From Hymenobacter aquaticus (lineage in GTDB: Bacteria > Bacteroidota > Bacteroidia > Cytophagales > Hymenobacteraceae), in the NCBI RefSeq assembly GCF_004765605.1, contig NZ_SRLC01000001.1, forward strand, positions 248,001 to 312,000: DNA of 64,000 nt, given 5' to 3'. Below the pieces are notes generated by a model. That model was not told where the DNA came from and made no database searches. It saw only the letters and a list, made by a program, of their open reading frames with translations. Of the stretch, positions 1 through 64,000 are shown piece by piece. A program made the position numbers and the translations under genes. Numbering within the stretch: the stretch's first letter is position 1; the number at the start of each line of letters is the position of its first letter.

Positions 1-2
1 AC

Positions 3-1820
3 ATTCTGGTCAGCGTGTTTGATGGCAGCTCACTGAAATCGTTGCGCACGGTGGCCGGTACCTACGATTCCTGCGGCATGGCGCCCAACCGGTTTTACCA
101 GTTTGCCCGGAGTGCCACCGACAACATCAACACGCCGGCCCGGCAGGCCCAGCTGCTTTCCTTGCTGACCAACGTGCCCCGCGGCGCCTACGTGGCGTTG
201 CTGTCGGTAAACAAGGTTGATTTCGGCTCGTTTTCCCCGGCCCTGAAAGCAGCTATTGCCGGCCTGGGCTCCCAGAAAATCAATCAGCTGCAGAACGGGG
301 ACCCCTTCGTGTTCATCGGCCAGAAAGGCCCCGGTGGCCGCCCCGCTCAGGAAGCCACGGCGGATTTGGGCAGCGCGGTGCCGCGGGCCGAGCAGGTGGT
401 TTCGCTGCGCGGCACGCTGGCCACCAAGGGCGGCAGCGGAGTGGTGACCTCCCCGCGCATCGGCCCGGCCCAGCAGTGGACCACGCTGGTGCACACTCTC
501 AAGCAGGAGCCCACCGACAGCTACACCCTGCGCCTGCTGGGCATTGCCCCCGATGGCACGCGCCGGGTGCTCAACGCCAGCGTGCCCCGCGGGCCATATG
601 CGCTCAGCGCGGTGTCAGCCAAAGATTATCCGTATCTGCAATTGGAAGTGGTGCTCAAGGACACGCTGCAGCGCACGGCCCCGCAGCTCAAACAGCTCTT
701 GGTGACGTACCAGGGCCTGCCCGAGGGCATCGTGCGCCGCGACTCGGTGGTGGCCAAAACGCCCACCGCTTACGACCCTACCGCTCTGGCCAAGCAAGCC
801 GAAGGAGGCTCGGTGTCGGTGCCGGTGATTTTCCAGAACGTGAGCGGGCTGCCGTTTGGCACGCCGCTGAAGGCGGTGTTTACGCTGCGCAACGCCACTA
901 AGGAAATCAGCAAGGAATTTGACCTACCTGCCCTGGGTGCCAACGGCACGGTAGCCTTCAACGCGGCAATGCCCCTGGATATCTACGGCGACATCAGCGG
1001 CTCTGTCACGCTCAACATCGACAAGAACCGCAGCCGGTTGCCCGAGCTGTTCTACTTTAACAATGAGCTGACGATACCGTCGTTCCGGGTGGAGGACCGT
1101 AGCGTGCCGCCGGTGCTGGACGTGGCCTTCGACGGGCAGCACATTCTCAACGGCGACATCGTCTCGCCCCGCCCCACCATCACCGTGCTGCTCACCGATG
1201 AGGACAAGCTGCGGCCCATCACCGACCGGAGCGCCTTTGACCTGGTGCTGACCCCGCGCAATGGCACGCCGCAGAAAGTAAACCTGAACGCCTCGAACGT
1301 CATTTTCCTGTCGGATCCGGCGAAAGGCACGGCCCGCATCGAATATAAGCCGGGACAGGATACACCGCTGGCGGATGGGCTCTACACGCTGGAAGTGCAG
1401 GGACGCGACGCCTCGGGTCGGGCCGCCGGGGCCGAGAACTACCGTGTGGGCTTCGAAGTGGTCAACGCCAGCAGCATCAGCCACGTGTTTCCCTACCCCA
1501 ACCCCATCACCCGCTCGGCCCAGTTTGTCTTTACCCTCACGGGCGAAGAGCTGCCGCGCAACCTCAAGATCCAGATCCTGACGCTCACGGGCAAAGTCGT
1601 GCGCCAGATTCTGATGGCCGAGCTGGGGCCCTTGCGCATCGGCACCAACGTGACGGCCTATCACTGGGACGGCACGGACGAGTACGGCGACCGGCTGGCC
1701 AACGGCACGTATCTGTACCGGGTGGTGCTGGACGACGCGGCGGGCAAGTTTGAGCAGCGCGCCACCGCCGCCGACAAGGCCTTCAAGAACAACTGGGGCA
1801 AGCTCGTGCTGCTGCGCTAG
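3..1820 (+). CDS. C-terminal part of a PorU2-like C25 family peptidase (5' end outside the window)
   Basis: The reading frame is open to the window edge, so only the last roughly 605 residues are seen. The N-terminal visible part matches the interleukin-like EMT inducer (ILEI) fold region of the next gene (DSCG, then the shared segment ATDNINTPARQAQLL, then IPxG-type AYVALLSVNK). A CARDB-like middle follows, and the last about 115 residues form a FlgD-type Ig domain (YPNPITRSAQFVFTLTGE, then HWDGTDEYGDRLANGTY), commonly seen in T9SS-exported proteins. The part seen is largely identical to the C-terminal 600 residues of the downstream gene, so it is inferred to be the tail of a paralogous C25 peptidase. 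The catalytic domain is not visible here. A terminator follows 20 bp after the stop. Confidence 0.85.
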   Translation: MLVSVFDGSSLKSLRTVAGTYDSCGMAPNRFYQFARSATDNINTPARQAQLLSLLTNVPRGAYVALLSVNKVDFGSFSPALKAAIAGLGSQKINQLQNGDPFVFIGQKGPGGRPAQEATADLGSAVPRAEQVVSLRGTLATKGGSGVVTSPRIGPAQQWTTLVHTLKQEPTDSYTLRLLGIAPDGTRRVLNASVPRGPYALSAVSAKDYPYLQLEVVLKDTLQRTAPQLKQLLVTYQGLPEGIVRRDSVVAKTPTAYDPTALAKQAEGGSVSVPVIFQNVSGLPFGTPLKAVFTLRNATKEISKEFDLPALGANGTVAFNAAMPLDIYGDISGSVTLNIDKNRSRLPELFYFNNELTIPSFRVEDRSVPPVLDVAFDGQHILNGDIVSPRPTITVLLTDEDKLRPITDRSAFDLVLTPRNGTPQKVNLNASNVIFLSDPAKGTARIEYKPGQDTPLADGLYTLEVQGRDASGRAAGAENYRVGFEVVNASSISHVFPYPNPITRSAQFVFTLTGEELPRNLKIQILTLTGKVVRQILMAELGPLRIGTNVTAYHWDGTDEYGDRLANGTYLYRVVLDDAAGKFEQRATAADKAFKNNWGKLVLLR

Positions 1821-1840
1821 CTTTATTTCCGCTTCTTCCT

Positions 1841-1872
1841 CAGAAACAGGCAGTCAAGTCCGGCTGCCTGTT
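1841..1872 (+). terminator. Rho-independent terminator after the first C25 paralog
   Basis: A 10-bp perfect stem (AAACAGGCAG / CTGCCTGTTT) with a 10-nt loop is followed by a T run. The loop sequence TCAAGTCCGG is nearly repeated in the terminator of the second paralog although the stem differs. Confidence 0.85.
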
Positions 1873-1910
1873 TTTCTTTGTAGTACTACAACAACTTGCC
1901 TGCATCTTAT

Positions 1911-4900
1911 ATGTCCCGTTTCTACCGGTTTGATTCTTTCCCGCGCTGGTTTGGCTTTATATTTCTACTGCTGCTGCTGACCAGCCGGGGCGCGCAGGCG
2001 CAATCGGGCCCGTACGGCAACGAGTGGCTCGTGCCGGGGCAGGCCTACTACAAGATTAAAGTGGACCAGGACGGGCTCTACCGCCTCGACTACCAGTACC
2101 TGACCCGGGCCGGGCTGGGCAGCACGACCAACCCGCAGCGGCTGCAGCTCTGGCGCCGGGGCCGGGAAGTGGCCATCTACGTGGGCGGCACTTCCTCGAC
2201 GGGGCTGGATGCCACCAGCTACGTGGAGTTCTATGGGCAGCGCAACGACGGGGCCCTGGACAAGGGCATGTACAAGAACCCGGCCGAGCAGGCCCAGCGG
2301 CTCTACAGCCTCTACACCGACACGGCGGCCTACTTTCTCACGGTCTCGGCCACGGCCAACGGCAAGCGCATGGCCCAGCCCGCCCTGAGCCCCGTTGGCG
2401 GCAAGCACCCGTATTGGATTAAAAACCGGTTGTTTATCCGCAACGAGCGTTTCGCGGAGAATACTGAAACCACCGTTCACCAACCCTGGGGCGAGGCGGG
2501 GGAGGGGTTTATGTCCTACAGCTACGGCCGGGGCACGGGCAGCAACCACCAGTCGCGTATGGCCTCCTGGGCGCCCGATACGTTGTCGGACATGCTACCC
2601 AGCGGCGGCCCTTCGCCCCGGGTCGAAATGCTGATGACCGGGTCCAGCAGCGGGCCGCACGAGCTGACGACCTCGGCCCAGCAAACCACCTCCACCGACA
2701 AGGATATCGTGACCCGGCCGCTGGGGCCGCCGGTGGTGCTGCAAGGCTTCGAGCAGCGCAAGCTGAGCTACCCCTTTCTGCGCTCCGACGTGTATCCCAA
2801 TGGGCGCATCGGTATCATTACCGACATCAACAATGCCGTGAACCCGGGTGCCAAGAACTGGTTCCGGATGGTGTACCTGCGCCTGATTTACCCTTCGGCC
2901 AGCGCCTGGCCCACCGGCCGCCGCGAGGTGAGCTTCTCCAACGACTCCACCCTGGGTGCGGCCCCGGCCTTTTATCAGCTGGATAATATCCCGGCCTCGG
3001 TGTGCGGCTACGACGTAACCGACCCCTACAACGTGCAGCGCATCGTGGGTGTCGGCAGCGGGTTGCAGCGCACGTTTGTGTTTCCCAATGCCACGGCCGC
3101 CGCTACCCGTCAGCTGCTGCTCACCGATCTGACCTGGGCCCGGGTGCCGCCGCCAGCCCGGCGCGTGCAGTTCCGCACCATCAACCCGGCCGCCTACAAC
3201 TACCTGATTGTAACCAGCCCGGTGCTGATGAAGCCCACCGGCACCTCGGCCGACCCCGTGCGCGACTACGCCGCCTACCGGGCCGCCCGCTTCACCCCGC
3301 TCATCGTGACCAGCGAGGAGCTCTACGACCAGTTTCACTACGGGGAGAAGTCGGCGCTGGCCATCCGGCAGTTTGCCCTTTACATGCTCACCAACCCCCA
3401 GCCCAAGTACCTGCTGCTGCTGGGCCAGGGCATTTCGCCGCAGGAGGTGAACACCGTGAAAGTGCTGGTAAACGGGAAGCTGGAAGACGACTACGTATAC
3501 CTGCGCAGCGACCCGGAGCGCTACCGGCTGACCAGCGCCGACCCCGCCGCCCGCGACCTAGTGCCCACGAGCACGCGCGGCAGCTCTGATGCCTTCTTCA
3601 CCGCCGACTGGCCCCGCAACGACTACGCCGCCCGCATGGCCACCGGCCGCATTGCGGCCAACACCCCGGCCGACGTGCTGGCCTACCTGACCAAGCTGCG
3701 GCAGCACGAAAGCCAGCTGGACGCCTCACTCGAAACCCAGCCCTGGCGCAAAAATGCCCTGAACCTGCTGGGCGCCCAGACCGAGGCGGAATACGCCCGC
3801 TTTGCCCTGCGGCTGGACCAGTATAAGGCCCAGATTGAAAAGCGGCCTTTCGCGGGCAAAGTGGTGAATAGCTACGGCACCGCGGGCATTGTTTCAACCA
3901 AAAACATTGCGGCCGACCTGAACGCCGGCTTGTCCCTGATTACCTATTTCGGGCACGGGCAGCCTGATATTCTGCAGCTCGACTTGGGCGACATCAACAA
4001 CCCCTCCAACGGCTACAACAACGTGGAGAAGTACCCGGTCATGTTTGTGAGCGGCTGCGCGGCCGGCAACACCTTCCGGGGCCAGCCGGCCCGCTACGCC
4101 CAGCAGTGGCTGCTGGCCGACCAGAAAGGCCTGGTCGGTCTGATGGCCGAGTCGGACTTGGGCGGCGAGGGCGACGTGCATACCCTGCAAACGGAGCTGT
4201 ATGATGTGCTGCTCAACGATGCCGCCTGGTATGGCAAGCCCGTGGCCGAGGCCCAGAGCGAGGCCGTGCGCCGCCTGCAGCGGCGGGGCACGCCCGACCC
4301 CGGCGCGGTCAGCAGCTGGATGAACACGGTGTGGCACGCCGACCCGGCCCTGCGCCTGTATTCGCCCCTGCGGCCCGACTTTGCCTTTGGCGCTCCGGCC
4401 CTGGAAATCAGGCCCGACGGCACGGAGCCGGTGCGGGCCAAATCGGCGAGCTACAAGCTGCTGGTGCGGGTGAAAAACCCGGGCAAGGCCACCGGCGACA
4501 AGCTGGACTTCCGGATTCAGCGCCAGTACGACCCGCTGACGTCCGACAACCGCCCGGCCGACGTCTACTTTTTCCGGGCCCAGCCCCAGCCCCTGGCCCT
4601 CGGCGACACCACCTACACCTTCGTATTGCCCAATCCGCAGAGCCCGGCCAAGGTCTTTGGTACCAGCATCTTCACCGTTACCCTGGACGACCAAAATAAA
4701 GTGGCCGAGCTGGATGAAACCAACAACCAAGCTTCGACGAGCTTTTCGTTTTTGCAGGAGGGCATCACCCTGCTCAACCCGCCCGAGTTTGCCATTGTCA
4801 CCAACGCTAAACCCCGGCTGGTGGGGCAGACCAACGACCCGCTGGGCCCCCGGCGCACGTTCCTGCTCGAAGCCGATACGACGCTGAGCTTCTCCAGCCC

Positions 4901-7133
4901 GCTGCTGCAGCGCACCAGCATCCAGGCCGCGCTGCTGGCCGACTGGCGGCCCACGCTGCCGGTGCTGGCCGGGCGCGACAGTGTGGTCTGGTACTGGCGC
5001 ATGCGCTTCGAGAGCAAGCTCACGCCCACGGAGAATACGGAGTGGGTGACTAGCTCGTTCCGCGTGATTCCCACTAGCCTTGGGGGCTGGTCGCAGGCCC
5101 ACCACGGGCAGTTCAGCCGCTCGCAGCGGCAGCGCGTGGAGGTGGCCGCGCCCTCGGGCAAGTGGAGCTTCTCTGACATCACCAAAAGCCTGACCCTGCA
5201 AACCCGCGGCGGCGGCTCCGGCGGGGTTACGTACGAGCCGGGCTACGGTATCCGGCTGGACACCGAGCCGGTGTATGCCGAGGATTGCGGCATTGCTTTC
5301 CCCAATCTTCTGGTGGCCGTGTACGATGGTAATTCCCTGCGGCCCCTGCGCAGCCTGGGGGCCGGCCCCTACGATTCCTGCGGAACGGCCACCAACCGCT
5401 ACTACCATTTCGCCCGGAGTGCCACCGACAACATCAACACCCCGGCCCGCCAGGCGCAGCTGCTGGCTCTGCTGAATCAGGTGCCGACGGGCGCCTACGT
5501 GGCCCTGGTTTCGATTAATAAGGTGGATTTCAGCTCGTTTTCGCCAGCCCTGAAAACTGCCCTGACGGCCTTAGGCTCGCAGAAAATCAACCAGCTGCAG
5601 GACGGCGACCCGTACGCCTTGTTTGCGCACAAAACCGGCGGCGCGCCCGTCGCCCAGGAAGCCACGGCGGATGTGGGCAGCACGGTGCCGCGGGCCGAGC
5701 AGGTCGTCTCGCTGCGCGGCACGCTGGCCACCAAGGGCGGCAGCGGGGTGGTGACTTCCCCGCGCATCGGCCCGGCCCAGCAGTGGACCACGCTGGTGCA
5801 CACCCTCAAGCAGGAGCCCACCGACAGCTACACCTTGCGCCTGCTGGGCATTGCCCCCGACGGCACGCGCCGGGTGCTCAACGCCAGCGTGCCCCGCGGG
5901 CCGTACTCCTTGAATGGGGTTTCAGCCAAAGACTATCCGTATTTGCAGCTGGAAGTGGTGCTCAAGGACACGCTGCAGCGCACGGCCCCGCAGCTCAGGC
6001 AGCTCTTGGTGACGTACCAGGGTCTGCCCGAGGGCATCGTGCGCCGCGACTCGGTGGTGGCTAAAACACCCACCGCCTACGACCCCACCGCCCTGGCCAA
6101 ACAGGTAACGGACACCGGATACCTGACCGTGCCGGTGATTTTCCAGAACGTGAGCGGGCTGCCGTTTGGCACGCCGCTGAAGGCGGTGTTTACGCTGCGC
6201 AACGCCACCAAGGAAATCAGCAAGGAAATCGACCTGCCCGCCCTGGGTGCCAACGGCACGGTGGCCTTCGACGCCAGAATAAGTGCCTTCGACCTCTACG
6301 GCTCCATTACGGGCACTGTGACGCTGAATGCGGCCAAAAACGGTGGGCGGCTACCGGAAGTGTTCTACTTTAACAATGAGCTGACGATTCCCGCATTCCA
6401 GGTGGAGGACCGCAGCGTGCCGCCGGTGCTGGACGTGGCCTTCGATGGGCAGCACATTCTCAACGGCGACATCGTCTCGCCCCGCCCCACCATCACCGTG
6501 CTGCTTACCGATGAGGACAAACGCCGCCCCGGCATGGAGCGCAGCGCCTTCGACCTGGTACTGACCTATCCGAACAAGGAAACGAAAAAGGTCGATTTAA
6601 ACGCCGCCAACGTCAGATTCACTGCCGAGCCGGCCAAGGGCAGCGCCCAGGTAGAGTACGAACCCGGCCGCGACGCACCGCTGGCGGATGGGCTCTACAC
6701 GCTGGAGGTGCAGGGGCGCGACGCCTCGGGCCGGGCCGCCGGGGCCGAGAACTACCGCGTGGGCTTCGAAGTGGTCAACGCCAGCAGCATCAGCCACGTG
6801 TTTCCCTACCCCAACCCCATCACCCGCTCGGCCCAGTTCGTCTTTACCCTCACGGGCGAAGCGCTGCCGCGCAACCTCAAGATCCAGATCCTGACGCTCA
6901 CGGGCAAAGTCGTGCGCCAGATTCTGATGGCCGAGCTGGGGCCCTTGCGCATCGGCACCAACGTGACGGCCTATCACTGGGACGGCACGGACGAGTACGG
7001 CGACCGGCTGGCCAACGGCACGTATCTGTACCGGGTGGTGCTGGACGACGCGGCGGGCAAGTTTGAGCAGCGCGCCACCGCCGCCGACAAGGCCTTCAAG
7101 AACAACTGGGGCAAGCTCGTGCTGCTGCGCTAG
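1911..7133 (+). CDS. C25 (gingipain-like) cysteine peptidase, PorU2-type T9SS sortase-like protein
   Basis: 1740 residues from ATG 1911, chosen because a signal peptide starts there (basic start, hydrophobic run, cleavage after AQA near residue 30); an upstream TTG at 1896 is less likely. The N-terminal region (VDQDGLYRLDYQYLTRAGL) is typical of PorU-like proteins. The C25 catalytic pair is visible: His in FGHGQPD (about residue 682) and Cys in VSGCAAGN (about 716). A CARDB-like segment (around 840-960), an ILEI-like domain (about 1110-1245) and a C-terminal FlgD-type Ig domain (about 1625-1740) follow. Family knowledge: PorU is the T9SS sortase that removes C-terminal sorting signals; larger homologues of this shape are called PorU2 and their exact role is less clear. 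Expected in the outer membrane or cell surface. Could instead be a secreted peptidase. The C-terminal third is nearly duplicated in the preceding gene. Confidence 0.85.
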   Translation: MSRFYRFDSFPRWFGFIFLLLLLTSRGAQAQSGPYGNEWLVPGQAYYKIKVDQDGLYRLDYQYLTRAGLGSTTNPQRLQLWRRGREVAIYVGGTSSTGLDATSYVEFYGQRNDGALDKGMYKNPAEQAQRLYSLYTDTAAYFLTVSATANGKRMAQPALSPVGGKHPYWIKNRLFIRNERFAENTETTVHQPWGEAGEGFMSYSYGRGTGSNHQSRMASWAPDTLSDMLPSGGPSPRVEMLMTGSSSGPHELTTSAQQTTSTDKDIVTRPLGPPVVLQGFEQRKLSYPFLRSDVYPNGRIGIITDINNAVNPGAKNWFRMVYLRLIYPSASAWPTGRREVSFSNDSTLGAAPAFYQLDNIPASVCGYDVTDPYNVQRIVGVGSGLQRTFVFPNATAAATRQLLLTDLTWARVPPPARRVQFRTINPAAYNYLIVTSPVLMKPTGTSADPVRDYAAYRAARFTPLIVTSEELYDQFHYGEKSALAIRQFALYMLTNPQPKYLLLLGQGISPQEVNTVKVLVNGKLEDDYVYLRSDPERYRLTSADPAARDLVPTSTRGSSDAFFTADWPRNDYAARMATGRIAANTPADVLAYLTKLRQHESQLDASLETQPWRKNALNLLGAQTEAEYARFALRLDQYKAQIEKRPFAGKVVNSYGTAGIVSTKNIAADLNAGLSLITYFGHGQPDILQLDLGDINNPSNGYNNVEKYPVMFVSGCAAGNTFRGQPARYAQQWLLADQKGLVGLMAESDLGGEGDVHTLQTELYDVLLNDAAWYGKPVAEAQSEAVRRLQRRGTPDPGAVSSWMNTVWHADPALRLYSPLRPDFAFGAPALEIRPDGTEPVRAKSASYKLLVRVKNPGKATGDKLDFRIQRQYDPLTSDNRPADVYFFRAQPQPLALGDTTYTFVLPNPQSPAKVFGTSIFTVTLDDQNKVAELDETNNQASTSFSFLQEGITLLNPPEFAIVTNAKPRLVGQTNDPLGPRRTFLLEADTTLSFSSPLLQRTSIQAALLADWRPTLPVLAGRDSVVWYWRMRFESKLTPTENTEWVTSSFRVIPTSLGGWSQAHHGQFSRSQRQRVEVAAPSGKWSFSDITKSLTLQTRGGGSGGVTYEPGYGIRLDTEPVYAEDCGIAFPNLLVAVYDGNSLRPLRSLGAGPYDSCGTATNRYYHFARSATDNINTPARQAQLLALLNQVPTGAYVALVSINKVDFSSFSPALKTALTALGSQKINQLQDGDPYALFAHKTGGAPVAQEATADVGSTVPRAEQVVSLRGTLATKGGSGVVTSPRIGPAQQWTTLVHTLKQEPTDSYTLRLLGIAPDGTRRVLNASVPRGPYSLNGVSAKDYPYLQLEVVLKDTLQRTAPQLRQLLVTYQGLPEGIVRRDSVVAKTPTAYDPTALAKQVTDTGYLTVPVIFQNVSGLPFGTPLKAVFTLRNATKEISKEIDLPALGANGTVAFDARISAFDLYGSITGTVTLNAAKNGGRLPEVFYFNNELTIPAFQVEDRSVPPVLDVAFDGQHILNGDIVSPRPTITVLLTDEDKRRPGMERSAFDLVLTYPNKETKKVDLNAANVRFTAEPAKGSAQVEYEPGRDAPLADGLYTLEVQGRDASGRAAGAENYRVGFEVVNASSISHVFPYPNPITRSAQFVFTLTGEALPRNLKIQILTLTGKVVRQILMAELGPLRIGTNVTAYHWDGTDEYGDRLANGTYLYRVVLDDAAGKFEQRATAADKAFKNNWGKLVLLR

Positions 7134-7160
7134 GGCTGCCGCGAAGCGTACCGATTACCG

Positions 7161-7192
7161 AAGCGAGGCGGCCAAATCCGGCTGCCTCGCTT
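7161..7192 (+). terminator. Terminator-like hairpin after the second C25 paralog
   Basis: The stem AAGCGAGGC / GCCTCGCTT closes a loop containing CCAAATCCGG, homologous to the loop of the hairpin at 1841-1872. There is only a short T-rich tail, which runs into a TACTTTGC promoter-like element at 7192-7199. Confidence 0.6.
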
Positions 7193-7244
7193 ACTTTGCG
7201 GCCCCGTTCGTTTTCCGGTGTTCCACTGCTCTTTCTGCTGCTTT

Positions 7245-8231
7245 ATGACCGAATCTGCTGGCATGCACGCCTTGTTCTTTGAAACCTTCGGCGGCCCCGA
7301 GGTGCTGCGCTACGGCCCGGTGCCCCGGCCTGAGCTGTTGCCCGGCACGGTATTAATGCGAGTCAAAAGCATTGGCCTCAATTACGCTGACATCTACCGG
7401 CGCTACGGCAACTACCACCTGGTGGGCGAGCCACCCTACATTCTGGGCTACGAGGCCGCCGGCGAAATTCTGGCCGTGGCCCCCGACGTAACCCACCTGC
7501 ATGTAGGCCAGCGCATTGCCTGCGCCGACGTGCCGCACTCCAACGCCGAGGTGATGCGCGTGCCCGTGGAGCACGTCATTCCCCTGCCCGACGATATTGC
7601 CTTCGACCAGGCCGCGGCCTTGCTGCTCCAGGGCCTGACGGCGCAGTACCTCACCGCCGACAGCTACCCGGTGGGGCCCGGCACGGTGGCCTTGGTGCAC
7701 GCCGTAGCCGGTGGGGTGGGGCAGCTGCTCACGCAGTTCATCAAAGCCCGGGGCGGGCAGGTCATTGGCCTGACGTCGAGCCCGGCCAAGCGGGAGCAGG
7801 CCCTGGCCGCCGGCGCCGACGCCGTTTTTCTGTACCAGGACGCGTGGGAAGCCGCCGTGCGCGACTATTGCGGGGCGGCCGGCGGCGTCGAGGTGGTCTA
7901 CGAATCGGTGGGCAGCACGCTGGCCCAGAGCCTGGCCGTGACGCGGGTGCGGGGCACGGTGGTGTTTTTCGGCATGGCCGGCGGCGACCCGGCCCCCGTG
8001 GACCCGCGCCAGCTGATGGACCGTTCCCTGACCCTGACCGGCGGTGACCTGTGGAACTACCTGACTTCGCGCGCCGAGCGGGAGCAGCGGGCCGCGGCCT
8101 TGTTTGAGCTGGTGCGCGGCGGTCAGCTGCAGGCGGTTGTCACGGCTGCTTTCCCGCTTAGTGAGGGGCCGGCGGCGCACCGTTTGCTGGAAAGCCGGCA
8201 AAGCACCGGCAAGATTCTGCTGCATCCCTAA
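7245..8231 (+). CDS. NADPH:quinone oxidoreductase (zeta-crystallin type, MDR superfamily)
   Basis: 328 residues. The N-terminal GroES-like domain starts with the family-typical MHALFFETFGGPEVLRYG. The Rossmann nucleotide-binding motif is AVAGGVGQLLTQ near residue 155. There is no zinc-ligand cysteine pattern, as expected for quinone reductases, which reduce quinones or enones with NADPH in the cytoplasm. ATG 7245 is used, with ATG 7263 an equally good alternative that removes MTESAG. A TACTTTGC promoter-like element lies about 45 bp upstream. The acyltransferase gene begins 17 bp after the stop, so co-transcription is possible. Substrate cannot be deduced. Confidence 0.85.
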   Translation: MTESAGMHALFFETFGGPEVLRYGPVPRPELLPGTVLMRVKSIGLNYADIYRRYGNYHLVGEPPYILGYEAAGEILAVAPDVTHLHVGQRIACADVPHSNAEVMRVPVEHVIPLPDDIAFDQAAALLLQGLTAQYLTADSYPVGPGTVALVHAVAGGVGQLLTQFIKARGGQVIGLTSSPAKREQALAAGADAVFLYQDAWEAAVRDYCGAAGGVEVVYESVGSTLAQSLAVTRVRGTVVFFGMAGGDPAPVDPRQLMDRSLTLTGGDLWNYLTSRAEREQRAAALFELVRGGQLQAVVTAAFPLSEGPAAHRLLESRQSTGKILLHP

Positions 8232-8248
8232 CCGTCGTTTCGCCCCGT

Positions 8249-9496
8249 ATGCCCGCACTCCGGTCTGTTTCGTCGGCTCACGCCCTGGGCTACCTCGATG
8301 GCCTGCGCGGCTTGGCCGCCGCCGTGGTCGTTATTCACCACCTGGCCGGCTTTTTCTACCCCACCATGCTTTCCGGCGACGCCTACTCGGCCCACTGGGG
8401 TGGGGGCGTGGAGCAAGCCGTAGCCAGCACCCCGCTCAACCTCCTGATTGGCGGCAACTTTGCCGTTTGCCTGTTTTTTGTGCTCAGCGGCCTGGTGCTC
8501 AGTGAGAAATTCTGGCGGACCGGGCAGCTGGAAGTGCTTCGGTCCCAGGCCTGCCGCCGCTACGTGCGCCTGATGCTGCCGGTGCTGTTTGCGGCCCTGG
8601 TAGCCCTGGCATTGTGGGTGGCCGGGGCGTACCGCAACACGGAAGTGGCCGAAATCACCGGGGCCCGGCGCTTCGGCGAGTACTGGGCCGAGCTGCCGGG
8701 CCTCAAGCAAATTCTGCACGATCTGGCGGTGGGTATTCCGCTGGGCGGCGAATCGGGCTACAACCCGGTTTTCTGGACGTTGAGCATCGAGCTGTTCGGC
8801 TCCTTTATCGTGTTTGCCCTGCTGGCGTTTTTCGGTGCGGTGCGGCACCGGGCCTGGGTGTACGCTGCGGCTATTCTGGTGCTGAGCGTCTCCGAGCTTA
8901 ACTTCTACTACACCGGCTTTATTCTTGGCGTCTGGCTCAACGACTGGCGGCACCACGCGCCGGGCGGGCTGCCCCGGGGCGTAGGCGTGGGTAGCCTGCT
9001 GCTGCTGGGTGCCGTGTTTTTTGGCTCGTACCCCACGGCCGACCTGGTGCGGGTGCAGGACACCATCTACTGGTTTTTGCAACCCGACTGGCTGGGCAAC
9101 GAGCGGGCTATTCAGGTGTGGCACCTGCTGGGGGCGGCGCTGCTGCTGCTGGGCGTGTTTGCCCTGCCTGGGTTGCAGCGGCTGTTGGGCCGGCGCTGGC
9201 TGCGCGGCCTGGGCGCTGTTTCCTTTTCGCTCTACCTGCTGCACTTTCTGGTGCTGGGCTCGTTTTCCAGTGCCGTGTTTCTAGCCCTGCGGGCACAATT
9301 CGGCTACGATGCCAGCGTCGCCCTCACGGTGCTGGCCACCCTGCCCGTGCTCGGGCTGACGTCCTACGCCATGTATCGAGTGGTCGATTTGCCCGGCATC
9401 CGGCTGGCGCAGTGGCTCTACGACCGGTTTTTCCGGCCCGCTGCCCAGCCGCAAGCCACTGCTGCCGCTCCGGTAACTACCGCCGCCGAAGCGTGA
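8249..9496 (+). CDS. Membrane acyltransferase 3 family protein (OafA/YrhL-like)
   Basis: 415 residues. The opening YLDGLRGLAAAVVVIHHLAG is the hallmark start of acyltransferase family 3, including the conserved RG and the catalytic-type His of the first membrane segment. About ten hydrophobic segments follow, with FVLSGLVLS and FWTLSIELFGSF matching conserved family loops. Members O-acetylate cell-surface sugars using acyl donors at the inner membrane; the acceptor here is unknown. It follows the quinone oxidoreductase closely and overlaps the 3' end of convergent folA by 20 bp. Confidence 0.88.
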   Translation: MPALRSVSSAHALGYLDGLRGLAAAVVVIHHLAGFFYPTMLSGDAYSAHWGGGVEQAVASTPLNLLIGGNFAVCLFFVLSGLVLSEKFWRTGQLEVLRSQACRRYVRLMLPVLFAALVALALWVAGAYRNTEVAEITGARRFGEYWAELPGLKQILHDLAVGIPLGGESGYNPVFWTLSIELFGSFIVFALLAFFGAVRHRAWVYAAAILVLSVSELNFYYTGFILGVWLNDWRHHAPGGLPRGVGVGSLLLLGAVFFGSYPTADLVRVQDTIYWFLQPDWLGNERAIQVWHLLGAALLLLGVFALPGLQRLLGRRWLRGLGAVSFSLYLLHFLVLGSFSSAVFLALRAQFGYDASVALTVLATLPVLGLTSYAMYRVVDLPGIRLAQWLYDRFFRPAAQPQATAAAPVTTAAEA

Positions 9497-9962
9497 CGAA
9501 GCTAAAGGCATAGGCGTGCTGGTCGTCGGGCTCGTGCCGCTCCCGGGTTTCCTCGCGCCACTCGCCCGGCAACAGGTCCGGAAACACCGCGTCGCCCTCA
9601 AAGTCGTGGTGCACTTCGGTCAGGTACACCGTATCGGCCATCGGCAGGGCCTGGCGGTAGATTTCGCCGCCCCCAATCACGAAGATATTTTCATCGGTGG
9701 TGCGGGCCGTTTCCAGGGCGTCGGCAATGGAAAACGCGGCCTCGCAGCCTGTTGCCTGCCAGTCGGCCTGGCGCGTTACCACGATGTTGCGCCGCTTGGG
9801 CAGGGGCCGGCCAATGGCTTCAAACGTGCGCCGGCCCATGATAATTGGGTGGTTCAGCGTCAGGCGCTTAAAGTGCTTCAGATCATCCGGCAAGTGCCAG
9901 ATCAGCTGATTGTCCCGGCCAATCACGCCGTTATCGGCTACGGCTACCACTAAGGCTATCAT
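9477..9962 (-). CDS. folA: Dihydrofolate reductase
   Basis: 161 residues, the usual size. The chain has the canonical N-terminus (IALVVAVADNGVIGRDNQ), the folate-binding WHLPDDLKHF, the NADPH-binding IMGRRTFEAIGRPLPKRRN and the late GGGEIYRQALP segment. It reduces dihydrofolate to tetrahydrofolate in the cytoplasm. Its start codon overlaps the stop of fmt as ATGA (9959-9962), indicating translational coupling. The pairing is sensible because fmt consumes 10-formyl-tetrahydrofolate. Confidence 0.96.
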   Translation of the reverse strand: MIALVVAVADNGVIGRDNQLIWHLPDDLKHFKRLTLNHPIIMGRRTFEAIGRPLPKRRNIVVTRQADWQATGCEAAFSIADALETARTTDENIFVIGGGEIYRQALPMADTVYLTEVHHDFEGDAVFPDLLPGEWREETRERHEPDDQHAYAFSFVTLRRR

Positions 9963-10900
9963 ACGGTCGGGGCGTTTAAGACGGCAGCGTTGAAACCGCG
10001 CAGAAACTCAACCACGGGCATACGCTTTTTGCCTTCCAGCTGCACGTCGAGCAGGTCGAGCTGGCCCTGGCCGGTGTGCAGGCGCAGGTAGGTGCGGCCG
10101 TCGGTAGCCCAGGTGCCGGGCGCGGCGGGCTTGGTTTCGTCTAGCGCTTTGGCCTTGAAAATCTTGAGCGTGCGGCCGTCGGGCAGCTGGGTGAAGGCCG
10201 TAGGAATGGGCGACAGGCCCCGCACCAGGTTCACCAGCGCCGCGGCGGGCTGCGCCGCGTCAAGGCGGCCGGTTTCCTTCTGGATTTTAGGCGCGGATTT
10301 CAGCTCCTGGCCCGTAGTCTGCGGAATGCTGGGCGCGGTGCCGGCGGCAATAGCCTGCACGGTGCGCAACGCCAGCCGGGCCCCGGCAGCTTTGAGCTTC
10401 TCGTAGAGCGCGCCGAAGTCGTCGTCGTCGGCAATGGGCACCACGTCCTGGAAAATCAGGTTGCCGGTGTCGATTTCGTGCTGCAGGAAAAACGACGTGA
10501 CGCCGGTTTGCTTTTCCCCCTGAATCAGGGCCCAGTTGATGGGCGCCGCCCCGCGGTACTGGGGCAGGAGTGAAGCGTGAATGTTGATAGAACCCAGCCG
10601 CGGCATGTTCCACACGGCCTCGGGCAGCATCCGGAAGGCGACTACCACCTGCAAATCGGCCGCGTAGCCGCGCAGCTCCTGCTGAAACTCCGGCGCCTTC
10701 AGATTCGTGGGCTGCAGCACCGGCAGGCCGTGGGCCGCCGCCGCCTGCTTCACCGCCGACTCAGCCAGCTGCCGGCCCCGGCCCGCGGGCTTATCGGGCG
10801 CGGTAATGACGGCCACCACTTCGCAGCCGGACCAGGTAAGCAGGGTTTCGAGGGTAGGCACGGCAAACTCGGGCGTGCCCATGAAGACTATTCGTAGCAT
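9959..10900 (-). CDS. fmt: Methionyl-tRNA formyltransferase
   Basis: 313 residues from ATG 10900, where MLRIVFMGTPEFAVPTLETL begins exactly as in the family. The catalytic motif SINIHASLLPQYRGAAPINW (around residues 105-125) is intact, and the C-terminal OB-like tRNA-binding domain is present (LRLHTGQGQLDLLDVQLEGK). It formylates Met-tRNAi in the cytoplasm. It overlaps folA by 4 bp. Upstream lies a palindrome that separates it from the NamZ-like gene on the same strand. Confidence 0.96.
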   Translation of the reverse strand: MLRIVFMGTPEFAVPTLETLLTWSGCEVVAVITAPDKPAGRGRQLAESAVKQAAAAHGLPVLQPTNLKAPEFQQELRGYAADLQVVVAFRMLPEAVWNMPRLGSINIHASLLPQYRGAAPINWALIQGEKQTGVTSFFLQHEIDTGNLIFQDVVPIADDDDFGALYEKLKAAGARLALRTVQAIAAGTAPSIPQTTGQELKSAPKIQKETGRLDAAQPAAALVNLVRGLSPIPTAFTQLPDGRTLKIFKAKALDETKPAAPGTWATDGRTYLRLHTGQGQLDLLDVQLEGKKRMPVVEFLRGFNAAVLNAPTV

Positions 10901-10910
10901 ATGTAGTATT

Positions 10911-10998
10911 TCACGCAGTGTCTCGCAGTGGATTACGCAGTGGCCCGCTGGGGCGACACTGCGAGACACCGCGCCGCCTACTGCGAGACCCTGCGTGA
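10911..10998. repeat. Intergenic inverted repeat between namZ-like gene and fmt
   Basis: A 19-bp arm at 10911-10929 (TCACGCAGTGTCTCGCAGT) pairs with 10980-10998 with one mismatch. An extra copy of the right half (CACTGCGAGACAC) sits at 10957-10969, allowing an alternative, shorter hairpin. It lies 3 bp from the namZ-like stop and 10 bp from the fmt start, so it can fold in the shared transcript. Confidence 0.75.
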
Positions 10999-11001
10999 GT
11001 T

Positions 11002-12237
11002 TTACTTGAAATCCGGGTACAGCAAATACTTCTTGCGCAGCGCCTTGTACTGCCCCAGCGCCGGCTCCCAGCTCTTGCGGATTTCCTTTTCCGATTTGCC
11101 CGCCACCACCATCTCCCGCAACGAGTTGGTGCCGGTGAGCTGCTCGAAGTACTTGCCGAAGAACTTGTCCTTGGCCGTGCTCTGCTGGTAAAAGTCAATC
11201 AGGTAGCGCAGGGTGAAGCCGCCGGATTCAGCCGCGGAGAGCTTGCGCAAGTCCTGGCCGTAGCATTTCTGTCCGTTCAGCGGCGGCTGGGGCGAGCCGG
11301 TGGTGGGGTGGGGCGTGAAGCTGAAGGGCCGGGAAGTGGGCTGAGTCGGCGCGCCTATCATTTCGAAGGGTGCCTCCGTGCCCCGGCCCACACTCACGTT
11401 GGTACCCTCAAACAAACAGATGGTGGGGTAGAGCAGCACCGCGTGGGCGTTGGGCAGGTTGGGCGAGGGCCGCACCGGCAGCTCGTAGCGCGTAGCGTGG
11501 GTGTAGCCCGCCACTGGCACCACCGTCAGGGGGCATTGCTTGCCGCCGGCCAGCCACTTTTCGCCGTTGATCATCTGGGCCAGCTCGCCCACCGTCAGGC
11601 CGTGCACCACCGGAATGGGGTGCATGCCCACGAACGACTTATGCTGGGGCTCCAGCACGGGCCCATCCACGTAGAAGCCGTTGGGGTTGGGCCGGTCCAG
11701 CACGATGACGCTCTTGCCCTGCTCGGCGGCGGCTTCCATCACGTAGTGCATCGTGCTGATAAAGGTGTAAAACCGCACGCCCACGTCCTGAATGTCGAAA
11801 ATGAGCACGTCCACGTCGGCCAGCATTTCCGCCGAGGGCTTCTTGCTTTTGCCGTAGAGCGACTTCACCGGCAGCCCGCTGCGGGTGTCGCGCCCGTCCT
11901 TGATGGTGGCCCCGTCGGCTTCTTCTCCCCGAAAGCCGTGCTCGGGGGCAAAAATGGCTTTCACCTGCACGCCCTGGCTCAGCAGCGTGTCCACGAGGTG
12001 AGTGCGGCCCACCAATGACGTTTGATTCACGACCAGACCCACGCGCTTGCCTTGCAGCAGCGGCAGATACTTGCCAAACTGCGCCGCGCCCATTTGCAGG
12101 CCCGCCGGCGCCGGCGGGGCCGTTTGCGCGGCCGTTTCGGGCGCCCGGTCGGGCGTGGCCAGCCGGGCCGGGGAGGGCGTGCAGTAGCCCACGAAGAGCG
12201 CGAAGCCGAGCAGGCCACAGAAGATAGAAGATGCCAT
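11002..12237 (-). CDS. DUF1343 / NamZ-like exo-beta-N-acetylmuramidase
   Basis: 411 residues. The DUF1343 core is clear: LQGKRVGLVVNQTSLVGRTH near residue 60, then FAPEHGFRGE, IFDIQDVGVRFYTFISTMHY, VLDRPNPNGFYVDGP and the EGTNVSVGRGTEAPFE signature. NamZ enzymes (glycoside hydrolase family 171) remove terminal MurNAc from peptidoglycan fragments. The N-terminus is hydrophobic with a Cys at residue 19 (VGYC), but Tyr before Cys is poor for a lipobox, so simple export or a membrane anchor is as likely as a lipoprotein. Its start is only 48 bp from the divergent permease gene. Confidence 0.88.
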   Translation of the reverse strand: MASSIFCGLLGFALFVGYCTPSPARLATPDRAPETAAQTAPPAPAGLQMGAAQFGKYLPLLQGKRVGLVVNQTSLVGRTHLVDTLLSQGVQVKAIFAPEHGFRGEEADGATIKDGRDTRSGLPVKSLYGKSKKPSAEMLADVDVLIFDIQDVGVRFYTFISTMHYVMEAAAEQGKSVIVLDRPNPNGFYVDGPVLEPQHKSFVGMHPIPVVHGLTVGELAQMINGEKWLAGGKQCPLTVVPVAGYTHATRYELPVRPSPNLPNAHAVLLYPTICLFEGTNVSVGRGTEAPFEMIGAPTQPTSRPFSFTPHPTTGSPQPPLNGQKCYGQDLRKLSAAESGGFTLRYLIDFYQQSTAKDKFFGKYFEQLTGTNSLREMVVAGKSEKEIRKSWEPALGQYKALRKKYLLYPDFK

Positions 12238-12272
12238 CAGGAAACGAAGCTAGGAAACTGAACGTAGACGCG

Positions 12273-12280
12273 TAGCTTTA
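12273..12280 (+). promoter_or_regulatory. -7-like element 5 nt before the permease start
   Basis: TAGCTTTA resembles the Bacteroidota -7 consensus TAnnTTTG and ends five bases before GTG 12286, which would give a leaderless or near-leaderless mRNA. No matching -33 TTTG was found. Confidence 0.35.
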
Positions 12281-12285
12281 CGCCA

Positions 12286-13500
12286 GTGAACATCTCGCGG
12301 TACATATCCAATAAGATTGACGGAGCCGACACCGGGTCTTTTACCTCGTCGGTGACAAAAATAGCCATTATCAGCATTGCGCTGGGCGTGGCCGTCATGA
12401 TTGTGTCGTTTGCCATCCTGGAAGGATTCCGCAACGAGATTCAAAGCAAGATCTTTTCCTTTGGCGCCCACCTGCAAGTCAGCAAGTACGACACCAACAA
12501 TTCTCTGGAGGTTGAGCCCATCGGCGGGCCGCGGCTGATCAAGGACTTGCACCGCTTCAAGCAGGTGAAGTCGACCCAGTCGTTTGCCCGCAAAACGGCC
12601 ATCATCAAGACCAAGGAGGAAGTGCTGGGCGTGGTGCTCAAGGGCATCGACGAGAAAGACGGCATCTCGCCGATGCGCGAAAACCTGGTGGCCGGCAAGT
12701 TCCTGGCTTTCCCCGACTCGGCGGCCAGCAACGACGTGCTGCTCAGTCGCAAAGTGGCCGACAAGCTGCGCCTGAAAGTGGGCGACGAAGCCCTGTTCTA
12801 CTTTATCCAGAACCCGCCCCGGGTGCGCAAGTTCAACGTGCGCGGCATTTACCAGACCGGCCTCGACGAGTTCGATGAGGTCTACATCATCGGCGACATC
12901 CGCCAGATCCGGGAGCTGAACGCCTGGCCCGACTCGCTGGTGGGCGGGGTGGAAGTCGTGCTCAAGGACTTCAACCAGCTCGACCCGGTTTCGGACAACA
13001 TGTACGAAAACCTGCGCTACGACCTCAAGCTGGACAAAATCACGGATCAGTACGCCCAGCTGTTCGACTGGCTGAAGCTGCTGAACCGCAACGTGGTTAT
13101 CTTCCTGATCCTGATCATCTTCGTGGCGACGTTCAACATGGTGGCCACTATCTTTATCATGATTCTGGAGCGCACCAACATGATTGGCGTGCTCAAGGCC
13201 CTGGGCGCCACCGACAACCAGATCCGCAGCATGTTTTTCTACCGGGGCCTGAGCCTCACGCTGCGCGGCATGCTCTACGGCAACCTCATCGGGCTGGGCT
13301 TCTGCGCCATCCAGTACTTTTTCCACCCGATTCCGCTGGACCCCGAGAACTACTACATGGACCGGGTGCCGATTTTCTGGGACCCCACGATGGTCCTCAT
13401 TCTCAACGTGGCCACCTTCCTGACCTCTCTGCTGGCCGTGCTCATTCCCACCTACCTGATTTCGCGCATCCGCCCGGTGGCGGCCATCAAGTTCGACTAA
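12286..13500 (+). CDS. FtsX/LolE-type ABC transporter permease
   Basis: 404 residues starting at GTG 12286. It has one N-terminal membrane helix (IAIISIALGVAVMIVSFAIL, about 25-45), a roughly 220-residue periplasmic MacB-like domain, and three C-terminal helices. The FtsX hallmark is between helices 2 and 3: MIGVLKALGATDNQIRSMFF. This architecture is that of LolC/LolE, lipoprotein release permeases, or related MacB-class permeases in the inner membrane. No ATPase gene is adjacent, so the partner is encoded elsewhere and the exact role (lipoprotein release versus other mechanotransmission) is unresolved. Confidence 0.85.
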   Translation: MNISRYISNKIDGADTGSFTSSVTKIAIISIALGVAVMIVSFAILEGFRNEIQSKIFSFGAHLQVSKYDTNNSLEVEPIGGPRLIKDLHRFKQVKSTQSFARKTAIIKTKEEVLGVVLKGIDEKDGISPMRENLVAGKFLAFPDSAASNDVLLSRKVADKLRLKVGDEALFYFIQNPPRVRKFNVRGIYQTGLDEFDEVYIIGDIRQIRELNAWPDSLVGGVEVVLKDFNQLDPVSDNMYENLRYDLKLDKITDQYAQLFDWLKLLNRNVVIFLILIIFVATFNMVATIFIMILERTNMIGVLKALGATDNQIRSMFFYRGLSLTLRGMLYGNLIGLGFCAIQYFFHPIPLDPENYYMDRVPIFWDPTMVLILNVATFLTSLLAVLIPTYLISRIRPVAAIKFD

Positions 13501-13517
13501 GCCGCCTTGCCTCGTTT

Positions 13518-13671
13518 GTCATCCTGAGCCTTGGCGAAGGACCTTCCTTGCCTGAGTGACAAGCCTGATTCAACCCAAAAAAGCCCTTTACTACTGCGGT
13601 GGTAAAGGGCTTTTTGCGTTGGCGCGAGCGGCGGTAGGGTAGGAAGGTCCTTCGCCAAAGCTCAGGATGAC
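13518..13671. repeat. Long nested palindromic repeat, family A copy 1
   Basis: Outer arms begin GTCATCCTGAGC and end with its complement; about 31 bp pair with one mismatch and include CGAAGGACCTTCCT. A second hairpin sits inside (13578-13615). The element starts 17 bp after the permease stop. A close relative with the same inner hairpin is at 19371-19535. Confidence 0.88.
13578..13615. terminator. Terminator hairpin inside repeat A1
   Basis: A 14-bp perfect stem (AAAAAGCCCTTTAC with its complement) has a 10-nt loop and T/A runs on both sides, so it can end transcription from either strand. Confidence 0.8.
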
Positions 13672-13706
13672 AGCCGGGAAGCTGGCACTGCACCATCCCA
13701 ACCTGA

Positions 13707-13729
13707 CAACGTTGCCGGGAACGTTTGCA
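13707..13729. promoter_or_regulatory. Possible LacI-family operator upstream of the Gfo/Idh/MocA gene
   Basis: CAACGTTGCCGGGAACGTTTGC contains two AACGTT cores 6 bp apart, and its right half, AACGTTTGC, resembles LacI/GalR half-sites. It lies about 95 bp before the start of a sugar-oxidoreductase-like gene. Assignment rests on motif shape only. Confidence 0.3.
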
Positions 13730-13822
13730 TAGATAAAAACGCGCCGGCGCTTCCCAATCAGCGGAAATACCGGCAGCTTCAGCGTGTTTCCATGCTTCGC
13801 TCTTCCTAACCCTGCCATTCCC

Positions 13823-15178
13823 ATGCTGCGCCGAACCTTCCTCCAAACCACCGGCACCGCCCTGGCCGGTACGCTGCTGACTGATAACGCCCTGGCCGCG
13901 GCCCTGGCCGCGGCCCTGGCCGCGGCCCTGGCCGGCTCCCGCAAGCGCGTGGCGATGGTGGGCACCGGCCACCGCGGGCTGGGCATGTGGGGCACGTCCG
14001 TGCTCAAGGAGTTTGGCGACCAAATCGAATTCGTGGGCCTCTGCGACATCAACCCCGGCCGGGTGGCTACGGGCAAGAAGATGCTGGGCGTGAAGTGCCC
14101 CACCTTCACCGACTTCGACCAGATGATGAAGCAGACCAAGCCCGAGCTGCTGATTGTAACCACCGTGGATGCTGCCCACAACGAGTTCATCATCAAGGGT
14201 ATGGAATATAGGGCCAACATCGTCACGGAAAAGCCCATGACCACCGACGAGCAGAAGTGCGAAGCCATTCTGCAGGCCGAGCGGCGCACCGGCAAAACGG
14301 TGATGGTCACGTTCAATTACCGCTACTCGCCCCACCGCCAGAAGCTCTACGAGCTGCTGCGCTCTGGCGTCATCGGCACCATCACCTCGGCCGACTTCCA
14401 CTGGTACCTCGACGTGTACCACGGGGCCGACTACTTCCGGCGCTGGCACCGCCGCCGCGAAAACAGCGGCTCGCTGCTGGTGCACAAGGCCTCCCACCAC
14501 TTCGACCTGCTCAACTGGTGGCTCGACTCGGACCCGGAGGAGGTGTACGGCAACGGGCAGCTGAATTTCTACGGCAAAAACAACAGCTTCCGCCACTCCC
14601 ACTGCCGGCCCTGCCCGCACAAAGGCAAGTGCCAGTTCTACTGGGACATCACCAAGGATGAGCGCCTGACCAAGATCTACGTCGACAACGAAAAGTACGA
14701 CGGCTACCACCGGGACGGCTGCGTGTGGCGCGAAGACGTGGACATCTTCGACAAAATGGCCGTGCAGATCAAGTACGCCAACCAGGTGCAGGTCAGCTAC
14801 TCGCTCACCACCTACTCGCCCTACGAGGGCTACCGGATTTCCTTTAATGGCACCAAGGGCAAAATCGACGCCTGGATCAAAGAAAAGCAGCCCTGGGAAG
14901 CCGAGCGCTACGACGAAATCCAGGTCACGACCAACTTCGGCCAGCGGGAGCTGATCCAGATTCCCAACACCGAGGAAGGCCACGGCGGCGGCGACGTGCG
15001 CCTGCGCAAGCAAATCTTCGCGCCCGATGGCCAGGACCCCTTCCGCCAGGCCGCCCGCAGCCGCGACGGGGCCCTGGCCGTGCTGGTTGGCATTGCGGCC
15101 CGCAAAAGCATCGACAGCGGCCAGCCCATCCGCATCGGCGACCTGACCTCACTCAAGCCCCAGGCCCGGCGGGTGTAG
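13823..15178 (+). CDS. Tat-exported Gfo/Idh/MocA family NAD-dependent oxidoreductase
   Basis: 451 residues from ATG 13823. A twin-arginine-type signal is visible (LRRTFLQ at residues 2-8, then a hydrophobic stretch), with an unusual ALAA repeat before the mature part. The Rossmann motif MVGTGHRGLG follows at about residue 43, and the family-typical EKPMTTD is near 135. Members oxidise, reduce or epimerise sugars and inositols; several Bacteroidota members are periplasmic with tightly bound NAD. A Cys cluster (CRPCPHKGKC, about 275) is seen in a subset of this family. Substrate is unknown. A LacI-like operator candidate lies upstream. Confidence 0.87.
   Translation: MLRRTFLQTTGTALAGTLLTDNALAAALAAALAAALAGSRKRVAMVGTGHRGLGMWGTSVLKEFGDQIEFVGLCDINPGRVATGKKMLGVKCPTFTDFDQMMKQTKPELLIVTTVDAAHNEFIIKGMEYRANIVTEKPMTTDEQKCEAILQAERRTGKTVMVTFNYRYSPHRQKLYELLRSGVIGTITSADFHWYLDVYHGADYFRRWHRRRENSGSLLVHKASHHFDLLNWWLDSDPEEVYGNGQLNFYGKNNSFRHSHCRPCPHKGKCQFYWDITKDERLTKIYVDNEKYDGYHRDGCVWREDVDIFDKMAVQIKYANQVQVSYSLTTYSPYEGYRISFNGTKGKIDAWIKEKQPWEAERYDEIQVTTNFGQRELIQIPNTEEGHGGGDVRLRKQIFAPDGQDPFRQAARSRDGALAVLVGIAARKSIDSGQPIRIGDLTSLKPQARRV
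13889..13934 (+). repeat. 12-bp tandem repeat in the signal peptide of the oxidoreductase
   Basis: The unit GCCCTGGCCGCG occurs 3.8 times head to tail without mismatch and in frame, encoding Ala-Leu-Ala-Ala repeats (residues 23-37). Because the unit is 12 bp, copy-number change alters signal-peptide length without a frameshift. Confidence 0.95.
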
Positions 15179-15189
15179 AAGCGGGAACC

Positions 15190-15276
15190 TGTAACGCGAA
15201 GTTCCACTTCGCGAATCGTTGAACGACAGTCATTGTACTGGCGCACACGATTCGCGAAGTGGAACTTCGCGTTACA
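15190..15276. repeat. Perfect 30-bp inverted repeat, family C
   Basis: Arms 15190-15219 and 15247-15276 are exact complements with a 27-bp loop. Each arm also contains the internal palindrome CGCGAAGTTCCACTTCGCG. It fills the gap between two convergent genes, starting 11 bp after one stop and ending 8 bp before the other, and could serve as a bidirectional terminator. Confidence 0.9.
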
Positions 15277-15284
15277 GCTAGGTT

Positions 15285-15995
15285 TTAGCCAGCCGCCGCC
15301 AATACCTGACTTTGCAGAATCAAATTCGGGTCGGGGCAGAGCTTGGCCCACTGTTCGCGCTCGGCGGGGGCGGCCACGCCGGGGAAGTCACCTTCGCGGC
15401 CCAGCATGTTGGCAATAATCTGGAAGTGCAGGTGGGGTGGCCAGTCGCCGTTTTCGGGGTGGGGGCCCACCTCGGCAAACTTTTCGCCTTTCTCTAGCAG
15501 CATGCCCGGGCGCAGCAGCGCCACTTCGGCCCGGCCCAAGTGGCCGTAGAGGGTATAAAAGGTAGTGTCTTCCAGCTCGTGCTGCAAAATCACGGTGGGG
15601 CCGTAGTCGCCGAAATGGTCGTTGTCGGCCACGCTGTGCACGGTGGCGGCCAGCGGCGCCAGCACCGGCGTGCCGGCCCGCAGCCATACATCGACGCCCA
15701 GGTGCAGGGAGCGAGCCTGCTGGGCCGGGTCGCCAAACTGGCCGGGGCTGCGGCGGTAGATAACCCGGTCTTCGAGGTAGCCGCCCACGCCAATCAGGGC
15801 ATTCTGCGCTTCCAGCAGCCGGGCCACCAGCACTTCGAATGCCGCGGTGTCGCGCAGGTCGGCGGTGGCCAGGATGGGGTTGGCGGCGGTGAAATCGAGG
15901 CGGGCTACTTCGGGGGCGTTCAAATCGACGGGCAGCACGGGGCCAAACTCGTGCTGATGCCGTTCGAGCAGGGCGGAAAGGTCGGAACCAGACAT
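15285..15995 (-). CDS. M23 family (LytM-like) metallopeptidase
   Basis: 236 residues. Zinc-site motifs of M23 are present: HLGVD (about residue 115, HxxxD), YGHLG (about 168) and HLHFQI (about 205, HxH). No signal peptide is recognisable at the ATG 15995 start, which is unusual for a cell-wall endopeptidase and suggests either a cytoplasmic role or a distinct export route. The family cleaves peptidoglycan cross-links or glycine peptides. It is convergent with the preceding oxidoreductase gene. Confidence 0.85.
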   Translation of the reverse strand: MSGSDLSALLERHQHEFGPVLPVDLNAPEVARLDFTAANPILATADLRDTAAFEVLVARLLEAQNALIGVGGYLEDRVIYRRSPGQFGDPAQQARSLHLGVDVWLRAGTPVLAPLAATVHSVADNDHFGDYGPTVILQHELEDTTFYTLYGHLGRAEVALLRPGMLLEKGEKFAEVGPHPENGDWPPHLHFQIIANMLGREGDFPGVAAPAEREQWAKLCPDPNLILQSQVLAAAG

Positions 15996-16159
15996 AGGTA
16001 AAATCGTTATTTCGGAAAGCAGTGGGAGCGAGGCCGCAAGCTAAAGCCTTCTGGTATGCCGACCAAGCCGCCCCATTTGCCGTACTTTGCACGCCCGTCG
16101 CCCCAGCGCCACGGTTTGTCCCGATTCTACCTTTCCAATCCCCGAAGTTCTTTGCCCCG

Positions 16160-17266
16160 ATGAGCAGCCCCTACCTGATGCTTAACGTCGTGGAAATCAC
16201 CCACGAAACCGCCGACGCCGCCACCATTCACCTCGAACGGCCCGACCGCCAGCCCGTGGCCTGTGAGCCCGGCCAGTTCCTGACGCTGATTCTGCCCTGC
16301 GGCCCCGGCGGCAAAAAGGAGCGCCGCGCCTACTCGCTCAGCAGCACGCCCTCGGAAGCGCCGCGCCTCTCGGTCACGGTGAAGCGCGTGACCGGCGGCC
16401 TGGTCAGCAACTACCTGCTCGACACGGTGAAGGTGGGCCAGCAGCTGGAGGTAATGGCACCGCTGGGCAACTTCACGCTCAAAACTAGCCCCCAGGCGGC
16501 CCGTAGCATCGTGCTGGTCGGGGCCGGCAGCGGCATCACCCCGCTCATGTCCATCCTCAAGGCCGTGGTGCGCGACGAGCCCCGCAGCCACGTGCTGCTC
16601 GTGTACGGCAACCGCACCGAGGAATCGGTGATTTTCCGCCAGCAGCTCCAGCAGCTGGAGAATCAGGCCGGCGGGCGGCTGCAGGTCGAGCACGTGTTCA
16701 GCCAGCCCAGCAGCCCCACGTCGGGCCACCGCCACACCGGCCGCCTCAACCGCACCATGCTGCTGCGCATTCTGGAGCAGCGCCACCAGTTTCCGGCCCA
16801 GCAGGCCGAGTACTACCTTTGCGGCCCCGAGGGCATGATGACCGAAGCCCGCGCCGCCCTCGATTTGCTCGGGGTGCCCGCCGCCCGCATTCAGCGCGAG
16901 AGTTTCGTGGCCGCCGCCGAAACCATTGAAGCCGCCGCCGGCCAGCCCAACGGCCACGGCGACGTGTCGGACGCCGCCGACGACAAAATCACGGCCCGCA
17001 CCGTCACCATTCATTACGAGGGTGCCGAGTACGAGCTGGAGGTAAAGCCCAGCCAGACCATTCTGGAAGCCGCCCTCGACCAGGACATCGACCTACCCTA
17101 CAGCTGCCAGGCCGGCCTCTGCACCGCCTGCCGCGGCAAGTGCCTCTCGGGCAAAGTGCACCTGGATGAGCGCGAAGGCCTGTCCGACTCCGAAATGAAG
17201 CAGGGCTACGTGCTGCTTTGCGTGGGCCACCCCGTCACCGACGACGTGGTTATCGAAGTCGACTAG
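16160..17266 (+). CDS. PaaE-like flavin reductase with C-terminal 2Fe-2S ferredoxin domain
   Basis: 368 residues from ATG 16160. An FAD-binding ferredoxin-reductase domain comes first (RAYSLSSTP), then an NAD(P)-binding domain (GAGSGITPLMSI, CGPEGMM) and a plant-type 2Fe-2S domain at the end (CQAGLCTACRGKC, then CVGH). This order is that of ring-1,2-phenylacetyl-CoA epoxidase reductase PaaE and related oxygenase reductases, which pass electrons from NADPH to a diiron oxygenase. No paaABCD genes are nearby, so the partner is unknown. TACTTTGC at 16083-16090 is a promoter-like element. Confidence 0.88.
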   Translation: MSSPYLMLNVVEITHETADAATIHLERPDRQPVACEPGQFLTLILPCGPGGKKERRAYSLSSTPSEAPRLSVTVKRVTGGLVSNYLLDTVKVGQQLEVMAPLGNFTLKTSPQAARSIVLVGAGSGITPLMSILKAVVRDEPRSHVLLVYGNRTEESVIFRQQLQQLENQAGGRLQVEHVFSQPSSPTSGHRHTGRLNRTMLLRILEQRHQFPAQQAEYYLCGPEGMMTEARAALDLLGVPAARIQRESFVAAAETIEAAAGQPNGHGDVSDAADDKITARTVTIHYEGAEYELEVKPSQTILEAALDQDIDLPYSCQAGLCTACRGKCLSGKVHLDEREGLSDSEMKQGYVLLCVGHPVTDDVVIEVD

Positions 17267-17289
17267 CCGGCGAAGCCAGCCTAAAACAC

Positions 17290-17382
17290 AACGTCATGTC
17301 GACCAGCGGGAGACATCTCGCGTGCAACGGTAATTAAGTTACTACTGCACGCGAGATGTCTCCCGCTGGTCGACATGACGTT
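17290..17382. repeat. Perfect 37-bp inverted repeat, family B copy 1
   Basis: Arms 17290-17326 and 17346-17382 are exact complements around a 19-bp AT-rich loop. The arm starts AACGTCATGTCGACCAGCGG and ends with CATCTCGCGTGCA. It lies 23 bp behind the reductase stop codon. Copies with matched substitutions are at 21616-21710 and 24431-24536. The remaining 17383-17609 holds no credible gene. Confidence 0.93.
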
Positions 17383-17596
17383 CTTTCTATCTATTTCCCC
17401 ATTCAACCAACTTTCCCCGCTGCTGTCCGGTTATTTTCTGCCGCACTTTCCGCCCGGAATAAGCCAACGACTTTTCCCGGTGGCGCGTAGAAACCAGGTT
17501 ACGCATCGGGAAGAGTTTCTGGTGTTGTTTTTTCTTTCTTCCGCCGCTGGCTAAAGCTGTTCCGAAGGTTAGCGCGCAATCTTTCGTCTCCCGACG

Positions 17597-17604
17597 TATC
17601 TTGC
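17597..17604 (+). promoter_or_regulatory. -7-like element next to the M3 peptidase start
   Basis: TATCTTGC ends 5 bp before ATG 17610 and 8 bp before ATG 17613, consistent with a leaderless transcript. It is one T short of the TAnnTTTG consensus. Confidence 0.35.
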
Positions 17605-17609
17605 TATTC

Positions 17610-19355
17610 ATGATGAATACCGCCCCCGAACCTGCCCTTGCTTCGGCCACTGATACGCAGCGCCCGCCGCGTCAGTATTTGCCCGAGTCTTTCTCCGTAA
17701 CCGACTGGGAATCACTCGAACCGTATTTTGTGGAGCTGCGCGACCGGCCCCTGGCTTCGGCCCGGGAGCTGGAGCGCTGGCTGCTCGACCGCTCGGAGCT
17801 GGAAAGCGTGCTGAGCGAAGACCTCGCCTGGCGCTACATCCGCATGACCTGCGACACCCAGGACCAGCAGCGGGCCGACTCGTTTCAGTACTTCGTGAGC
17901 GAGATTGAACCCAACGTGGCCCCCTACGACCACGCCCTGAACGAGAAAATGATGGGCTCGGAGTTCCTGGAAGGCCTCGACCCGCAGCGCTACCGCATTT
18001 TCGTGCGCTCGGTGCGGCAGGCCCTGGAAATCTACCGGCCCGAGAACATCCCGCTCAAAACCGAAATTAGTACCAAGCAGCAGCAGTACGCCGCCACCGT
18101 GGGGGCCATGACCGTCACGCTCGACGGCGAGGAAATGACCCTGCCCCGGGCCGCCGACCGCCTCAAAAGCCCCGACCGGGCCGTGCGCGAGGAAGCCTAC
18201 CGGGCCGTGCAGCAGCGCCGCCTCCAGGACTCCCAGCCGCTCGACCAGCTCTTTACCGACCTGGTGACGCTGCGCCACCAGATGGCTCGCAACGCGGATT
18301 TTGCCAACTTCCGCGACTATATGTTTGCCGCCCTGGGCCGGTTCGACTACACGGCCGAGGACTGCTTTGCCTTCCACCGCGCCATCCGGGAAACCGTGGT
18401 GCCCCTCATCGACGACCTCGACTTGGAGCGGCGGCAGGATCTGGCGCTGGCCGAGCTGCGCCCCTGGGACCTCGACGTGGACGTGACCGGCAAAGCCCCG
18501 CTGCGGCCCTTCGAAACGGGGGAGGAGCTGCTGGAAAAAACCATTACCGTGTTTCAGCGCCTCGACCCGTACCTGGGCGACTGCCTGAAAACCATGCGGC
18601 AGATGGGCCACCTCGACCTAGAGTCGCGCAAGGGCAAGGCCCCGGGCGGCTACAACTACCCGCTCGACGAAACCGGCGTGCCGTTTATCTTCATGAACGC
18701 CACCTCCTCCCTGCGCGACGTTATTACGATGCTGCACGAGGGCGGCCACGCGGTGCATTCCTTCCTGACCCGCTCCCTGCCGCTGTCGGCCGACAAGCAC
18801 CCGCCGTCCGAGGTGGCCGAGCTGGCCTCGATGAGCATGGAGCTGATTTCGATGGACCAGTGGGACCTGTTCTTCCCCGATGCCGACGAGCTGCGCCGGG
18901 CCAAGAAAACCCACCTCGAAAGCGTGCTGGAAACCTTTCCCTGGGTGGCTACCATCGACAAATTCCAGCACTGGGTGTACGAAAACACGGAGCACACCGA
19001 GGACGAGCGCCACGCCCAGTGGACGCGCACCTTCGACGAGTTCAACCAGCGCACCGTGAGTTGGCAAGGGCTGGAAAACTACAAGCCCTACCTCTGGCAG
19101 AAGCAGCTGCACCTCTACGAAGTGCCCTTCTACTACATCGAGTACGCCATGGCTCAGCTCGGCGCCATTGCCGTGTGGCGCAACTTCCGCCAGAATCCGC
19201 AGCAGGGCCTCGACGCCTACAAGCGCGCCCTGGCCCTGGGCTACACCGCGCCCATCGGCGAAATCTACGCCGCCGCCGGCATCCGCTTCGACTTCAGCAC
19301 CGAGTACCTGCGCACCCTGGCCGACTTCGTGCGCGAGGAAATGGCCAAGCTGTAA
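17610..19355 (+). CDS. M3 family oligoendopeptidase (PepF-like)
   Basis: 581 residues from ATG 17610 (ATG 17613 is equally possible). The gluzincin motif HEGGH lies at about residues 376-380, with the downstream Glu ligand in SEVAELASMSMELIS about 25 residues later, as in M3B oligoendopeptidases. There is no signal peptide; it is a cytoplasmic zinc peptidase that trims oligopeptides. The N-terminal helical segment and the C-terminal YYIEYAMAQLGAI are typical. It is monocistronic, flanked by family B and family A repeats. Confidence 0.92.
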   Translation: MMNTAPEPALASATDTQRPPRQYLPESFSVTDWESLEPYFVELRDRPLASARELERWLLDRSELESVLSEDLAWRYIRMTCDTQDQQRADSFQYFVSEIEPNVAPYDHALNEKMMGSEFLEGLDPQRYRIFVRSVRQALEIYRPENIPLKTEISTKQQQYAATVGAMTVTLDGEEMTLPRAADRLKSPDRAVREEAYRAVQQRRLQDSQPLDQLFTDLVTLRHQMARNADFANFRDYMFAALGRFDYTAEDCFAFHRAIRETVVPLIDDLDLERRQDLALAELRPWDLDVDVTGKAPLRPFETGEELLEKTITVFQRLDPYLGDCLKTMRQMGHLDLESRKGKAPGGYNYPLDETGVPFIFMNATSSLRDVITMLHEGGHAVHSFLTRSLPLSADKHPPSEVAELASMSMELISMDQWDLFFPDADELRRAKKTHLESVLETFPWVATIDKFQHWVYENTEHTEDERHAQWTRTFDEFNQRTVSWQGLENYKPYLWQKQLHLYEVPFYYIEYAMAQLGAIAVWRNFRQNPQQGLDAYKRALALGYTAPIGEIYAAAGIRFDFSTEYLRTLADFVREEMAKL

Positions 19356-19370
19356 GTAGAAGCAACGTTT

Positions 19371-19535
19371 GTCATCCTGAGCAGAGCGAAGGACCTTCCT
19401 CCGATAAGTGACAAGCTTCAGTAAACGTAAAAAGCCCTTTACCATGTGCTGGTAAAGGGCTTTTTGCGTTGGTAAGCACGGCAGTGGGGTAGGTGAGGAA
19501 GGTCCTTCACTCCGCTCTGCTCCGTTCAGGATGAC
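19371..19535. repeat. Long nested palindromic repeat, family A copy 2
   Basis: It begins GTCATCCTGAGCAGAGCGAA and ends with a partly complementary arm (AGGAAGGTCCTTCAC, later CAGGATGAC). The inner terminator at 19429-19465 is the same as in copy 1. It starts 15 bp after the M3 peptidase stop and separates convergent genes. The right arm has roughly 10 extra bases, so pairing is imperfect. Confidence 0.85.
19429..19465. terminator. Bidirectional terminator inside repeat A2
   Basis: The stem AAAAAGCCCTTTAC pairs with its exact complement around a 9-nt loop, with A/T runs on both flanks. Confidence 0.82.
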
Positions 19536-19571
19536 AGACCTAACAACGAACAACAAGCAACTGCCAACTAA

Positions 19572-20165
19572 CTACTCCTTCAGCTCGAACAGGGGCAGCT
19601 GCTGCAACTGCTTGTACTTGCCGCCGAGCTTGCTGAGTGCTTCCTGATGGAGCTGGAGGTAGTTGTTGAACTGCTTGGCGGCCTGGTCGTAGCGCAGGCG
19701 GTAGCCCACTACTTCGCTGTCGGCGGTTTGGATGTCGGTGGTGAGCTGCTGCACGGTCGCGTCGGGCTGGCCGGCGGCGGGCTGGGCCAGGGTGTACACG
19801 GCGCGCAGCACCGAGTCCTGGGCCGTGTCGTAGGCGTCAATCCGGGGCGAGGAGCTCATGCTTTGCTGGTCGTAGCGGCGGACGAGCAGCTGGTTGTTGG
19901 CCCGCACCAGGGCTTTAAGCTGAGCTTTGTCGGCGCCCGGCTGCTTTTCCAGGGCTTGCAGCACCTGGGCCGTGGCCTTTATTTTGGCGTCGTCGCTGGC
20001 CGTCATGCGGGTCCAGCGGCTGTCCACGGAGTCGCGCAGCACGTCGAGCTGGGCTTTGGCCGCGGCCGGCGAAACGGGGTCAAGTACTTTGTTGGAACGG
20101 TCGGTTTTGCAGGAATTCAGATTGCTCAGCAGCACGAGCACGGCCATGGACAGGTAGAGTTTCAT
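19572..20165 (-). CDS. Hypothetical lipoprotein
   Basis: 197 residues. A lipoprotein signal is clear: KLYLSMAVLVLLSNLNSCKT, with the lipidation Cys at about residue 19. The rest is polar, Gln/Ala/Leu-rich and probably alpha-helical. A stretch RLRYDQAAKQFNNYLQLHQE faintly recalls LemA-type helices, but the match is too weak to name it. Function is not recognised. It is divergent from thiL across a 410-bp gap with two strong hairpins. Confidence 0.75.
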   Translation of the reverse strand: MKLYLSMAVLVLLSNLNSCKTDRSNKVLDPVSPAAAKAQLDVLRDSVDSRWTRMTASDDAKIKATAQVLQALEKQPGADKAQLKALVRANNQLLVRRYDQQSMSSSPRIDAYDTAQDSVLRAVYTLAQPAAGQPDATVQQLTTDIQTADSEVVGYRLRYDQAAKQFNNYLQLHQEALSKLGGKYKQLQQLPLFELKE

Positions 20166-20355
20166 AGCGGCAAAAACGTCAATAATCCCTAAAATATTCC
20201 GTGGCCCGGAAAGTTGCGCGGAATTTAGGAGTGACGAGCCGGGGTATAATATTCAAAGCCGGCCTAAGGGGCCAATGCCGCCGTTTTACGGCCCATAGCA
20301 TAATACCGAGCCAGGCTTATGCCGTGCTTCGCCAGCCAGTGGCGGACTGCCTCGG

Positions 20356-20397
20356 TTTGCTCTCCCTTTTTGCAACTCTCCAAAAAGGGAGAGCAAA
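20356..20397. repeat. Strong stem-loop 1 upstream of thiL
   Basis: A 16-bp perfect stem (TTTGCTCTCCCTTTTT with its complement) closes a 10-nt loop. It lies within the 410-bp intergenic gap 20166-20575, whose other parts show no gene. Confidence 0.88.
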
Positions 20398-20407
20398 TCG
20401 GTGATGA

Positions 20408-20451
20408 TTTTGCTTTACGTTTTTACGCATGATCAAAAAGGTAAAGCAAAA
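20408..20451. repeat. Strong stem-loop 2 upstream of thiL
   Basis: Arms TTTTGCTTTACGTTTTT and AAAAAGGTAAAGCAAAA pair over 17 bp with one mismatch around a 10-nt loop, 10 bp downstream of stem-loop 1. The two hairpins share the same TTTGCT-...-TTTTT layout but differ in sequence. Confidence 0.85.
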
Positions 20452-20561
20452 CCCGGGCAAACCTCCGGCGGCCGGGGTGGTTACGACAGGCCGGCCGCTG
20501 ATTCTCGGCGCGGCCGGCGGCAAATCCGTACCAGTTGCAGTATTCTATCCGTTCAGCGCCG

Positions 20562-20570
20562 TACTTTTGC
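20562..20570 (+). promoter_or_regulatory. -7 element of thiL, leaderless arrangement
   Basis: TACTTTTGC matches TAnnTTTG exactly and ends 5 bp before ATG 20576. A TTG at 20535-20537 is a possible -33, although the spacer is 24 bp, longer than usual. Confidence 0.55.
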
Positions 20571-20575
20571 CTGCT

Positions 20576-21604
20576 ATGAGTGACATCACCCCCCTGGAAA
20601 ACCTTGGAGAGTTTGGCCTGATTCGCCGGATTCAGGAAACCGTGACCCTGCGCCAGCCCAGCACCCGCCTCGGCATCGGCGACGACGCGGCCATTCTGGC
20701 CCCCGAAGCCGGCCACGACCTCGTGGTCAGCACCGATCTGCTGGTCGAAGGCGTCCATTTCGACTTAACGTTCTGCCCGCTCAAGCATGTGGGCTACAAG
20801 GCCGTGGCCGTCAACGTGTCGGATATTGCCGCCATGAACGCCACGCCGACCCAGCTGGTAGTGGGCCTGGCCATCGGCAGCCGCTACTCGGTGGAGGCCA
20901 TTGATGAGCTCTACGAAGGCATGCGCCTGGCCTGCGAGGCCTACAACGTGGACCTGGTGGGCGGCGACACCACCGCCAGCCGCGGCGGCCTGACCATCAG
21001 CATCACCGCTCTGGGCCAGGTGCCGCACGGGCAGGCCGTGCGCCGCAGCGGGGCCCAGCCCAACGATTTGCTCTGCGTAACCGGCGACCTGGGCGGCGCT
21101 TTCCTTGGCTTGCAGGTGCTGGAGCGCGAAAAAGCCGCCTGGAGCGCCGACCCCGACATGCAGCCCGAGCTGAGCAAATACCCCTACGTGTTGCAGCGGC
21201 AGCTGCGCCCCGAGGCCCGCATGGACGTGATTCACGAGCTGCGCGACCTGGGCGTGGTGCCCACCAGCATGATCGACGTATCCGACGGGCTGGCTTCCGA
21301 GGTGCTGCATTTGTGCAAGGCCTCGGGCACCGGGGCGCGGGTGTTTTCCGAAAACCTGCCCGCCGCCAACCCCATGCTGGAAGTGGCCGAGGAGTTCCAG
21401 CTCGACCCCATCATGTGCATGCTCAACGGCGGCGAGGACTACGAGCTGCTCTTCACCATCCCGCTCAAGGACCACGACAAAATCAAGAACCACCCCGACA
21501 TCACCGTGCTCGGCCACATGACCGACGCCAGCGACGGGGTCAACCTGATTACCAAGCAGGGCCAGCCCATTCCGCTGCGCGCCCAGGGTTGGCAGCACTT
21601 TTAG
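20576..21604 (+). CDS. thiL: Thiamine-monophosphate kinase
   Basis: 342 residues from ATG 20576. Family motifs are all visible: LGEFGLIRRI at the start, RLGIGDDAAIL (about 31-41), the metal/ATP-binding STDLLVEGVHFDLTF, GYKAVAVNVSDIAAMNATP and LVGGDTTASRGG. DVSDGLASE follows at about residue 232. It phosphorylates thiamine monophosphate to the pyrophosphate in the cytoplasm, the last step of thiamine cofactor synthesis. It stands alone, without other thi genes nearby. Confidence 0.95.
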   Translation: MSDITPLENLGEFGLIRRIQETVTLRQPSTRLGIGDDAAILAPEAGHDLVVSTDLLVEGVHFDLTFCPLKHVGYKAVAVNVSDIAAMNATPTQLVVGLAIGSRYSVEAIDELYEGMRLACEAYNVDLVGGDTTASRGGLTISITALGQVPHGQAVRRSGAQPNDLLCVTGDLGGAFLGLQVLEREKAAWSADPDMQPELSKYPYVLQRQLRPEARMDVIHELRDLGVVPTSMIDVSDGLASEVLHLCKASGTGARVFSENLPAANPMLEVAEEFQLDPIMCMLNGGEDYELLFTIPLKDHDKIKNHPDITVLGHMTDASDGVNLITKQGQPIPLRAQGWQHF

Positions 21605-21615
21605 GCCACTCCCAA

Positions 21616-21710
21616 AACGGTCATGTCGACCAACGGGAGACATCTCGCGTGCAATGGTAATTTGATTACTACTGCACGCGAGATGTCTCCCGTTGGTCGA
21701 CATGACCGTT
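21616..21710. repeat. Perfect 38-bp inverted repeat, family B copy 2
   Basis: Arms 21616-21653 and 21673-21710 are exact complements around a 19-bp loop. Relative to copy 1 there is an A-for-G change in one arm (GACCAACGGG) matched by the complementary change in the other, and an added base that is likewise mirrored. It lies between the convergent thiL and a small unknown gene. Confidence 0.93.
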
Positions 21711-21729
21711 CTATTGGGTAAATGAATTT

Positions 21730-22104
21730 TTAATCTTCCGGGTAGGGAATGAACACGAAGTTGGTGAAGTCTTCGTCGAGCACGAACAGGCAGCAGTACT
21801 CGTTGGGGTCCTTGTAAGTTTGCTGGAAGGCCTCGATGCCCTCGGCCCCTACGATGCCCTGCTGCACGAACAGCTCCAGGTAGGAGGCAAACACGTGCCA
21901 CTCCAGGTTGGCCTCGTCGGCATTGACCAAGAGGCTGCCCAGGGGAATTTCGCGCTTGGCGAAGATGAAAATCGGGTACTTCGAAAGGTCCATCTTCCGC
22001 ACCTGGGAAGAGGCTTCCATGATGGTGTCGGACACCATAGCAAAGTCCTTGGAGATGGTGCCCAAGTATTTGCCGTTCAGTTCGGGGTCGTTGGCGTAGT
22101 CCAT
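21730..22104 (-). CDS. Hypothetical protein, last gene of the rlmD cluster
   Basis: 124 residues, acidic, with no membrane segment or signal peptide. The N-terminal half (YLGTISKDFAMVSDTIMEAS) and aromatic C-terminus (NFVFIPYPED) do not match a family I can name. Coding quality is good (consistent GC-rich third positions), and it follows the 180-residue gene by 7 bp on the same strand, so it is probably translated from the rlmD mRNA. Confidence 0.75.
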   Translation of the reverse strand: MDYANDPELNGKYLGTISKDFAMVSDTIMEASSQVRKMDLSKYPIFIFAKREIPLGSLLVNADEANLEWHVFASYLELFVQQGIVGAEGIEAFQQTYKDPNEYCCLFVLDEDFTNFVFIPYPED

Positions 22105-22111
22105 TGCTTAC

Positions 22112-22654
22112 TTAGTGTTGATGTTCGGGCGAGACTTGCAACGTCTGGATAGTAGTTAGCAACTGCTTTAGCTTCCGCTGGTTTGAGCCAAAATAGAAAG
22201 GAAGTCGGCCTTTCTGTGCACTGCCGTGGATGACGTTGAGGTAAATCATGTTCTGGTCGAGTAGGGCAGTGGCCGTTTGCCCGGCGCCTATCCAGCTTTT
22301 ATTGGTAGCTCCGGCGGTGACAACGGTGGCCGTATCAACATACGTGGTCCAGCCAAGCGCCTGAAACGCTGCAACAACAAGTTTTCTATTGGCATCGGCA
22401 CCCGCTTTGGATTCGATTGGAGTCAGCCGGTTTTCTTGTCGAAGGCAGTAAACAGCATAAAGAGGTAAGCTACCGGCTGCCAGGCAGAACAACCCCAGGC
22501 GGTTGCCTATTTCTCCATTTCGCTGAAACAGCAGGAACAACCAGGCAATCCAGCCAACCGAGACGGTTAACAGGCCGACTACGTTGCCGGGCCAATCCCG
22601 CTTGTGCCTCAGCCGCCCGGTGGCAATGGCTGCTGCCCATTCGTCCTTCCGCAT
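22112..22654 (-). CDS. Hypothetical protein with two membrane helices
   Basis: 180 residues. Two adjacent hydrophobic segments (NVVGLLTVSVGWIAWLFLLF, about 24-43, and LGLFCLAAGSLPLYAVYCL, about 53-71) are followed by a soluble C-terminal domain of about 105 residues. No known family was recognised. It starts 1 bp after the rlmD stop codon, so coupling is likely. Codon usage is somewhat less GC-biased than its neighbours, for example around 22260-22420, which may indicate recent acquisition. Confidence 0.72.
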   Translation of the reverse strand: MRKDEWAAAIATGRLRHKRDWPGNVVGLLTVSVGWIAWLFLLFQRNGEIGNRLGLFCLAAGSLPLYAVYCLRQENRLTPIESKAGADANRKLVVAAFQALGWTTYVDTATVVTAGATNKSWIGAGQTATALLDQNMIYLNVIHGSAQKGRLPFYFGSNQRKLKQLLTTIQTLQVSPEHQH

Positions 22655-22655
22655 C

Positions 22656-24065
22656 TTACTTCAGCTCCAGCAGCACCACGTTCTCCACGTGGTGGGTATG
22701 CGGGAACATATCCACCGGCCGCACGCGCGTCACCTGATATGCCTCGTCGAGCATCTCCAGGTCCCGGGCCTGGGTGGCGGGGTTGCAGCTGACGTAGACG
22801 ATGCGGGGGGCGCGCATTTCGAGCAGGCGGGCCACCACGTCGGGGTGCATGCCGGCCCGGGGCGGGTCGGTGATGACCACGTCGGGGCGGCCGTGCTTTT
22901 GGATGAACTCGGCGTTGAGTACGTCCTTCATGTCGCCGGCGTAGAACTCGGTGTTGGTCACGCCGTTGATTTCGGAGTTGATATAGGCGTCTTTCACCGC
23001 CGACTCCACGTACTCGACGCCCACCACGTGCCGGGCCTGCCGGGCCACGAAGTTGGCAATGGTGCCGGCCCCGGTGTAGAGGTCGTACACTAGTTCGGAG
23101 CCGGTGAGGCCAGCAAACTCGCGGGTGAGCTTATACAGGTTGTAGGCCCCGTCGGAGTTGGTCTGGTAGAACGACTTAGGCCCCACGCGGAAGCGCAAAT
23201 CCTCCATCTGCTCGTGAATGTGGGGCTCGCCCTTGTAGCAGACCACGTCCAGGTCGTGGAAGGTTTCGTTGCCCTTGTTGTTGAGCACGTAGTTGAGCGA
23301 GGTGATTTCGGGGAACTGCTCCTGCACGAAATCCAGCAGCGGAAACAGGGCCTCGTGGGCGTAATAGCACTGCAGAATCACCATCAGGTCGCCGGTGTTG
23401 GCCGTGCGGATGATGAGGTTGCGCAGGAAGCCTTCCTGGGTCACGAGGTTGTTGAAGGGCAAGTCGTGCTCCAGGGCGTAGTTGCGGATGGCCAGCCGGA
23501 TCTGGTTCGAGGGGTTGGGCTGCAGCCAGCAGTGCTGCACGTCGATGATCTTGTCGAAGCGGGCCGGGGTATGGAAGCCCAGCACCCGCCGCTCGATCTG
23601 CTCGCCGGCCTGAATCTGCTCGTTGGTCAGCCAGCCGTTGTGGCTGAAGGTGTATTCGAGCTTGTTGCGGTAGTATTGCAGGGCCGGAGAGTGCTGAATG
23701 GGCTCCAGCGCGGGCAGCGCTACCTTGCCGATGCGCTGCAGATTATCCTGCACCTGCTGCTGCTTGAACTTGAGCTGGGTGTCGTAGCCCAGGTGCTGCC
23801 ACTTGCAGCCCCCGCAGGTGCCGAAGTGCTGGCAGAAAGGCTCCACGCGCAGGTCGGAGTACTTATGAAACTTGGTGGCTACGGCCTCCAGGAAGGTTTT
23901 CTTGGCCTTGGTCACGCGCAGGTCCACCACGTCGCCGGGGGCTACGCCGGTCACGAAGATGACCAGGTTGTCGCGGCGCACCAGGCACTTGCCCTCGGCC
24001 ACCATGTCGGTAATTTCGACTTCGCGGAGCAGCTCCGCGGGAATGTTTTTAGCTGATTTCCTCAC
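22656..24065 (-). CDS. rlmD: 23S rRNA (uracil-C5)-methyltransferase RlmD-like
   Basis: 469 residues if started at GTG 24065. This is preferred because the -7 element TATCTTTG lies immediately upstream; an in-frame GTG at 24083 would place that element inside the gene. An N-terminal TRAM-like RNA-binding domain (about 10-70) is followed by the iron-sulfur cysteines CQHFGTCGGCKWQ, then the SAM motif LYTGAGTIANF, DPPRAGMHP and the catalytic Cys in YVSCNPATQARDL. Enzymes of this family methylate U1939 or U747 of 23S rRNA, or U54 of tRNA; RlmD is the best guess in Bacteroidota. It heads a cluster with two unknown genes. Confidence 0.88.
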   Translation of the reverse strand: MRKSAKNIPAELLREVEITDMVAEGKCLVRRDNLVIFVTGVAPGDVVDLRVTKAKKTFLEAVATKFHKYSDLRVEPFCQHFGTCGGCKWQHLGYDTQLKFKQQQVQDNLQRIGKVALPALEPIQHSPALQYYRNKLEYTFSHNGWLTNEQIQAGEQIERRVLGFHTPARFDKIIDVQHCWLQPNPSNQIRLAIRNYALEHDLPFNNLVTQEGFLRNLIIRTANTGDLMVILQCYYAHEALFPLLDFVQEQFPEITSLNYVLNNKGNETFHDLDVVCYKGEPHIHEQMEDLRFRVGPKSFYQTNSDGAYNLYKLTREFAGLTGSELVYDLYTGAGTIANFVARQARHVVGVEYVESAVKDAYINSEINGVTNTEFYAGDMKDVLNAEFIQKHGRPDVVITDPPRAGMHPDVVARLLEMRAPRIVYVSCNPATQARDLEMLDEAYQVTRVRPVDMFPHTHHVENVVLLELK

Positions 24066-24070
24066 GGGGG

Positions 24071-24078
24071 CAAAGATA
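24071..24078 (-). promoter_or_regulatory. -7 element of the rlmD cluster
   Basis: Reading on the minus strand, TATCTTTG (followed by C) matches TAnnTTTG and ends 5 bp before GTG 24065. No convincing -33 element was found. Confidence 0.5.
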
Positions 24079-24152
24079 ACCACGGATTCGACGGATTTTT
24101 CGGATCGGCCGGATTTGCGCGGCGTTGGTCTTCAGTGGTAGCCGCGCCACAG

Positions 24153-24236
24153 CTCGCGCGAACGGCGTAGTTCGCGTGCCCCGCGCCGTCAAGGTCGTTC
24201 TGGCCCGCGAACTACACCGTTCACGCTACTATCCTG
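24153..24236. repeat. Imperfect palindrome upstream of rlmD
   Basis: CGCGCGAACGGCGTAGTTCGCG is mirrored with mismatches by CGCGAACTACACCGTTCACGC about 35 bp later. Arms are roughly 22 bp. It belongs to the same class of intergenic long hairpins but has decayed or diverged. Confidence 0.6.
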
Positions 24237-24251
24237 GCCGGCCCTACTTCT

Positions 24252-24313
24252 GTGACATCCTTATGTCACGGGCGTGACATCCTTATGTCACAGGTATGAC
24301 ATCCTTATGTCAC
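24252..24313. promoter_or_regulatory. Threefold 22-bp operator-like array
   Basis: The 16-bp dyad TGACATCCTTATGTCA occurs exactly three times, at 24253, 24275 and 24297, a spacing of 22 bp or about two helical turns. TGACAT and ATGTCA are perfect inverted halves around CCTT. In the first two copies the dyad extends to GTGACAT...ATGTCAC. Spacers differ (GGGC, AGGT), so selection seems to act on the dyads. It lies about 190 bp upstream of rlmD and about 320 bp past the stop of the giant adhesin. A dimeric regulator binding side by side is the simplest reading. Confidence 0.6.
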
Positions 24314-24370
24314 GCGGCAACCATACCAGTGCTTGCCGCGGCAGGCAGCAGTAGGTCCGGGGAAAGTCAC

Positions 24371-24405
24371 GAAAAAAGGCCACCCGGGTAGGGCGGCCTT
24401 TTTTC
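24371..24405. terminator. Rho-independent terminator
   Basis: An 11-bp stem (GAAAAAAGGCC / GGCCTTTTTTC) is closed by a 13-nt loop, with T and A runs inside the stem, and works on either strand. It is the likely terminator of the minus-strand surface-protein transcript. Confidence 0.8.
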
Positions 24406-24430
24406 GTGGCGGTGTGGTCAGCAAGTCACC

Positions 24431-24536
24431 AGAACGTCATGCAGAGCGTAGCGAAGCATCTCGCGTGCTGACGTTGCCAGAGTAAATAATATACCATTGC
24501 ACGCGAGATGCTTCGCTACGCTCTGCATGACGTTCT
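24431..24536. repeat. Perfect 38-bp inverted repeat, family B copy 3
   Basis: Arms 24431-24468 and 24499-24536 are exact complements around a 30-bp loop. It shares AACGTCATG at the ends and CATCTCGCGTGC near the loop with copies 1 and 2, while the middle (CAGAGCGTAGCGAAG) is replaced. It lies 99 bp downstream of the giant adhesin stop. Confidence 0.93.
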
Positions 24537-24635
24537 ATGGACTAACCGGCCACATTGCCTAACTGGAGGAAGTCAGGCGAAGTTGACGCAGGAGGCCGGA
24601 TGCAACACCTCAACATCCGTCTCAGGTCCGTAGGC

Positions 24636-27600
24636 TTATTTAATCACCTCGAACCAGCCCTTGTACGTCTTGCCGGTGCTGAGCGTGAGCAGGTAGTAGT
24701 ATACGCCGGCCGACTGCTGCTCGGCCTTCCAGTCATTGGCGTAGCGGTCCGTTTTGTAGACTTCCTTGCCCCAGCGGTTGTAGAAGCTCATGGTGTAACC
24801 CGAGTACAGGCCGATGTTGCGGATGAAGAAGGCGTCGTTGATGCCGTCGTTGTTGGGCGTCATGATGTTGTAGAACACCAGGTCGTTGGCGAAGTTGACG
24901 CAGGCATCGTTGGAGGAAGCGGTAATGGCCGCCAGCTCACTGTTCACGGCCACTACCCGGAAGCACTGGTCGAAGCCGGCCGAGCTGCTGGGGAAGGATT
25001 GTTCGAGCGTGGTGCCGGGCACGGTGGCCAGCAGCTGGGCCGCGCCGTTGCCGGCGGTACGGAACAGCTGGTATTCCTTCACGTCGAAGCCCTTGTAGGC
25101 GTTCCAGCTCACTTTCACGGTGCCTTCCTGGCGGCCATCCTTGCTGCCTTCCGTAGCCAGGGCCGTGGTCCGGATGGTGGTATGCTCGCGGCTGGCCAGC
25201 GTGGTGCCGCAGTTGTTGAGCAACTCCAGGCGGTAGTCGTAGGCTTTGGCATCAGCATCCACGCCGGTATCGGTGAAGCTGCCGGTGCCCTTGGCTACCG
25301 TGCCGACCTGCGCGAAGGCCGCCGAGGTGCCCGCGTCGCGCCGCAGAATCCGGATCTGGCTGGTATTGGCGGTGGGGTTCACCGTGACCATGCCCAGCGT
25401 GATGCTCCGGTCGCCCGGGGCCACCGAGGCCGCGCGCAGGGCCAGGTCCACGTTGTCGGGCCGCACCGTGAGCGAGGCCAGCGGGCCGGCGCAGCCGAAG
25501 CTGGAAGTCTGGGTGACGCTAATCGTGCGGTCTTCCGCGCCGGGCGTGAAGCTCACCGTAATCGAGCTGCTGCCGTTGCCGCTCAGGATGGTGCCGCCCA
25601 CCACGGTCCAGGCGTAGGTCGCGCCGGGCGCGTTGGGCACCGAGTACTGCTGGGCGCCAAAGCCGGCGGGGCCGGGGCAGATGCTGGCCGGACCCGTAAT
25701 CGTCACGGCCGCCGGCAGCGGGTCGACGGTGAACTGGCGCGACACCACCGGGCCGGCGCAGCCGCTGGCGTTGGTTTCCTGGCTGGTGAGCAGGTAGGGG
25801 CCGGCCGTGGTGGGCGTAAACGTGGCCGAGTTGCCGGTGTTGGCCAGGGGAGCCCCGTTCAGGATAAAGGCGTAAGTAGAGGAGGCCGCGCCCGGCAGGG
25901 CAAAGCTCACTGCCCCGCCCAAACACACCCGGTCGGGACCGGAAATCGTCAGGTTGGCCGCCGGTGAAGGCAGCACCGTCACGCGCAGGGCCTGACTCTG
26001 GCCGAAGCAGGTCACGGGCCCGCCGTTGGGGTTGCTGGTTTCCGTCACGACGATGGTGCCCGTGCCGGGGCCGTTCCACTGCACCACCACCGAGCCGGGC
26101 CCGGTGCTGAGCTGGGTGCCGCCCGTAATCTGCCAGGCGTAGATGGAGCCGGTGGTGGGCGCTACCGAGTAGGTATAGGGGCCGTTGGCCAGGCACACGC
26201 TGGTCGGGCCCTTAGGCGTTTCGGTGGCCAGGCGCTGGTTAATCACCACCGGCAGCGTCACCGGGTCAGAGTCGCACTGGAACTGGTTGCGGGCCACGGC
26301 TTGCACGCTGGCCGTAGCCGAGGCCCCACCCCAGTTCACGGTGATGCTGGCCGTGCCGTTGCCGCTGACGATGGTGCCGCCCGTGACCGTCCAGCGGTAC
26401 TCGGTGCTGCGCGGGTTCACGATGCGGTAGACCACGCCCTCGATGGTGGGGCACACCGACTGGGCTCCCTGAATGTTGTCGGCGGGGGCCTGCGGATTGA
26501 CCGTGACGCGTACCGTATCCGTTACCGGGCAGTTCCAGGGGGCTACGGCCTGCACCACAAACGTGAAGGTCTGGGGGGCGGTAACGGCCGGGGCGGTGAA
26601 GACCGGCTGCGCCGCCGTCGGGTCGTTCAGGCCCGTGGCCGGGCTCCACTGGTAGCCATAGCCGCCGCGCGCCGGAGTCGCGCCGAGGCGCACCGTCTTG
26701 CCGGCGCAAAGGGTAGCATCGGGGCCGGCTTCGGCCACCGTTTGCGGGTATACGCTCACCCGAACGGTACTAGTGGCCGAGCAGCCCTGCACGTTGGTCA
26801 CGGTTAGCGTGTAAGTCAACTCTACTGAGCCGCCCTGGTTGGCCAGCTGAAACACCGGCTGGGCTATGGTTGGGTCGCTCAGGTTGGTAGCCGGGCTCCA
26901 CTGGTAGGTGTAGCCGGCCACGGCCGGAGTGCCCAGTACGGATGCTTCGTTGGAACAAAGCTGCCGACCTTGCCCGGCATCGGCCACGGCCGCCGGGTTC
27001 ACCTTAACCGTCACGGTTTTGGTATCCACACAGGTCTGGTTGGTCGTGACGCGCAGGGTGTAGGTTACGGTGGTTGGCGTGGTGCCGGTGTTGGTCAGCG
27101 TCACGGTGGGCGCTACGGCCGTGGGGTCGCTCAGGCCGGTAGCCGGGCTCCAGAGGTAAGAGCTGCCGGCCACGGCCGAGGCCGGGTTACCCAGCACGGC
27201 CGAGCCGCCCGAGCAAATGGTTTTGTTGGTGCCCGGATCGGCCACGGCCGCCGGGTTCAGCGTCACGACTACCGCGCTAGTGGCGGTGCAGCCTTCGGGC
27301 GTGGTGGCCGTGAGGGTGTAGGTGAACAGCAGGGGCGTGGTGCCGGTATTGGTTTGCAGGAACGTGGGTTGGGCTACCGTAGTGCTGCTCAACCCCACGG
27401 CCGGGCTCCACTGGTAGGTATATCCCGTCAGGGCCGCCGAGCCCAGGGTTTTAGCCTCGCCCGAGCAGGTGAAAACGTCCCGGCCCGCATCGGCCACGGC
27501 GGCGGGGTTCACCTTTACCTGGACCGTCTGGGTATCCTCGCAGCCCCGGTCGGTTGTCACGCGCAGGGTGTAGGTAGTCGTAATCGGGGCCGACGTGGTG

Positions 27601-30395
27601 TTGGTCAGCGTCACGGTGGGCGTGGCCACCGCCGTGCTGCTCAGGCCGGTAGCGGGGCTCCAGAGGTAAGAGCTGCCGGCCACTACCGAGGCCGGGTTGC
27701 CCAGCACGGCCGAGCCGCCCGAGCAAAAGGCCTTATTCGTGCCGGCATCAGCCACGGCGGCCGGATTCAGGGTGACAAGCACGACATCGGTAGCGGTGCA
27801 GCCCTCAAGCGTGGTGGCCGTGACGGTGTACGTGAACTGCTGGGGCGTCGTGCCGGTGTTGGTTAGCAGGAAGGTGGGCTGGGCCACGTTCGTGCTGCTC
27901 AGCCCCGTGGCCGGGCTCCACTGGTAGGAGTAGCCCGCCAAAGCCGTTGAGCCCAGGGTTTTAGCCTCGCCCGAGCAGGTGAAAACGTCCCGGCCCGCAT
28001 CGGCAAGAGCCGCCGGATTCACCTTCACGTCGACGCCGGCGCTAGTGGCGCAAACCCCGTTTGTGGTCACCGTGAGCGTGTAGCGCACGACCAGCGGGGC
28101 AGTACCGGTGTTGGTCAGCGTGACGGTGGGCGTGGCGGCTGTGGGGTCGCTCAGGCCGGTAGCCGGGCTCCAGAGGTAGGTGCGGCCCGCCAAGCCGTCG
28201 GCCGGGGTGCCGATGGTCGTTGAGCCGCCCGAGCAGATGGTTTTGCCGGTGCCCGCATCAGCCACGGCGGCCGGGTTGAGGGTGACAAGTACGACATCGG
28301 TGGCCGTGCAGCCCTGGGCCGTGGTGGCCGTGACGGTGTAGGTAAACTGCTGGGATGCGGTGCCGGTATTGGTTTGCAAAAAGGTGGGCTGCGCTACCGT
28401 CGCGCTGCTCAGGCCCGTGGCCGGACTCCACTGGTACGTGTAGCCGCTCAGGGCCGCCGAGCCCAAGGGTTTAGCCTCGCCCGAGCAGGTGGTTACGTCG
28501 GTGCCGGCATCGGCCACGGCCGCCGGGTTGACGGTGATGGTAACCTGGCGCGAAGTCGTGCACACGCCGTCGGTGCTGGTCACGGTGTAGGTCGTGGTCT
28601 GGGTCGGCGACACGGTGATGGTGGGCCCGGTGAAGCTTTGGTTGCCGCCGGTCCAGGTGTAGGCCCCGGCCCCGCTGGCCGTGAGCGTCGTGGAGCCTCC
28701 GGCGCAGATCGTGGCGCTGGTGGGCGTTACGGCCAGGCTGCTGGCGGGGCGTATTTCAATGTCGCGGCTGACCGAATCAGAGGGGCAGCCCAGACCCGAC
28801 ACGCCCTGGAGCGTGAGGCGGCCGGTGCCGGGGGCATTCCAGCGCACCTGCACCGTGGCCCCGGAGTTGGCACCCTGAATGGCGCCGCCCTTCACCTTCC
28901 ACAGGTAGCTGCTCGGCGTGGGCCCCGTGGCCGAGTAGGAATATAGCTGGGTCTGGTCGCAGATAACCGGCGTGCCGGTGATGCCCGACGGCCCGGCCGC
29001 GCGGTTCACCCGAATCTGGAAGATGTCCGACACGCTCTTGGCTCCGCAGGTTTGGTCGGTGGCCGTTACCACCACGTCGTAGAGGGTGCTGCGGGCGTTG
29101 CCGCACCGCGAGCTGAAGCTGAACTGCCCGCTGACGTTGCCGCCGGTGCCGGTCAGCGTGACGGTGCCGGTGGGGCCGCTCACGGTGCCCTGGTCGCCGC
29201 CGAAGCTGGCGTTGAACGGACCCGCCCCGTCGAGCAGCACGCTGTTTACTTTCAGGCTGATGGCGTTGCCGTCGGGGTCGGTGGCGGCCAGGTTGAAGTT
29301 CAGGGTTTCGCCTTCCTCAATGGTAAAGGTCTTGTTGGCCAGCGTGCCGGCCGTAAACTGCGGGGCGCGGTTGGGCTGGCACTGCCGCGACACGAGCTGG
29401 ATTTCGCGCCTAGTCGAGCCAATCAGGACCTCGTTGCCGTTTATTTTCCGGAATTCCTTGACTTCCACGGCCACCACGTAGCGCCCCTGCTGGGAGGTGG
29501 CGTATTTGCTCAGGCCGTTGCTGGCGTTCAAAAAGGCGTAGTTGCCCACGCCCGGCCCAAAGGGCGCGGTGGCCGAGTAGCCCGGGATATACGTCACGCT
29601 GGGCGGGGGCGGGGTAAAGGCTGTGGGCGGCGGGCCGCCCACGGCCCCGGCAATGTTGTAGGGAGTGCTGAAGGAATAAATCAGCCGGTCCCCGTCGGCG
29701 TCCACGGCGTTGTTCACCACGATGCTCGTGTCGCCCTGGCAGATTACCACCACAGCCGTATCCGAGAAAGTCGGGGAGGAGTTGGGCAGCAGCGGCGGGG
29801 CCATGTCCACGAAGATGGTCTGGTTCTGGTTGTCGGGCTGCAGCAGGTTGTTGATGGAGCGGTTGCGCGTGCCGTCGGTATACACCACGTAGTAGCCGTC
29901 GAACGACACGGGCAGGTTCACGATGGCCTCGTAGCGGCACAGGCGCACGGGCGGGGGTGGGCCGCCGGGCAAAGTGCAGCCCCCGGGCAGGGGCGGCGTA
30001 ATGGAGGGGTTGGCCACCCGCGGCAGCCGGTAGGAGCCCTGGGGCTGGCTGTCGTTCTGCGAGGGCCGGCCCGAGCAGCTGACCTGGGCGCAGCTGAAGT
30101 TCTGGGCCGCCTGCCCGCTGTTGAGGCGGGTGCCGTTCTGCTTGTTGTAGATGTTGACGAAGATGTTGCAGCGCCCGTCCGGCACGTTCGACACATCCGT
30201 GGGGTTGGTGCATTCCCAGTTGATGTAGAGCAGCACCGTGATGCGGTAGCGGAAGGGCGTGGCCGCCGGGCCGTTGGCATCGAGGTAGGTGTAGTTCATT
30301 TCGCCGCCTACCAGGTGGGATGCGGTGGCCGGGGCCGCCCGCAGGCCAATCAGCAGGGCCAGAAGCCAGAAGCTGCGCAGTAGAGTTTTGTGCAT
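24636..30395 (-). CDS. Giant secreted surface protein with tandem Ig/PKD-like repeats and a CHU_C (T9SS type B) C-terminus
   Basis: 1919 residues from ATG 30395, where a signal peptide begins (HKTLLRSFWLLALLIGL, cleavage near ATA-SHL). An N-terminal module (SHLVGGEMNYTYLD) common in Cytophagales adhesins is followed by cadherin/Ig-like segments. Eight tandem roughly 85-residue repeats come next (about 625-1220; core YQWSPATGLS, ending VNPAAVADAG), then several PKD/Ig-like domains (WTVTGGTIVSGNG, WTVVGGTILSGNG). The last about 85 residues are the gliding-motility-associated CHU_C domain (MTPNNDGINDAFFIRN, FYNRWGKEVYK, GVYYYLL), the type B T9SS sorting signal. A large adhesin or gliding-related cell-surface protein is inferred. 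It follows the GEVED/PKD protein by about 90 bp on the same strand. Confidence 0.9.
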   Translation of the reverse strand: MHKTLLRSFWLLALLIGLRAAPATASHLVGGEMNYTYLDANGPAATPFRYRITVLLYINWECTNPTDVSNVPDGRCNIFVNIYNKQNGTRLNSGQAAQNFSCAQVSCSGRPSQNDSQPQGSYRLPRVANPSITPPLPGGCTLPGGPPPPVRLCRYEAIVNLPVSFDGYYVVYTDGTRNRSINNLLQPDNQNQTIFVDMAPPLLPNSSPTFSDTAVVVICQGDTSIVVNNAVDADGDRLIYSFSTPYNIAGAVGGPPPTAFTPPPPSVTYIPGYSATAPFGPGVGNYAFLNASNGLSKYATSQQGRYVVAVEVKEFRKINGNEVLIGSTRREIQLVSRQCQPNRAPQFTAGTLANKTFTIEEGETLNFNLAATDPDGNAISLKVNSVLLDGAGPFNASFGGDQGTVSGPTGTVTLTGTGGNVSGQFSFSSRCGNARSTLYDVVVTATDQTCGAKSVSDIFQIRVNRAAGPSGITGTPVICDQTQLYSYSATGPTPSSYLWKVKGGAIQGANSGATVQVRWNAPGTGRLTLQGVSGLGCPSDSVSRDIEIRPASSLAVTPTSATICAGGSTTLTASGAGAYTWTGGNQSFTGPTITVSPTQTTTYTVTSTDGVCTTSRQVTITVNPAAVADAGTDVTTCSGEAKPLGSAALSGYTYQWSPATGLSSATVAQPTFLQTNTGTASQQFTYTVTATTAQGCTATDVVLVTLNPAAVADAGTGKTICSGGSTTIGTPADGLAGRTYLWSPATGLSDPTAATPTVTLTNTGTAPLVVRYTLTVTTNGVCATSAGVDVKVNPAALADAGRDVFTCSGEAKTLGSTALAGYSYQWSPATGLSSTNVAQPTFLLTNTGTTPQQFTYTVTATTLEGCTATDVVLVTLNPAAVADAGTNKAFCSGGSAVLGNPASVVAGSSYLWSPATGLSSTAVATPTVTLTNTTSAPITTTYTLRVTTDRGCEDTQTVQVKVNPAAVADAGRDVFTCSGEAKTLGSAALTGYTYQWSPAVGLSSTTVAQPTFLQTNTGTTPLLFTYTLTATTPEGCTATSAVVVTLNPAAVADPGTNKTICSGGSAVLGNPASAVAGSSYLWSPATGLSDPTAVAPTVTLTNTGTTPTTVTYTLRVTTNQTCVDTKTVTVKVNPAAVADAGQGRQLCSNEASVLGTPAVAGYTYQWSPATNLSDPTIAQPVFQLANQGGSVELTYTLTVTNVQGCSATSTVRVSVYPQTVAEAGPDATLCAGKTVRLGATPARGGYGYQWSPATGLNDPTAAQPVFTAPAVTAPQTFTFVVQAVAPWNCPVTDTVRVTVNPQAPADNIQGAQSVCPTIEGVVYRIVNPRSTEYRWTVTGGTIVSGNGTASITVNWGGASATASVQAVARNQFQCDSDPVTLPVVINQRLATETPKGPTSVCLANGPYTYSVAPTTGSIYAWQITGGTQLSTGPGSVVVQWNGPGTGTIVVTETSNPNGGPVTCFGQSQALRVTVLPSPAANLTISGPDRVCLGGAVSFALPGAASSTYAFILNGAPLANTGNSATFTPTTAGPYLLTSQETNASGCAGPVVSRQFTVDPLPAAVTITGPASICPGPAGFGAQQYSVPNAPGATYAWTVVGGTILSGNGSSSITVSFTPGAEDRTISVTQTSSFGCAGPLASLTVRPDNVDLALRAASVAPGDRSITLGMVTVNPTANTSQIRILRRDAGTSAAFAQVGTVAKGTGSFTDTGVDADAKAYDYRLELLNNCGTTLASREHTTIRTTALATEGSKDGRQEGTVKVSWNAYKGFDVKEYQLFRTAGNGAAQLLATVPGTTLEQSFPSSSAGFDQCFRVVAVNSELAAITASSNDACVNFANDLVFYNIMTPNNDGINDAFFIRNIGLYSGYTMSFYNRWGKEVYKTDRYANDWKAEQQSAGVYYYLLTLSTGKTYKGWFEVIK

Positions 30396-30421
30396 ATAGG
30401 GGTCGGTAAGAAAAAGGCCTA

Positions 30422-30442
30422 GCCCGCTACGTTGCAGCGGGC
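30422..30442. repeat. Short hairpin between the two surface-protein genes
   Basis: A GCCCGCT / AGCGGGC stem with a 7-nt loop lies between the GEVED-protein stop and the giant-protein start. No T run follows in the minus direction, so it may be a processing or stabilising hairpin rather than a terminator. Confidence 0.4.
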
Positions 30443-30486
30443 CAGCCAGGCGTGTGTGGTGGTAAAGCGGGAAAGAAAAGGCCGGA

Positions 30487-32718
30487 CTAGTCGCGCTCCA
30501 CGCGCCGGATGGCCGTCTGGCCGGCGGCATCCGTCAGCCGGAGCACGTACAGGCCCCGGGGCAGCGCCGCCAGGTCTAGGGTGGCCTCCGTGGTGGAACT
30601 CAGGCGCAGGGTGGTGGTGCGCAACTCGGCGCCCAGCACGTTGAGCACCGCTACGGTGTAGGTGCCGGCCGCCGCGGCGTCGGCCAGGCGCAGGTGCACC
30701 AGGCCCGCCGTGGGGTTCGGAAACAGGCTCAGGGAGGGCAGCTGCCGAGCCTCGGCGGTGCTGTTTACCAGGTCAATGCGCACCGAGTAGTCTTCTGTTT
30801 CGGCGTTGGCCTGGTTTTGCACGCAGGCCTGCGCCTGGTTGGCGTTGGCCCGCATCACGATGCGCATCCGGGTAAAGCCCAGCGCGGCGGCCGTGTTCGG
30901 AATGGTAAAGACGTTGGCGGAATTGATGTTGGACGTGCCGTTGACCAGCAGCTCACTGGCGTCGAAGGTGCCGTTGCGGTTCACGTCCAGCCACATCGAG
31001 GTGGTGCGCTGAAAGCTCAGGTTGGCCGTGGTGCTCAGCGTGTACGACTGTCCCTGACGCAGATTAATGGTCTGGCTGACGTAGTTGCCGTAGCCCCCGG
31101 CATCGGCGCCAGACGGGTTGGCAAACGACACCGTAGGCCCCGTCACCGACGTTACGCCCACGTTCGTAAGCCACACGTTGTTGTTCAGGCCGTTGGAGGC
31201 GCAGTAGGTCAGGCAGGGCACCGAAACGGTCAGGTAGTTGGCCCGGGTCACGGTGTTGGTGCCGAAGGCGTTGGTGGCCGTCAGCGTCACGGCATAAGTG
31301 CCCGAGGCTGTGTACTGGTGCGAGGGGTTCTGCTGGGTGCTGGTCGTGTTGTCGCCGAAGTTCCACAGCCAGGAAGTCGGGGCGTTCTGGCTCTGGTCGG
31401 TAAACTGCACCGGGTTCACGCAGCTGGTGGGCACGTAGCTGGAGGTGAAGGCCGCCACTGGCGGGTTGGTATTGGGCCGCACCGTCACGGTGTAGTCTTC
31501 GGCCTGGCCCAGCTGGGGCGGGGCGCAGGGCCCGGCCGGGGCACCCACGTAATCGGAGATGACGCGCAGGCGCAGGGGCTGGTTTTTCACGGCCGTGGCC
31601 GGAATCAGCACGGTGCCCGTGGGGTTGGTGCGGTTCAGGGCCGTAAAGAGCAGTTCGTTGGCGCCGAAGCTGCCGTCGTTGTTCAGATCCAGCCACACGC
31701 GCGTATCCTGCGGGTTGCTGGGCCCCGTCGTCACGCTGACCGCGTAGGAGTTGCCCTCGGTCAGGTCCACGCGGCTGGCGCAGGTAAAGTCTTCGTAGCC
31801 GGCCTGGCCGTTGGCGGAAGCCTTGCTCAGGCTGCCCAGGGCAAACTGCGTGATGCCGTAGCCGCAGCAGTAGGCCGTGGTGGCCGGCGTGCAGCTGGCC
31901 GCTACCGGTACCGCCGCGTTGTAGGTCACGTAGTTCGTGCGGGTGCGGGTGCTGGTGCCCGCCGCGTTGGTGGCCGTCAGCGTCACGGTGTAGGTGCCGG
32001 CCGTGGCGTAGCAGTGGCTGGGGCTTTGCAGGTTACTGGTGGTGTTGTCGCCGAAATTCCACAGCCAGGTGGTGGGCGAGTTCTGGGTCTGGTCGGTAAA
32101 CTGCACGCAACCCGAGCAGGTCAGCGTCTGGTCGGCCACAAACTCGGCCACCGGCGCCACCGAGCTGACGGCCGCCGTCACGGCGTAGTCTTCCGTCTGC
32201 GAATACTGCGGGGCCGAGCACGGGGTCGGAATGGGGGAGTTGCTGTAGTCGGCGGCCACGCGCATACGCAGGCGGGTGCCGATGGTGGTGCCCACGGGCA
32301 GGCGCACCGTGCCGGTATGCACTTTCTTGGCGTCCGAGCTGAACACCAACTCGGTGGTGGCGTTGAGCGCGCCGTCGTTGTTGAGGTCAATCCAGACCCG
32401 CACGTTTTCGTTCGTGTTGGTGTTGGTGCGCACCGTAATAGGGTAGTCGGCCCCCACGTTCAGCAGGGTGCCGCCGGAGCAGGAGTAGTCGCGGTAGCCA
32501 TCCTGCACGCCCGCCGTCGTGTTGTTGATGGTGCCCAGCGTCACGTTCAGGATTCCCATTCCGAAGGGGTAGCTGCTGCTCGGGGCCGAGCCCGGCGTGC
32601 AGGCCGAGGTGGCCGCGGGGCACTGCGCCTGCGCCCGGCCGCCACTCAGCGCCAGAACCATTGCCAAAGAACACTGAAAAACCGGCGCCCAGCGCCGCAC
32701 GCGTAGAGGTTGCATCAT
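30487..32718 (-). CDS. Secreted GEVED/PKD-domain protein with T9SS type A sorting domain
   Basis: 743 residues from ATG 32718 (tandem ATG at 32715). The signal peptide ends at GGRAQA-QCP. Three GEVED-type domains are marked by VWIDLNNDGALN, VWLDLNNDGSFG and MWLDVNRNGTFD, interleaved with two PKD domains (WLWNFGDNTTS twice, each followed by GTYTVTLTATNA-type strands). The C-terminal LSLFPNPTAGLVHLRL and LPRGLYVLRLTD are the Por secretion type A signal. Proteins of this design are exported by T9SS and bind or degrade polymers; no catalytic domain is seen here, so a binding or structural role is inferred. The last Arg-rich residues (AIRRVERD) are usual for this signal. Confidence 0.9.
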   Translation of the reverse strand: MMQPLRVRRWAPVFQCSLAMVLALSGGRAQAQCPAATSACTPGSAPSSSYPFGMGILNVTLGTINNTTAGVQDGYRDYSCSGGTLLNVGADYPITVRTNTNTNENVRVWIDLNNDGALNATTELVFSSDAKKVHTGTVRLPVGTTIGTRLRMRVAADYSNSPIPTPCSAPQYSQTEDYAVTAAVSSVAPVAEFVADQTLTCSGCVQFTDQTQNSPTTWLWNFGDNTTSNLQSPSHCYATAGTYTVTLTATNAAGTSTRTRTNYVTYNAAVPVAASCTPATTAYCCGYGITQFALGSLSKASANGQAGYEDFTCASRVDLTEGNSYAVSVTTGPSNPQDTRVWLDLNNDGSFGANELLFTALNRTNPTGTVLIPATAVKNQPLRLRVISDYVGAPAGPCAPPQLGQAEDYTVTVRPNTNPPVAAFTSSYVPTSCVNPVQFTDQSQNAPTSWLWNFGDNTTSTQQNPSHQYTASGTYAVTLTATNAFGTNTVTRANYLTVSVPCLTYCASNGLNNNVWLTNVGVTSVTGPTVSFANPSGADAGGYGNYVSQTINLRQGQSYTLSTTANLSFQRTTSMWLDVNRNGTFDASELLVNGTSNINSANVFTIPNTAAALGFTRMRIVMRANANQAQACVQNQANAETEDYSVRIDLVNSTAEARQLPSLSLFPNPTAGLVHLRLADAAAAGTYTVAVLNVLGAELRTTTLRLSSTTEATLDLAALPRGLYVLRLTDAAGQTAIRRVERD

Positions 32719-32852
32719 AGTAACGACCCGGAAGAGAAGGATTTTTCCGTCCCTAAATGTAGCGACTAAATCCAATTCCGGAAATAGGCCAACGGTGTCT
32801 CTGCAAATTGAAATAGTGGGCTTGCAAATCCCGGCAAACGCCCAAAAAGCCG

Positions 32853-32861
32853 TAGTTTTGC
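32853..32861 (+). promoter_or_regulatory. -7 element of the SDR gene
   Basis: TAGTTTTGC matches TAnnTTTG and lies 51 bp upstream of ATG 32913, giving a leader of roughly 45 nt. No clear -33 was found. Confidence 0.45.
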
Positions 32862-32912
32862 CTTGTCCGGCAGCGTAAAGTGTAGCCGGCAATCATCCAA
32901 CTTTAGCGTTAT

Positions 32913-33719
32913 ATGAAAGGAAAAGTGGTGCTTATCACGGGGGCCACCTCCGGCATTGGGCGGGCCTGCGCCCTGGTGTTTGGGCAGGCCGGCGCGCAAG
33001 TCGTTGTCACCGGGCGCGACGAAGCCCGCCTGGCGGCCACTGCCGCCGAGCTGACCCAGCACGGTATTGCCCACCGCACCGTGCGCGCCGACGTCGGCGT
33101 GGAGGCCGATTCGGCGCGGGCCGTGGCCGAAACCATTGCCGCCTTCGGCCGCCTCGACGTGCTGATCAACAATGCCGGCATTTCGATGCGGGCCATGTTC
33201 CAGGATGCCGACCTGGACGTGATTCGCCGGCTGATGCAAACCAACTTTTTCGGTACGGTCTACACCACCAAGTTTGCCCTGCCGCACCTGCTGGCTGCCA
33301 AGGGTTCCATCGTGGGCATTTCCAGCATTGCCGGCTACCGGGGGTTGCCGGGCCGCACAGGCTATTCGGCCTCCAAGTTTGCCATGCAGGGCTTTCTGGA
33401 AGCGCTGCGCACCGAGCTGCTGCCCCAGGGCGTGCACGTGCTGGTGGCCTGCCCCGGCTTCACGGCGTCCAACATCCGCCAAACCGCCCTGGCCGCCGAC
33501 GGCTCCGCCCAGGGCGAGTCGCCGCGCGACGAAGGCAAGATGATGACCAGCGAGGAAGTGGCCCACCACCTGCTGCAAGCCGTGCAGCAGCGCCGCCGCG
33601 ACTTGGTGCTCACGGCCCAGGGCAAGCTCACCGTCTTCCTCAACAAATGGCTGCCCGGCCTGGCCGATAAGCTGGTGCTAAACCACTTCCGCAAAGAAGA
33701 AGGCTCGCCGGTGAAGTAA
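32913..33719 (+). CDS. Short-chain dehydrogenase/reductase (SDR, classical type)
   Basis: 268 residues. The cofactor motif TGATSGIG is at residues 9-16, NNAG at about 90, and the catalytic Ser-Tyr-Lys as SSIAGYRGLPGRTGYSASK (about 138-158). The C-terminal extension with a hydrophobic/amphipathic helix (LTVFLNKWLPGLADKLVLNHF) resembles membrane-associated SDRs such as DHRS7-like enzymes. Substrate is unknown; carbonyl or lipid reduction is plausible. A shared terminator separates it from the convergent TPR gene. Confidence 0.9.
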   Translation: MKGKVVLITGATSGIGRACALVFGQAGAQVVVTGRDEARLAATAAELTQHGIAHRTVRADVGVEADSARAVAETIAAFGRLDVLINNAGISMRAMFQDADLDVIRRLMQTNFFGTVYTTKFALPHLLAAKGSIVGISSIAGYRGLPGRTGYSASKFAMQGFLEALRTELLPQGVHVLVACPGFTASNIRQTALAADGSAQGESPRDEGKMMTSEEVAHHLLQAVQQRRRDLVLTAQGKLTVFLNKWLPGLADKLVLNHFRKEEGSPVK

Positions 33720-33738
33720 GCGGCGAAACAAGATGCAC

Positions 33739-33769
33739 AAGGCCCGGCAAGTATTTGCCGGGCCTTTTT
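33739..33769. terminator. Bidirectional Rho-independent terminator
   Basis: A 12-bp stem (AAGGCCCGGCAA / TTGCCGGGCCTT) with a short loop is followed by a T run on the plus strand. It sits between the convergent SDR and TPR/SH3 genes. Confidence 0.88.
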
Positions 33770-33799
33770 CGTGGCCGTCAGCTATACCGCCGCGGGCGG

Positions 33800-34510
33800 T
33801 TAGTCGAGCAGCAGCAGGTCGTCGCGGCGGATGTAGGCGTCGCGGTTGCGCCATTCCACGCGGTACCAGATATCCTGTTGGTTGCGCACCAGCAGCCGGT
33901 CGCCGGCCCGGGCCGTGGTCAGCCAGGTGGCGCCGGCGCTGGGTCCGCTCATCAGGGCGGCGTGGGGCCGGGCCACCAGGCCTACCTGGCTGAAGCGCAG
34001 AAAGTTCAGGTAAAACCCTACTGCTGCCAGGTATATCCCATATACTACCCACCACGGCCGCGTCGTGCGGGGCCGCATCAGCAACAGCACCCCGCCCAGC
34101 ACGGCCCCAATCAGCAGGCCCTGCAATATGAGATAGTAGTAGCGGCGAAAAGTAATCAGCAACTTGGTGCGCCAGGTATCGGGGTAGCCGGCCAGCCGGT
34201 TGCTCTGGGCCAGTTCCGTCATCTTGTGCCAGGTAGCATGGCTGGGCTTGCGGCGGTGCGCCAGGCTCAGATAATACAGGGCCGCCGGGTAATGCCCCAG
34301 CCCTTCCTGGATGTAGGCCATGCGCACCAGCGCCCGGGCCGACGTAAACCCCTGCCGCAGCTCCTGCCGGTAAAGCGGATACGCGGCCTCGTAGCGGCCC
34401 CGCGCAAACAGCGAGTCGGCTTTTTCAATGGCGGGGCTACTGTTTTGACTGCTAGCTTCTTGAATAGTGAGCCAGGAGCACAGGAAAAAAAAGAAGGCGT
34501 TTTTCAACAA
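33800..34510 (-). CDS. TPR-containing membrane protein with SH3-like C-terminus (BatE-like)
   Basis: 236 residues. An N-terminal hydrophobic signal (LKNAFFFFLCSWLTI) is followed by two TPR-like helices pairs (KADSLFARGRYEAAYPLYRQEL; ALVRMAYIQEGLGHYPAALYYLSLA). Two transmembrane helices follow (YLILQGLLIGAVLGGVLLL about 125-145; WWVVYGIYLAAVGFYLNFL about 152-172). The terminal about 60 residues look like a bacterial SH3 domain (GDRLLVRNQQDIWYRVEW). This layout is that of BatE-like tail proteins of Bacteroidota aerotolerance operons, but no bat genes adjoin it. The exact function is not known. It starts 4 bp from the tRNA promoter's -33 element on the opposite strand. Confidence 0.78.
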   Translation of the reverse strand: MLKNAFFFFLCSWLTIQEASSQNSSPAIEKADSLFARGRYEAAYPLYRQELRQGFTSARALVRMAYIQEGLGHYPAALYYLSLAHRRKPSHATWHKMTELAQSNRLAGYPDTWRTKLLITFRRYYYLILQGLLIGAVLGGVLLLMRPRTTRPWWVVYGIYLAAVGFYLNFLRFSQVGLVARPHAALMSGPSAGATWLTTARAGDRLLVRNQQDIWYRVEWRNRDAYIRRDDLLLLD

Positions 34511-34514
34511 AGCA

Positions 34515-34546
34515 TTTGGAATGTTACGCGGGTACCTCTACTTTTG
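34515..34546 (+). promoter_or_regulatory. Bacteroidota-type promoter of tRNA-Lys
   Basis: TTTG at 34515-34518, a 20-bp spacer and TACTTTTG at 34539-34546 match the -33/-7 consensus TTTG-N19/20-TAnnTTTG in full, the best promoter in the window. Transcription would start about 35 nt before the tRNA. Confidence 0.8.
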
Positions 34547-34587
34547 CATCCGCAATCAGGGAAGATAGTTCCCGAGTGCAAATAAAC

Positions 34588-34663
34588 GATTCTGTAGCTC
34601 AGCTGGTAGAGCAGTACACTTTTAATGTACGGGTCCTGGGTTCGAATCCCAGCGGGATCACCA
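34588..34663 (+). tRNA. tRNA-Lys (anticodon TTT)
   Basis: A full cloverleaf can be drawn: acceptor GATTCTG pairs with CGGGATC (three G-U-type pairs), the D-arm is GCTC...GAGC, the anticodon stem GTACA/TGTAC encloses loop CTTTTAA with anticodon TTT at 34621-34623, and the T-arm is CTGGG-TTCGAAT-CCCAG. CCA is encoded at 34661-34663. It has its own promoter and terminator and lies at the edge of the defence island, a common integration site. Confidence 0.96.
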
Positions 34664-34697
34664 AAACCCTCGATTGCAAGCTGCAGTCGAGGGTTTT
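34664..34697 (+). terminator. Terminator of tRNA-Lys
   Basis: A 10-bp stem (AAACCCTCGA / TCGAGGGTTT) with a 13-nt loop is followed directly by T residues, right behind the encoded CCA. Confidence 0.88.
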
Positions 34698-34819
34698 CTG
34701 TTACTGGGGCCGTGAGTGGGACCGTGCAAGCATGATGCTTTGTTGAAAATACCGGGTACGGTGGCAAGTGAGGTGGTCCAGTTGAGCCGGACAGAATTCG
34801 GACGTACTTTCCCTTTGTC

Positions 34820-35122
34820 ATGGCAAGTACGTTGCACATCAGTCAGCCGGATAAGCGGCGCAAATACGACGAGGCGCTCAAGACCGAAGCGTTGCGTCTA
34901 GCTCGAGAAAGCCGTTCAACGCGTGCGGCGGCGCAGCAATTAGGCATCAGCGAGACGCTGCTCTACCGCTGGCGGCGGGCACAAGCCGAAGCAGAAGCCG
35001 GTAGTACGGCGCAGGCGCAAGACCCCGAGTGGCGCGCGTTGCGGGCGCAGAATCAGCGCCTGGAGCGGGAGGTGGCCGTTTTAAAAAAAGCCTTAGCCAT
35101 CTTCAGCCGCGAGACGCCGTGA
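34820..35122 (+). CDS. IS3-family transposase OrfA
   Basis: 100 residues. A helix-turn-helix DNA-binding region (EALRLARESRSTRAAAQQLG, then ISETLLYRWRR) is followed by a leucine-zipper coiled coil (LRAQNQRLEREVAVLKKALA), the normal IS3 OrfA plan. It binds the element's ends. An A7G run at 35083-35090 near the end is the expected -1 programmed frameshift site for making OrfAB. It looks intact. Confidence 0.9.
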   Translation: MASTLHISQPDKRRKYDEALKTEALRLARESRSTRAAAQQLGISETLLYRWRRAQAEAEAGSTAQAQDPEWRALRAQNQRLEREVAVLKKALAIFSRETP

Positions 35123-35922
35123 GCCGCTACTGCTTCATCGACCGGCACCGCCACCACGGGCCGGTACGCGCGCTGTGCACCCTGCTGCAGGTGGCTCCGA
35201 GTAGTCTCTACTACTATGCCTGGCGGCAGCGGCGTGGGCAGCCGGCCCCGGCCTGGGAGCGAGCCGCAGCCGGCGCGTGCCGAGGTGCATGCCGCAGGCC
35301 ACCGGGCGGGCCGCCCACGGCCTGCGGGCTTAGCAACCCCGCTGCTTCGTACCGCGCACGACCGATTCCGGTCAGCGTGTAGCGCCGAACTGCTTGCTGG
35401 GTCAGCCCCACTGCCCCCAACCGGGTCTGGGTGGGCGACAGTACCTGCTTGCCTGAGCAGGGCGGCGGCTGGTTGTACCTGGCCAGTTGGCAGGATGCCT
35501 GCTCGCGCAAAATCGTGGGCTGGGATTTGCGCGCAACCATGCCCGAAGACTTGGTGAGCGAGGCGCTGTGCCGCGCTTTGGTGGTACGCCAACCGCCGGC
35601 CGGGCTCGTCGGATACTCCGACCAAGGCAGCCAATACACGGCCACACGCTTTCGCGACCTGCTGGTCAAACACGGTGCTACGCAAAGCATGAGCCGAAGG
35701 GGCAACTGCTATGACAACGCGCAAGCCGAATCCTTTTGGAGCCGGCTCAAAACCGAACTGCTCGACGGCGGTAGCTTCCCCGGCCTCGAAGAAGTGCGCC
35801 TCGAGCTGGCGCACTACATGGCCTACTACAACGGCGAGCGGCGTCACTCCGCCCTCGGCTACGACTCGCCCAACCACTTTGAAACCTACTTTCAACCCAC
35901 GTCCGAAAAGTGTCCAGCTTAG
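35119..35922 (+). pseudogene. IS3-family transposase OrfB, broken
   Basis: It begins at GTG 35119 overlapping the orfA stop (GTGA). The first about 50 codons are normal (FIDRHRHHGPVRALCTLLQV), but the frame is lost near 35270, with about 20 residues missing before EVHAAGHRAGR in another frame. A further shift falls around 35330-35420. From about 35420 to the end the rve integrase core is in a single frame (VWVGDSTCLPE, VGYSDQGSQYTATRF, NAQAESFWSRLKTE, YNGERRHSALGY), retaining parts of the DDE triad. At least two frameshifts and a deletion mean no active transposase; the reading could be altered by sequencing error but the missing segment argues against that. Confidence 0.85.
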
Positions 35923-35969
35923 CTAAACCACCTCATAATGACCCGGATTGGAATGCTTAATACCTTCGT

Positions 35970-38123
35970 CTAGCTATTGCTAGCATTAAGTGAACTTACT
36001 ACTTCCGTTTTTTCCAAGAACTCCGCCGCGCCCCCGAAATCAAAATAGCGTTCCTTCAGGATGGCTACCTGGAACTGCAGCGGCAGCGCTTCTCCCCACT
36101 TGGCAAACTCCAGCAACCCAGGATTATTGGCAATTGCATCTTGCAGATGGAAGTCCACGTCTAAGGCGAAGAGGCGCAGTTGCTCAAATAAATCATTCAG
36201 CAGCGCGGGCGTCACGGATAACGTCAGGCTGCTTTTGCGCTCATCTGCGACGAACTCGATATCAAGGCATTGAAGTAGAAAGGTAAGGCTGCGGTTGATT
36301 TTGGTGCCGTTGAATGTGAAGAGAGTTAGTTTATCTTCCTGCACCAGTACCGGACGCATGGGCCCCACCTCCGGTGGAAGCCCACAGCCGGCAAATTCCT
36401 GCCGCAAGACGCGCAGGGCTTCCCGCCCGGCTTCGTCCAGCTCAGGCGGCACCGCCTTAGTGCTCAGCAACTGCAGCATCTGCTCCCGGATGCGCGGATG
36501 CACTACTCCGCCACCGCCAAAGAACATGGGCTTTTTGCCATCGTGGGCAGGCACCACTTCCACGCGCTTGGCTGGTACGTCTACGTATTTGATTCTCCAG
36601 ATGCGCGCTGCCAGTAGCAAGTTCTCGTCGGCCTGCACCTGCGGCGAGAAAGGAATTTCGCCAACCGTCTGGCCAGCGTGTACCACCTTCAACGCCAGCT
36701 CGGTTTTAAACACGCTGTAGAAATTCCGCGAGTTGACTACGAACTCCCCATCAACCCCAATAATCAATTCTCCACCTAAGGCTTCTAACCACCCAATGCG
36801 GAGTAGTTCTTCCACCACGGCTTCGGCATCGGCCGCAGGTATTTCCGTGAAGGCGGCATTTTGACGCAACTGCATCAGCAAAGCAGCACGGCTACAGCCC
36901 GACCGTTCCTTGACGATGGACAGCGCCTGGTGCAGCAGCAGGTCGTAGGGCAGGCGGGCCGTGCGCAGTGGTTCCACAAAGCCTTCCTGGTACAGCTGCC
37001 AGCACGCCAGCGACTGGAGCAGGCTCCACGGCTCGGTGGCGTAGAGCAGCAGCTGGCTTTGTTCATCGTTGCGGCGGCCGCTACGACCCACTCGCTGAAT
37101 TAGCGAGGCGATGGAGTGCGCCGCATCCACCTGGACTACTTTGTCGACCGAGCCGATGTCGATGCCCAACTCGAGGGTGGAGGTGCAGGCAATGCAGAAG
37201 GGCTGGCGCTGGTTGTTTTTGGCGAAGTGCTCGACGTACTCGCGTACTTCTTTATGCACCGATGAGTGGTGCGAGAAATAGTACGGGTGGCCTCCCACCC
37301 GGTCGGCTATCTGGCGCAGCTTTACGGCAATAACTTCGGCCAGGCCACGGCTGTTGGGGAAGATGAGGGCCTTGCTGGTACTGGTTTGCTTGTAAAGATC
37401 TTTGAGCAGCGGCAAGGGCACGTCGCCCCCAGTGTCATTGGCCGGGAAGTACCGGAACTGGGCTACTATGTCCTTGCCAGTGCGGTCGAGCAGCACCTTG
37501 GTGCGACTTTCGTCGCCGGTAAAGCGCTTGGCCTCCGAGTAATCACCGATGGTAGCTGATAGTCCCACGACGGCAAACGAACTGGTGGTGTTCACCGCCC
37601 GCAGGCGGGCCAATAAGGATTGTAGGTGAATGCCTCGGTCAGTACCCAGGAAGGAATGAATTTCATCGATGACCACGTAGCGCAGGCTGGCAAAGAGCGT
37701 CTTCACTTGGTACGGAGCGTTGACGAACATGGCTTCCAGCGACTCCGGCGTAATCAACACGATGCCGGCGGGTTGCTGTAAGAGCTTCTGCTTGGCTGTG
37801 CGGCTGGCCTCGCCGTGCCATTTGGTTACCGGCACGTCGAGGTAGCGGCAAAGCTGCTCCACGCGCTGAAACTGGTCGTTGATCAGCGCGATGAGCGGGG
37901 AGATGTAGAGCACCGGCACGCCGGCCACTCGAAAATCTACCTTCGAGAGAATCGGCAGAAAAGCCGCCTCTGTTTTGCCGGAAGCGGTGCGCGAGGCCAG
38001 CAGGTAGTTATCGTCGGTGGCTAGGATATGCTGAATGGCCGCCGCTTGGATAGGGCGCAACGATTCCCACCGCTGGTCGCGGATGTAGCGGCGGACGGGC
38101 TCCGCCAGCAGTTCATACGACAT
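35970..38123 (-). CDS. sngC: Lhr-like superfamily 2 helicase, Shango SngC-like
   Basis: 717 residues. Helicase motifs are intact: Q-motif region LRPIQAAAIQHI, Walker A SRTASGKTEAAF (about 43-54), DEIH (about 153), LSATIG (about 187), and motif VI QRVGRSGRRND (about 342). A long C-terminal extension of about 330 residues follows, as in Lhr-type helicases. It is the third gene of a minus-strand operon, starting 5 bp after the ATPase stop. A TerB-domain protein, an ATPase and a DEAD/DEAH helicase together define Shango, an experimentally shown anti-phage system. Its stop is 34 bp from the IS3 remnant. BREX-type helicases are related, but no other BREX genes are here. Confidence 0.85.
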   Translation of the reverse strand: MSYELLAEPVRRYIRDQRWESLRPIQAAAIQHILATDDNYLLASRTASGKTEAAFLPILSKVDFRVAGVPVLYISPLIALINDQFQRVEQLCRYLDVPVTKWHGEASRTAKQKLLQQPAGIVLITPESLEAMFVNAPYQVKTLFASLRYVVIDEIHSFLGTDRGIHLQSLLARLRAVNTTSSFAVVGLSATIGDYSEAKRFTGDESRTKVLLDRTGKDIVAQFRYFPANDTGGDVPLPLLKDLYKQTSTSKALIFPNSRGLAEVIAVKLRQIADRVGGHPYYFSHHSSVHKEVREYVEHFAKNNQRQPFCIACTSTLELGIDIGSVDKVVQVDAAHSIASLIQRVGRSGRRNDEQSQLLLYATEPWSLLQSLACWQLYQEGFVEPLRTARLPYDLLLHQALSIVKERSGCSRAALLMQLRQNAAFTEIPAADAEAVVEELLRIGWLEALGGELIIGVDGEFVVNSRNFYSVFKTELALKVVHAGQTVGEIPFSPQVQADENLLLAARIWRIKYVDVPAKRVEVVPAHDGKKPMFFGGGGVVHPRIREQMLQLLSTKAVPPELDEAGREALRVLRQEFAGCGLPPEVGPMRPVLVQEDKLTLFTFNGTKINRSLTFLLQCLDIEFVADERKSSLTLSVTPALLNDLFEQLRLFALDVDFHLQDAIANNPGLLEFAKWGEALPLQFQVAILKERYFDFGGAAEFLEKTEVVSSLNASNS

Positions 38124-38128
38124 CGGAA

Positions 38129-39454
38129 TCAGAGCACTTCGATGCTGTCGAGCAGGGCATCGACGGCAGTTTCGTCGGGGCGCTCGTCGCGGATCTGAAT
38201 GTCGCCAAACAGCTTCCGCTTGTCCAACTCGGGGTTTTGCCGCAGCAAGCTCAGGATGTTCAGGAAGTCGCGGATGACTTCGCGGGGCGTGAGGAATTCG
38301 CTGGCGCCGGGCTTGTTGAATATCTCCTCCATGAAGGCCTGAATATCGGCGTCGGAAATGGCGAGCTGGGTTTTGTAGTTGAAATCGAAGATTTCCTTCA
38401 GCTTCTGCAGCAGCACGAACACCTCGTTGTGGGTGAGGGGCCGCAAGCGGATAACCGGCTGGGCAAAGTCGCGCACGGCCGCGGTTTCGAATTTGTTGGT
38501 TTCCAGCCGGGACTTTAGCGCCTGGTAGCTGAACAAGCCCCGCCGCTCGTTTTCCAGCACCTCGCGGGTGCCGGCGAAGTTGAGGAAGAAGTGGTTGATT
38601 TTGCCCTGAAAGCAGTCGTTGTAAATAGTCAGGATCTTCTCGTAGTTCTTCTCCCGCATCACCGCCGTCGAAATCTTATAGAGGTTGATGGCCTCGTCCA
38701 GATTGATAATAAAGCCACTATAACCCATGCTCACGAACAACCGGCAGAAATTCTTGAGCATGTCGTAGTAATTCAGGTCGTTGACGATTTCGCGCACGCC
38801 TAGATCCTGCCGCGCCTCGGTCTTGGTGCGGTATTCACCCTTCAGCCACTTCAGGGCATTGCGACGCAGCAGGTCGTTATCAGTGATGTAGCCCTCGTAG
38901 TATTTCAGCACCACAGTACCGAAATCGAAGCCCCCTACATCGGTCAGCTCCTGAATGGTTTGCATGATGGCCGCCTGCATGCGCGGCAGGTGCTGCGGCT
39001 CCCGGGCCTCGGTCAGCGGAATCTGGTGCTGCTGCGCCGTCTGGCTGACCACCTGCTCGATCCACTTCTCTAGCAGCGTGGCTAGTGCCCCACCCTCGGG
39101 CTTGGTTTGAATGGCTATGTTGTCCATGATGGCCGAGTAGAGCGCCACTGCCTTGCCGTCGTTGGCGTACAGCCGATTATCGGGCGTGAAGTCGGCGTTG
39201 GCCACCACGAACTTCTGCTTCAGCGCCACGGTGTTGAGCAGGTGCAGCATGAACGACTTGCCGGAGCCGAAGTCGCCGATCCAGAACTTGACCATACTAT
39301 GGCCATTTTTTACGTCGTCGAGCGTGTGCAGAAACGCTTCGATTTCGGGCGAGCGGCCTACGGTGATGTGCTGTACGCCCAGCTTGGGCACGACGCCGCC
39401 CAGCAGCGAGTTGATGATGGCCGTGGCCTCTTTGGGTTTGAGGTTGTCTAGCAT
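38129..39454 (-). CDS. sngB: P-loop ATPase, Shango SngB-like (BrxD-related family)
   Basis: 441 residues. Walker A is FWIGDFGSGKSFML (about 58-71) and a Walker B-like segment is GFIINLDEAINLYK (about 245). The N-terminus (IINSLLGGVVPKLGVQHITVGRSPEI) is typical of the DUF2791-type ATPases that occur in BREX (BrxD) and in Shango. It overlaps the TerB gene by 7 bp and precedes the helicase by 5 bp, so all three are translated from one message. It probably supplies ATP-driven switching to the TerB-helicase complex. The operon context decides for Shango over BREX. Confidence 0.85.
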   Translation of the reverse strand: MLDNLKPKEATAIINSLLGGVVPKLGVQHITVGRSPEIEAFLHTLDDVKNGHSMVKFWIGDFGSGKSFMLHLLNTVALKQKFVVANADFTPDNRLYANDGKAVALYSAIMDNIAIQTKPEGGALATLLEKWIEQVVSQTAQQHQIPLTEAREPQHLPRMQAAIMQTIQELTDVGGFDFGTVVLKYYEGYITDNDLLRRNALKWLKGEYRTKTEARQDLGVREIVNDLNYYDMLKNFCRLFVSMGYSGFIINLDEAINLYKISTAVMREKNYEKILTIYNDCFQGKINHFFLNFAGTREVLENERRGLFSYQALKSRLETNKFETAAVRDFAQPVIRLRPLTHNEVFVLLQKLKEIFDFNYKTQLAISDADIQAFMEEIFNKPGASEFLTPREVIRDFLNILSLLRQNPELDKRKLFGDIQIRDERPDETAVDALLDSIEVL

Positions 39455-41214
39455 GGAGTGGTAAGCTGCTGGAAGTAGGGTTCGTAAATCGTGTAATCGT
39501 CGCCGCTTTCCTCGATGAGCACGTCATCGAGTAGCTCATAGCAGCCATCATTAATGCTGTCGATGAGCTGATTGCGCAGGGCACCCCGGTCGCGGGCAAA
39601 TGCTTCTACCTGGGCCTGGGGCAGCGTCAGAGTCGAGTCGGCAAACAAGAGCAGCAACTCCTGCTGGGTAGCCGTCAGCGCGACGGCGCTGCCGAAGCGG
39701 CCGGTTGGGGCCGGGGCTGCCACGGTCAGCTGTATTTCGGCTACGTCGGCACTTGGGAGGCCAACGGGCACTGGGGTGGCCGCAGGTGGCGTAAGCACCT
39801 CCGGCTCGTCGCGTAGGTATTCGTTGAGCCGCTCAACGGTGCCGGAGTGTTGTTGCCGTACGGCCTGCACGGCGCCCATGTCCAACTGAATTTTCCGGCG
39901 CTGCCGGGCATATACCTGCGGTACCTGCTCCAGGGCGCGGGCGAGGTCCTTGTCCCGCGTGAATTGCTGTACGATGGTCTCGAACCGCTCCAGGTGCTCC
40001 GGTTGAGCAAACAGGCTTTTCTGGATGGTTTTGGCCAGCTGCTTATTGTTGACAGTGGCCGATTGGAAATCGTGGTGCAGGTAGTGCAGGTACAACCGAA
40101 GTGACTCTTCGGGGTCGTGCCGGGCCAGTGTCCGGGAGGCCTCAAAAAAGATATTCTCAACGGCCGGATTGTGGGCATTCAGCTCGCCCAGCCGGTATAC
40201 GCCCGCCGCGAAACCCGCTGTGTCGTGCGGAAGCTGTGCCGCCAACTGGTCGAAAGCCGTTTTCCAGCGGGTGGTATTCTGGGCGTTCAGGGCCAGTTCG
40301 GTAGCGGCGTCGGGGCCAGGAATTCGGGGTGCCAACTCAGGCAGTAGAGCTTGTACCCGATTGCCAAAACGTTGTTGGTAGGCTTGGTCGAGCGACGTGA
40401 GCTGGGCGGAAAATTGGCTGCTGATCTTGCGTTTGTGGCCAAATTGCTCACGCACCGCGTTTTCACATTGCTTGAACATGGTCAGGTACACATCGGCGCC
40501 GGCCTGCTCACCGGCCGACGTGTACGACCCGCCGCTGTACCAGGAGTATGCCTGCCGATAGGCTTGCTGTGCTTGCGCGTCTAGGGCCTTCACTTCCTGG
40601 GCCAGCGTCGAGCCCTCGGCTTTGAACTGGCGTTCCAGCTCTTTGAGCACGGCCACGTAGAGTAGCACCGTAGCCTGCCGGGCGCTCTCGATGGCGAGAA
40701 ATACGTTGTCTGGGCACCAGAATTTGTTGAGCCAGCTGATTTGCTGCGCCGTCAGCCCGAGCTGTTGGCCGTAAATCTTGCCCAGCTTGGGCGGCGCGTA
40801 ATCGTAGACCGGGTACGCCGGCGGGGCAGCAGGCGCAGCTGCCGGGGTAGGAACTACCGGCGCTGCCGATACTTGAATTAGAACCGACGCCTGGCCGGTT
40901 ATATCGACAATAGATGCATCGGCGGGGGCTGACATACTAACGGGCATAGGCGTAGTAGGGCGCGGAGCCTGGGAGGGCGAGGCTGCCGGCGAGGGAGCCA
41001 TTGGCTTGGCGACGGCGGGCGTAGCCAGAGCCGGAGTTCGCGAAGTAGGTTTAGGCGCAGGCACCGGTTTGGAGCCGACAAACCAGGTAGCCAAAAAAGC
41101 CACCGGGGGCAGCAGCAAGGCGAAAATACCCCAGCCCCAGGCCGAGCGGCCACGTTTTTGGGCGCGGGCTGCGCACAGCCAAATCACGCCGATATAGAGT
41201 AGCCAATACATCAT
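39448..41214 (-). CDS. sngA: TerB-N/TerB-C domain protein with membrane anchor, Shango SngA-like
   Basis: 588 residues from ATG 41214 (ATG 41211 and GTG 41220 are alternatives). Two hydrophobic helices open the protein (YWLLYIGVIWLCAA, WGWGIFALLLPPVAFLATWFVG, residues about 3-48), followed by a 90-residue Pro/Ala-rich linker. A TerB-N-like region follows (LTAQQISWLNKFWCPDNVFL, about 180-260), and a TerB-C-like C-terminus (LTATQQELLLLFADSTLTLP and LIDSINDGCYELLDDVLIEE). A central metal-binding TerB core is not obvious. First gene of the Shango-like operon. TerB modules link stress or phage sensing to effectors; the membrane anchor suggests sensing at the envelope. The assignment is from gene order and partial motif match. 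Confidence 0.75.
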   Translation of the reverse strand: MMYWLLYIGVIWLCAARAQKRGRSAWGWGIFALLLPPVAFLATWFVGSKPVPAPKPTSRTPALATPAVAKPMAPSPAASPSQAPRPTTPMPVSMSAPADASIVDITGQASVLIQVSAAPVVPTPAAAPAAPPAYPVYDYAPPKLGKIYGQQLGLTAQQISWLNKFWCPDNVFLAIESARQATVLLYVAVLKELERQFKAEGSTLAQEVKALDAQAQQAYRQAYSWYSGGSYTSAGEQAGADVYLTMFKQCENAVREQFGHKRKISSQFSAQLTSLDQAYQQRFGNRVQALLPELAPRIPGPDAATELALNAQNTTRWKTAFDQLAAQLPHDTAGFAAGVYRLGELNAHNPAVENIFFEASRTLARHDPEESLRLYLHYLHHDFQSATVNNKQLAKTIQKSLFAQPEHLERFETIVQQFTRDKDLARALEQVPQVYARQRRKIQLDMGAVQAVRQQHSGTVERLNEYLRDEPEVLTPPAATPVPVGLPSADVAEIQLTVAAPAPTGRFGSAVALTATQQELLLLFADSTLTLPQAQVEAFARDRGALRNQLIDSINDGCYELLDDVLIEESGDDYTIYEPYFQQLTTPC

Positions 41215-41260
41215 AGGCACTACATGAATTATCGAGAAATGACCTTTATGGAAGTTGGGC

Positions 41261-41289
41261 TAAAGTAACTACTTTGTAGCCAGTAGCAA
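41261..41289 (-). promoter_or_regulatory. Putative promoter of the Shango-like operon
   Basis: On the minus strand TTG (41289-41287), a 19-bp spacer and TACTTTA (41267-41261) approximate the TTTG/TAnnTTTG consensus, giving a leader of about 40 nt to ATG 41214. It overlaps the candidate -7 element of the divergent Wadjet operon. Confidence 0.4.
41270..41276 (+). promoter_or_regulatory. Putative -7 element of the Wadjet operon
   Basis: TACTTTG, one T short of the consensus, lies 61 bp upstream of jetA. No good -33 was found; a weak TTTATG lies about 20 bp before it. The gap 41215-41337 is AT-rich for this genome. Confidence 0.3.
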
Positions 41290-41337
41290 CTGATCAGCTA
41301 ATTCATACTCGAATTATTATTACGTTCTGCACTGTTC

Positions 41338-42807
41338 ATGCCGACCTATCCCGACTACCAGGCATTTTTTCACCCGGAACGGGGCGCCGCTTCGCTTCGC
41401 GTGCTGCGGGCCCGCAATGCCGCGCTGATTTTGTGCTTTTTGCAGCAAAGCTTCAAAGCCGAAACCTATAATCCTGTCATCAGCCACGCGGTGTTGCTGG
41501 CGCAGCTGACGGATTTTCTCCAGGACTGGAACATTACGGGCGAGGAAGGCGACGTAGCAGCGCTTAGTGCCGCGCCCGAAGAAAAAGCAGCGAAGTTCCT
41601 TCGGGACTGGGTGCAGCAGGGCTACCTGACGCTTTATACCGATGATCAGGGAGAAGACCAGCACTGCCTGACGCCCGCCCTGGAAAGCGTACTCGACTGG
41701 GTAACCTCCCAGCTCACCAAGCGTTCCTTCGTGGGCACTGAATCCCGGTTTCTGGATATCCTCCAAAAGCTGCGGGAGTTGGTGCGCGAGTCGCAAAACG
41801 ACTGGGAAGCCCGCGTGGCCGAGCTGGAAACCCAGCGCGCTGACCTGGACCGGCAGATCCGGGAGCTGAAGCTCACCCGCACGGTGCAGCCCTTCGAGGA
41901 CTATCAGGTCAAGGAGCGTTTCGAGGCGGTGAATGCACTGGCGCGTAGCCTGCTGAAGGACTTTCGGGAAGTGGAAGGCAACTTCCGGCACATCACGCAG
42001 CAGATTTACCAGGAACAGACCACCCGGCCCCACACCAAAGGCAGCCTGCTGACCCTGGCGCTGGATGCGCTGGATGAGCTGCGCCAGACCGACCAGGGGC
42101 GCAGCTTCGACGCCTTCTACCAGCACCTGAACGACCCGCGTCAGAAAGCCGAGCTGGACGAGCTGATCCGTCAGGTATTCGACCTGCTACAGGCCCGCGA
42201 CATCGCGCCCGGCGACGCGCAGCTGCTGCGCAAAATAAAGTCGCACCTGCTGGGGGAGGGGCAGAAGGTCAATACGGCCTTTCAGCTGCTGGCGCGGAAG
42301 CTGGAGAAGATAGTGGCGGAGAAGAACCTGCAGGACCGGCGCCAGTCGCTGGCGCTCATGCGTGATATCCGTGGGCTGGCCTTTGAGGTGATGGACCGGC
42401 CACCCCCGCCAACCGAGGTGTTTCTGGAGCTGGATGGCCGGGCTGAGTATTGCGCCACCGCCGCGGAAGTGTCGCTGAAACCGCGGCAGGAGACCATTAC
42501 GGCCCGCGAGCTACGTCTGGCCGCCCCGGAAGACGCGCCCGACCTGACAGCCCTGGTGAACCGGCGGGTTATAGATAAGTCCGTGCTCATCGGCCAGATT
42601 CAAGCCCTGCTGCTTCAGCAAAGCCAGGTAAGCTTGCAGCAGGTAGTGCAAACCTTCGGGCTGCGGTATGGGCTGACCGAACTGCTGGCCTACGGGAGCA
42701 TCGCGGCGGCTTCGGCCAAGCACCTGATTCGGGATGAGCAGAAAGTGCTGTTCGACCTGGGTGAGGGCCGGGCCTGCGAGTTTCCAGAGCTAATCTTTTG
42801 TCGTTAA
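41338..42807 (+). CDS. jetA: Wadjet anti-plasmid system protein JetA (DUF3375)
   Basis: 489 residues. The N-terminal segment (YQAFFHPERGAASLRVLRARNAAL) and the LILCFLQQSFK, SFVGTESRFLDILQKLRELV and FEDYQVKERFEAVNALARSL blocks are typical of DUF3375. The middle is coiled-coil. JetA is the kleisin-like (MksF-type) subunit that links the SMC heads of JetC. It is the first gene of a four-gene operon in the order jetA-B-C-D, the type I arrangement; the gap to jetB is only 12 bp. Wadjet recognises and cuts small circular DNA and so blocks plasmid transformation. Confidence 0.92.
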   Translation: MPTYPDYQAFFHPERGAASLRVLRARNAALILCFLQQSFKAETYNPVISHAVLLAQLTDFLQDWNITGEEGDVAALSAAPEEKAAKFLRDWVQQGYLTLYTDDQGEDQHCLTPALESVLDWVTSQLTKRSFVGTESRFLDILQKLRELVRESQNDWEARVAELETQRADLDRQIRELKLTRTVQPFEDYQVKERFEAVNALARSLLKDFREVEGNFRHITQQIYQEQTTRPHTKGSLLTLALDALDELRQTDQGRSFDAFYQHLNDPRQKAELDELIRQVFDLLQARDIAPGDAQLLRKIKSHLLGEGQKVNTAFQLLARKLEKIVAEKNLQDRRQSLALMRDIRGLAFEVMDRPPPPTEVFLELDGRAEYCATAAEVSLKPRQETITARELRLAAPEDAPDLTALVNRRVIDKSVLIGQIQALLLQQSQVSLQQVVQTFGLRYGLTELLAYGSIAAASAKHLIRDEQKVLFDLGEGRACEFPELIFCR

Positions 42808-42819
42808 TCAGATCATGGT

Positions 42820-43404
42820 ATGGCTAAACCTTACGCCTCCGTTATCATTCGCTTGTTGCAGAGCCACGCACTCTACACCGATGATCATCCTTACTGGGAC
42901 CTGTTGCAAAAGCACGAGCGGGCCGTACGGGCGCATTTTGAGGACATCGGCGTAGAAGTCGAGCTGAACGCCAACCAAGGGTATGCCCGGCTGGTGCAGC
43001 CTGAGCGCGGCCCCGACGATGAGGACGCGCCCCTGAAGCTGCTGCGCCGCATTCCGCTCAACTACGAACAAAGCCTGCTGTGCGTGGTGCTGCGCGAGTG
43101 GCTGGAGGAGCACGAAAGCAGCCCCACGGCCGGTAGCCTCCGCCTGTTCGTAACCCGGGCCGACGTGCGGGAGCGGGTGGAGCTGTTCTTTCAGCAGCAG
43201 CCCAATCAGAAGGCGCAGCTCAGCCGTCTCGATGAGCTGATCGGCAAGCTGGAAAGCCACGGGTTCCTGAAAACCACCCGGCGCGACGACCTGCAGCCCG
43301 ACCAGACGCAATACGAAGTGAAGCCTCTGCTCAAGGCTAAAATCAGCCTATCGAAACTCGAAGAATTTCGCCTCCGCTTGCAAGCCTATGTTGAGTCTGT
43401 TTGA
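42820..43404 (+). CDS. jetB: Wadjet protein JetB (DUF4194)
   Basis: 194 residues. It has the winged-helix MksE-like character of DUF4194, including RIPLNYEQSLLCVVLREWL (about 83) and LFVTRADVRERVELFF. In the complex, JetB dimers bind the JetA kleisin and DNA. It overlaps jetC by 17 bp, which supports coupled translation. Confidence 0.92.
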   Translation: MAKPYASVIIRLLQSHALYTDDHPYWDLLQKHERAVRAHFEDIGVEVELNANQGYARLVQPERGPDDEDAPLKLLRRIPLNYEQSLLCVVLREWLEEHESSPTAGSLRLFVTRADVRERVELFFQQQPNQKAQLSRLDELIGKLESHGFLKTTRRDDLQPDQTQYEVKPLLKAKISLSKLEEFRLRLQAYVESV

Positions 43405-46400
43405 TACCGGAAAAGAGCAGGCCGGCTACCGGCTCAAAACCCTGGAGCTGTTTAACTGGGGCACGTTTCACGAAGGCAGTTCCGGGCAGGACATCTGGAG
43501 CGTGGGGCCCGACGCGCAGAATTCCTTGCTGACGGGAGCCAACGGCTCGGGCAAAACCACCCTCGTCGATGGGCTGCTGGCCCTGTTGGTAAGCCCTAAA
43601 AAGCGGTTTTTCAATCAGTCGTCGGGGGCACAGAGTACAAAGGAGCGCACGGAAGAATCGTACGTGGAAGGCCATTACGGCCGCACGCAGGGGGAAGAGC
43701 AGGCGCACTCGCGGGTGGAAAAGCTGCGCCAGCGCGGCACTACTTACTCCGTCGTGCTGGGCGTGTTCGTCAATGAGCAGGCCAGCCCGGTGACGCTGGC
43801 GCAGGTGCGCTGGTTCAGCCAGGGGCAGCTGCAACGGCGGTTTCTGGTGGCCCGGCAGGAGCTGAGCATTGCCGAGCACATTCGCTTCGATTCCGGCGGG
43901 CAGTGGTTGCGGCAGCTCAAAAATCAGCCTGTGGGTAAGTCGCTCGAGGTATTCGACGGCTTCTCCCGCTACGCCGAACGGTTCCGGCAGCTGTTTGGCA
44001 TGCGCAGCGAAAAGGCGCTGACTTTGTTCAACCAGACCGTCGGCATGAAGGTGCTGGGTAATTTGGACGAATTTATTCGGGCCAACATGCTGGAGGATAA
44101 CACTGCCGAAGCCGCTTTCGACAAGCTGCTGACCAGCTATCAGACCCTGCTGGCGTCGTACCAGGCGCTGGAAAAAGCCCGCACGCAGCTGGACCTGCTG
44201 CAGCCCATCCACGACCTCAGTCGCAGCTACGACGACCTAGAGCAGCTGCTGGAGCACACACGATACCAGCAGCAGTGGCTGCCGGCTTGGTGGGCCCGTG
44301 AGCAGGTATCCATCTGGACTGCGGAGCTGGCTCGGCAGGACGAGGAGCTGGACCGGCTGCAACGTGAGCTGGCGCAGCACGAAAACGCCTGGGACACCAC
44401 GGACGCGCAGCGCCTGGACCTGGAACGGCAGTGGGCCGCGAATGATATGCTCCGCCTGATTCAGGACCTGGCGCGTGATATTGATGCCGCTGAAAAAGAA
44501 AAGGCAGGCAAGGAGCGGAAGCTGCAAGACTACAATGCCCTGGCGCGGCAGCTGACATTGCCTACCGACCCCGACGACGCCATCTTCCGCCAGAGCCTGG
44601 CCCAGCTACGCACCCTAAGCGCCGCCACTGAGCAGCACCTGGAGGACATGAAGGAGCAGCAGATGCACGGGCGCATCCGGCAGCAACAGCTGCAAACGGA
44701 ATATGACCATCTGCTGGCTGAAATCGAGCAGCTGCGCGGCAGTGCCGGCAAGATTACGGGCCGGGTGGCCGAAATTCGGCAGGAACTATTGCAGGCGGTG
44801 CGGGCCACCGAATCTCAGATTCCATTCGCGGCCGAGGTGATGCAGGTGCGCGCCGAAGATAAAGACCGGTGGAACGACGCGGTGGAGAAAAAGCTGCACA
44901 GCTTCGGGTTGAGCCTACTGGTGCCGCCCGCGCTGTATTCGGCCGTCAACGCCTACGTGCACGCCCAGCGCAACCTGCGCGGCAAGATCGTCTACCATCA
45001 GGTAGACTCCACGGCTTTCCGGCTGCCGCCCGCCGATGAGCGGATGCTGGTAGCCCGGCTGGAATTCAACCCCCAAAGTCCTTACGCCGACTGGGTGGAG
45101 CAGCACGTCGCCAGCCGCTTCGATTACGTGTGCGTGACGGAGCAGGCGGCTTTTGAGCGGCTCGGCAAGGCGCTGCTGCCCTCCGGCCTCAGCCGCAACA
45201 AGAACCGCCACGAACGGGACGATACCCAGCACCGCCACATTCTGGGCTGGGACAACCGGGAACTGCGGCGCGAGCTGGAAGGCCGCGCCCGCGCCGTCAG
45301 TGCCGAAATCGACCAGACCACCCAGCAGCTGGCCCAGCTTGGCAAGCAGCTGAAACAGCTGGAGCAGCGACGGCACCAACTGGAGCGGCTAACCGAATTT
45401 CGGGACTTCGCGGAGCTGGACTGGCAAGCCGTGGTATTGCGCGTGGAAAAGCTGCTGACCCGCAGGCGCGAGCTGGAATACGCCAACGCGCCCCTGCGCG
45501 TTATGGAGGAGCAGCTAGCCCAAGTGAAAGCCGAACTTAAAAAAATAGATGACCTGCGTACGGCTACCAACAAGAAAATCGGCGAAACCGAAGCCGGTTT
45601 GAAACTACTGCGTACGGAGCGCGAAAAGCAGCAGCAGAAGGTGGAACGCTACGACGAGCCGGCGCTGACGGCCGCGCTGGCAGCCTTGCAGGAGCTAACC
45701 GCGCCGCTGGCTGGGCAGGTGACTTATCTTACCTTCGACGACCAAAAAAACCAGCTGGAAATAGGCCTAGGTGCCCGCCTGACCGCCTTACAGCAGGAAA
45801 GCAGCCAGATGGCCAGGCAGCTGCAGCGGCGTATGGATGCGTTCCTGCGGCCCGGCAAGGCCGTGACGGAGAAGTTCGCGGACTGGAGCAGCGACCTGCA
45901 CGAGTGGACCAACGAGCTAAACCGCCGGTCTGACTACCTCGCCCTGTACGAGCAACTGCGGGAAGAGCAGCTAGCCACGCTCGAGCTGCGCTTTCGCGAG
46001 GAGTTCAAGCGCGGCGTCACCAACGCACTGACCGATTACTGCGGCTCCTTGGAGCAGCAGCACGAACACATCTGCGAAACCATCGAGCAGATCAATCGGT
46101 CCTTGCGCGACATCACCTTTAACCTCGCCCCCGATACGTACATCCAGCTGGAGCGCACCAATACCCGCCGGCCCCGCGTCCACGAGTTTCGCTTTATCGA
46201 TATGCCCAGCTGGCAGCCCGACCGCACGCAGCTGGCCCTGGCTTCCGACCCCAAGCAGGCCGAAATCGACCATTTCGTGCAGCACATCCAGCCCTTCATT
46301 CGGCAGCTGCAGGAAAATGAGAAGTGGCGGCAGGAAGTAACCGACGTGCGCAACTGGTCCGACTTCAAAGCCCGTGAGTACTACAAGGCGGAGAACAAGC

Positions 46401-46801
46401 CGTTTCGGGTGTACGAAAACTCCGGCAGCCTCTCCGGCGGCGAAGCAGCCCAACTGGCCTACACGGTGCTGGGTGCGGCCATTGCCTACCAGTTCGGCAT
46501 GAATCAGGCCACCAACCCGTGGAAATCGTTCCGCTTTATCGTCGTCGACGAAGCCTTCAGCAAGCTCGACGAAGACAAGTCGAAGTACCTGCTGCAGCTC
46601 TGCCGTAGCCTGGGTCTGCAACTGATGGTCGTCACGCCGCTGACCTCTATTCATCTGGTGGAAAAAGATGTATCGGTTATCCACTGGGTTACCAAGGCCA
46701 AGCACCACAAAGACTGCTCCGTGGTGCGCGACATTCCCATCCTGGAGTACCACCAGAAAAAAGAAGTACTGCTGGCCGCCGAAGCTGAACTGGAGTCATG
46801 A
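43388..46801 (+). CDS. jetC: Wadjet SMC-like ATPase JetC
   Basis: 1137 residues. The head domain is split in SMC fashion: Walker A LTGANGSGKTTLVDG (about 48-62), long coiled coils (for example QRLDLERQWAANDMLRLIQD region and the Gln-rich LGKQLKQLEQRRHQLERL), and C-terminal signature SGSLSGGEAAQLAY (about 1011-1024) with Walker B FIVVDEAFSKLDED (about 1047-1060). JetC powers DNA loop extrusion by which Wadjet gauges plasmid size. It overlaps jetD by 4 bp (ATGA). Every conserved ATPase residue visible is retained. Confidence 0.95.
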   Translation: MLSLFDTGKEQAGYRLKTLELFNWGTFHEGSSGQDIWSVGPDAQNSLLTGANGSGKTTLVDGLLALLVSPKKRFFNQSSGAQSTKERTEESYVEGHYGRTQGEEQAHSRVEKLRQRGTTYSVVLGVFVNEQASPVTLAQVRWFSQGQLQRRFLVARQELSIAEHIRFDSGGQWLRQLKNQPVGKSLEVFDGFSRYAERFRQLFGMRSEKALTLFNQTVGMKVLGNLDEFIRANMLEDNTAEAAFDKLLTSYQTLLASYQALEKARTQLDLLQPIHDLSRSYDDLEQLLEHTRYQQQWLPAWWAREQVSIWTAELARQDEELDRLQRELAQHENAWDTTDAQRLDLERQWAANDMLRLIQDLARDIDAAEKEKAGKERKLQDYNALARQLTLPTDPDDAIFRQSLAQLRTLSAATEQHLEDMKEQQMHGRIRQQQLQTEYDHLLAEIEQLRGSAGKITGRVAEIRQELLQAVRATESQIPFAAEVMQVRAEDKDRWNDAVEKKLHSFGLSLLVPPALYSAVNAYVHAQRNLRGKIVYHQVDSTAFRLPPADERMLVARLEFNPQSPYADWVEQHVASRFDYVCVTEQAAFERLGKALLPSGLSRNKNRHERDDTQHRHILGWDNRELRRELEGRARAVSAEIDQTTQQLAQLGKQLKQLEQRRHQLERLTEFRDFAELDWQAVVLRVEKLLTRRRELEYANAPLRVMEEQLAQVKAELKKIDDLRTATNKKIGETEAGLKLLRTEREKQQQKVERYDEPALTAALAALQELTAPLAGQVTYLTFDDQKNQLEIGLGARLTALQQESSQMARQLQRRMDAFLRPGKAVTEKFADWSSDLHEWTNELNRRSDYLALYEQLREEQLATLELRFREEFKRGVTNALTDYCGSLEQQHEHICETIEQINRSLRDITFNLAPDTYIQLERTNTRRPRVHEFRFIDMPSWQPDRTQLALASDPKQAEIDHFVQHIQPFIRQLQENEKWRQEVTDVRNWSDFKAREYYKAENKPFRVYENSGSLSGGEAAQLAYTVLGAAIAYQFGMNQATNPWKSFRFIVVDEAFSKLDEDKSKYLLQLCRSLGLQLMVVTPLTSIHLVEKDVSVIHWVTKAKHHKDCSVVRDIPILEYHQKKEVLLAAEAELES

Positions 46802-47976
46802 TAACTTTGCCCGAGCTGCGGCGCAAAGCTGCGCGCCATTACCCCGCGCTGCTGGAGGCGTATTTCACGGAACAGGAGCTGTTTCCGCTTTCCGTGCGCG
46901 TGAGCAAAGCTGTGGACCGCTCCCAGGGCCCCGAACACATTTACGCCCAACAGGCGGAGCTGCTGCTACACTCCAAAGCCCGCACCGGCCGCGGCTATTC
47001 GCTGGATTTGAAGCTTAACCGCAAGACCCGGCAAAGCGAAATCAGCCGCATCTATTTTGAAACGGCCCCCGACTTGCTCGACTTCACCGACAAGACCGCC
47101 GAGTACGCGGATTTCCGGCGCGACGTGGAGCTGATCCGAACTACGGTGCCGCAGCTGGCAGAATACGTAGCCCGGCGGCCGATGCTGGTGGTCGAACAGG
47201 CAGAGTGCTGGCCGGAGCTGCTGCACGTGTGCGCCTATTTTCAGCAGTGCCCGCAGCCCCGGCAGTACGTGCGCAATCTGCCGCTGGCCTTATCCACCAA
47301 GTTCATTGAGCGTAATCAGAGCGTACTGCGCGGGTTGCTGGATTTTCTTATTCCGGACTTTGTCCGGGAAGGCGAAGAAGACTTCTTTCGCCGGTTTCAC
47401 TTGGAAGTCGAAGAGCCCAGCGTGAAGATGCGCTTCCTGGATGCGGCCCTGCGGCTGCACCCGGCCGTGTCGCAGCTGAGCTTGTGGGCAAGTGAGTTTC
47501 GCCAGCTCGATTTGCCCGTTGAGCGCGTCTACATCATCGAAAACCTGACCTCTTTCTTGAGCTTCCCGGCCGTGCCGGGCGGCCTAGCTCTGTGGGGCGG
47601 CGGCTTCGCCGTCAGCCTGCTGTCCGGCGCCGATTGGCTGCGCGACAAGCAGCTGTTTTACTGGGGCGACATTGACGTACATGGTTTTCAGATTCTCGCA
47701 CAAGCCAGGGCGCACTACCCAGCCTTGCAATCCATTCTGATGGATGAGCAAGCGTTTCGCCGCTTCCACCAGAACGAAACCGGCGGGGCATTCCAGTCAA
47801 TGGACCTGCCAGTATTGACTTTTGAAGAAAACCGCCTGTACCAGAGGCTGCTACACGGCAACGGCCGCCTGGAGCAAGAGAAGCTGCCGGCCGAATACGT
47901 AGCTGCTGCCGTGGCTGCTACCGCTCCAGCCGATGAGACACAGCCTGGTACATTGGTGGCCGGAACAGTAAGCTGA
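46798..47976 (+). CDS. jetD: Wadjet nuclease JetD (DUF3322 and DUF2220, Toprim)
   Basis: 392 residues. The N-terminal DUF3322 part is followed by a Toprim-like DUF2220 domain. The Toprim acidic residues are visible as YIIENLTSF (Glu about 246) and YWGDIDVHGFQIL (DxD about 289-291), the set needed for metal-dependent DNA cleavage. JetD is the topoVI-like nuclease that cuts the extruded plasmid. It ends the operon and is convergent with the McrC gene, 31 bp away. All four Wadjet genes are present and look intact, so the system is predicted functional. Confidence 0.94.
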   Translation: MITLPELRRKAARHYPALLEAYFTEQELFPLSVRVSKAVDRSQGPEHIYAQQAELLLHSKARTGRGYSLDLKLNRKTRQSEISRIYFETAPDLLDFTDKTAEYADFRRDVELIRTTVPQLAEYVARRPMLVVEQAECWPELLHVCAYFQQCPQPRQYVRNLPLALSTKFIERNQSVLRGLLDFLIPDFVREGEEDFFRRFHLEVEEPSVKMRFLDAALRLHPAVSQLSLWASEFRQLDLPVERVYIIENLTSFLSFPAVPGGLALWGGGFAVSLLSGADWLRDKQLFYWGDIDVHGFQILAQARAHYPALQSILMDEQAFRRFHQNETGGAFQSMDLPVLTFEENRLYQRLLHGNGRLEQEKLPAEYVAAAVAATAPADETQPGTLVAGTVS

Positions 47977-48007
47977 ACGCTCTTCACTCAGCCCCGAGGA
48001 ATATCAT

Positions 48008-49369
48008 TCAACCGGCATCGGCCCCAGACAAGCCAGCACCACCCGGTAGCCACGTGGCTAAGTCCTGGGTGAGAGAGCAGCGCAGCAGGTTGCTGACCGG
48101 GTCAACATCGGTAGCGAGGCCAGCGGCCGGTTCGTGCCCGACGCGGACGTAGGAGATGCCGCAGTGAATCGGGTGGGCACCGGCGCCCTCCACGAACAGC
48201 GGCCGCGCAAACAAGCCTTCCACGCCCGATTCGGTACCGGGCTGGGGGTAGAGCAGCCGTACCCGCGTGGCCCCGAACTGGTGGGCGTAGGCAAACAGCT
48301 GGCGCAGGTCGTCTTCGGCGTAATAGCCGTCGGGGCGCTTCCACTTGGCATCGAGCACCAGGCAGCCGTGCGCGGGGTGCTCCAGCACGATGTCGGGCTG
48401 CATCCGGCTGACCGTGGTACCGGCCGCATCCTGCCAGAACACGCACTTGGGCGGCTTGCCGACGTGCCAGTCCGCCGGGGCCAGGCGCCGGATGGTGCGC
48501 AGCAGGTATCTCTCCCAGATGCGGTTCATGTTGAAGAACAGGGCCACTAGGTCCTGTGGGCCGCTGTGCAGGTCGGGGCTGAGGCGCAGTAGCAGCAGGC
48601 GGGCGATGCGCAGGGCGGGGCGGTAGGCGGCGGTTTTACGGTCGTAGCGTAGGCGGGCAAATAAGGCGGCGGTGGGGCGCACGGCCGGTAGCTCGGGCCA
48701 GGCTAGCAGGGCGCGGGCGGCCCGGCCCCGCAGCCCGGGGTGGGGCGTGAGGGTAGGCAGCAGCGCCAATGCCTGCCGCAGCAGCCGGTGGAGCAGGTGG
48801 TCGTGGTCGTAGGTCTGGTGGCGGGTATAGAACCGCTCCCGGTGCACCGCGTTGCGACTCAGGTGCTGCCCAAACAGCAGGGTACCCTTCAGAGCTTTTA
48901 CCTGGCCCTCGTGGGCACGGTAGCGCTTCACCAGCCCACGCCGCAGCAGGTGCTCGACTTCGGTCAGAAACAGGGCCAGGTACAGGTCGAGCAGGCTGTG
49001 GGGCCGCTCGTGCAGCAGGGCCGTGTGCAGCGAATCGACGGGCAGCAGTCCGGCTTCGGCCAGCAGCCGCAGCAGCAGGCGGCGCCACCGGTCGAAGTCC
49101 TCGTTGGGCGCGGTGGCCGCGTCGGGCACGGCATCGGCCTTGGGCAGCACCTCGATGGTCAGGTCGCCGGCCTGCACCACGCCCACGTAGTGTTTGAAAC
49201 GGATGGCACGGTGCCGCACGTCGTAGTAGCGGCGGCCCGGGCCGGTGCGGTGGTAGCGCAGCAGCGCCTCAAAGTGACTTTCCCGAAACTCGGCCCGCTC
49301 CTCGCCGGTGCCCTGCTGGTCGCCGATGGTCAGGATGCTGTGCTCCAGCACCCGCATGATGCGCGGCAT
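48008..49369 (-). CDS. mcrC: McrC-like nuclease subunit of an McrBC restriction system
   Basis: 453 residues. The McrC-typical segments VKALKGTLLFGQHLSRN, DHDHLLHRLLRQAL and FFNMNRIWERYLLR are present. The PD-(D/E)xK nuclease site is visible as QPDIVLEH (about 322) and LVLDAKWKRPDG (about 336-346). McrC cleaves DNA when stimulated by the McrB ATP/GTPase motor, mostly at modified cytosine. It follows mcrB by 10 bp on the same strand. The C-terminal last 40 residues are low in conservation. Confidence 0.93.
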   Translation of the reverse strand: MPRIMRVLEHSILTIGDQQGTGEERAEFRESHFEALLRYHRTGPGRRYYDVRHRAIRFKHYVGVVQAGDLTIEVLPKADAVPDAATAPNEDFDRWRRLLLRLLAEAGLLPVDSLHTALLHERPHSLLDLYLALFLTEVEHLLRRGLVKRYRAHEGQVKALKGTLLFGQHLSRNAVHRERFYTRHQTYDHDHLLHRLLRQALALLPTLTPHPGLRGRAARALLAWPELPAVRPTAALFARLRYDRKTAAYRPALRIARLLLLRLSPDLHSGPQDLVALFFNMNRIWERYLLRTIRRLAPADWHVGKPPKCVFWQDAAGTTVSRMQPDIVLEHPAHGCLVLDAKWKRPDGYYAEDDLRQLFAYAHQFGATRVRLLYPQPGTESGVEGLFARPLFVEGAGAHPIHCGISYVRVGHEPAAGLATDVDPVSNLLRCSLTQDLATWLPGGAGLSGADAG

Positions 49370-49379
49370 GGCGGCGGGG

Positions 49380-51656
49380 CTAGATGGTGGCCGGATATAA
49401 GCTGCGGAAAGCTTCCGCGTCCCACTTGTCAGGCTCGATAAGGCGGTACAAGGGCTTGTCGTGCAGGCCCGCGCTGTCGTAGCCCTTGAACGGGGCCAAT
49501 GGATAGCGGCCAGCCGCGCTACGGGGCAGGGTCGTCACAAACTTCTCGCCCAGTACCAGGCCAATTTTGCCCCAATCGCCGAAGAAATACTCCTGCAGCA
49601 GCGGCACGATGTTGCGCGCAAACGCGGTGCGCAGGCTTGCCAGGTCGGGCTCGTCCAGCAGCAGCAGGGCGTGGCCCAGACAATGGTCGTGGTCGAGGAG
49701 CTGCTCCAGCCGGCTGTTGAGCACTTCCAAGATGCGGGCCACGTCGATGGCCGCCGCGCCTTCGCCAATCACGCCGTTGGTACCTATCTGCTCGCGGATG
49801 ACCTGGGCCTTGGGCTGCATTTCGGTGAAGCTGAAGCGGCGGCGCAGGGCCGTATCGAGGGCTTCCACTGAGCGGTCGGCGGTGTTCATGGTGCCGATGA
49901 GGTAGAGGTTGGGCGGCACTGTGAAATCGGCTTTGGAGTAGGGCAGGCGGGCCGTCAGCCGCTCGGGCCGACCGGCGCGCTTGCCTTCTTCCAGCAGCGT
50001 AATCAGCTCCCCGAAGATGCTGGCCACATTGCCGCGGTTGATTTCATCGATGATGAGCACGAAGCGCGGGGCCTGGGCGAAGTCAGCGGGAGTCAGCTTA
50101 TCGTAATTGAAGTCTTGCGCTGTTTCCGCTGCTATTGTCGGATCAATCACAGCAAGCTGTAATGCTTCGCCAATGCTTACCTGTGCATTTTGGGTTGGGT
50201 TATCTTCCTGTGATTGGGTTCGAAACTTTAAAAATTCCCGGAAGGCTGCCCAATAAACTGTACGGTCTCGCCCGTGATCAACTATAATCTGATTTTCACC
50301 AATCTCATTATCCTCAGATAACATGTTACTATCATAAATTTTCCGAAGCCCTTTTCTGGTTACCTGTAAGCGGTTATTTGATTTGCCATTTTCATACTTG
50401 AAGTAAGTCGTGCCGTCCTCTTTGATGTGTTGCAGAAATAATGATTTGTTCGTCTTGGTGTGGAAAATAACTTCTTCGCCGACATTATCTTTTGTCCGCA
50501 GACTTTCAATAAACCGTTCAAATATGGTGTCAAAATCCAAGGCTGCGGTTTGCGGGATACTGGCGGCTTCTGCCAGCCGTTGCTGCCGTTGCAGGTGTAA
50601 CGCATATATGCTGCGTTGCGACATCACCTTAAAAATACCATCAGCTATAATGTAACCTATATCCCGGCTGGTTTCCTTGGTGGCATCCACAATATCATCC
50701 GTAAGCACCGGCTTAATGCCTTCGACAAAATCCTCGTAGCTGAACGCTTGGTGAAACGTAACGAACTGAATGCGGCCGGCCTGCTGGTACTCGTCGTAAC
50801 GGGCGCGCAGCCTTTCGTGGGTATCATATTTCGCCTTCGTCTCGTCTTCCGTCAGGCGCTCCAGCAGACTGACGGCGCAGAGGGCCGTGTGGTAGGTTTT
50901 GCCGGTGCCGGGCGGGCCGTAGAGAATCTGGTTGAGCGGTTGGCGCATAGAATTGGGAATGGGCAGGTCGTCTTCGTTATCAGGGGTGGCTAGCACAGGC
51001 TGCATACCGGCAGCTTGTAGCGACTCGTCGCGTAGCTTTTCGGCAATGACGAAAGCGTGCAGAATCTTTTCGAATACCAGTGTTTTCAGGGCTACGCGGC
51101 TGGTGGCATCGGCCTGGGACTTCAGGTCGGCCAGCGGCAGGCGGGCCAGGGTAAGCCATTCGCCGCTGAGCGTGGGATGTTTAAACAGCGGATCGGGAAA
51201 CGCACCTTGCAGCGCCTGTCGGATGTCGGCGGCCAGTTGGTCGGTCTGGGCTACCGTGCGCAGTTCCTTGGCGGTGCGGCCCCGGCCAAACCAGCGGTTC
51301 TTGCCGCCTTCGTTGTTGCCCAGCTTGAAACTCAGGTACACGAAGTCCTTATCCTGTGGCAGTAGATACAGCGGAAAGCCCACAATGCGGAAGTCGGCGC
51401 CGGTGCCCAGCGCCAGAAAGGTGCCGGGAAATTTTTTGCTTTCTGCGGTACTCCAGGTGTAAAAGCCGAAAAATAGCGGTTCCGTCTGCCCGCCGTGCGT
51501 CCAGCTGAATAGCAGGGGCGTCTTGGCGGCGGCCTCGTTGCGAATCGAGTAGTTCTGGTAGATTACCTGGACCGGCTGCACCGGAATGGTATTATCGGCG
51601 AGCAGGCTTTTGAGCTGCTGTAAAGTTGAAGTAGTTATCCGACGGAGAGGGGGCAT
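49380..51656 (-). CDS. mcrB: McrB-like AAA+ motor of an McrBC restriction system
   Basis: 758 residues. The N-terminal about 200 residues form a specificity-type domain resembling MrcB_N/DUF3578 (FPLYLLPQDKDFVYLSFKLG). The AAA+ domain has Walker A LYGPPGTGKTYHT (about 245-257), Walker B FVLIIDEINRG (about 530) and the McrB signature IGTMNTADRSVEALD with LRRRFSF (arginine finger). Between Walker A and B there is a roughly 200-residue insert whose DNA (about 50090-50700) is markedly AT-rich compared with the rest of the gene. The motor recognises modified or specific DNA and translocates to trigger McrC. It is the first gene of a two-gene operon; modification-dependent specificity is inferred from the family. 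Confidence 0.93.
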   Translation of the reverse strand: MPPLRRITTSTLQQLKSLLADNTIPVQPVQVIYQNYSIRNEAAAKTPLLFSWTHGGQTEPLFFGFYTWSTAESKKFPGTFLALGTGADFRIVGFPLYLLPQDKDFVYLSFKLGNNEGGKNRWFGRGRTAKELRTVAQTDQLAADIRQALQGAFPDPLFKHPTLSGEWLTLARLPLADLKSQADATSRVALKTLVFEKILHAFVIAEKLRDESLQAAGMQPVLATPDNEDDLPIPNSMRQPLNQILYGPPGTGKTYHTALCAVSLLERLTEDETKAKYDTHERLRARYDEYQQAGRIQFVTFHQAFSYEDFVEGIKPVLTDDIVDATKETSRDIGYIIADGIFKVMSQRSIYALHLQRQQRLAEAASIPQTAALDFDTIFERFIESLRTKDNVGEEVIFHTKTNKSLFLQHIKEDGTTYFKYENGKSNNRLQVTRKGLRKIYDSNMLSEDNEIGENQIIVDHGRDRTVYWAAFREFLKFRTQSQEDNPTQNAQVSIGEALQLAVIDPTIAAETAQDFNYDKLTPADFAQAPRFVLIIDEINRGNVASIFGELITLLEEGKRAGRPERLTARLPYSKADFTVPPNLYLIGTMNTADRSVEALDTALRRRFSFTEMQPKAQVIREQIGTNGVIGEGAAAIDVARILEVLNSRLEQLLDHDHCLGHALLLLDEPDLASLRTAFARNIVPLLQEYFFGDWGKIGLVLGEKFVTTLPRSAAGRYPLAPFKGYDSAGLHDKPLYRLIEPDKWDAEAFRSLYPATI

Positions 51657-52072
51657 ATCAATCAGCTAATCCGAGGTAAGATATACAGACTATTGGTGGC
51701 CCGAAATAAAAAGGGCGTCATGCTGAGCGCAGTCGAAGCATCTGCCGAGAGGTCCGGCCCCGGAACAAGCAAAAATCATGTGTTCTGAGACAGGTGCACA
51801 GGGCCGGTAGCGTGATACTTGTCAGGACGCCGCGTGACGTTTATCATGCCCGTTACAAAGCGGGCAGGCTAAGTTGCGGGGGTAGTTTTCAGTCTGCTCC
51901 ACCGGTTTTCGGTGCCTGCCTGCCGGTGCGGCAACACTTCTGCCCGCGCTGCTACTGGCTGAGAACCCCAATAATCAATGCTTCGCCACCCCATCGGTAG
52001 CGGGTAGTTGGCCCCGGCAGGGTGATGCTCCGGCGGAACGTCGTGCTACTCGTCCTTCTCACGCCCTACGCC
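51657..52072. other. Intergenic region between mcrB and the secreted repeat protein
   Basis: No credible gene is seen; a 68-codon open frame at 51794-52000 has no ribosome site or recognisable content. At 51716-51742 there is a single arm resembling the family B repeats (CGTCATGCTGAGCGCAG, then CGAAGCATCT) without its partner, so it is a relic or half-copy. The 5' untranslated region and promoter of the following gene must lie here, but no consensus element stands out. Confidence 0.6.
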
Positions 52073-53845
52073 ATGACAACTCTCGCCCATTTCTCCGCCC
52101 TTAGCCGCCGCGGGTGGCTGCGCGGCTTGCTGATACTGCTTGGGGCACTAATAGCTGCCCCCAGCCTAGCCCAGACGCCGGCCTGGCAAATGGCCCAGCT
52201 GCTGAGCACCCGGACCATAGCCGGCGCTACGGCCACCGATGCCGCCGGCAACGTGTACTTGGCCGGTTCTTTCGTGGGCTCCGCCACCTTCGGTACCACC
52301 ACCCTGAATGCCCAGAATGCCGCCGATACCGACGTGTTTGTGGCGAAGTGGAGCCCGGCCACCGGCTGCTTCGTTTGGGCCCGCCGCGCCGGTGGGAGTA
52401 GCTCAGAGCGGGCCACCGCCCTGGCCGTAAACGGCAACCAGGTGTACGTGCTGGGTACCTTCAGCAGCGCTACGGCGGCTTTTGGCAACACCACGCTGAC
52501 CAATAGCAGCGCCGACGGCAACCAGGCCGACATATTCGTGGCCAAGCTCACGGACGCGGGAGCCACGGCTGACTTCACCTGGGCCCAGGCCGGCGGCGGC
52601 CCCGGCCTGGACTATGCCACGGGCCTGGCCCTGACGGGTAACAGCGTATATATAGCGGGGTATTTCGAGGGCAGCACGGTGCGCTTTGGCTCCACCGCCC
52701 TGTTCAATAGTAATCCTATGCCCAGCGGCCCGGCTACCTCCGAGGTGTACGTGGCCAAGCTGGCGGATGCCGGCAGCACGGCCAGCTTCAACTGGGCCGT
52801 CCGGATAGGAGGGCAGGGCAGTGAACAGGCCTTTGGGCTGGCCGCCAGCGGCTCCAACCTGTACGTCGTGGGATACTTTGACAGCCAATCCGTGCGGTAC
52901 GGCTGCACGCTTTGCATCAGCAACCTGATCAGTGCCGGCGGGGCAGATGCCTTCGTGGGCAAGCTCACGGATGCGGGCACCGGGGCCACGTTTGGGTGGG
53001 TGCAGGGCATTGGCGGCAGCGGCAGCGAAGTTGCCCTGGCCGTGGCCGCGCAGCAGGACGAGGTGTACGTAACGGGCGCTTTTAGTAGCCCGACGCTAGG
53101 TTTGGGAGCTACCACCCTGGCCAATTCCGGCTTGTCTAACGCGTTTATAACCAAACTCACCGACAACGGGGCGACCATGAGCTTCCGGTGGGCCGAGGCA
53201 ATAGGCAGCGTTGGCCTGGGTATAACGCTGCCCCAGACCCTGCGCGTGCAGGGCCCGGCCGTGTACGTGGCGGGCTCCTTTACGGGCGCTACGGCCCGCT
53301 TCGGCGGTTATTCTCTGGCAAATTCGGGCTCCATTGGTACCGACGACGTGTTCGTCGCCGGCTGGACCGACACGGGAGCCAGCAGCAGCGTGGCCTGGGT
53401 GGCGCAGGCCGGGGGCGTCGGCAACGACCAGGTGTTTGATCTGGCGCTGCACAATACCAGCCTCTTTCTGACGGGCGTAGCCATTCTGCCCGCGCGGTTT
53501 GGTCCGCTGGTACCGGCGGGCCCGGCGGGCAGCCAGTTTGGCTTTTTTGCCCAGCTGGCCGCCCCGGTGCTGGCCCTGGCGCCCCCGCTGCCGCTGCCGG
53601 GCCTGGAGCTGTATCCCAACCCGGCCCAGCACAGCCTAACGATAGAGGTAGTGGCCCCGGCGGGACCCGTTCGCCTGACGCTGGGCGACGCGCAAGGCCG
53701 CGTGGTGCGCCCTGCGGCCGTGCTGCTACCCGACGCCTCGGGCCAGCGGTACCGGATTTCTTTGGCGGGCCTGGCTCCCGGACTGTATCTGGCTACGGTG
53801 CAGTCTGGCTCACGCCAGATCGTGCGCCGGCTGCTCGTTCAGTAG
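52073..53845 (+). CDS. Secreted SBBP-type repeat protein with T9SS type A sorting domain
   Basis: 590 residues from ATG 52073, which gives a signal peptide (RRGWLRGLLILLGALIAAPSLAQ); GTG 52022 is a weaker start. Around seven repeats of about 65 residues share the pattern ATD-AAGNVYLAGSF, FGTTTL, DVFVAKWS, W-A--AGG, characteristic of beta-propeller SBBP repeats. The C-terminal LELYPNPAQHSLTIEVV and LAPGLYLATVQSG form a type A T9SS signal. It is thus exported to the cell surface or medium. The ligand is unknown. It lies just outside the defence island and is transcribed away from it. Confidence 0.87.
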   Translation: MTTLAHFSALSRRGWLRGLLILLGALIAAPSLAQTPAWQMAQLLSTRTIAGATATDAAGNVYLAGSFVGSATFGTTTLNAQNAADTDVFVAKWSPATGCFVWARRAGGSSSERATALAVNGNQVYVLGTFSSATAAFGNTTLTNSSADGNQADIFVAKLTDAGATADFTWAQAGGGPGLDYATGLALTGNSVYIAGYFEGSTVRFGSTALFNSNPMPSGPATSEVYVAKLADAGSTASFNWAVRIGGQGSEQAFGLAASGSNLYVVGYFDSQSVRYGCTLCISNLISAGGADAFVGKLTDAGTGATFGWVQGIGGSGSEVALAVAAQQDEVYVTGAFSSPTLGLGATTLANSGLSNAFITKLTDNGATMSFRWAEAIGSVGLGITLPQTLRVQGPAVYVAGSFTGATARFGGYSLANSGSIGTDDVFVAGWTDTGASSSVAWVAQAGGVGNDQVFDLALHNTSLFLTGVAILPARFGPLVPAGPAGSQFGFFAQLAAPVLALAPPLPLPGLELYPNPAQHSLTIEVVAPAGPVRLTLGDAQGRVVRPAAVLLPDASGQRYRISLAGLAPGLYLATVQSGSRQIVRRLLVQ

Positions 53846-54076
53846 GACCGGGCCCCGCCGCGCGTGCTCCGCGTGACTGGGCACCCTGCGGGCTGCCATA
53901 GATCAGGCGGGCAGATGACGTTGGTCATACCGCGCGGCCGCGCCGGCGGCGAAATTGGACCTGGTATTTCGCCCGGCTGGTAGCAAGTAAGGAACGGATG
54001 CCAATCGGGCAGCTGGCCGTAGGGCCGGCCGCCTGACGCGCTGCCGTCGGTTGTCCCACCTCTTTCCTTCGTACTC

Positions 54077-56521
54077 ATGAGCCAACTGCCTTTTACCTTG
54101 TCTTTTAGCGAGCTTGACAACCGGCAGGTAGCGCTGGTGGGCGGCAAAAATGCTTCGCTCGGGGAGCTGTTTACCCAGCTGGCAACGCAGGGAATCCGGG
54201 TGCCGGACGGGTTTGCCACCACGGCCGCGGCCTACCGGTTGTTTCTAAACGAAAACCACCTGCGCGAGCCGCTGGCAGCGCTTATGGCGCAGGTCGACGG
54301 GCAGGAATTCTCCAACATCCAATCTGTGGGGATGCAGGCCCGGGCCCTGGTGCAGGCGGCCCCGCTGCCGGCCCAGGTTGCGGAGGCCATTGGCCGGGCC
54401 TATCAGGCCCTGAGCGCCGGGCAGGCCGAGCCGCTGGCGGTGGCCGTGCGCAGCAGCGCCACGGCCGAAGACCTGCCCACGGCCAGCTTTGCCGGGCAGC
54501 ACGACTCGTTTCTGAACGTGCGCGGCGAGGCCGCGCTGCTGCAGGCCTGCCGGCAGTGCTACGTGTCATTGTTCAACGACCGGGCCATCAAGTACCGGCT
54601 GCAGCACGGCTTCGACCATTTGCAGGTAGCTCTGTCGGTGGGCGTGCAGCGCATGGTGCGCTCCGACCTGGCCTCGGCTGGGGTGGCCTTCACCATCGAG
54701 CCCGAAACCGGCCACGAGCAGCTGCTGTACCTGACTGGCAGCTGGGGCCTGGGCGAAAACGTGGTGCAAGGCGCCGTTAACCCCGACGAGTTTTACCTGT
54801 TTAAGCCCGCCCTGCGGCAGGGCAACCGGGGGCTCGTCACCAAAAAGCTGGGCGACAAGGCCAAAACCATGCGCTACGCCCAGGATGCCCGCGCCGGCAC
54901 CACCGGCATCGAAAACACCGACACCCCGCCCGAGAAGCGGTCTGAGTTTGTCCTGACCGACGCGGAAGCCGGGCAGCTGGGGCGCTGGCTGCTGCTGATT
55001 GAGGACCACTACGGCATGCCCATGGACGTGGAGTGGGCCAAGGACGGGCTGACGGGCGAGCTGTTTATCGTGCAGGCCCGCCCCGAAACCGTGCACCACG
55101 GCCGTCAGGCCCTGCGCCTGCACGAGTACCACCTGCGCGGCACCGGCCCGCTGCTGGCTACCGGCAAGGCCGTGGGCTCCCAGATTGTGGCCGGCGTGGC
55201 CCGCCTGATTGCCTCGCCCGCCGAGGGCCACCGCCTGCAGCCGGGCGAAATCCTGGTGACGGACAGCACCAGCCCCGATTGGAACGTCATTCTGAAAAAG
55301 GCCTCGGTCATCGTCACCAACAAGGGTGGGCGCACCAGCCACGCGGCCATCGTGGCCCGGGAGCTGGGCCTGTCGGCCGTGGTGGGCACGCTGCATGCCA
55401 CCGAGCACATCCGGGACGGGCAGCTCATCACCGTGTCCTGCGCCGAGGGCGACGAGGGAAAGATATTTGCCGGGCAGCTGCCCTGGGATGAAACCGACCT
55501 GGATTTGGAGCACGTGGCCCAGCCCCGCACCCAGGCCATGCTCATCCTGGCCGACCCCGACCGCGCCCTGCAATTGGCCCGCTACCCCAGCCAGGGCGTG
55601 GGCCTGATGCGGATGGAGTTCGTCATCAACAACGCCATCCGCATTCACCCCATGGCCCTGGTCGAATTTGATAAGCTGCGGGATGCGGCGGCCCGGGCCG
55701 AAATCGAGCAGCTCACGGCCCACTACGCCAGCAAGCCCGAGTACTTCGTCGATAAGCTCAGCCAGGCCATCGGGCTGGTGGCGGCGGCTTTCTACCCGCG
55801 CCCGGTCATTGTGCGCATGAGCGACTTCAAAACCAACGAGTACGCGGGCCTGGTGGGTGGGCGGCAGTTTGAGCCCGAGGAGGAAAACCCGATGCTGGGC
55901 TTCCGCGGGGCCGCGCGCTACGACAGCCCGCAGTACCGTGAAGGGTTCCGGCTGGAGTGCCAGGCCCTGCACCGGGTGCGCCACGAGATGGGCCTGACCA
56001 ACGTGAAGGCCATGATTCCGTTTTGCCGCACCGTGGCCGAGGGCTGCCGGGTGGTGAAGCTCATGGAAGAGTTTGGCCTGCCGCGCGGGCCGGAAGGAGT
56101 GGAAATCTACGTGATGGCCGAAATTCCGAGCAACGTGATTCTGGCCGAGGACTTTGCCCGGGTGTTCGACGGCTTCAGCATCGGCTCCAACGACCTGACC
56201 CAGCTCACCCTGGGCCTCGACCGGGACTCGGCCATCGTCAGCCCGCTGTTTGATGAGCGCAACCCGGCCGTGCTGCGGCTGCTCAGCCAGGTGATCCGGG
56301 CGGCCAAAGCCTATGGCCGGCCCATCGGCCTGTGCGGGCAGGCCCCCAGCGACTACCCCGATTTTGCCCGCTTCCTGGTCGAGCAGGGCATCGACAGCAT
56401 TTCCTTCACCCCCGATGCGCTGCTCCCGGGCATGGCCAACATGGTGCAGGCCGAACAGCAGCTGGCCCGCAGCGCCTCACCGCAGCCAATAGCTCATCCC
56501 GTGGGTGCCCTGCCAGCCTGA
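54077..56521 (+). CDS. ppsA: Phosphoenolpyruvate synthase
   Basis: 814 residues, the normal length. The N-terminal ATP-grasp domain opens with VALVGGKNASLGELF; RSSATAEDLPTASFAGQHDS (about 130) and QRMVRSDLASAGVAFTIEPE are PEP synthase hallmarks. The phospho-histidine loop is GGRTSHAAIVARELG (His about 420), and the C-terminal domain contains GSNDLTQLTLGLDRDS and GLCGQAPSDYPDF. It makes phosphoenolpyruvate from pyruvate and ATP for gluconeogenesis. It is followed 40 bp later by a universal stress protein and the Mla genes. In Bacteroidota such co-location with stress proteins is less usual than with gluconeogenic genes. Confidence 0.95.
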   Translation: MSQLPFTLSFSELDNRQVALVGGKNASLGELFTQLATQGIRVPDGFATTAAAYRLFLNENHLREPLAALMAQVDGQEFSNIQSVGMQARALVQAAPLPAQVAEAIGRAYQALSAGQAEPLAVAVRSSATAEDLPTASFAGQHDSFLNVRGEAALLQACRQCYVSLFNDRAIKYRLQHGFDHLQVALSVGVQRMVRSDLASAGVAFTIEPETGHEQLLYLTGSWGLGENVVQGAVNPDEFYLFKPALRQGNRGLVTKKLGDKAKTMRYAQDARAGTTGIENTDTPPEKRSEFVLTDAEAGQLGRWLLLIEDHYGMPMDVEWAKDGLTGELFIVQARPETVHHGRQALRLHEYHLRGTGPLLATGKAVGSQIVAGVARLIASPAEGHRLQPGEILVTDSTSPDWNVILKKASVIVTNKGGRTSHAAIVARELGLSAVVGTLHATEHIRDGQLITVSCAEGDEGKIFAGQLPWDETDLDLEHVAQPRTQAMLILADPDRALQLARYPSQGVGLMRMEFVINNAIRIHPMALVEFDKLRDAAARAEIEQLTAHYASKPEYFVDKLSQAIGLVAAAFYPRPVIVRMSDFKTNEYAGLVGGRQFEPEEENPMLGFRGAARYDSPQYREGFRLECQALHRVRHEMGLTNVKAMIPFCRTVAEGCRVVKLMEEFGLPRGPEGVEIYVMAEIPSNVILAEDFARVFDGFSIGSNDLTQLTLGLDRDSAIVSPLFDERNPAVLRLLSQVIRAAKAYGRPIGLCGQAPSDYPDFARFLVEQGIDSISFTPDALLPGMANMVQAEQQLARSASPQPIAHPVGALPA

Positions 56522-56561
56522 GCTATTGACACCCTTACCTCATCCTCAACCCCTGTCTGCT

Positions 56562-57497
56562 ATGAAACCTTCCTTTCTGGTGTTTACGGACCTGTCGCCC
56601 CGGTCGCGGCGGGCGGCCTGGTACGCGGCCCTGCTGGCCCAGGCCGCCGGGGGCCAGGTCGTGCTGGTGCACATGGAAGCCATTCCGCCCGCCGAGCCTG
56701 AAGTGGGATTATTCACGCTTTCGGCCGAGTATTATCAGCAGGAGCAGGATGCGCAGGCGGCCCTGCACGCGCTGGCCGGGCAGCTACCTGCCCCGGCCGT
56801 CGTCGAACCGGCCGTGAGTAGCGTGACGCAGGTGCTGACCGATTTCGTGGACCGCTGGCAGCCGGTGGTGCTGGTGCTGGGCACCGTGCCCGAGCAGGAT
56901 ATGCTGGATGCCATCTGGTACAACCAGATGCTGCCGGCCCTGCGCGACGCGGGCCTGCCGGTGCTGCTCGTGCCTGATGAGGCAGCCCTGGACCCCGTGC
57001 TGCCCCGGCTCGTAGCCGTTGCCGCCGATGGCCGGGAGTTCCGGCTTGCTGCCAGCGCGGCGGTAGGCCCGGCCGTGCTCAGCAGCTGGCCCGCCGCCTT
57101 CAGCGTGGTGCACGTAGCCCCACCCGGCGGCACCGGCATCAACCGGGCCGTGGCGGCCGTACACCACAGCGGCCTGCTGCCCCCTGCCGCGGCTTGCCTG
57201 CCCTACGAGGCACGGCAGCAGCCCTGCAGCGCCGGCATTGTGCAGGCCGTGCTGGATGTGCAGGCTGATCTGTTGGTGCTCCTAACCCGGCCGCGCAGTC
57301 TGGTCAGCAGCATGTTTGGCGGCGGCGTGGCGGCCCACGTGGTGCGCAATTGTCCGGTACCCACCTTGCTGCTGCCCACTGCGGAAGTGCCGCAGCCCGA
57401 GCCCGAACCTAAGACTATCGACGGGATGAGCTATAGCTACCCGGCCACCCTGGGCGCGGCATTGACCAGCCTGCTTGCTAGGCCAGCCCGCGCGTAA
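56562..57497 (+). CDS. Universal stress protein, two UspA domains
   Basis: 311 residues from ATG 56562. Two UspA folds are visible: the first opens MKPSFLVFTDLSPRSRRAAW, with a weaker ATP site, and the second ends with GGGVAAHVVRNCPVPTLLLP, the usual C-terminal strand. The nucleotide-binding Gly pattern is partly degraded, so ATP binding is uncertain. UspA proteins respond to starvation, oxygen or antibiotic stress in the cytoplasm. The mlaE gene begins 5 bp after the stop, so it should be in one mRNA. A second, similar Usp gene is at 61336. Confidence 0.87.
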   Translation: MKPSFLVFTDLSPRSRRAAWYAALLAQAAGGQVVLVHMEAIPPAEPEVGLFTLSAEYYQQEQDAQAALHALAGQLPAPAVVEPAVSSVTQVLTDFVDRWQPVVLVLGTVPEQDMLDAIWYNQMLPALRDAGLPVLLVPDEAALDPVLPRLVAVAADGREFRLAASAAVGPAVLSSWPAAFSVVHVAPPGGTGINRAVAAVHHSGLLPPAAACLPYEARQQPCSAGIVQAVLDVQADLLVLLTRPRSLVSSMFGGGVAAHVVRNCPVPTLLLPTAEVPQPEPEPKTIDGMSYSYPATLGAALTSLLARPARA

Positions 57498-57502
57498 ACA
57501 TC

Positions 57503-58270
57503 ATGCTGACGTCCCTGAAAAGTCCGCTGCTGGCCGAAACCGGTGCCCTGACGCGCTTTGCCATCCGCTTTTTCCGCCAAGGATTCCGCCCCCGCTACGA
57601 GGCGCAGGAGCTGCTGTACCAGTGCTACGTCATCGGCTACCAGTCCTTGCCCTTGGTCGGCGTCACGGGCTTTATCATGGGCATCGTGCTGACGCTGCAA
57701 AGCCGGCCGACGATGGCGCAGTTCGGGGCCGAGTCCTGGATTCCGGCTATGGTGGGGCTGACCATCATCCGGGAAATGGGGCCCATCATCACGGCCCTGA
57801 TTTTCGCCGGCAAAATCGGCTCCAGCATCGGGGCCGAGCTGGGCTCGATGCGCGTCACGGAGCAGATCGACGCCATGGAGGTGTCGGGCACCAACCCGTT
57901 TAAGTACCTGGTGGCCACGCGGGTGGTGGCCACCACGCTCATGCTGCCCATCCTGACTATTCTGGCCGATGCCATTGCCCTCTACGCCTCCTATTTGGGC
58001 ATCAACATGAAGGGCGTGACCACGCTGGCTTTGTTCACCAACAACGTCCTCTCGCGCCTGACCTTCGGCGACGTGGTACCGGCCGTGCTCAAAACCTTCT
58101 TTTTCGGCTTTGCCGTCGGCCTGATCGGGTGCTACAAGGGCTACTACTCCAGCAAGGGCACCGAGGGCGTGGGGCAGGCCGCCAACTCGGCCGTAGTCGT
58201 CTCGTCCCTGGTCATTTTTATCCTGGATTTGCTGGCCGTGCAGATTACCGGCCTGCTGGGCCTTAACTAA
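57503..58270 (+). CDS. mlaE: MlaE-type ABC transporter permease
   Basis: 255 residues with about five to six membrane helices. MlaE hallmarks are clear: YVIGYQSLPLVGVTGFIMGIV, LTIIREMGPIITALIFAGKI, GAELGSMRVTEQIDAMEV and GYYSSKGTEGVG. It is the inner-membrane permease of the MCE-type phospholipid transport system that keeps outer-membrane lipid asymmetry. The ATPase and MCE protein follow; MlaB and MlaC homologues are not present here. Confidence 0.93.
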   Translation: MLTSLKSPLLAETGALTRFAIRFFRQGFRPRYEAQELLYQCYVIGYQSLPLVGVTGFIMGIVLTLQSRPTMAQFGAESWIPAMVGLTIIREMGPIITALIFAGKIGSSIGAELGSMRVTEQIDAMEVSGTNPFKYLVATRVVATTLMLPILTILADAIALYASYLGINMKGVTTLALFTNNVLSRLTFGDVVPAVLKTFFFGFAVGLIGCYKGYYSSKGTEGVGQAANSAVVVSSLVIFILDLLAVQITGLLGLN

Positions 58271-58282
58271 CCTGCGCCGCCG

Positions 58283-59065
58283 ATGCTGCCCGATACCCTG
58301 CCTCCGCCGTTGCCCGCGCCCGTGGCCGCTCCCGCCCCGGCGGCGGTGCTCACCGTCAGCCACGTGGAGAAGTCCTTTGGCGACAACCACGTGCTGCGCG
58401 ACTTTTCCCTGACCGTGGAGCCGGGCCAGAACGTGGTGGTGCTGGGCAAGTCGGGCTCGGGCAAATCGGTGCTGGCCAAGTGCATCATCGGCCTGCTGTG
58501 CGTGGATGCGGGCAGCATTACGGTGCTGGGGCAGGACGTAGGCCGCCTCGACCACGAAGCCCTGGACCAGCTGCGGGCCCGGGTGGGGTTTCTGTTCCAG
58601 AGCAACGCCCTCTACGACTCGATGACGGTGCGCGAAAACCTGCTGTTTCCGCTGCGCCGCCACTGGCTGGCCGACCGCCGCCACCAGGAAAGCGCGCTGG
58701 TGCAGCAGGCCCTGGAAGACGTGGGCCTGGCCCACACGGCCGGGATGATGCCCGCCGAGCTGTCGGGCGGCATGCGCAAGCGCATTGCCCTGGCCCGCAC
58801 CCTGATTCTGCGGCCCGACATCATTCTCTACGACGAGCCCACCACTGGCCTCGACCCGGTGACGGCCCGCGAAATCGACCACCTGATCCGGGCGGTGCAG
58901 CGCAAGTACGGCACCTCGGCCCTGATTATCTCCCACGACATGAACTGCGTGCGCCTGACCGCCGACCGGGTCGTTCTGCTCGTGGACGGCCGCTGCTACG
59001 CCGAGGGCACCTTCGCCGAGCTACAGCACAGCCCCGACCCGGTGGTGCACGAGTTTTTCGCCTGA
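58283..59065 (+). CDS. mlaF: MlaF-type ABC transporter ATPase
   Basis: 260 residues. Walker A VLGKSGSGKSVLAK (about 52-65), the signature ELSGGMRKRIALAR (about 155) and Walker B IILYDEPTTGLDP (about 176) are intact. The first about 25 residues are an Ala/Pro-rich extension. It energises lipid transfer with MlaE. It starts 12 bp after mlaE. Confidence 0.93.
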   Translation: MLPDTLPPPLPAPVAAPAPAAVLTVSHVEKSFGDNHVLRDFSLTVEPGQNVVVLGKSGSGKSVLAKCIIGLLCVDAGSITVLGQDVGRLDHEALDQLRARVGFLFQSNALYDSMTVRENLLFPLRRHWLADRRHQESALVQQALEDVGLAHTAGMMPAELSGGMRKRIALARTLILRPDIILYDEPTTGLDPVTAREIDHLIRAVQRKYGTSALIISHDMNCVRLTADRVVLLVDGRCYAEGTFAELQHSPDPVVHEFFA

Positions 59066-59098
59066 AGGCGCCCTTTCTCCTTTTTCTTCTGACTTGTC

Positions 59099-60070
59099 AT
59101 GCCCCAGCGCTCCGCCAGTAATCATATCCGCCTTGGCCTGTTCGTGCTCGTGGGCCTGGGCTGCCTGCTGGCCACCCTGTTTTTGCTGGGGCGGCAGCAG
59201 AACCTGTTCAGCCGCCGCCTGGTGGTGCAGGCCGACTTCCGGAACGTCTCGGGGCTGCTCGCCGGCAACAACGTGCGGCTGGGCGGCATTCCGGTGGGCA
59301 CCGTCAAGCAGATTCAGATTCTGAACGACACCACCGTGCGGGTGCTCCTGAGCTTGAGCCGCGACGTGCAGCCCTTCGTGCGCAAAAACGCGGTGGCTAC
59401 CATCGGCACCGACGGGCTGGTGGGCAACACCATCATCAACCTCAGTGCCCGCCCCGGCCCGGCCGCGCCCGTCGAGGCCGGCGACCGGCTGGCCACCAGC
59501 ACCCCGCTGGGCATTGACGAGATGCTGACCACGCTCAACGTGTCGAACAAAAACCTGGTGGGCATCACCCAGGATCTGCGCCAGATTACCAGCAAGCTCA
59601 ACGGCAGCGCGGCCCTCTGGAGCCTGCTCAACGACCAGCAGCTGCCCGCTGACGTGCGCCGCAGTCTGCACCAGGTAGCCGCCGCCACCGGCAGCCTGCA
59701 AGCGGCCTCGCAGGACGTGGCGCAGCTGACCAGCGGCCTGCGGCGGGGGCGGGGGGCGGCCGGCTACCTGCTGACGGACACCGCCTTTGCTGGCCAGGTA
59801 CGCCACACCACCCGGCAACTGGCCCGCACTGCCGACTCGCTGCAAACCACGGTGGGCGCCTTGCAGCGGCAGCTGCGCACCAGCCGGGGGCCCTTGCCCA
59901 CGCTGCTCACCGACACCACCCTGAGCCGGCAGCTACGCCAGAGCATGGAGCACGTGGAGCGGGGCACGGCTGGGTTCAGCCAGAGCATGGAGGCCTTGCA
60001 GCACAACTTTCTGGTGCGGGGCTACCTGCGCCGCCAGCAGAAAAAACAGGCCCGCGCCGCCTATCAGTAG
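59099..60070 (+). CDS. mlaD: MlaD-type MCE-domain lipid-binding protein
   Basis: 323 residues. A basic N-terminus and one membrane anchor (LGLFVLVGLGCLLATLFLLG, about 12-31) are followed by the MCE domain (VQADFRNVSGLLAGNNVRLG, then GIPVGTVKQIQIL). The rest of the protein is a helical region rich in Gln/Leu (about 145-320) that may bind other parts of the system. It is the periplasmic substrate-channel subunit. It starts 33 bp after mlaF. Confidence 0.9.
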   Translation: MPQRSASNHIRLGLFVLVGLGCLLATLFLLGRQQNLFSRRLVVQADFRNVSGLLAGNNVRLGGIPVGTVKQIQILNDTTVRVLLSLSRDVQPFVRKNAVATIGTDGLVGNTIINLSARPGPAAPVEAGDRLATSTPLGIDEMLTTLNVSNKNLVGITQDLRQITSKLNGSAALWSLLNDQQLPADVRRSLHQVAAATGSLQAASQDVAQLTSGLRRGRGAAGYLLTDTAFAGQVRHTTRQLARTADSLQTTVGALQRQLRTSRGPLPTLLTDTTLSRQLRQSMEHVERGTAGFSQSMEALQHNFLVRGYLRRQQKKQARAAYQ

Positions 60071-60096
60071 GCGGCGGTATTCTTACGCACCCTCCG

Positions 60097-61152
60097 ATGT
60101 CAACTGCCCAGCCCCCGCAGCCTTTTCCCGCCTACGTAAAGGCGGTTATTCTGCTTTTGGGCCTGGTGCTGCTGGTACTCGTGCTGCAGTGGGCCTGGGT
60201 GATGCTGGCCCCGCTGTTTCTGGCCACGCTGCTCGCCATTCTGCTCTTGCCGGTACACCAGCGGCTGCGGCGCTGGCACCTGCCCCAGGTGCTGGCTATT
60301 TCGCTCACGGTGCTGCTGACCACGGCCGTGCTGGCCGGCCTGCTCTATTTTCTGTACACTGAATTGGTGCAGCTCACCCGCGAGCTGCCGGGCCTGCAAG
60401 CCAAGCTCACCCTGCTCATCAGCCAGCTGCAGGCCTGGATAGACCACACCCTGGGCCTGAGCAACGAGCAGCAGCTTTCCTGGCTCAGCCAGCTGGGGCG
60501 GGAAGCCGGCAGCTGGGCGGCCCGGGCCGTGGCGTCGGTGTCGGGCTGGGCCCTGGGCTTCGGCCTGATTCCAATTTACGTGTTTCTGCTGCTGTATTAC
60601 CGGCCCCTGCTGGTGACGTTTCTGGTGCGGGTATTTGGCCGGGGCCACTCGGCCGCCCACGTCACCGGCATTCTGACCGACACCAAAGCCCTGATGCTGC
60701 GCTATGTGCAGGGCCTGCTCATGGAGGCCCTGCTGGTGGCCGGGCTCGACGCGGCGGGCCTGTTCATTATTGGGCTGGAGCATGCGCTGCTGCTGGGCGT
60801 GCTGCTCAACTTTATTCCCTACGTGGGCAGCATCATTGCCACCATCGTGCCCATGCTGCTGGCCCTGGCCACCACCGATAGTCTGCTGTATCCGGCGGCC
60901 GTGCTGGGGCTGTTCATCGTGGTGCAGCTCATCGACAACGAAATTCTGGTGCCCCGGGTGGTGGCGTCCCAGGTGAAAATCAACGCCCTGGCGGCCGTGC
61001 TGGCCGTGCTGCTGGGCAATGCCATTGGCGGGGTTATCGGCATGTTTCTGGCCCTGCCCACGCTGGCCGTGCTCAAAACCATCTTCGACCGGATTGAGCC
61101 GCTCAAGCCCTACGGCATGCTGCTCGGCGACCAGCCCAAAGAGCTGCGCTGA
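60097..61152 (+). CDS. AI-2E family transporter (PerM/YdiK-like)
   Basis: 351 residues with about eight membrane helices. AI-2E family segments are visible, such as AVLAGLLYFLYTELVQLTRELPGL, LGFGLIPIYVFLLLYY and the NFIPYVGSIIATIVPMLLAL region typical of the family. Members are membrane permeases or sodium-proton antiporter-like proteins; autoinducer-2 export has been suggested for some. The role here is not known. It follows mlaD by 26 bp and ends at a terminator shared with the minus-strand stress cluster. Confidence 0.85.
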   Translation: MSTAQPPQPFPAYVKAVILLLGLVLLVLVLQWAWVMLAPLFLATLLAILLLPVHQRLRRWHLPQVLAISLTVLLTTAVLAGLLYFLYTELVQLTRELPGLQAKLTLLISQLQAWIDHTLGLSNEQQLSWLSQLGREAGSWAARAVASVSGWALGFGLIPIYVFLLLYYRPLLVTFLVRVFGRGHSAAHVTGILTDTKALMLRYVQGLLMEALLVAGLDAAGLFIIGLEHALLLGVLLNFIPYVGSIIATIVPMLLALATTDSLLYPAAVLGLFIVVQLIDNEILVPRVVASQVKINALAAVLAVLLGNAIGGVIGMFLALPTLAVLKTIFDRIEPLKPYGMLLGDQPKELR

Positions 61153-61236
61153 AGAGTTGGCTACTATGCCTACTGTTCAATAGAAAGGGCTTGTCCGGAG
61201 CGTATCCGGCTTGCCGTCGGCCTGGCCGCTAAAAAC

Positions 61237-61274
61237 AAAAGCCGCTACCCGGCTACCAGCGGGTAACGGCTTTT
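61237..61274. terminator. Bidirectional terminator between convergent operons
   Basis: A stem of AAAAGCCG and TACCC halves (AAAAGCCGCTACCC with GGGTAACGGCTTTT, one mismatch) has a 10-nt loop and T/A runs at both ends. Confidence 0.83.
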
Positions 61275-61335
61275 TCTTTGTTGTTGGTAATTATAATGAA
61301 CTGGCAATCAATCAAAAAAAGCCACTGCTACTTGC

Positions 61336-62160
61336 TCAGGCGGAAGTGGGCAGCACCAGCACGGGTACCTTGCTGCGGCGCAGCACCTGGGCCGTGACGC
61401 TGCGGTGAAACAAGCGCCCGAGCACGGAGTGGGGCCGGGCCAGCAGCACGATCAGCTGGGCCTGCAACTCGGTGGCCGCGTGCAGAATTCCGTCGGCGGG
61501 CGCTTCGTCGCACACTTCGTAGAGGCTATTGCCCGTGAGCGGGCCAAACAGCCCGGTGCGCTGCACCGAGGCCAGGGCCACGTCGGCGCGGCTGGGGCCG
61601 GCGTGGGGCGCTACGTGCACCACCGTCGTCGTGGCGTGGCACTGTTCCAGCAGCGGGGCCAGGGTTAGCGCGGGGGTGGTCAGCCAGAAGGGCTGCTCAT
61701 CGGCGGCCACCACCAGGCGTTGCGGCAGCGCGGGGTCGGTCCAGGTTTCGGGCACCAGCAGCAGCGGGTAGTGGGCAGCCCGCAGCACCGGCGCGGCCTG
61801 GTGACGAATCAGCCGGTCGAGCAGCGTGTCTTCCTTGTCCCGGCCCAGCACCAGCAGCAGCGGGTGGTGGCGCTCAATGACCTCGGCCACCGTGGCGCCC
61901 AGCGTTTCCACCGACAGCTCGGCCTCGGCCGGAACCGGGAGCTGGCGCACGCGCTGGATCATGTCGGCCAGCATTTCCTGGCGGCTGGCAATCACCAGCG
62001 GCACCGTAACCATCGCCGCTTCGGGTTCGAGCAGCGGGTCCTGGTAGACGTGCACCAGCACCAGGCGGCCGCCGAGCTGCCGGGCCAGGTGAGTGGTGTA
62101 GGTCAGGGCCGTTTCGGCGGCGGCCGTGAAATCGGTGAACACGACAAAGCAGGGTTGCAT
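61336..62160 (-). CDS. Universal stress protein, two UspA domains (second locus)
   Basis: 274 residues from ATG 62160, which starts at MQPCFVVFTDFTAAAETAL like the other Usp gene. The C-terminal domain retains LGRLFHRSVTAQVLRRSKVP, closer to the canonical ATP-binding end than its paralog at 56562. It is the last gene of the minus-strand stress cluster and should act in the cytoplasm in stress survival. Confidence 0.88.
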   Translation of the reverse strand: MQPCFVVFTDFTAAAETALTYTTHLARQLGGRLVLVHVYQDPLLEPEAAMVTVPLVIASRQEMLADMIQRVRQLPVPAEAELSVETLGATVAEVIERHHPLLLVLGRDKEDTLLDRLIRHQAAPVLRAAHYPLLLVPETWTDPALPQRLVVAADEQPFWLTTPALTLAPLLEQCHATTTVVHVAPHAGPSRADVALASVQRTGLFGPLTGNSLYEVCDEAPADGILHAATELQAQLIVLLARPHSVLGRLFHRSVTAQVLRRSKVPVLVLPTSA

Positions 62161-62226
62161 ACGCGTCGGGAGGATGATGCCGGCTTGGCACCGGCGGTGA
62201 GAGAAAGCCACTTGTGGCCGGGGAAG

Positions 62227-62940
62227 CTATTTGCCCAGCGGCAGCAGGTAGCCCACTTGCAGCAGAAAGGCGTCGTTGAAGGCTTTCAGGTCGTTGTCCG
62301 TGTCTTTGCTGTCAATCAGCGAGTTGAAGCCCCGGTTGTAGCGCAGGCTCAGGCTCAGGCCGCCCGGGGTTTGGTAGCCGATGCCGGCCACGCCCCCGAG
62401 GTCGGCGCTGGCCAGATCCGACTTCCCGTCGCCGGTGCTGTCTTCCACCTTGTCCTTGTCGCCGTTGGCGTATTTGGTGGTGGTCTGGGTTTCGGAGCTG
62501 GCCCGCACCAGGTAGCCAAACTGCGGCCCCAGTTCGAAAAACAGGCCGCCGGCATACACCCGGGCCAGCACCGGCACGTCGAGGTAGGTCAGCACCCGGG
62601 TTTGCTCAAAGGAATACTTCGAAACGCCGGCGGGCAGGCCGCTTTTCTGGTCCACGTCGATGGTGTAGCCCCGGCGGTTGAGCAGCACTTCGGGCTGCAC
62701 GCAGAAGGAACCGTCGCTGGAAACCGGGATTTGCACCGAGAGGCCGACATTGAAGCCAAGGTAGCGCTTGTCCAGGGCCGCGTCGTAGTTGGGCCCGGTG
62801 ATTCTTTGCACGTCGTCGCCGACTAGGTTGGCGTAGGTGCCGCCGGCTTTCACGCCGATGCGCACGCCGCCCGGGCTTTGGGCAAGCGCCGGAGCCGCGG
62901 CCAGGCAAAGAGGCAGGAGCAGAGGTAAGAGCTTTTTCAT
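62227..62940 (-). CDS. PorT-family outer-membrane beta-barrel protein
   Basis: 237 residues. The signal peptide (KKLLPLLLPLCLAAAPALAQ) is followed by beta-strand alternation and typical segments of the outer-membrane beta-barrel (OMP_b-brl_2) family: RIGVKAGGTYANLVG, FNVGLSVQIPVSSDGSFCVQ, LDVPVLARVYAGGLFFELGP and LRYNRGFNSLID, ending LLQVGYLLPLGK. A porin-like or structural role in the outer membrane is inferred. A pair of strong hairpins lies upstream. Confidence 0.85.
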   Translation of the reverse strand: MKKLLPLLLPLCLAAAPALAQSPGGVRIGVKAGGTYANLVGDDVQRITGPNYDAALDKRYLGFNVGLSVQIPVSSDGSFCVQPEVLLNRRGYTIDVDQKSGLPAGVSKYSFEQTRVLTYLDVPVLARVYAGGLFFELGPQFGYLVRASSETQTTTKYANGDKDKVEDSTGDGKSDLASADLGGVAGIGYQTPGGLSLSLRYNRGFNSLIDSKDTDNDLKAFNDAFLLQVGYLLPLGK

Positions 62941-63010
62941 AGCTGGGAAAGAGAAAGGAAAAGGAGAGCGGAATAATAGGGCGTGGGCTGTCGGCCGGAG
63001 CCGCGGCGGT

Positions 63011-63038
63011 GGGGCCGCCAACTGGCGTTGGCGGCCCC
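63011..63038. repeat. GC-rich perfect hairpin upstream of the PorT-family gene
   Basis: A 12-bp perfect stem (GGGGCCGCCAAC / GTTGGCGGCCCC) with a 4-nt loop TGGC lies about 70 bp before the start of the gene on the minus strand. No T run follows, so it is more likely an mRNA structure or a processing site than a classical terminator. Confidence 0.75.
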
Positions 63039-63066
63039 GGGGCGGGCGTAGCGTCGGCGGGCCGGT

Positions 63067-63090
63067 CGGGTGGCACGGGCGTGCTACCCG
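63067..63090. repeat. Second GC-rich hairpin in the same leader
   Basis: CGGGTGGCAC pairs with GTGCTACCCG over 10 bp (one G-T wobble) around GGGC. It lies just after the stop of the broken Hsp20 gene on the minus strand. Confidence 0.65.
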
Positions 63091-63106
63091 CCCGGTCCGC
63101 CGGCGG

Positions 63107-63382
63107 CTAGTTGCTGCGCGGTCCGGCGTGGATGGGAATCTGGTGCTGGGTGGGCTGGTGGCCGTTTTTGGGCACGTGCACATGCAGCACGCCGTTGGCG
63201 AAAGACGCATCAATTTCGCCCGGGTCGGCGGCGTTGGGCAGCTGGAAGGAGCGCTGAAACGAGCCGTAGGAGCTCTACTGGCCCCGCGTGGCGACGGTGT
63301 CGTTGAAGAAGCGGTCCAGCAGGGTGCTAAAGCTGCCGGGCATCACGTCAAAAAACGGGTCCTGATACTTCTGGATAGCCAT
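63107..63382 (-). pseudogene. Small heat-shock protein (Hsp20), internally deleted and interrupted by a stop
   Basis: In one reading frame from ATG 63382, 35 codons (MAIQKYQDPFF, ending DRFFNDTVATRGQ) are followed by TAG at 63275-63277, then SSYGSFQRSFQLPNAADPGE, FANGVLHVHVPKNG and a terminal stop at 63107. The end matches the C-terminal part of Hsp20 proteins (YGSFxRSFxLP and GVLxxxxPK). The central alpha-crystallin strands, about 60 residues usually found between RFF..RGQ and the YGSFQRSF part, are missing. The frame is kept on both sides, so the lesion is an in-frame deletion whose junction creates the TAG, or a deletion plus point mutation. It cannot make a normal chaperone; a read-through product is possible but improbable. 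Confidence 0.82.
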
Positions 63383-63429
63383 GGCTTGAAAAGGGAAAAA
63401 GGTGAGAGAAAAGGGGATTGAAAGGCTGC

Positions 63430-63705
63430 TTACCGGTTGGCCAGCAAATGGTCGGGCCGGGTGGCTAAGTCGGCGGGGGGCGCCGGCTGGGGGGCCAGGG
63501 CCGCCGTGGGAGCCGGCGTCGGCGGGGTAGGGCGGCGCGCTGCTACCGGCCGGGGCCAGGTGCGCAGCCACTGCCGCACCGTGCGGCGCGTGGCCCGGCC
63601 CGAAGCCGGCGTCCACAGCACCAGGGCCAGCAGGCCGGCCACCGCGCCCAGGCCGAACGCGGGCAGCCACCGCCGCCGGATTCGCAAGGGAGAGAAGGTT
63701 TTCAT
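63430..63705 (-). CDS. Small YtxH-like membrane protein
   Basis: 91 residues. An N-terminal basic stretch is followed by one membrane helix with the YtxH-like motif FGLGAVAGLLALVLWTPASG, then RATRRTVRQW. The rest is Pro/Ala-rich and disordered (PTPPTPAPTAALAPQPAPP). YtxH proteins are stress-induced small membrane proteins of unknown function. It lies between the BON and Hsp20 genes. Confidence 0.7.
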   Translation of the reverse strand: MKTFSPLRIRRRWLPAFGLGAVAGLLALVLWTPASGRATRRTVRQWLRTWPRPVAARRPTPPTPAPTAALAPQPAPPADLATRPDHLLANR

Positions 63706-63775
63706 GGAGGAAAGGAATAGAGGCGTAGAGTGAGGCAGCGCAGGATAGCCCGGCGCTATTTGCCGGGGCCGGGGC

Positions 63776-64000
63776 CTACAGCGGCAGCTCGGTTTTGACG
63801 GCGAGGGAGTTGCTCACCCGCGTGGCCCCCGCGGCAAAGGCGCAGTGCACGGCCATCTGGCCCTGGTGCCACGACTCGACGGTGCCGTGCAGCGTGGCCC
63901 GGCCATTCTTAACCGTCACGCGCACGTCCTGGTCGTGCAAAAACGCATTCCAGGCCAGCTGGTGCGCAATGGTTTCGGCCACGGCCTCGTCGCTGCCCGC
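63776..64000 (-). CDS. BON-domain protein, N-terminus beyond the window
   Basis: The last 74 residues are seen and the frame is open to the window edge. The pattern ETIAHQLAWNAFLHDQDVRV, TVKNGRATLHGTVESWHQ, then AVHCAFAAGATRVSNSLAV is that of a BON domain (as in OsmY), a periplasmic lipid- or surface-binding module. Its stress-linked neighbours (YtxH, Hsp20, Usp) fit an osmotic or envelope stress response. Complete length is not known. Confidence 0.85.
   Translation of the reverse strand, partial: AGSDEAVAETIAHQLAWNAFLHDQDVRVTVKNGRATLHGTVESWHQGQMAVHCAFAAGATRVSNSLAVKTELPL

Follow-up and report, generated by a model that had tools for sequence, protein, structure and literature searches.

Among described systems, the REP/REPIN-RAYT elements resemble the repeats reported here in being short intergenic palindromes, often in inverted pairs, with one copy located by a gene for a DNA-binding or DNA-processing protein, as set out in passages of two papers (PMC3733652, PMC6006769). 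Passages of the former put most REP families at 20–100 and up to thousands of units and describe CGTC-type REPs that have no dedicated transposase (PMC3733652). The Hymenobacter arrays differ from these elements in being few, in having a fixed 21–22-bp period, in keeping their positions between species and in being associated with an HU-type protein instead of a transposase. The parS/ParB and matS/MatP systems offer a second parallel, with few dispersed sites, one of them beside or tied to the gene for the binder; here, however, the protein is of the HU superfamily, the sites are multi-dyad arrays of lineage-specific sequence and binding is a prediction. Plasmid iteron and parC-type arrays likewise have tandem sites at whole helical turns (11/22 bp), but the arrays described below are chromosomal, lie at several loci and have no replication or partition gene beside those examined.

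HU proteins are mostly weakly sequence-specific and are the textbook low-specificity DNA packers. To our knowledge, HU-HIG proteins have been assigned by homology, their targets being unknown, and we know of no cognate DNA array for the family. The clades of the HU superfamily in Bacteroidetes have reportedly been compared in one study. The sole relevant passage that we found is an annotation table entry for HU-HIG in PMC11035120, and a search of the open-access literature found no paper on Hymenobacter 22-bp arrays.

Here we describe an array of three dyads located upstream of rlmD in Hymenobacter aquaticus. We tentatively propose, as something possible though short of probable, that it is a member of a set of low-copy, position-conserved 22-bp dyad arrays that would serve as cognate sites of a patchily distributed HU-HIG (PF18291) protein.

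The window array and the rlmD slot

In the window (the whole stretch of 64,000 nucleotides that was analysed), the array lies in the slot between a surface-protein gene and rlmD, with the following features:

22656–24083, minus strand: ORF of rlmD, 23S rRNA uracil-1939 methyltransferase (TIGR00479, 327 bits)
24071–24078, minus strand: TATCTTTG promoter-like box, identified by eye
24252–24269, no strand: dyad unit 1, GTGACAT-CCTT-ATGTCAC
24270–24273, no strand: 4-nt linker GGGC
24274–24291, no strand: dyad unit 2, GTGACAT-CCTT-ATGTCAC
24292–24295, no strand: 4-nt linker AGGT
24296–24313, no strand: dyad unit 3, ATGACAT-CCTT-ATGTCAC
24368–24408, no strand: terminator-like hairpin between surface gene and array, T runs on both strands
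24636–30530, minus strand: large gene for a T9SS type B surface protein, its 3' end bounding the slot (TIGR04131, 37.4 bits, cut-off 35)

The 16-mer TGACATCCTTATGTCA occurs at 24253–24268, 24275–24290 and 24297–24312, at spacings of 22 and 22 bp and with the spacers CGGGCG and CAGGTA between the copies. This confirms the original prediction of three dyads at exact 22-bp phasing (24252–24313) that stay alike whilst their spacers vary, in a geometry that suits repeated protein binding, the dyads being in helical phase. The full dyad is 18 bp long (GTGACAT, CCTT, ATGTCAC), longer than the 16-mer, the first letter of unit 3 being A. The array is built of 7-nt arms in alternating orientation, with 4-nt centres between them and a period of 11/22.

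Searches of the 64 kb single out this place. TRF gave a single 22-bp array at the dyads (score 105), no other exact 16-mer was present in three equally spaced copies (spacing 17–60 bp), and the array was the sole place returned by a scan for triple 18-mers (up to four mismatches, direct or inverted, periods 18–40); five dinucleotide shuffles of the window gave no triple 18-mer array at periods 20–24. The single-dyad pattern with up to two mismatches has three matches in the window against 0.63 expected, so that the weight rests on identity and spacing rather than on the number of single dyads. In the 5.5-Mb genome as a whole, TGACATN4ATGTCA occurs in the window array only (control 0).

The array stretch folds well as RNA (z −4.5 on the plus strand and −3.6 on the minus strand), as is expected of any array so built. 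A known RNA family was rejected, with no Rfam match at the gathering score: there were six sub-threshold matches, of which only Thr_leader lay over the array, at 24.1 bits against a gathering score of 55.

Read along the minus strand, the order is surface-gene stop, an inverted repeat with 61-nt arms (24408–24559), the hairpin (24368–24408), the array, a further inverted repeat (24156–24226), the TATCTTTG box and rlmD, whose true start is probably the GTG at 24065. Seen from the surface gene, the array is past the terminator-like hairpin, which was absent among the matches of a simple terminator scan, and it lies 175–234 bp upstream of the box. We take the box to be of the Bacteroidetes −7 motif TAnnTTTG kind; a sigma-70 promoter scan gave no match. 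Both the order and a TAnnTTTG-type box are kept at array-less rlmD orthologues, as in genomes G051 (slot of 85 bp), G020 (184 bp) and G039 (127 bp).

Other repeats are found around the slot. The 61-nt arms contain CGTCATGCAGAGCGTAGCGAAGCATCTCGCGTG, are REP/BIME-like and give sub-threshold Rfam AaHKsRNA41 matches, whilst the inverted repeat at 24156–24226, with GTAGTTCGCG arms, is seen again next to arrays at the rlmD slots of G013, G014 and G015 and at the HU slot of G015. By eye, many relatives show AATCCG words every ~10–11 bp ahead of the rlmD box and their reverse complement after the surface gene, and the interior of the surface-protein gene (window 27129–28430) has about five copies of a 258-bp repeat.

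The HU-HIG gene and its home array

Another array of the same genome (G000) lies directly past the stop of a ~145-codon gene that belongs to the HU-HIG family (PF18291, 106.2 bits against a cut-off of 26.2; TIGR01201 HU_rel, 77.2 against 68.6), at G000:C1:1720743-1721273 on the minus strand, its product beginning MPIEYSL. The earlier statement that no regulator gene is nearby is correct locally, but this candidate partner is present 1.45 Mb off on the same contig. No relative with a solved structure was found by sequence.

HU-HIG was found in 16 of 120 genomes of the genus at E ≤ 1e-30; these are referred to as HU+ and the others as HU−, a limit under which weaker HU-HIG homologues are scored as HU−. 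Behind the gene, all 16 have a home array of three to about five units of 21–22 bp: 14 were detected with up to four mismatches (12 at period 22 and two at period 21), 15 with up to five, and that of G065, with mixed 21/22 spacing, was read by eye. Strain CRA2 (L112) provides a 17th case, of the GACAT class. The home array starts between −20 and +24 nt of the HU-HIG stop in 14 of the 16, the exceptions being G015, where it is 136 nt off with another repeat element between, and G065, which the scan did not place. A GC-rich hairpin of at least 11 pairs follows 3' of the array in 13 genomes; G015, G036 and G046 have only 7–9 pairs.

The arms of the home arrays are lineage-specific:

GACAT-like: G000, G014, G015, G059, G005, G001, G003
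AACTCAT/ATGAGTT: G099
AAAATCC/GGATTTT: G036
AAACCC/GGGTTT: G044
CTCTTCCGCAACAG-like: G021, G095
CATCAGGAGG: G065
CATCGGGACC: G066
CGACGGGAC-like: G013, G046

A tree of the HU-HIG proteins places the seven GACAT-class proteins together with that of G065 on one side of a branch (support 0.976) and the other classes opposite, an agreement that may be plain linkage since gene and array are adjacent.

HU-HIG and its array sit between a MocA-like gene, recognised in G000 from a profile match under the cut-off (TIGR03310, 114 bits) and in the other genomes from a short motif, and an Atg22-like gene. This allowed a search for empty sites in the 1500 bp upstream of the Atg22-like gene in 29 genomes, 25 HU− and four HU+. 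None of the 25 HU− flanks had the HU-HIG motif or a 21/22-bp array in those 1500 bp, at a limit of up to five mismatches that was adopted after a tighter scan had missed the known G021 array and that gives 15 of 16 HU slots and 0 of 25 HU− flanks. The tail of the MocA-like gene was visible in 20 of the HU− flanks, within ~300 nt in 19 and ~1.1 kb away in G051. In the HU+ genomes, HU-HIG was inside the stretch in G015 and G021 and just outside it in G036 and G046. With gene and array both missing from the HU− flanks, HU-HIG and its home array come and go together.

The locus is also a hotspot for PtuA/PtuB, the Septu / retron type I-A effector pair. A PtuA start, recognised as a motif by eye, lies behind HU-HIG and array at nine of the 16 loci, the G099 copy looking broken, and PADLOC profiles matched three PtuA and one PtuB (L090:2522-4003, L093:4007-6325, L099:4055-5527).

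Related arrays in Hymenobacter genomes

Arrays of the class found in the window, here termed alpha (GACATN4ATGTC-N8-GACATN4ATGTC, with up to two mismatches in the two-unit pattern), occur in 10 of the 120 genomes, against none for a reversed-pattern control. G000 has four, at C1:272254, C1:1720674, C3:63116 and C2:1140776, the window array among them. Across 390 order-level genomes with one mismatch allowed there were six matches, five in the genus itself and one in a second genus of the same family. When named species were scanned exactly, the pattern appeared in Hymenobacter aerophilus, H. psychrotolerans, H. guriensis and strain CRA2, and also in a Prevotella MAG and on three contigs of a single Bacteroidales MAG, where the arrays look unrelated. 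In the latter MAG, RGIG6215 (L114, L115, L116), a repeat with TGACATTCGAATGTCA at 22 bp is dispersed over three contigs, with common flanks, and looks unrelated too. Viral contigs gave no exact match to the pattern, on which ground a viral origin was ruled out.

An all-against-all comparison of the genes around the arrays identified loci shared between species:

Locus I (rlmD slot): G000, G014, G015, G046
Locus II (behind HU-HIG): G000, G014, G015, G003, G001, G059, CRA2
Locus III: G000, G015
Locus IV: G000, G015
Loci V and VI: G030, G092
Locus VII: G014, G015

The expectation that such arrays recur in other Hymenobacter was therefore borne out, and at conserved intergenic places. As for the suggestion of a small repeat family, a low-copy, position-conserved family does exist, but its best partner candidate is the HU-HIG gene elsewhere. 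Flanking genes typed by Pfam have no common theme: they include TonB/carboxypeptidase-regulatory and DUF2807, M3 peptidase and RecQ, PfkB and aminotransferase, DUF3822 and NUDIX, RNase D-like and isocitrate lyase, LytTR regulator and histidine kinase, and two genes without a match. Six arrays (L090, L091, L095, L100, L101, L102) start 2–32 nt past the stop of a long ORF; others are ~70–330 nt from the nearest ORF end, the ORFs having been chosen by length only.

Across 77 units the core GACAT/ATGTC is nearly fixed and two outer pairs change jointly (GT..AC, CG..CG, AA..TT), their positions being paired in 69 and 57 units. Because the rows are related, the figures for 39 distinct dimers (41 less two duplicates) are not probabilities: pairing in the monomer hairpin is 92.5% of cells against 82.1 after shuffling, with covariation of 0.290 against 0.106 (0 of 500 shuffles as high), and for the long hairpin formed by two units the values are 86.9% and 0.334. 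Pairs changed on both sides were not in excess (5 vs 4.2 and 10 vs 8.3). In 16 of the 39 pairs one centre is the exact reverse complement of its neighbour (2.7 on average after shuffling, with none of 2000 shuffles as high), and AGT or AGG or the complement is present in 69 of 78 centres, as against 32 of the 256 possible words. With three direct rather than inverted CCTT centres, the window array is atypical. Between the arrays of relatives, arms are conserved or compensated whilst the 4-nt centres change, often to the neighbour's reverse complement. The identity of the dyads thus applies to the 16-mer of the window and not to the family, in which centres and outer pairs vary and covary.

Alpha arrays are present in eight of 16 HU+ genomes and two of 104 HU− genomes, G030 and G092 (Fisher 6e-7 only if the genomes are independent, an assumption that makes such values too optimistic). 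Perfect alpha pairs outside the HU slot were found in five of the seven genomes with an alpha-class HU slot, in none of nine with another class and in two of 104 without HU-HIG. The arrays are not confined to HU-HIG genomes and the association is a tendency only: in G030 and G092 the alpha arrays are intact, yet PF18291 gives no strong HU-HIG there, only a 36-bit match such as ordinary HU gives too.

The rlmD slots were examined in 67 of 117 genomes with a match, 20 of the 67 being hand-picked and six of those HU+. The surface-gene motif retained 39 of the 67, among which G002 (slot of 1209 bp) may be a false call; outside the 12 HU+ slots are G001, G065 and G095, without synteny, and G003, without an rlmD match. 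Where synteny is kept, a 22-bp array or an intact GACATN4ATGTC unit is present in six of 12 HU+ slots vs none of 27 HU− slots. Any 21- or 22-bp array is present in 11 of 12 vs two of 27, but this wider count may concern something else, since in five of the 11 the repeats are direct, 21 bp long and unrelated in sequence. All six slot arrays (22-bp or alpha) fall in one clade, of which G039, without HU-HIG, has an array-free slot. On the 67-row RlmD tree, HU-HIG has a scattered distribution that takes at least 12 changes, a number as low being reached in 56 of 500 shuffles. Tree-aware pairs for any 21/22-bp slot array came to ~6:0 (median p 0.03) and were not significant for 22-bp arrays alone (3:0) or alpha (~4:0.1).

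Some array classes match between slots. In G036 the lineage-specific 18-mer AAAATCCCGGCGGATTTT is found at both the HU slot and the unlinked rlmD slot, and beta-class matches with E < 0.02 occur only in the HU+ genomes G013, G015 and G021; G016, with no HU-HIG, has a 30-nt beta-like match at E 0.027. Other classes are mixed: G013 and G015 have a beta array at the rlmD slot and HU slots of other classes, with one strong HU-HIG each, G046 and G036 have alpha arrays with altered arms though their HU class is not alpha, and the G014 rlmD slot has single units resembling two further classes. Such off-class arrays and units may be relics of earlier HU-HIG alleles. Several strong HU-HIG paralogues in one genome were rejected as the cause on examining eight genomes with the PF18291 profile, which gave one match of ~100 bits each in G000, G013, G014, G015, G046 and G059 and none in G030 and G092; each of the eight has one extra match of 35–37 bits, taken as ordinary HU.

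A background of 1.6 Mb away from known arrays (G000, G036, G015, G020 and G110, the G036 sample leaving out two pieces with the HU locus and alpha array) gave only two period-22 matches, both direct and non-inverted. Away from HU-HIG, 21-bp arrays with inverted units were found at G000:C1:518339 and once in HU-less G020. Direct 21-bp repeat loci numbered ~6 in 1.0 Mb of HU+ sequence (G000, G036, G015) vs one in 0.6 Mb of HU− sequence (G020, G110), after simple TTG-type repeats had been dropped by eye and neighbouring matches merged. In the G000, G036 and G015 samples, 21 (with 42) is one of the most frequent periods, which does not hold for the G020 and G110 samples; intergenic 21-bp tandem repeats of unrelated sequence are seen at G000:C1:354526, 383745, 479016 and 518339 and in the rlmD slots of G021, G059, G099, G005, G066, G115 and G068.

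Possible roles of the arrays

If the arrays are HU-HIG sites, each would be a series of 7-nt half-sites, one per 11 bp and alternating in orientation, on which dimers could load side by side on one face of the helix. Besides the home array, the protein would have three more targets in the intergenic DNA of its own genome, one of them in the slot between rlmD and the terminator of the surface-protein gene. At such sites HU-HIG might locally bend or structure the chromosome, in a boundary, partition-like or autoregulatory role, and would not be expected to switch rlmD. This proposal draws on the home arrays behind all 16 HU-HIG genes and that of CRA2, the empty HU− flanks, the association of alpha and rlmD-slot arrays with the gene, the G036 18-mer, the beta matches and the 6:0 tree-aware pairs. 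It is weakened by the G030 and G092 arrays, the mixed classes, the non-significant tree tests for 22-bp and alpha arrays, the restriction of the six rlmD-slot arrays to one clade, the G016 match, the inverted 21-bp arrays away from HU-HIG or in G020 and the weak sequence specificity of most HU proteins. Hitchhiking of a repeat with the gene could also account for the adjacency.

Another reading is that the arrays are hairpin-forming non-coding repeats of the REP/REPIN type, copied round the genome, with HU-HIG the mere host or passenger of one copy. Palindromic units, adjacent centres that are reverse complements like head-to-head REP dimers, the same arms at unlinked loci and a centre that looks inverted (AGTA/TACT) when the orthologous arrays of G030 and G092 are compared all speak for this. 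We nevertheless think it unlikely, as it is weakened by copy number (four arrays in the own genome, counting the alpha class only), by orthologous positions across species and by missing transposases: no Y1 match (PF01797, E ≤ 0.001) was found in the array-bearing G014, G030 and G046, and none of 30 fetched Y1 loci had an array. A repeat driven by Y1 transposase was rejected on these results, which exclude only the GTAG type, given that CGTC-type REPs manage without one; by eye, no constant tag of the GTAG or CGTC kind was seen beside the units. Functionless quasi-palindromes that duplicate and invert by template switching would explain centres copied both inverted and direct, as well as the intergenic 21-bp tandem repeats that other sequences form in the genus, direct ones and some inverted ones. 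Such a mutational by-product is a decidedly improbable source, however, for arms conserved over species whilst centres change, or for arrays at 16 of 16 HU slots against two direct period-22 matches in the background.

Position relative to genes bears on two further readings. As an RNA element at 3' ends, the array would be transcribed past the stop, its hairpins protecting or terminating the mRNA and its sequence drifting whilst pairing stays. The home arrays at stop codons, 13 of 16 with a strong hairpin behind, the six other arrays 2–32 nt past stops, the fold z scores and the compensatory pairs are consistent with this, but the rlmD-slot array is beyond a terminator-like hairpin, no Rfam family reaches its gathering score and mere structure needs no identical arms at unlinked loci of one genome. 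An RNA role past stop codons is thus possible for the home array and less so at rlmD; as an explanation of the arrays it appears improbable to us. That the dyads are an operator for rlmD, or for the surface gene, through a dimeric regulator is most unlikely. The 22-bp phasing and the shared slot in G000, G014, G015 and G046 would fit, yet the array is 175–234 bp upstream of a box that array-less relatives keep, related arrays lie beside unrelated genes, and six arrays and 14 of 16 home arrays are at stop codons. The suggested link to rlmD or to promoters is likewise not supported.

Returning to HU-HIG, a broader version of the proposal, which we consider rather unlikely, is that gene and home array between the MocA-like and Atg22-like genes, often followed by the PtuA/PtuB anti-phage pair, form a self-contained accessory module inserted at this place. 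An HU-fold sequence-specific binder would then co-evolve with its own 22-bp arrays, marking or structuring several chromosome sites and possibly sensing or excluding foreign DNA. A lineage-varying, gene-linked array with copies elsewhere gives the HU-HIG family a concrete predicted target, and the 17 protein/site pairs make a natural series for questions of specificity, partition, autoregulation or defence. In a genus with intergenic DNA otherwise full of repeats, the arrays also offer a non-coding family that keeps its positions.

Lone TGACATN4ATGTCA dyads with TA...TA flanks are found in other Hymenobacter (L005, L009, L013, L014, L018, L021); these may be a genuine operator for a different regulator, separate from the arrays.
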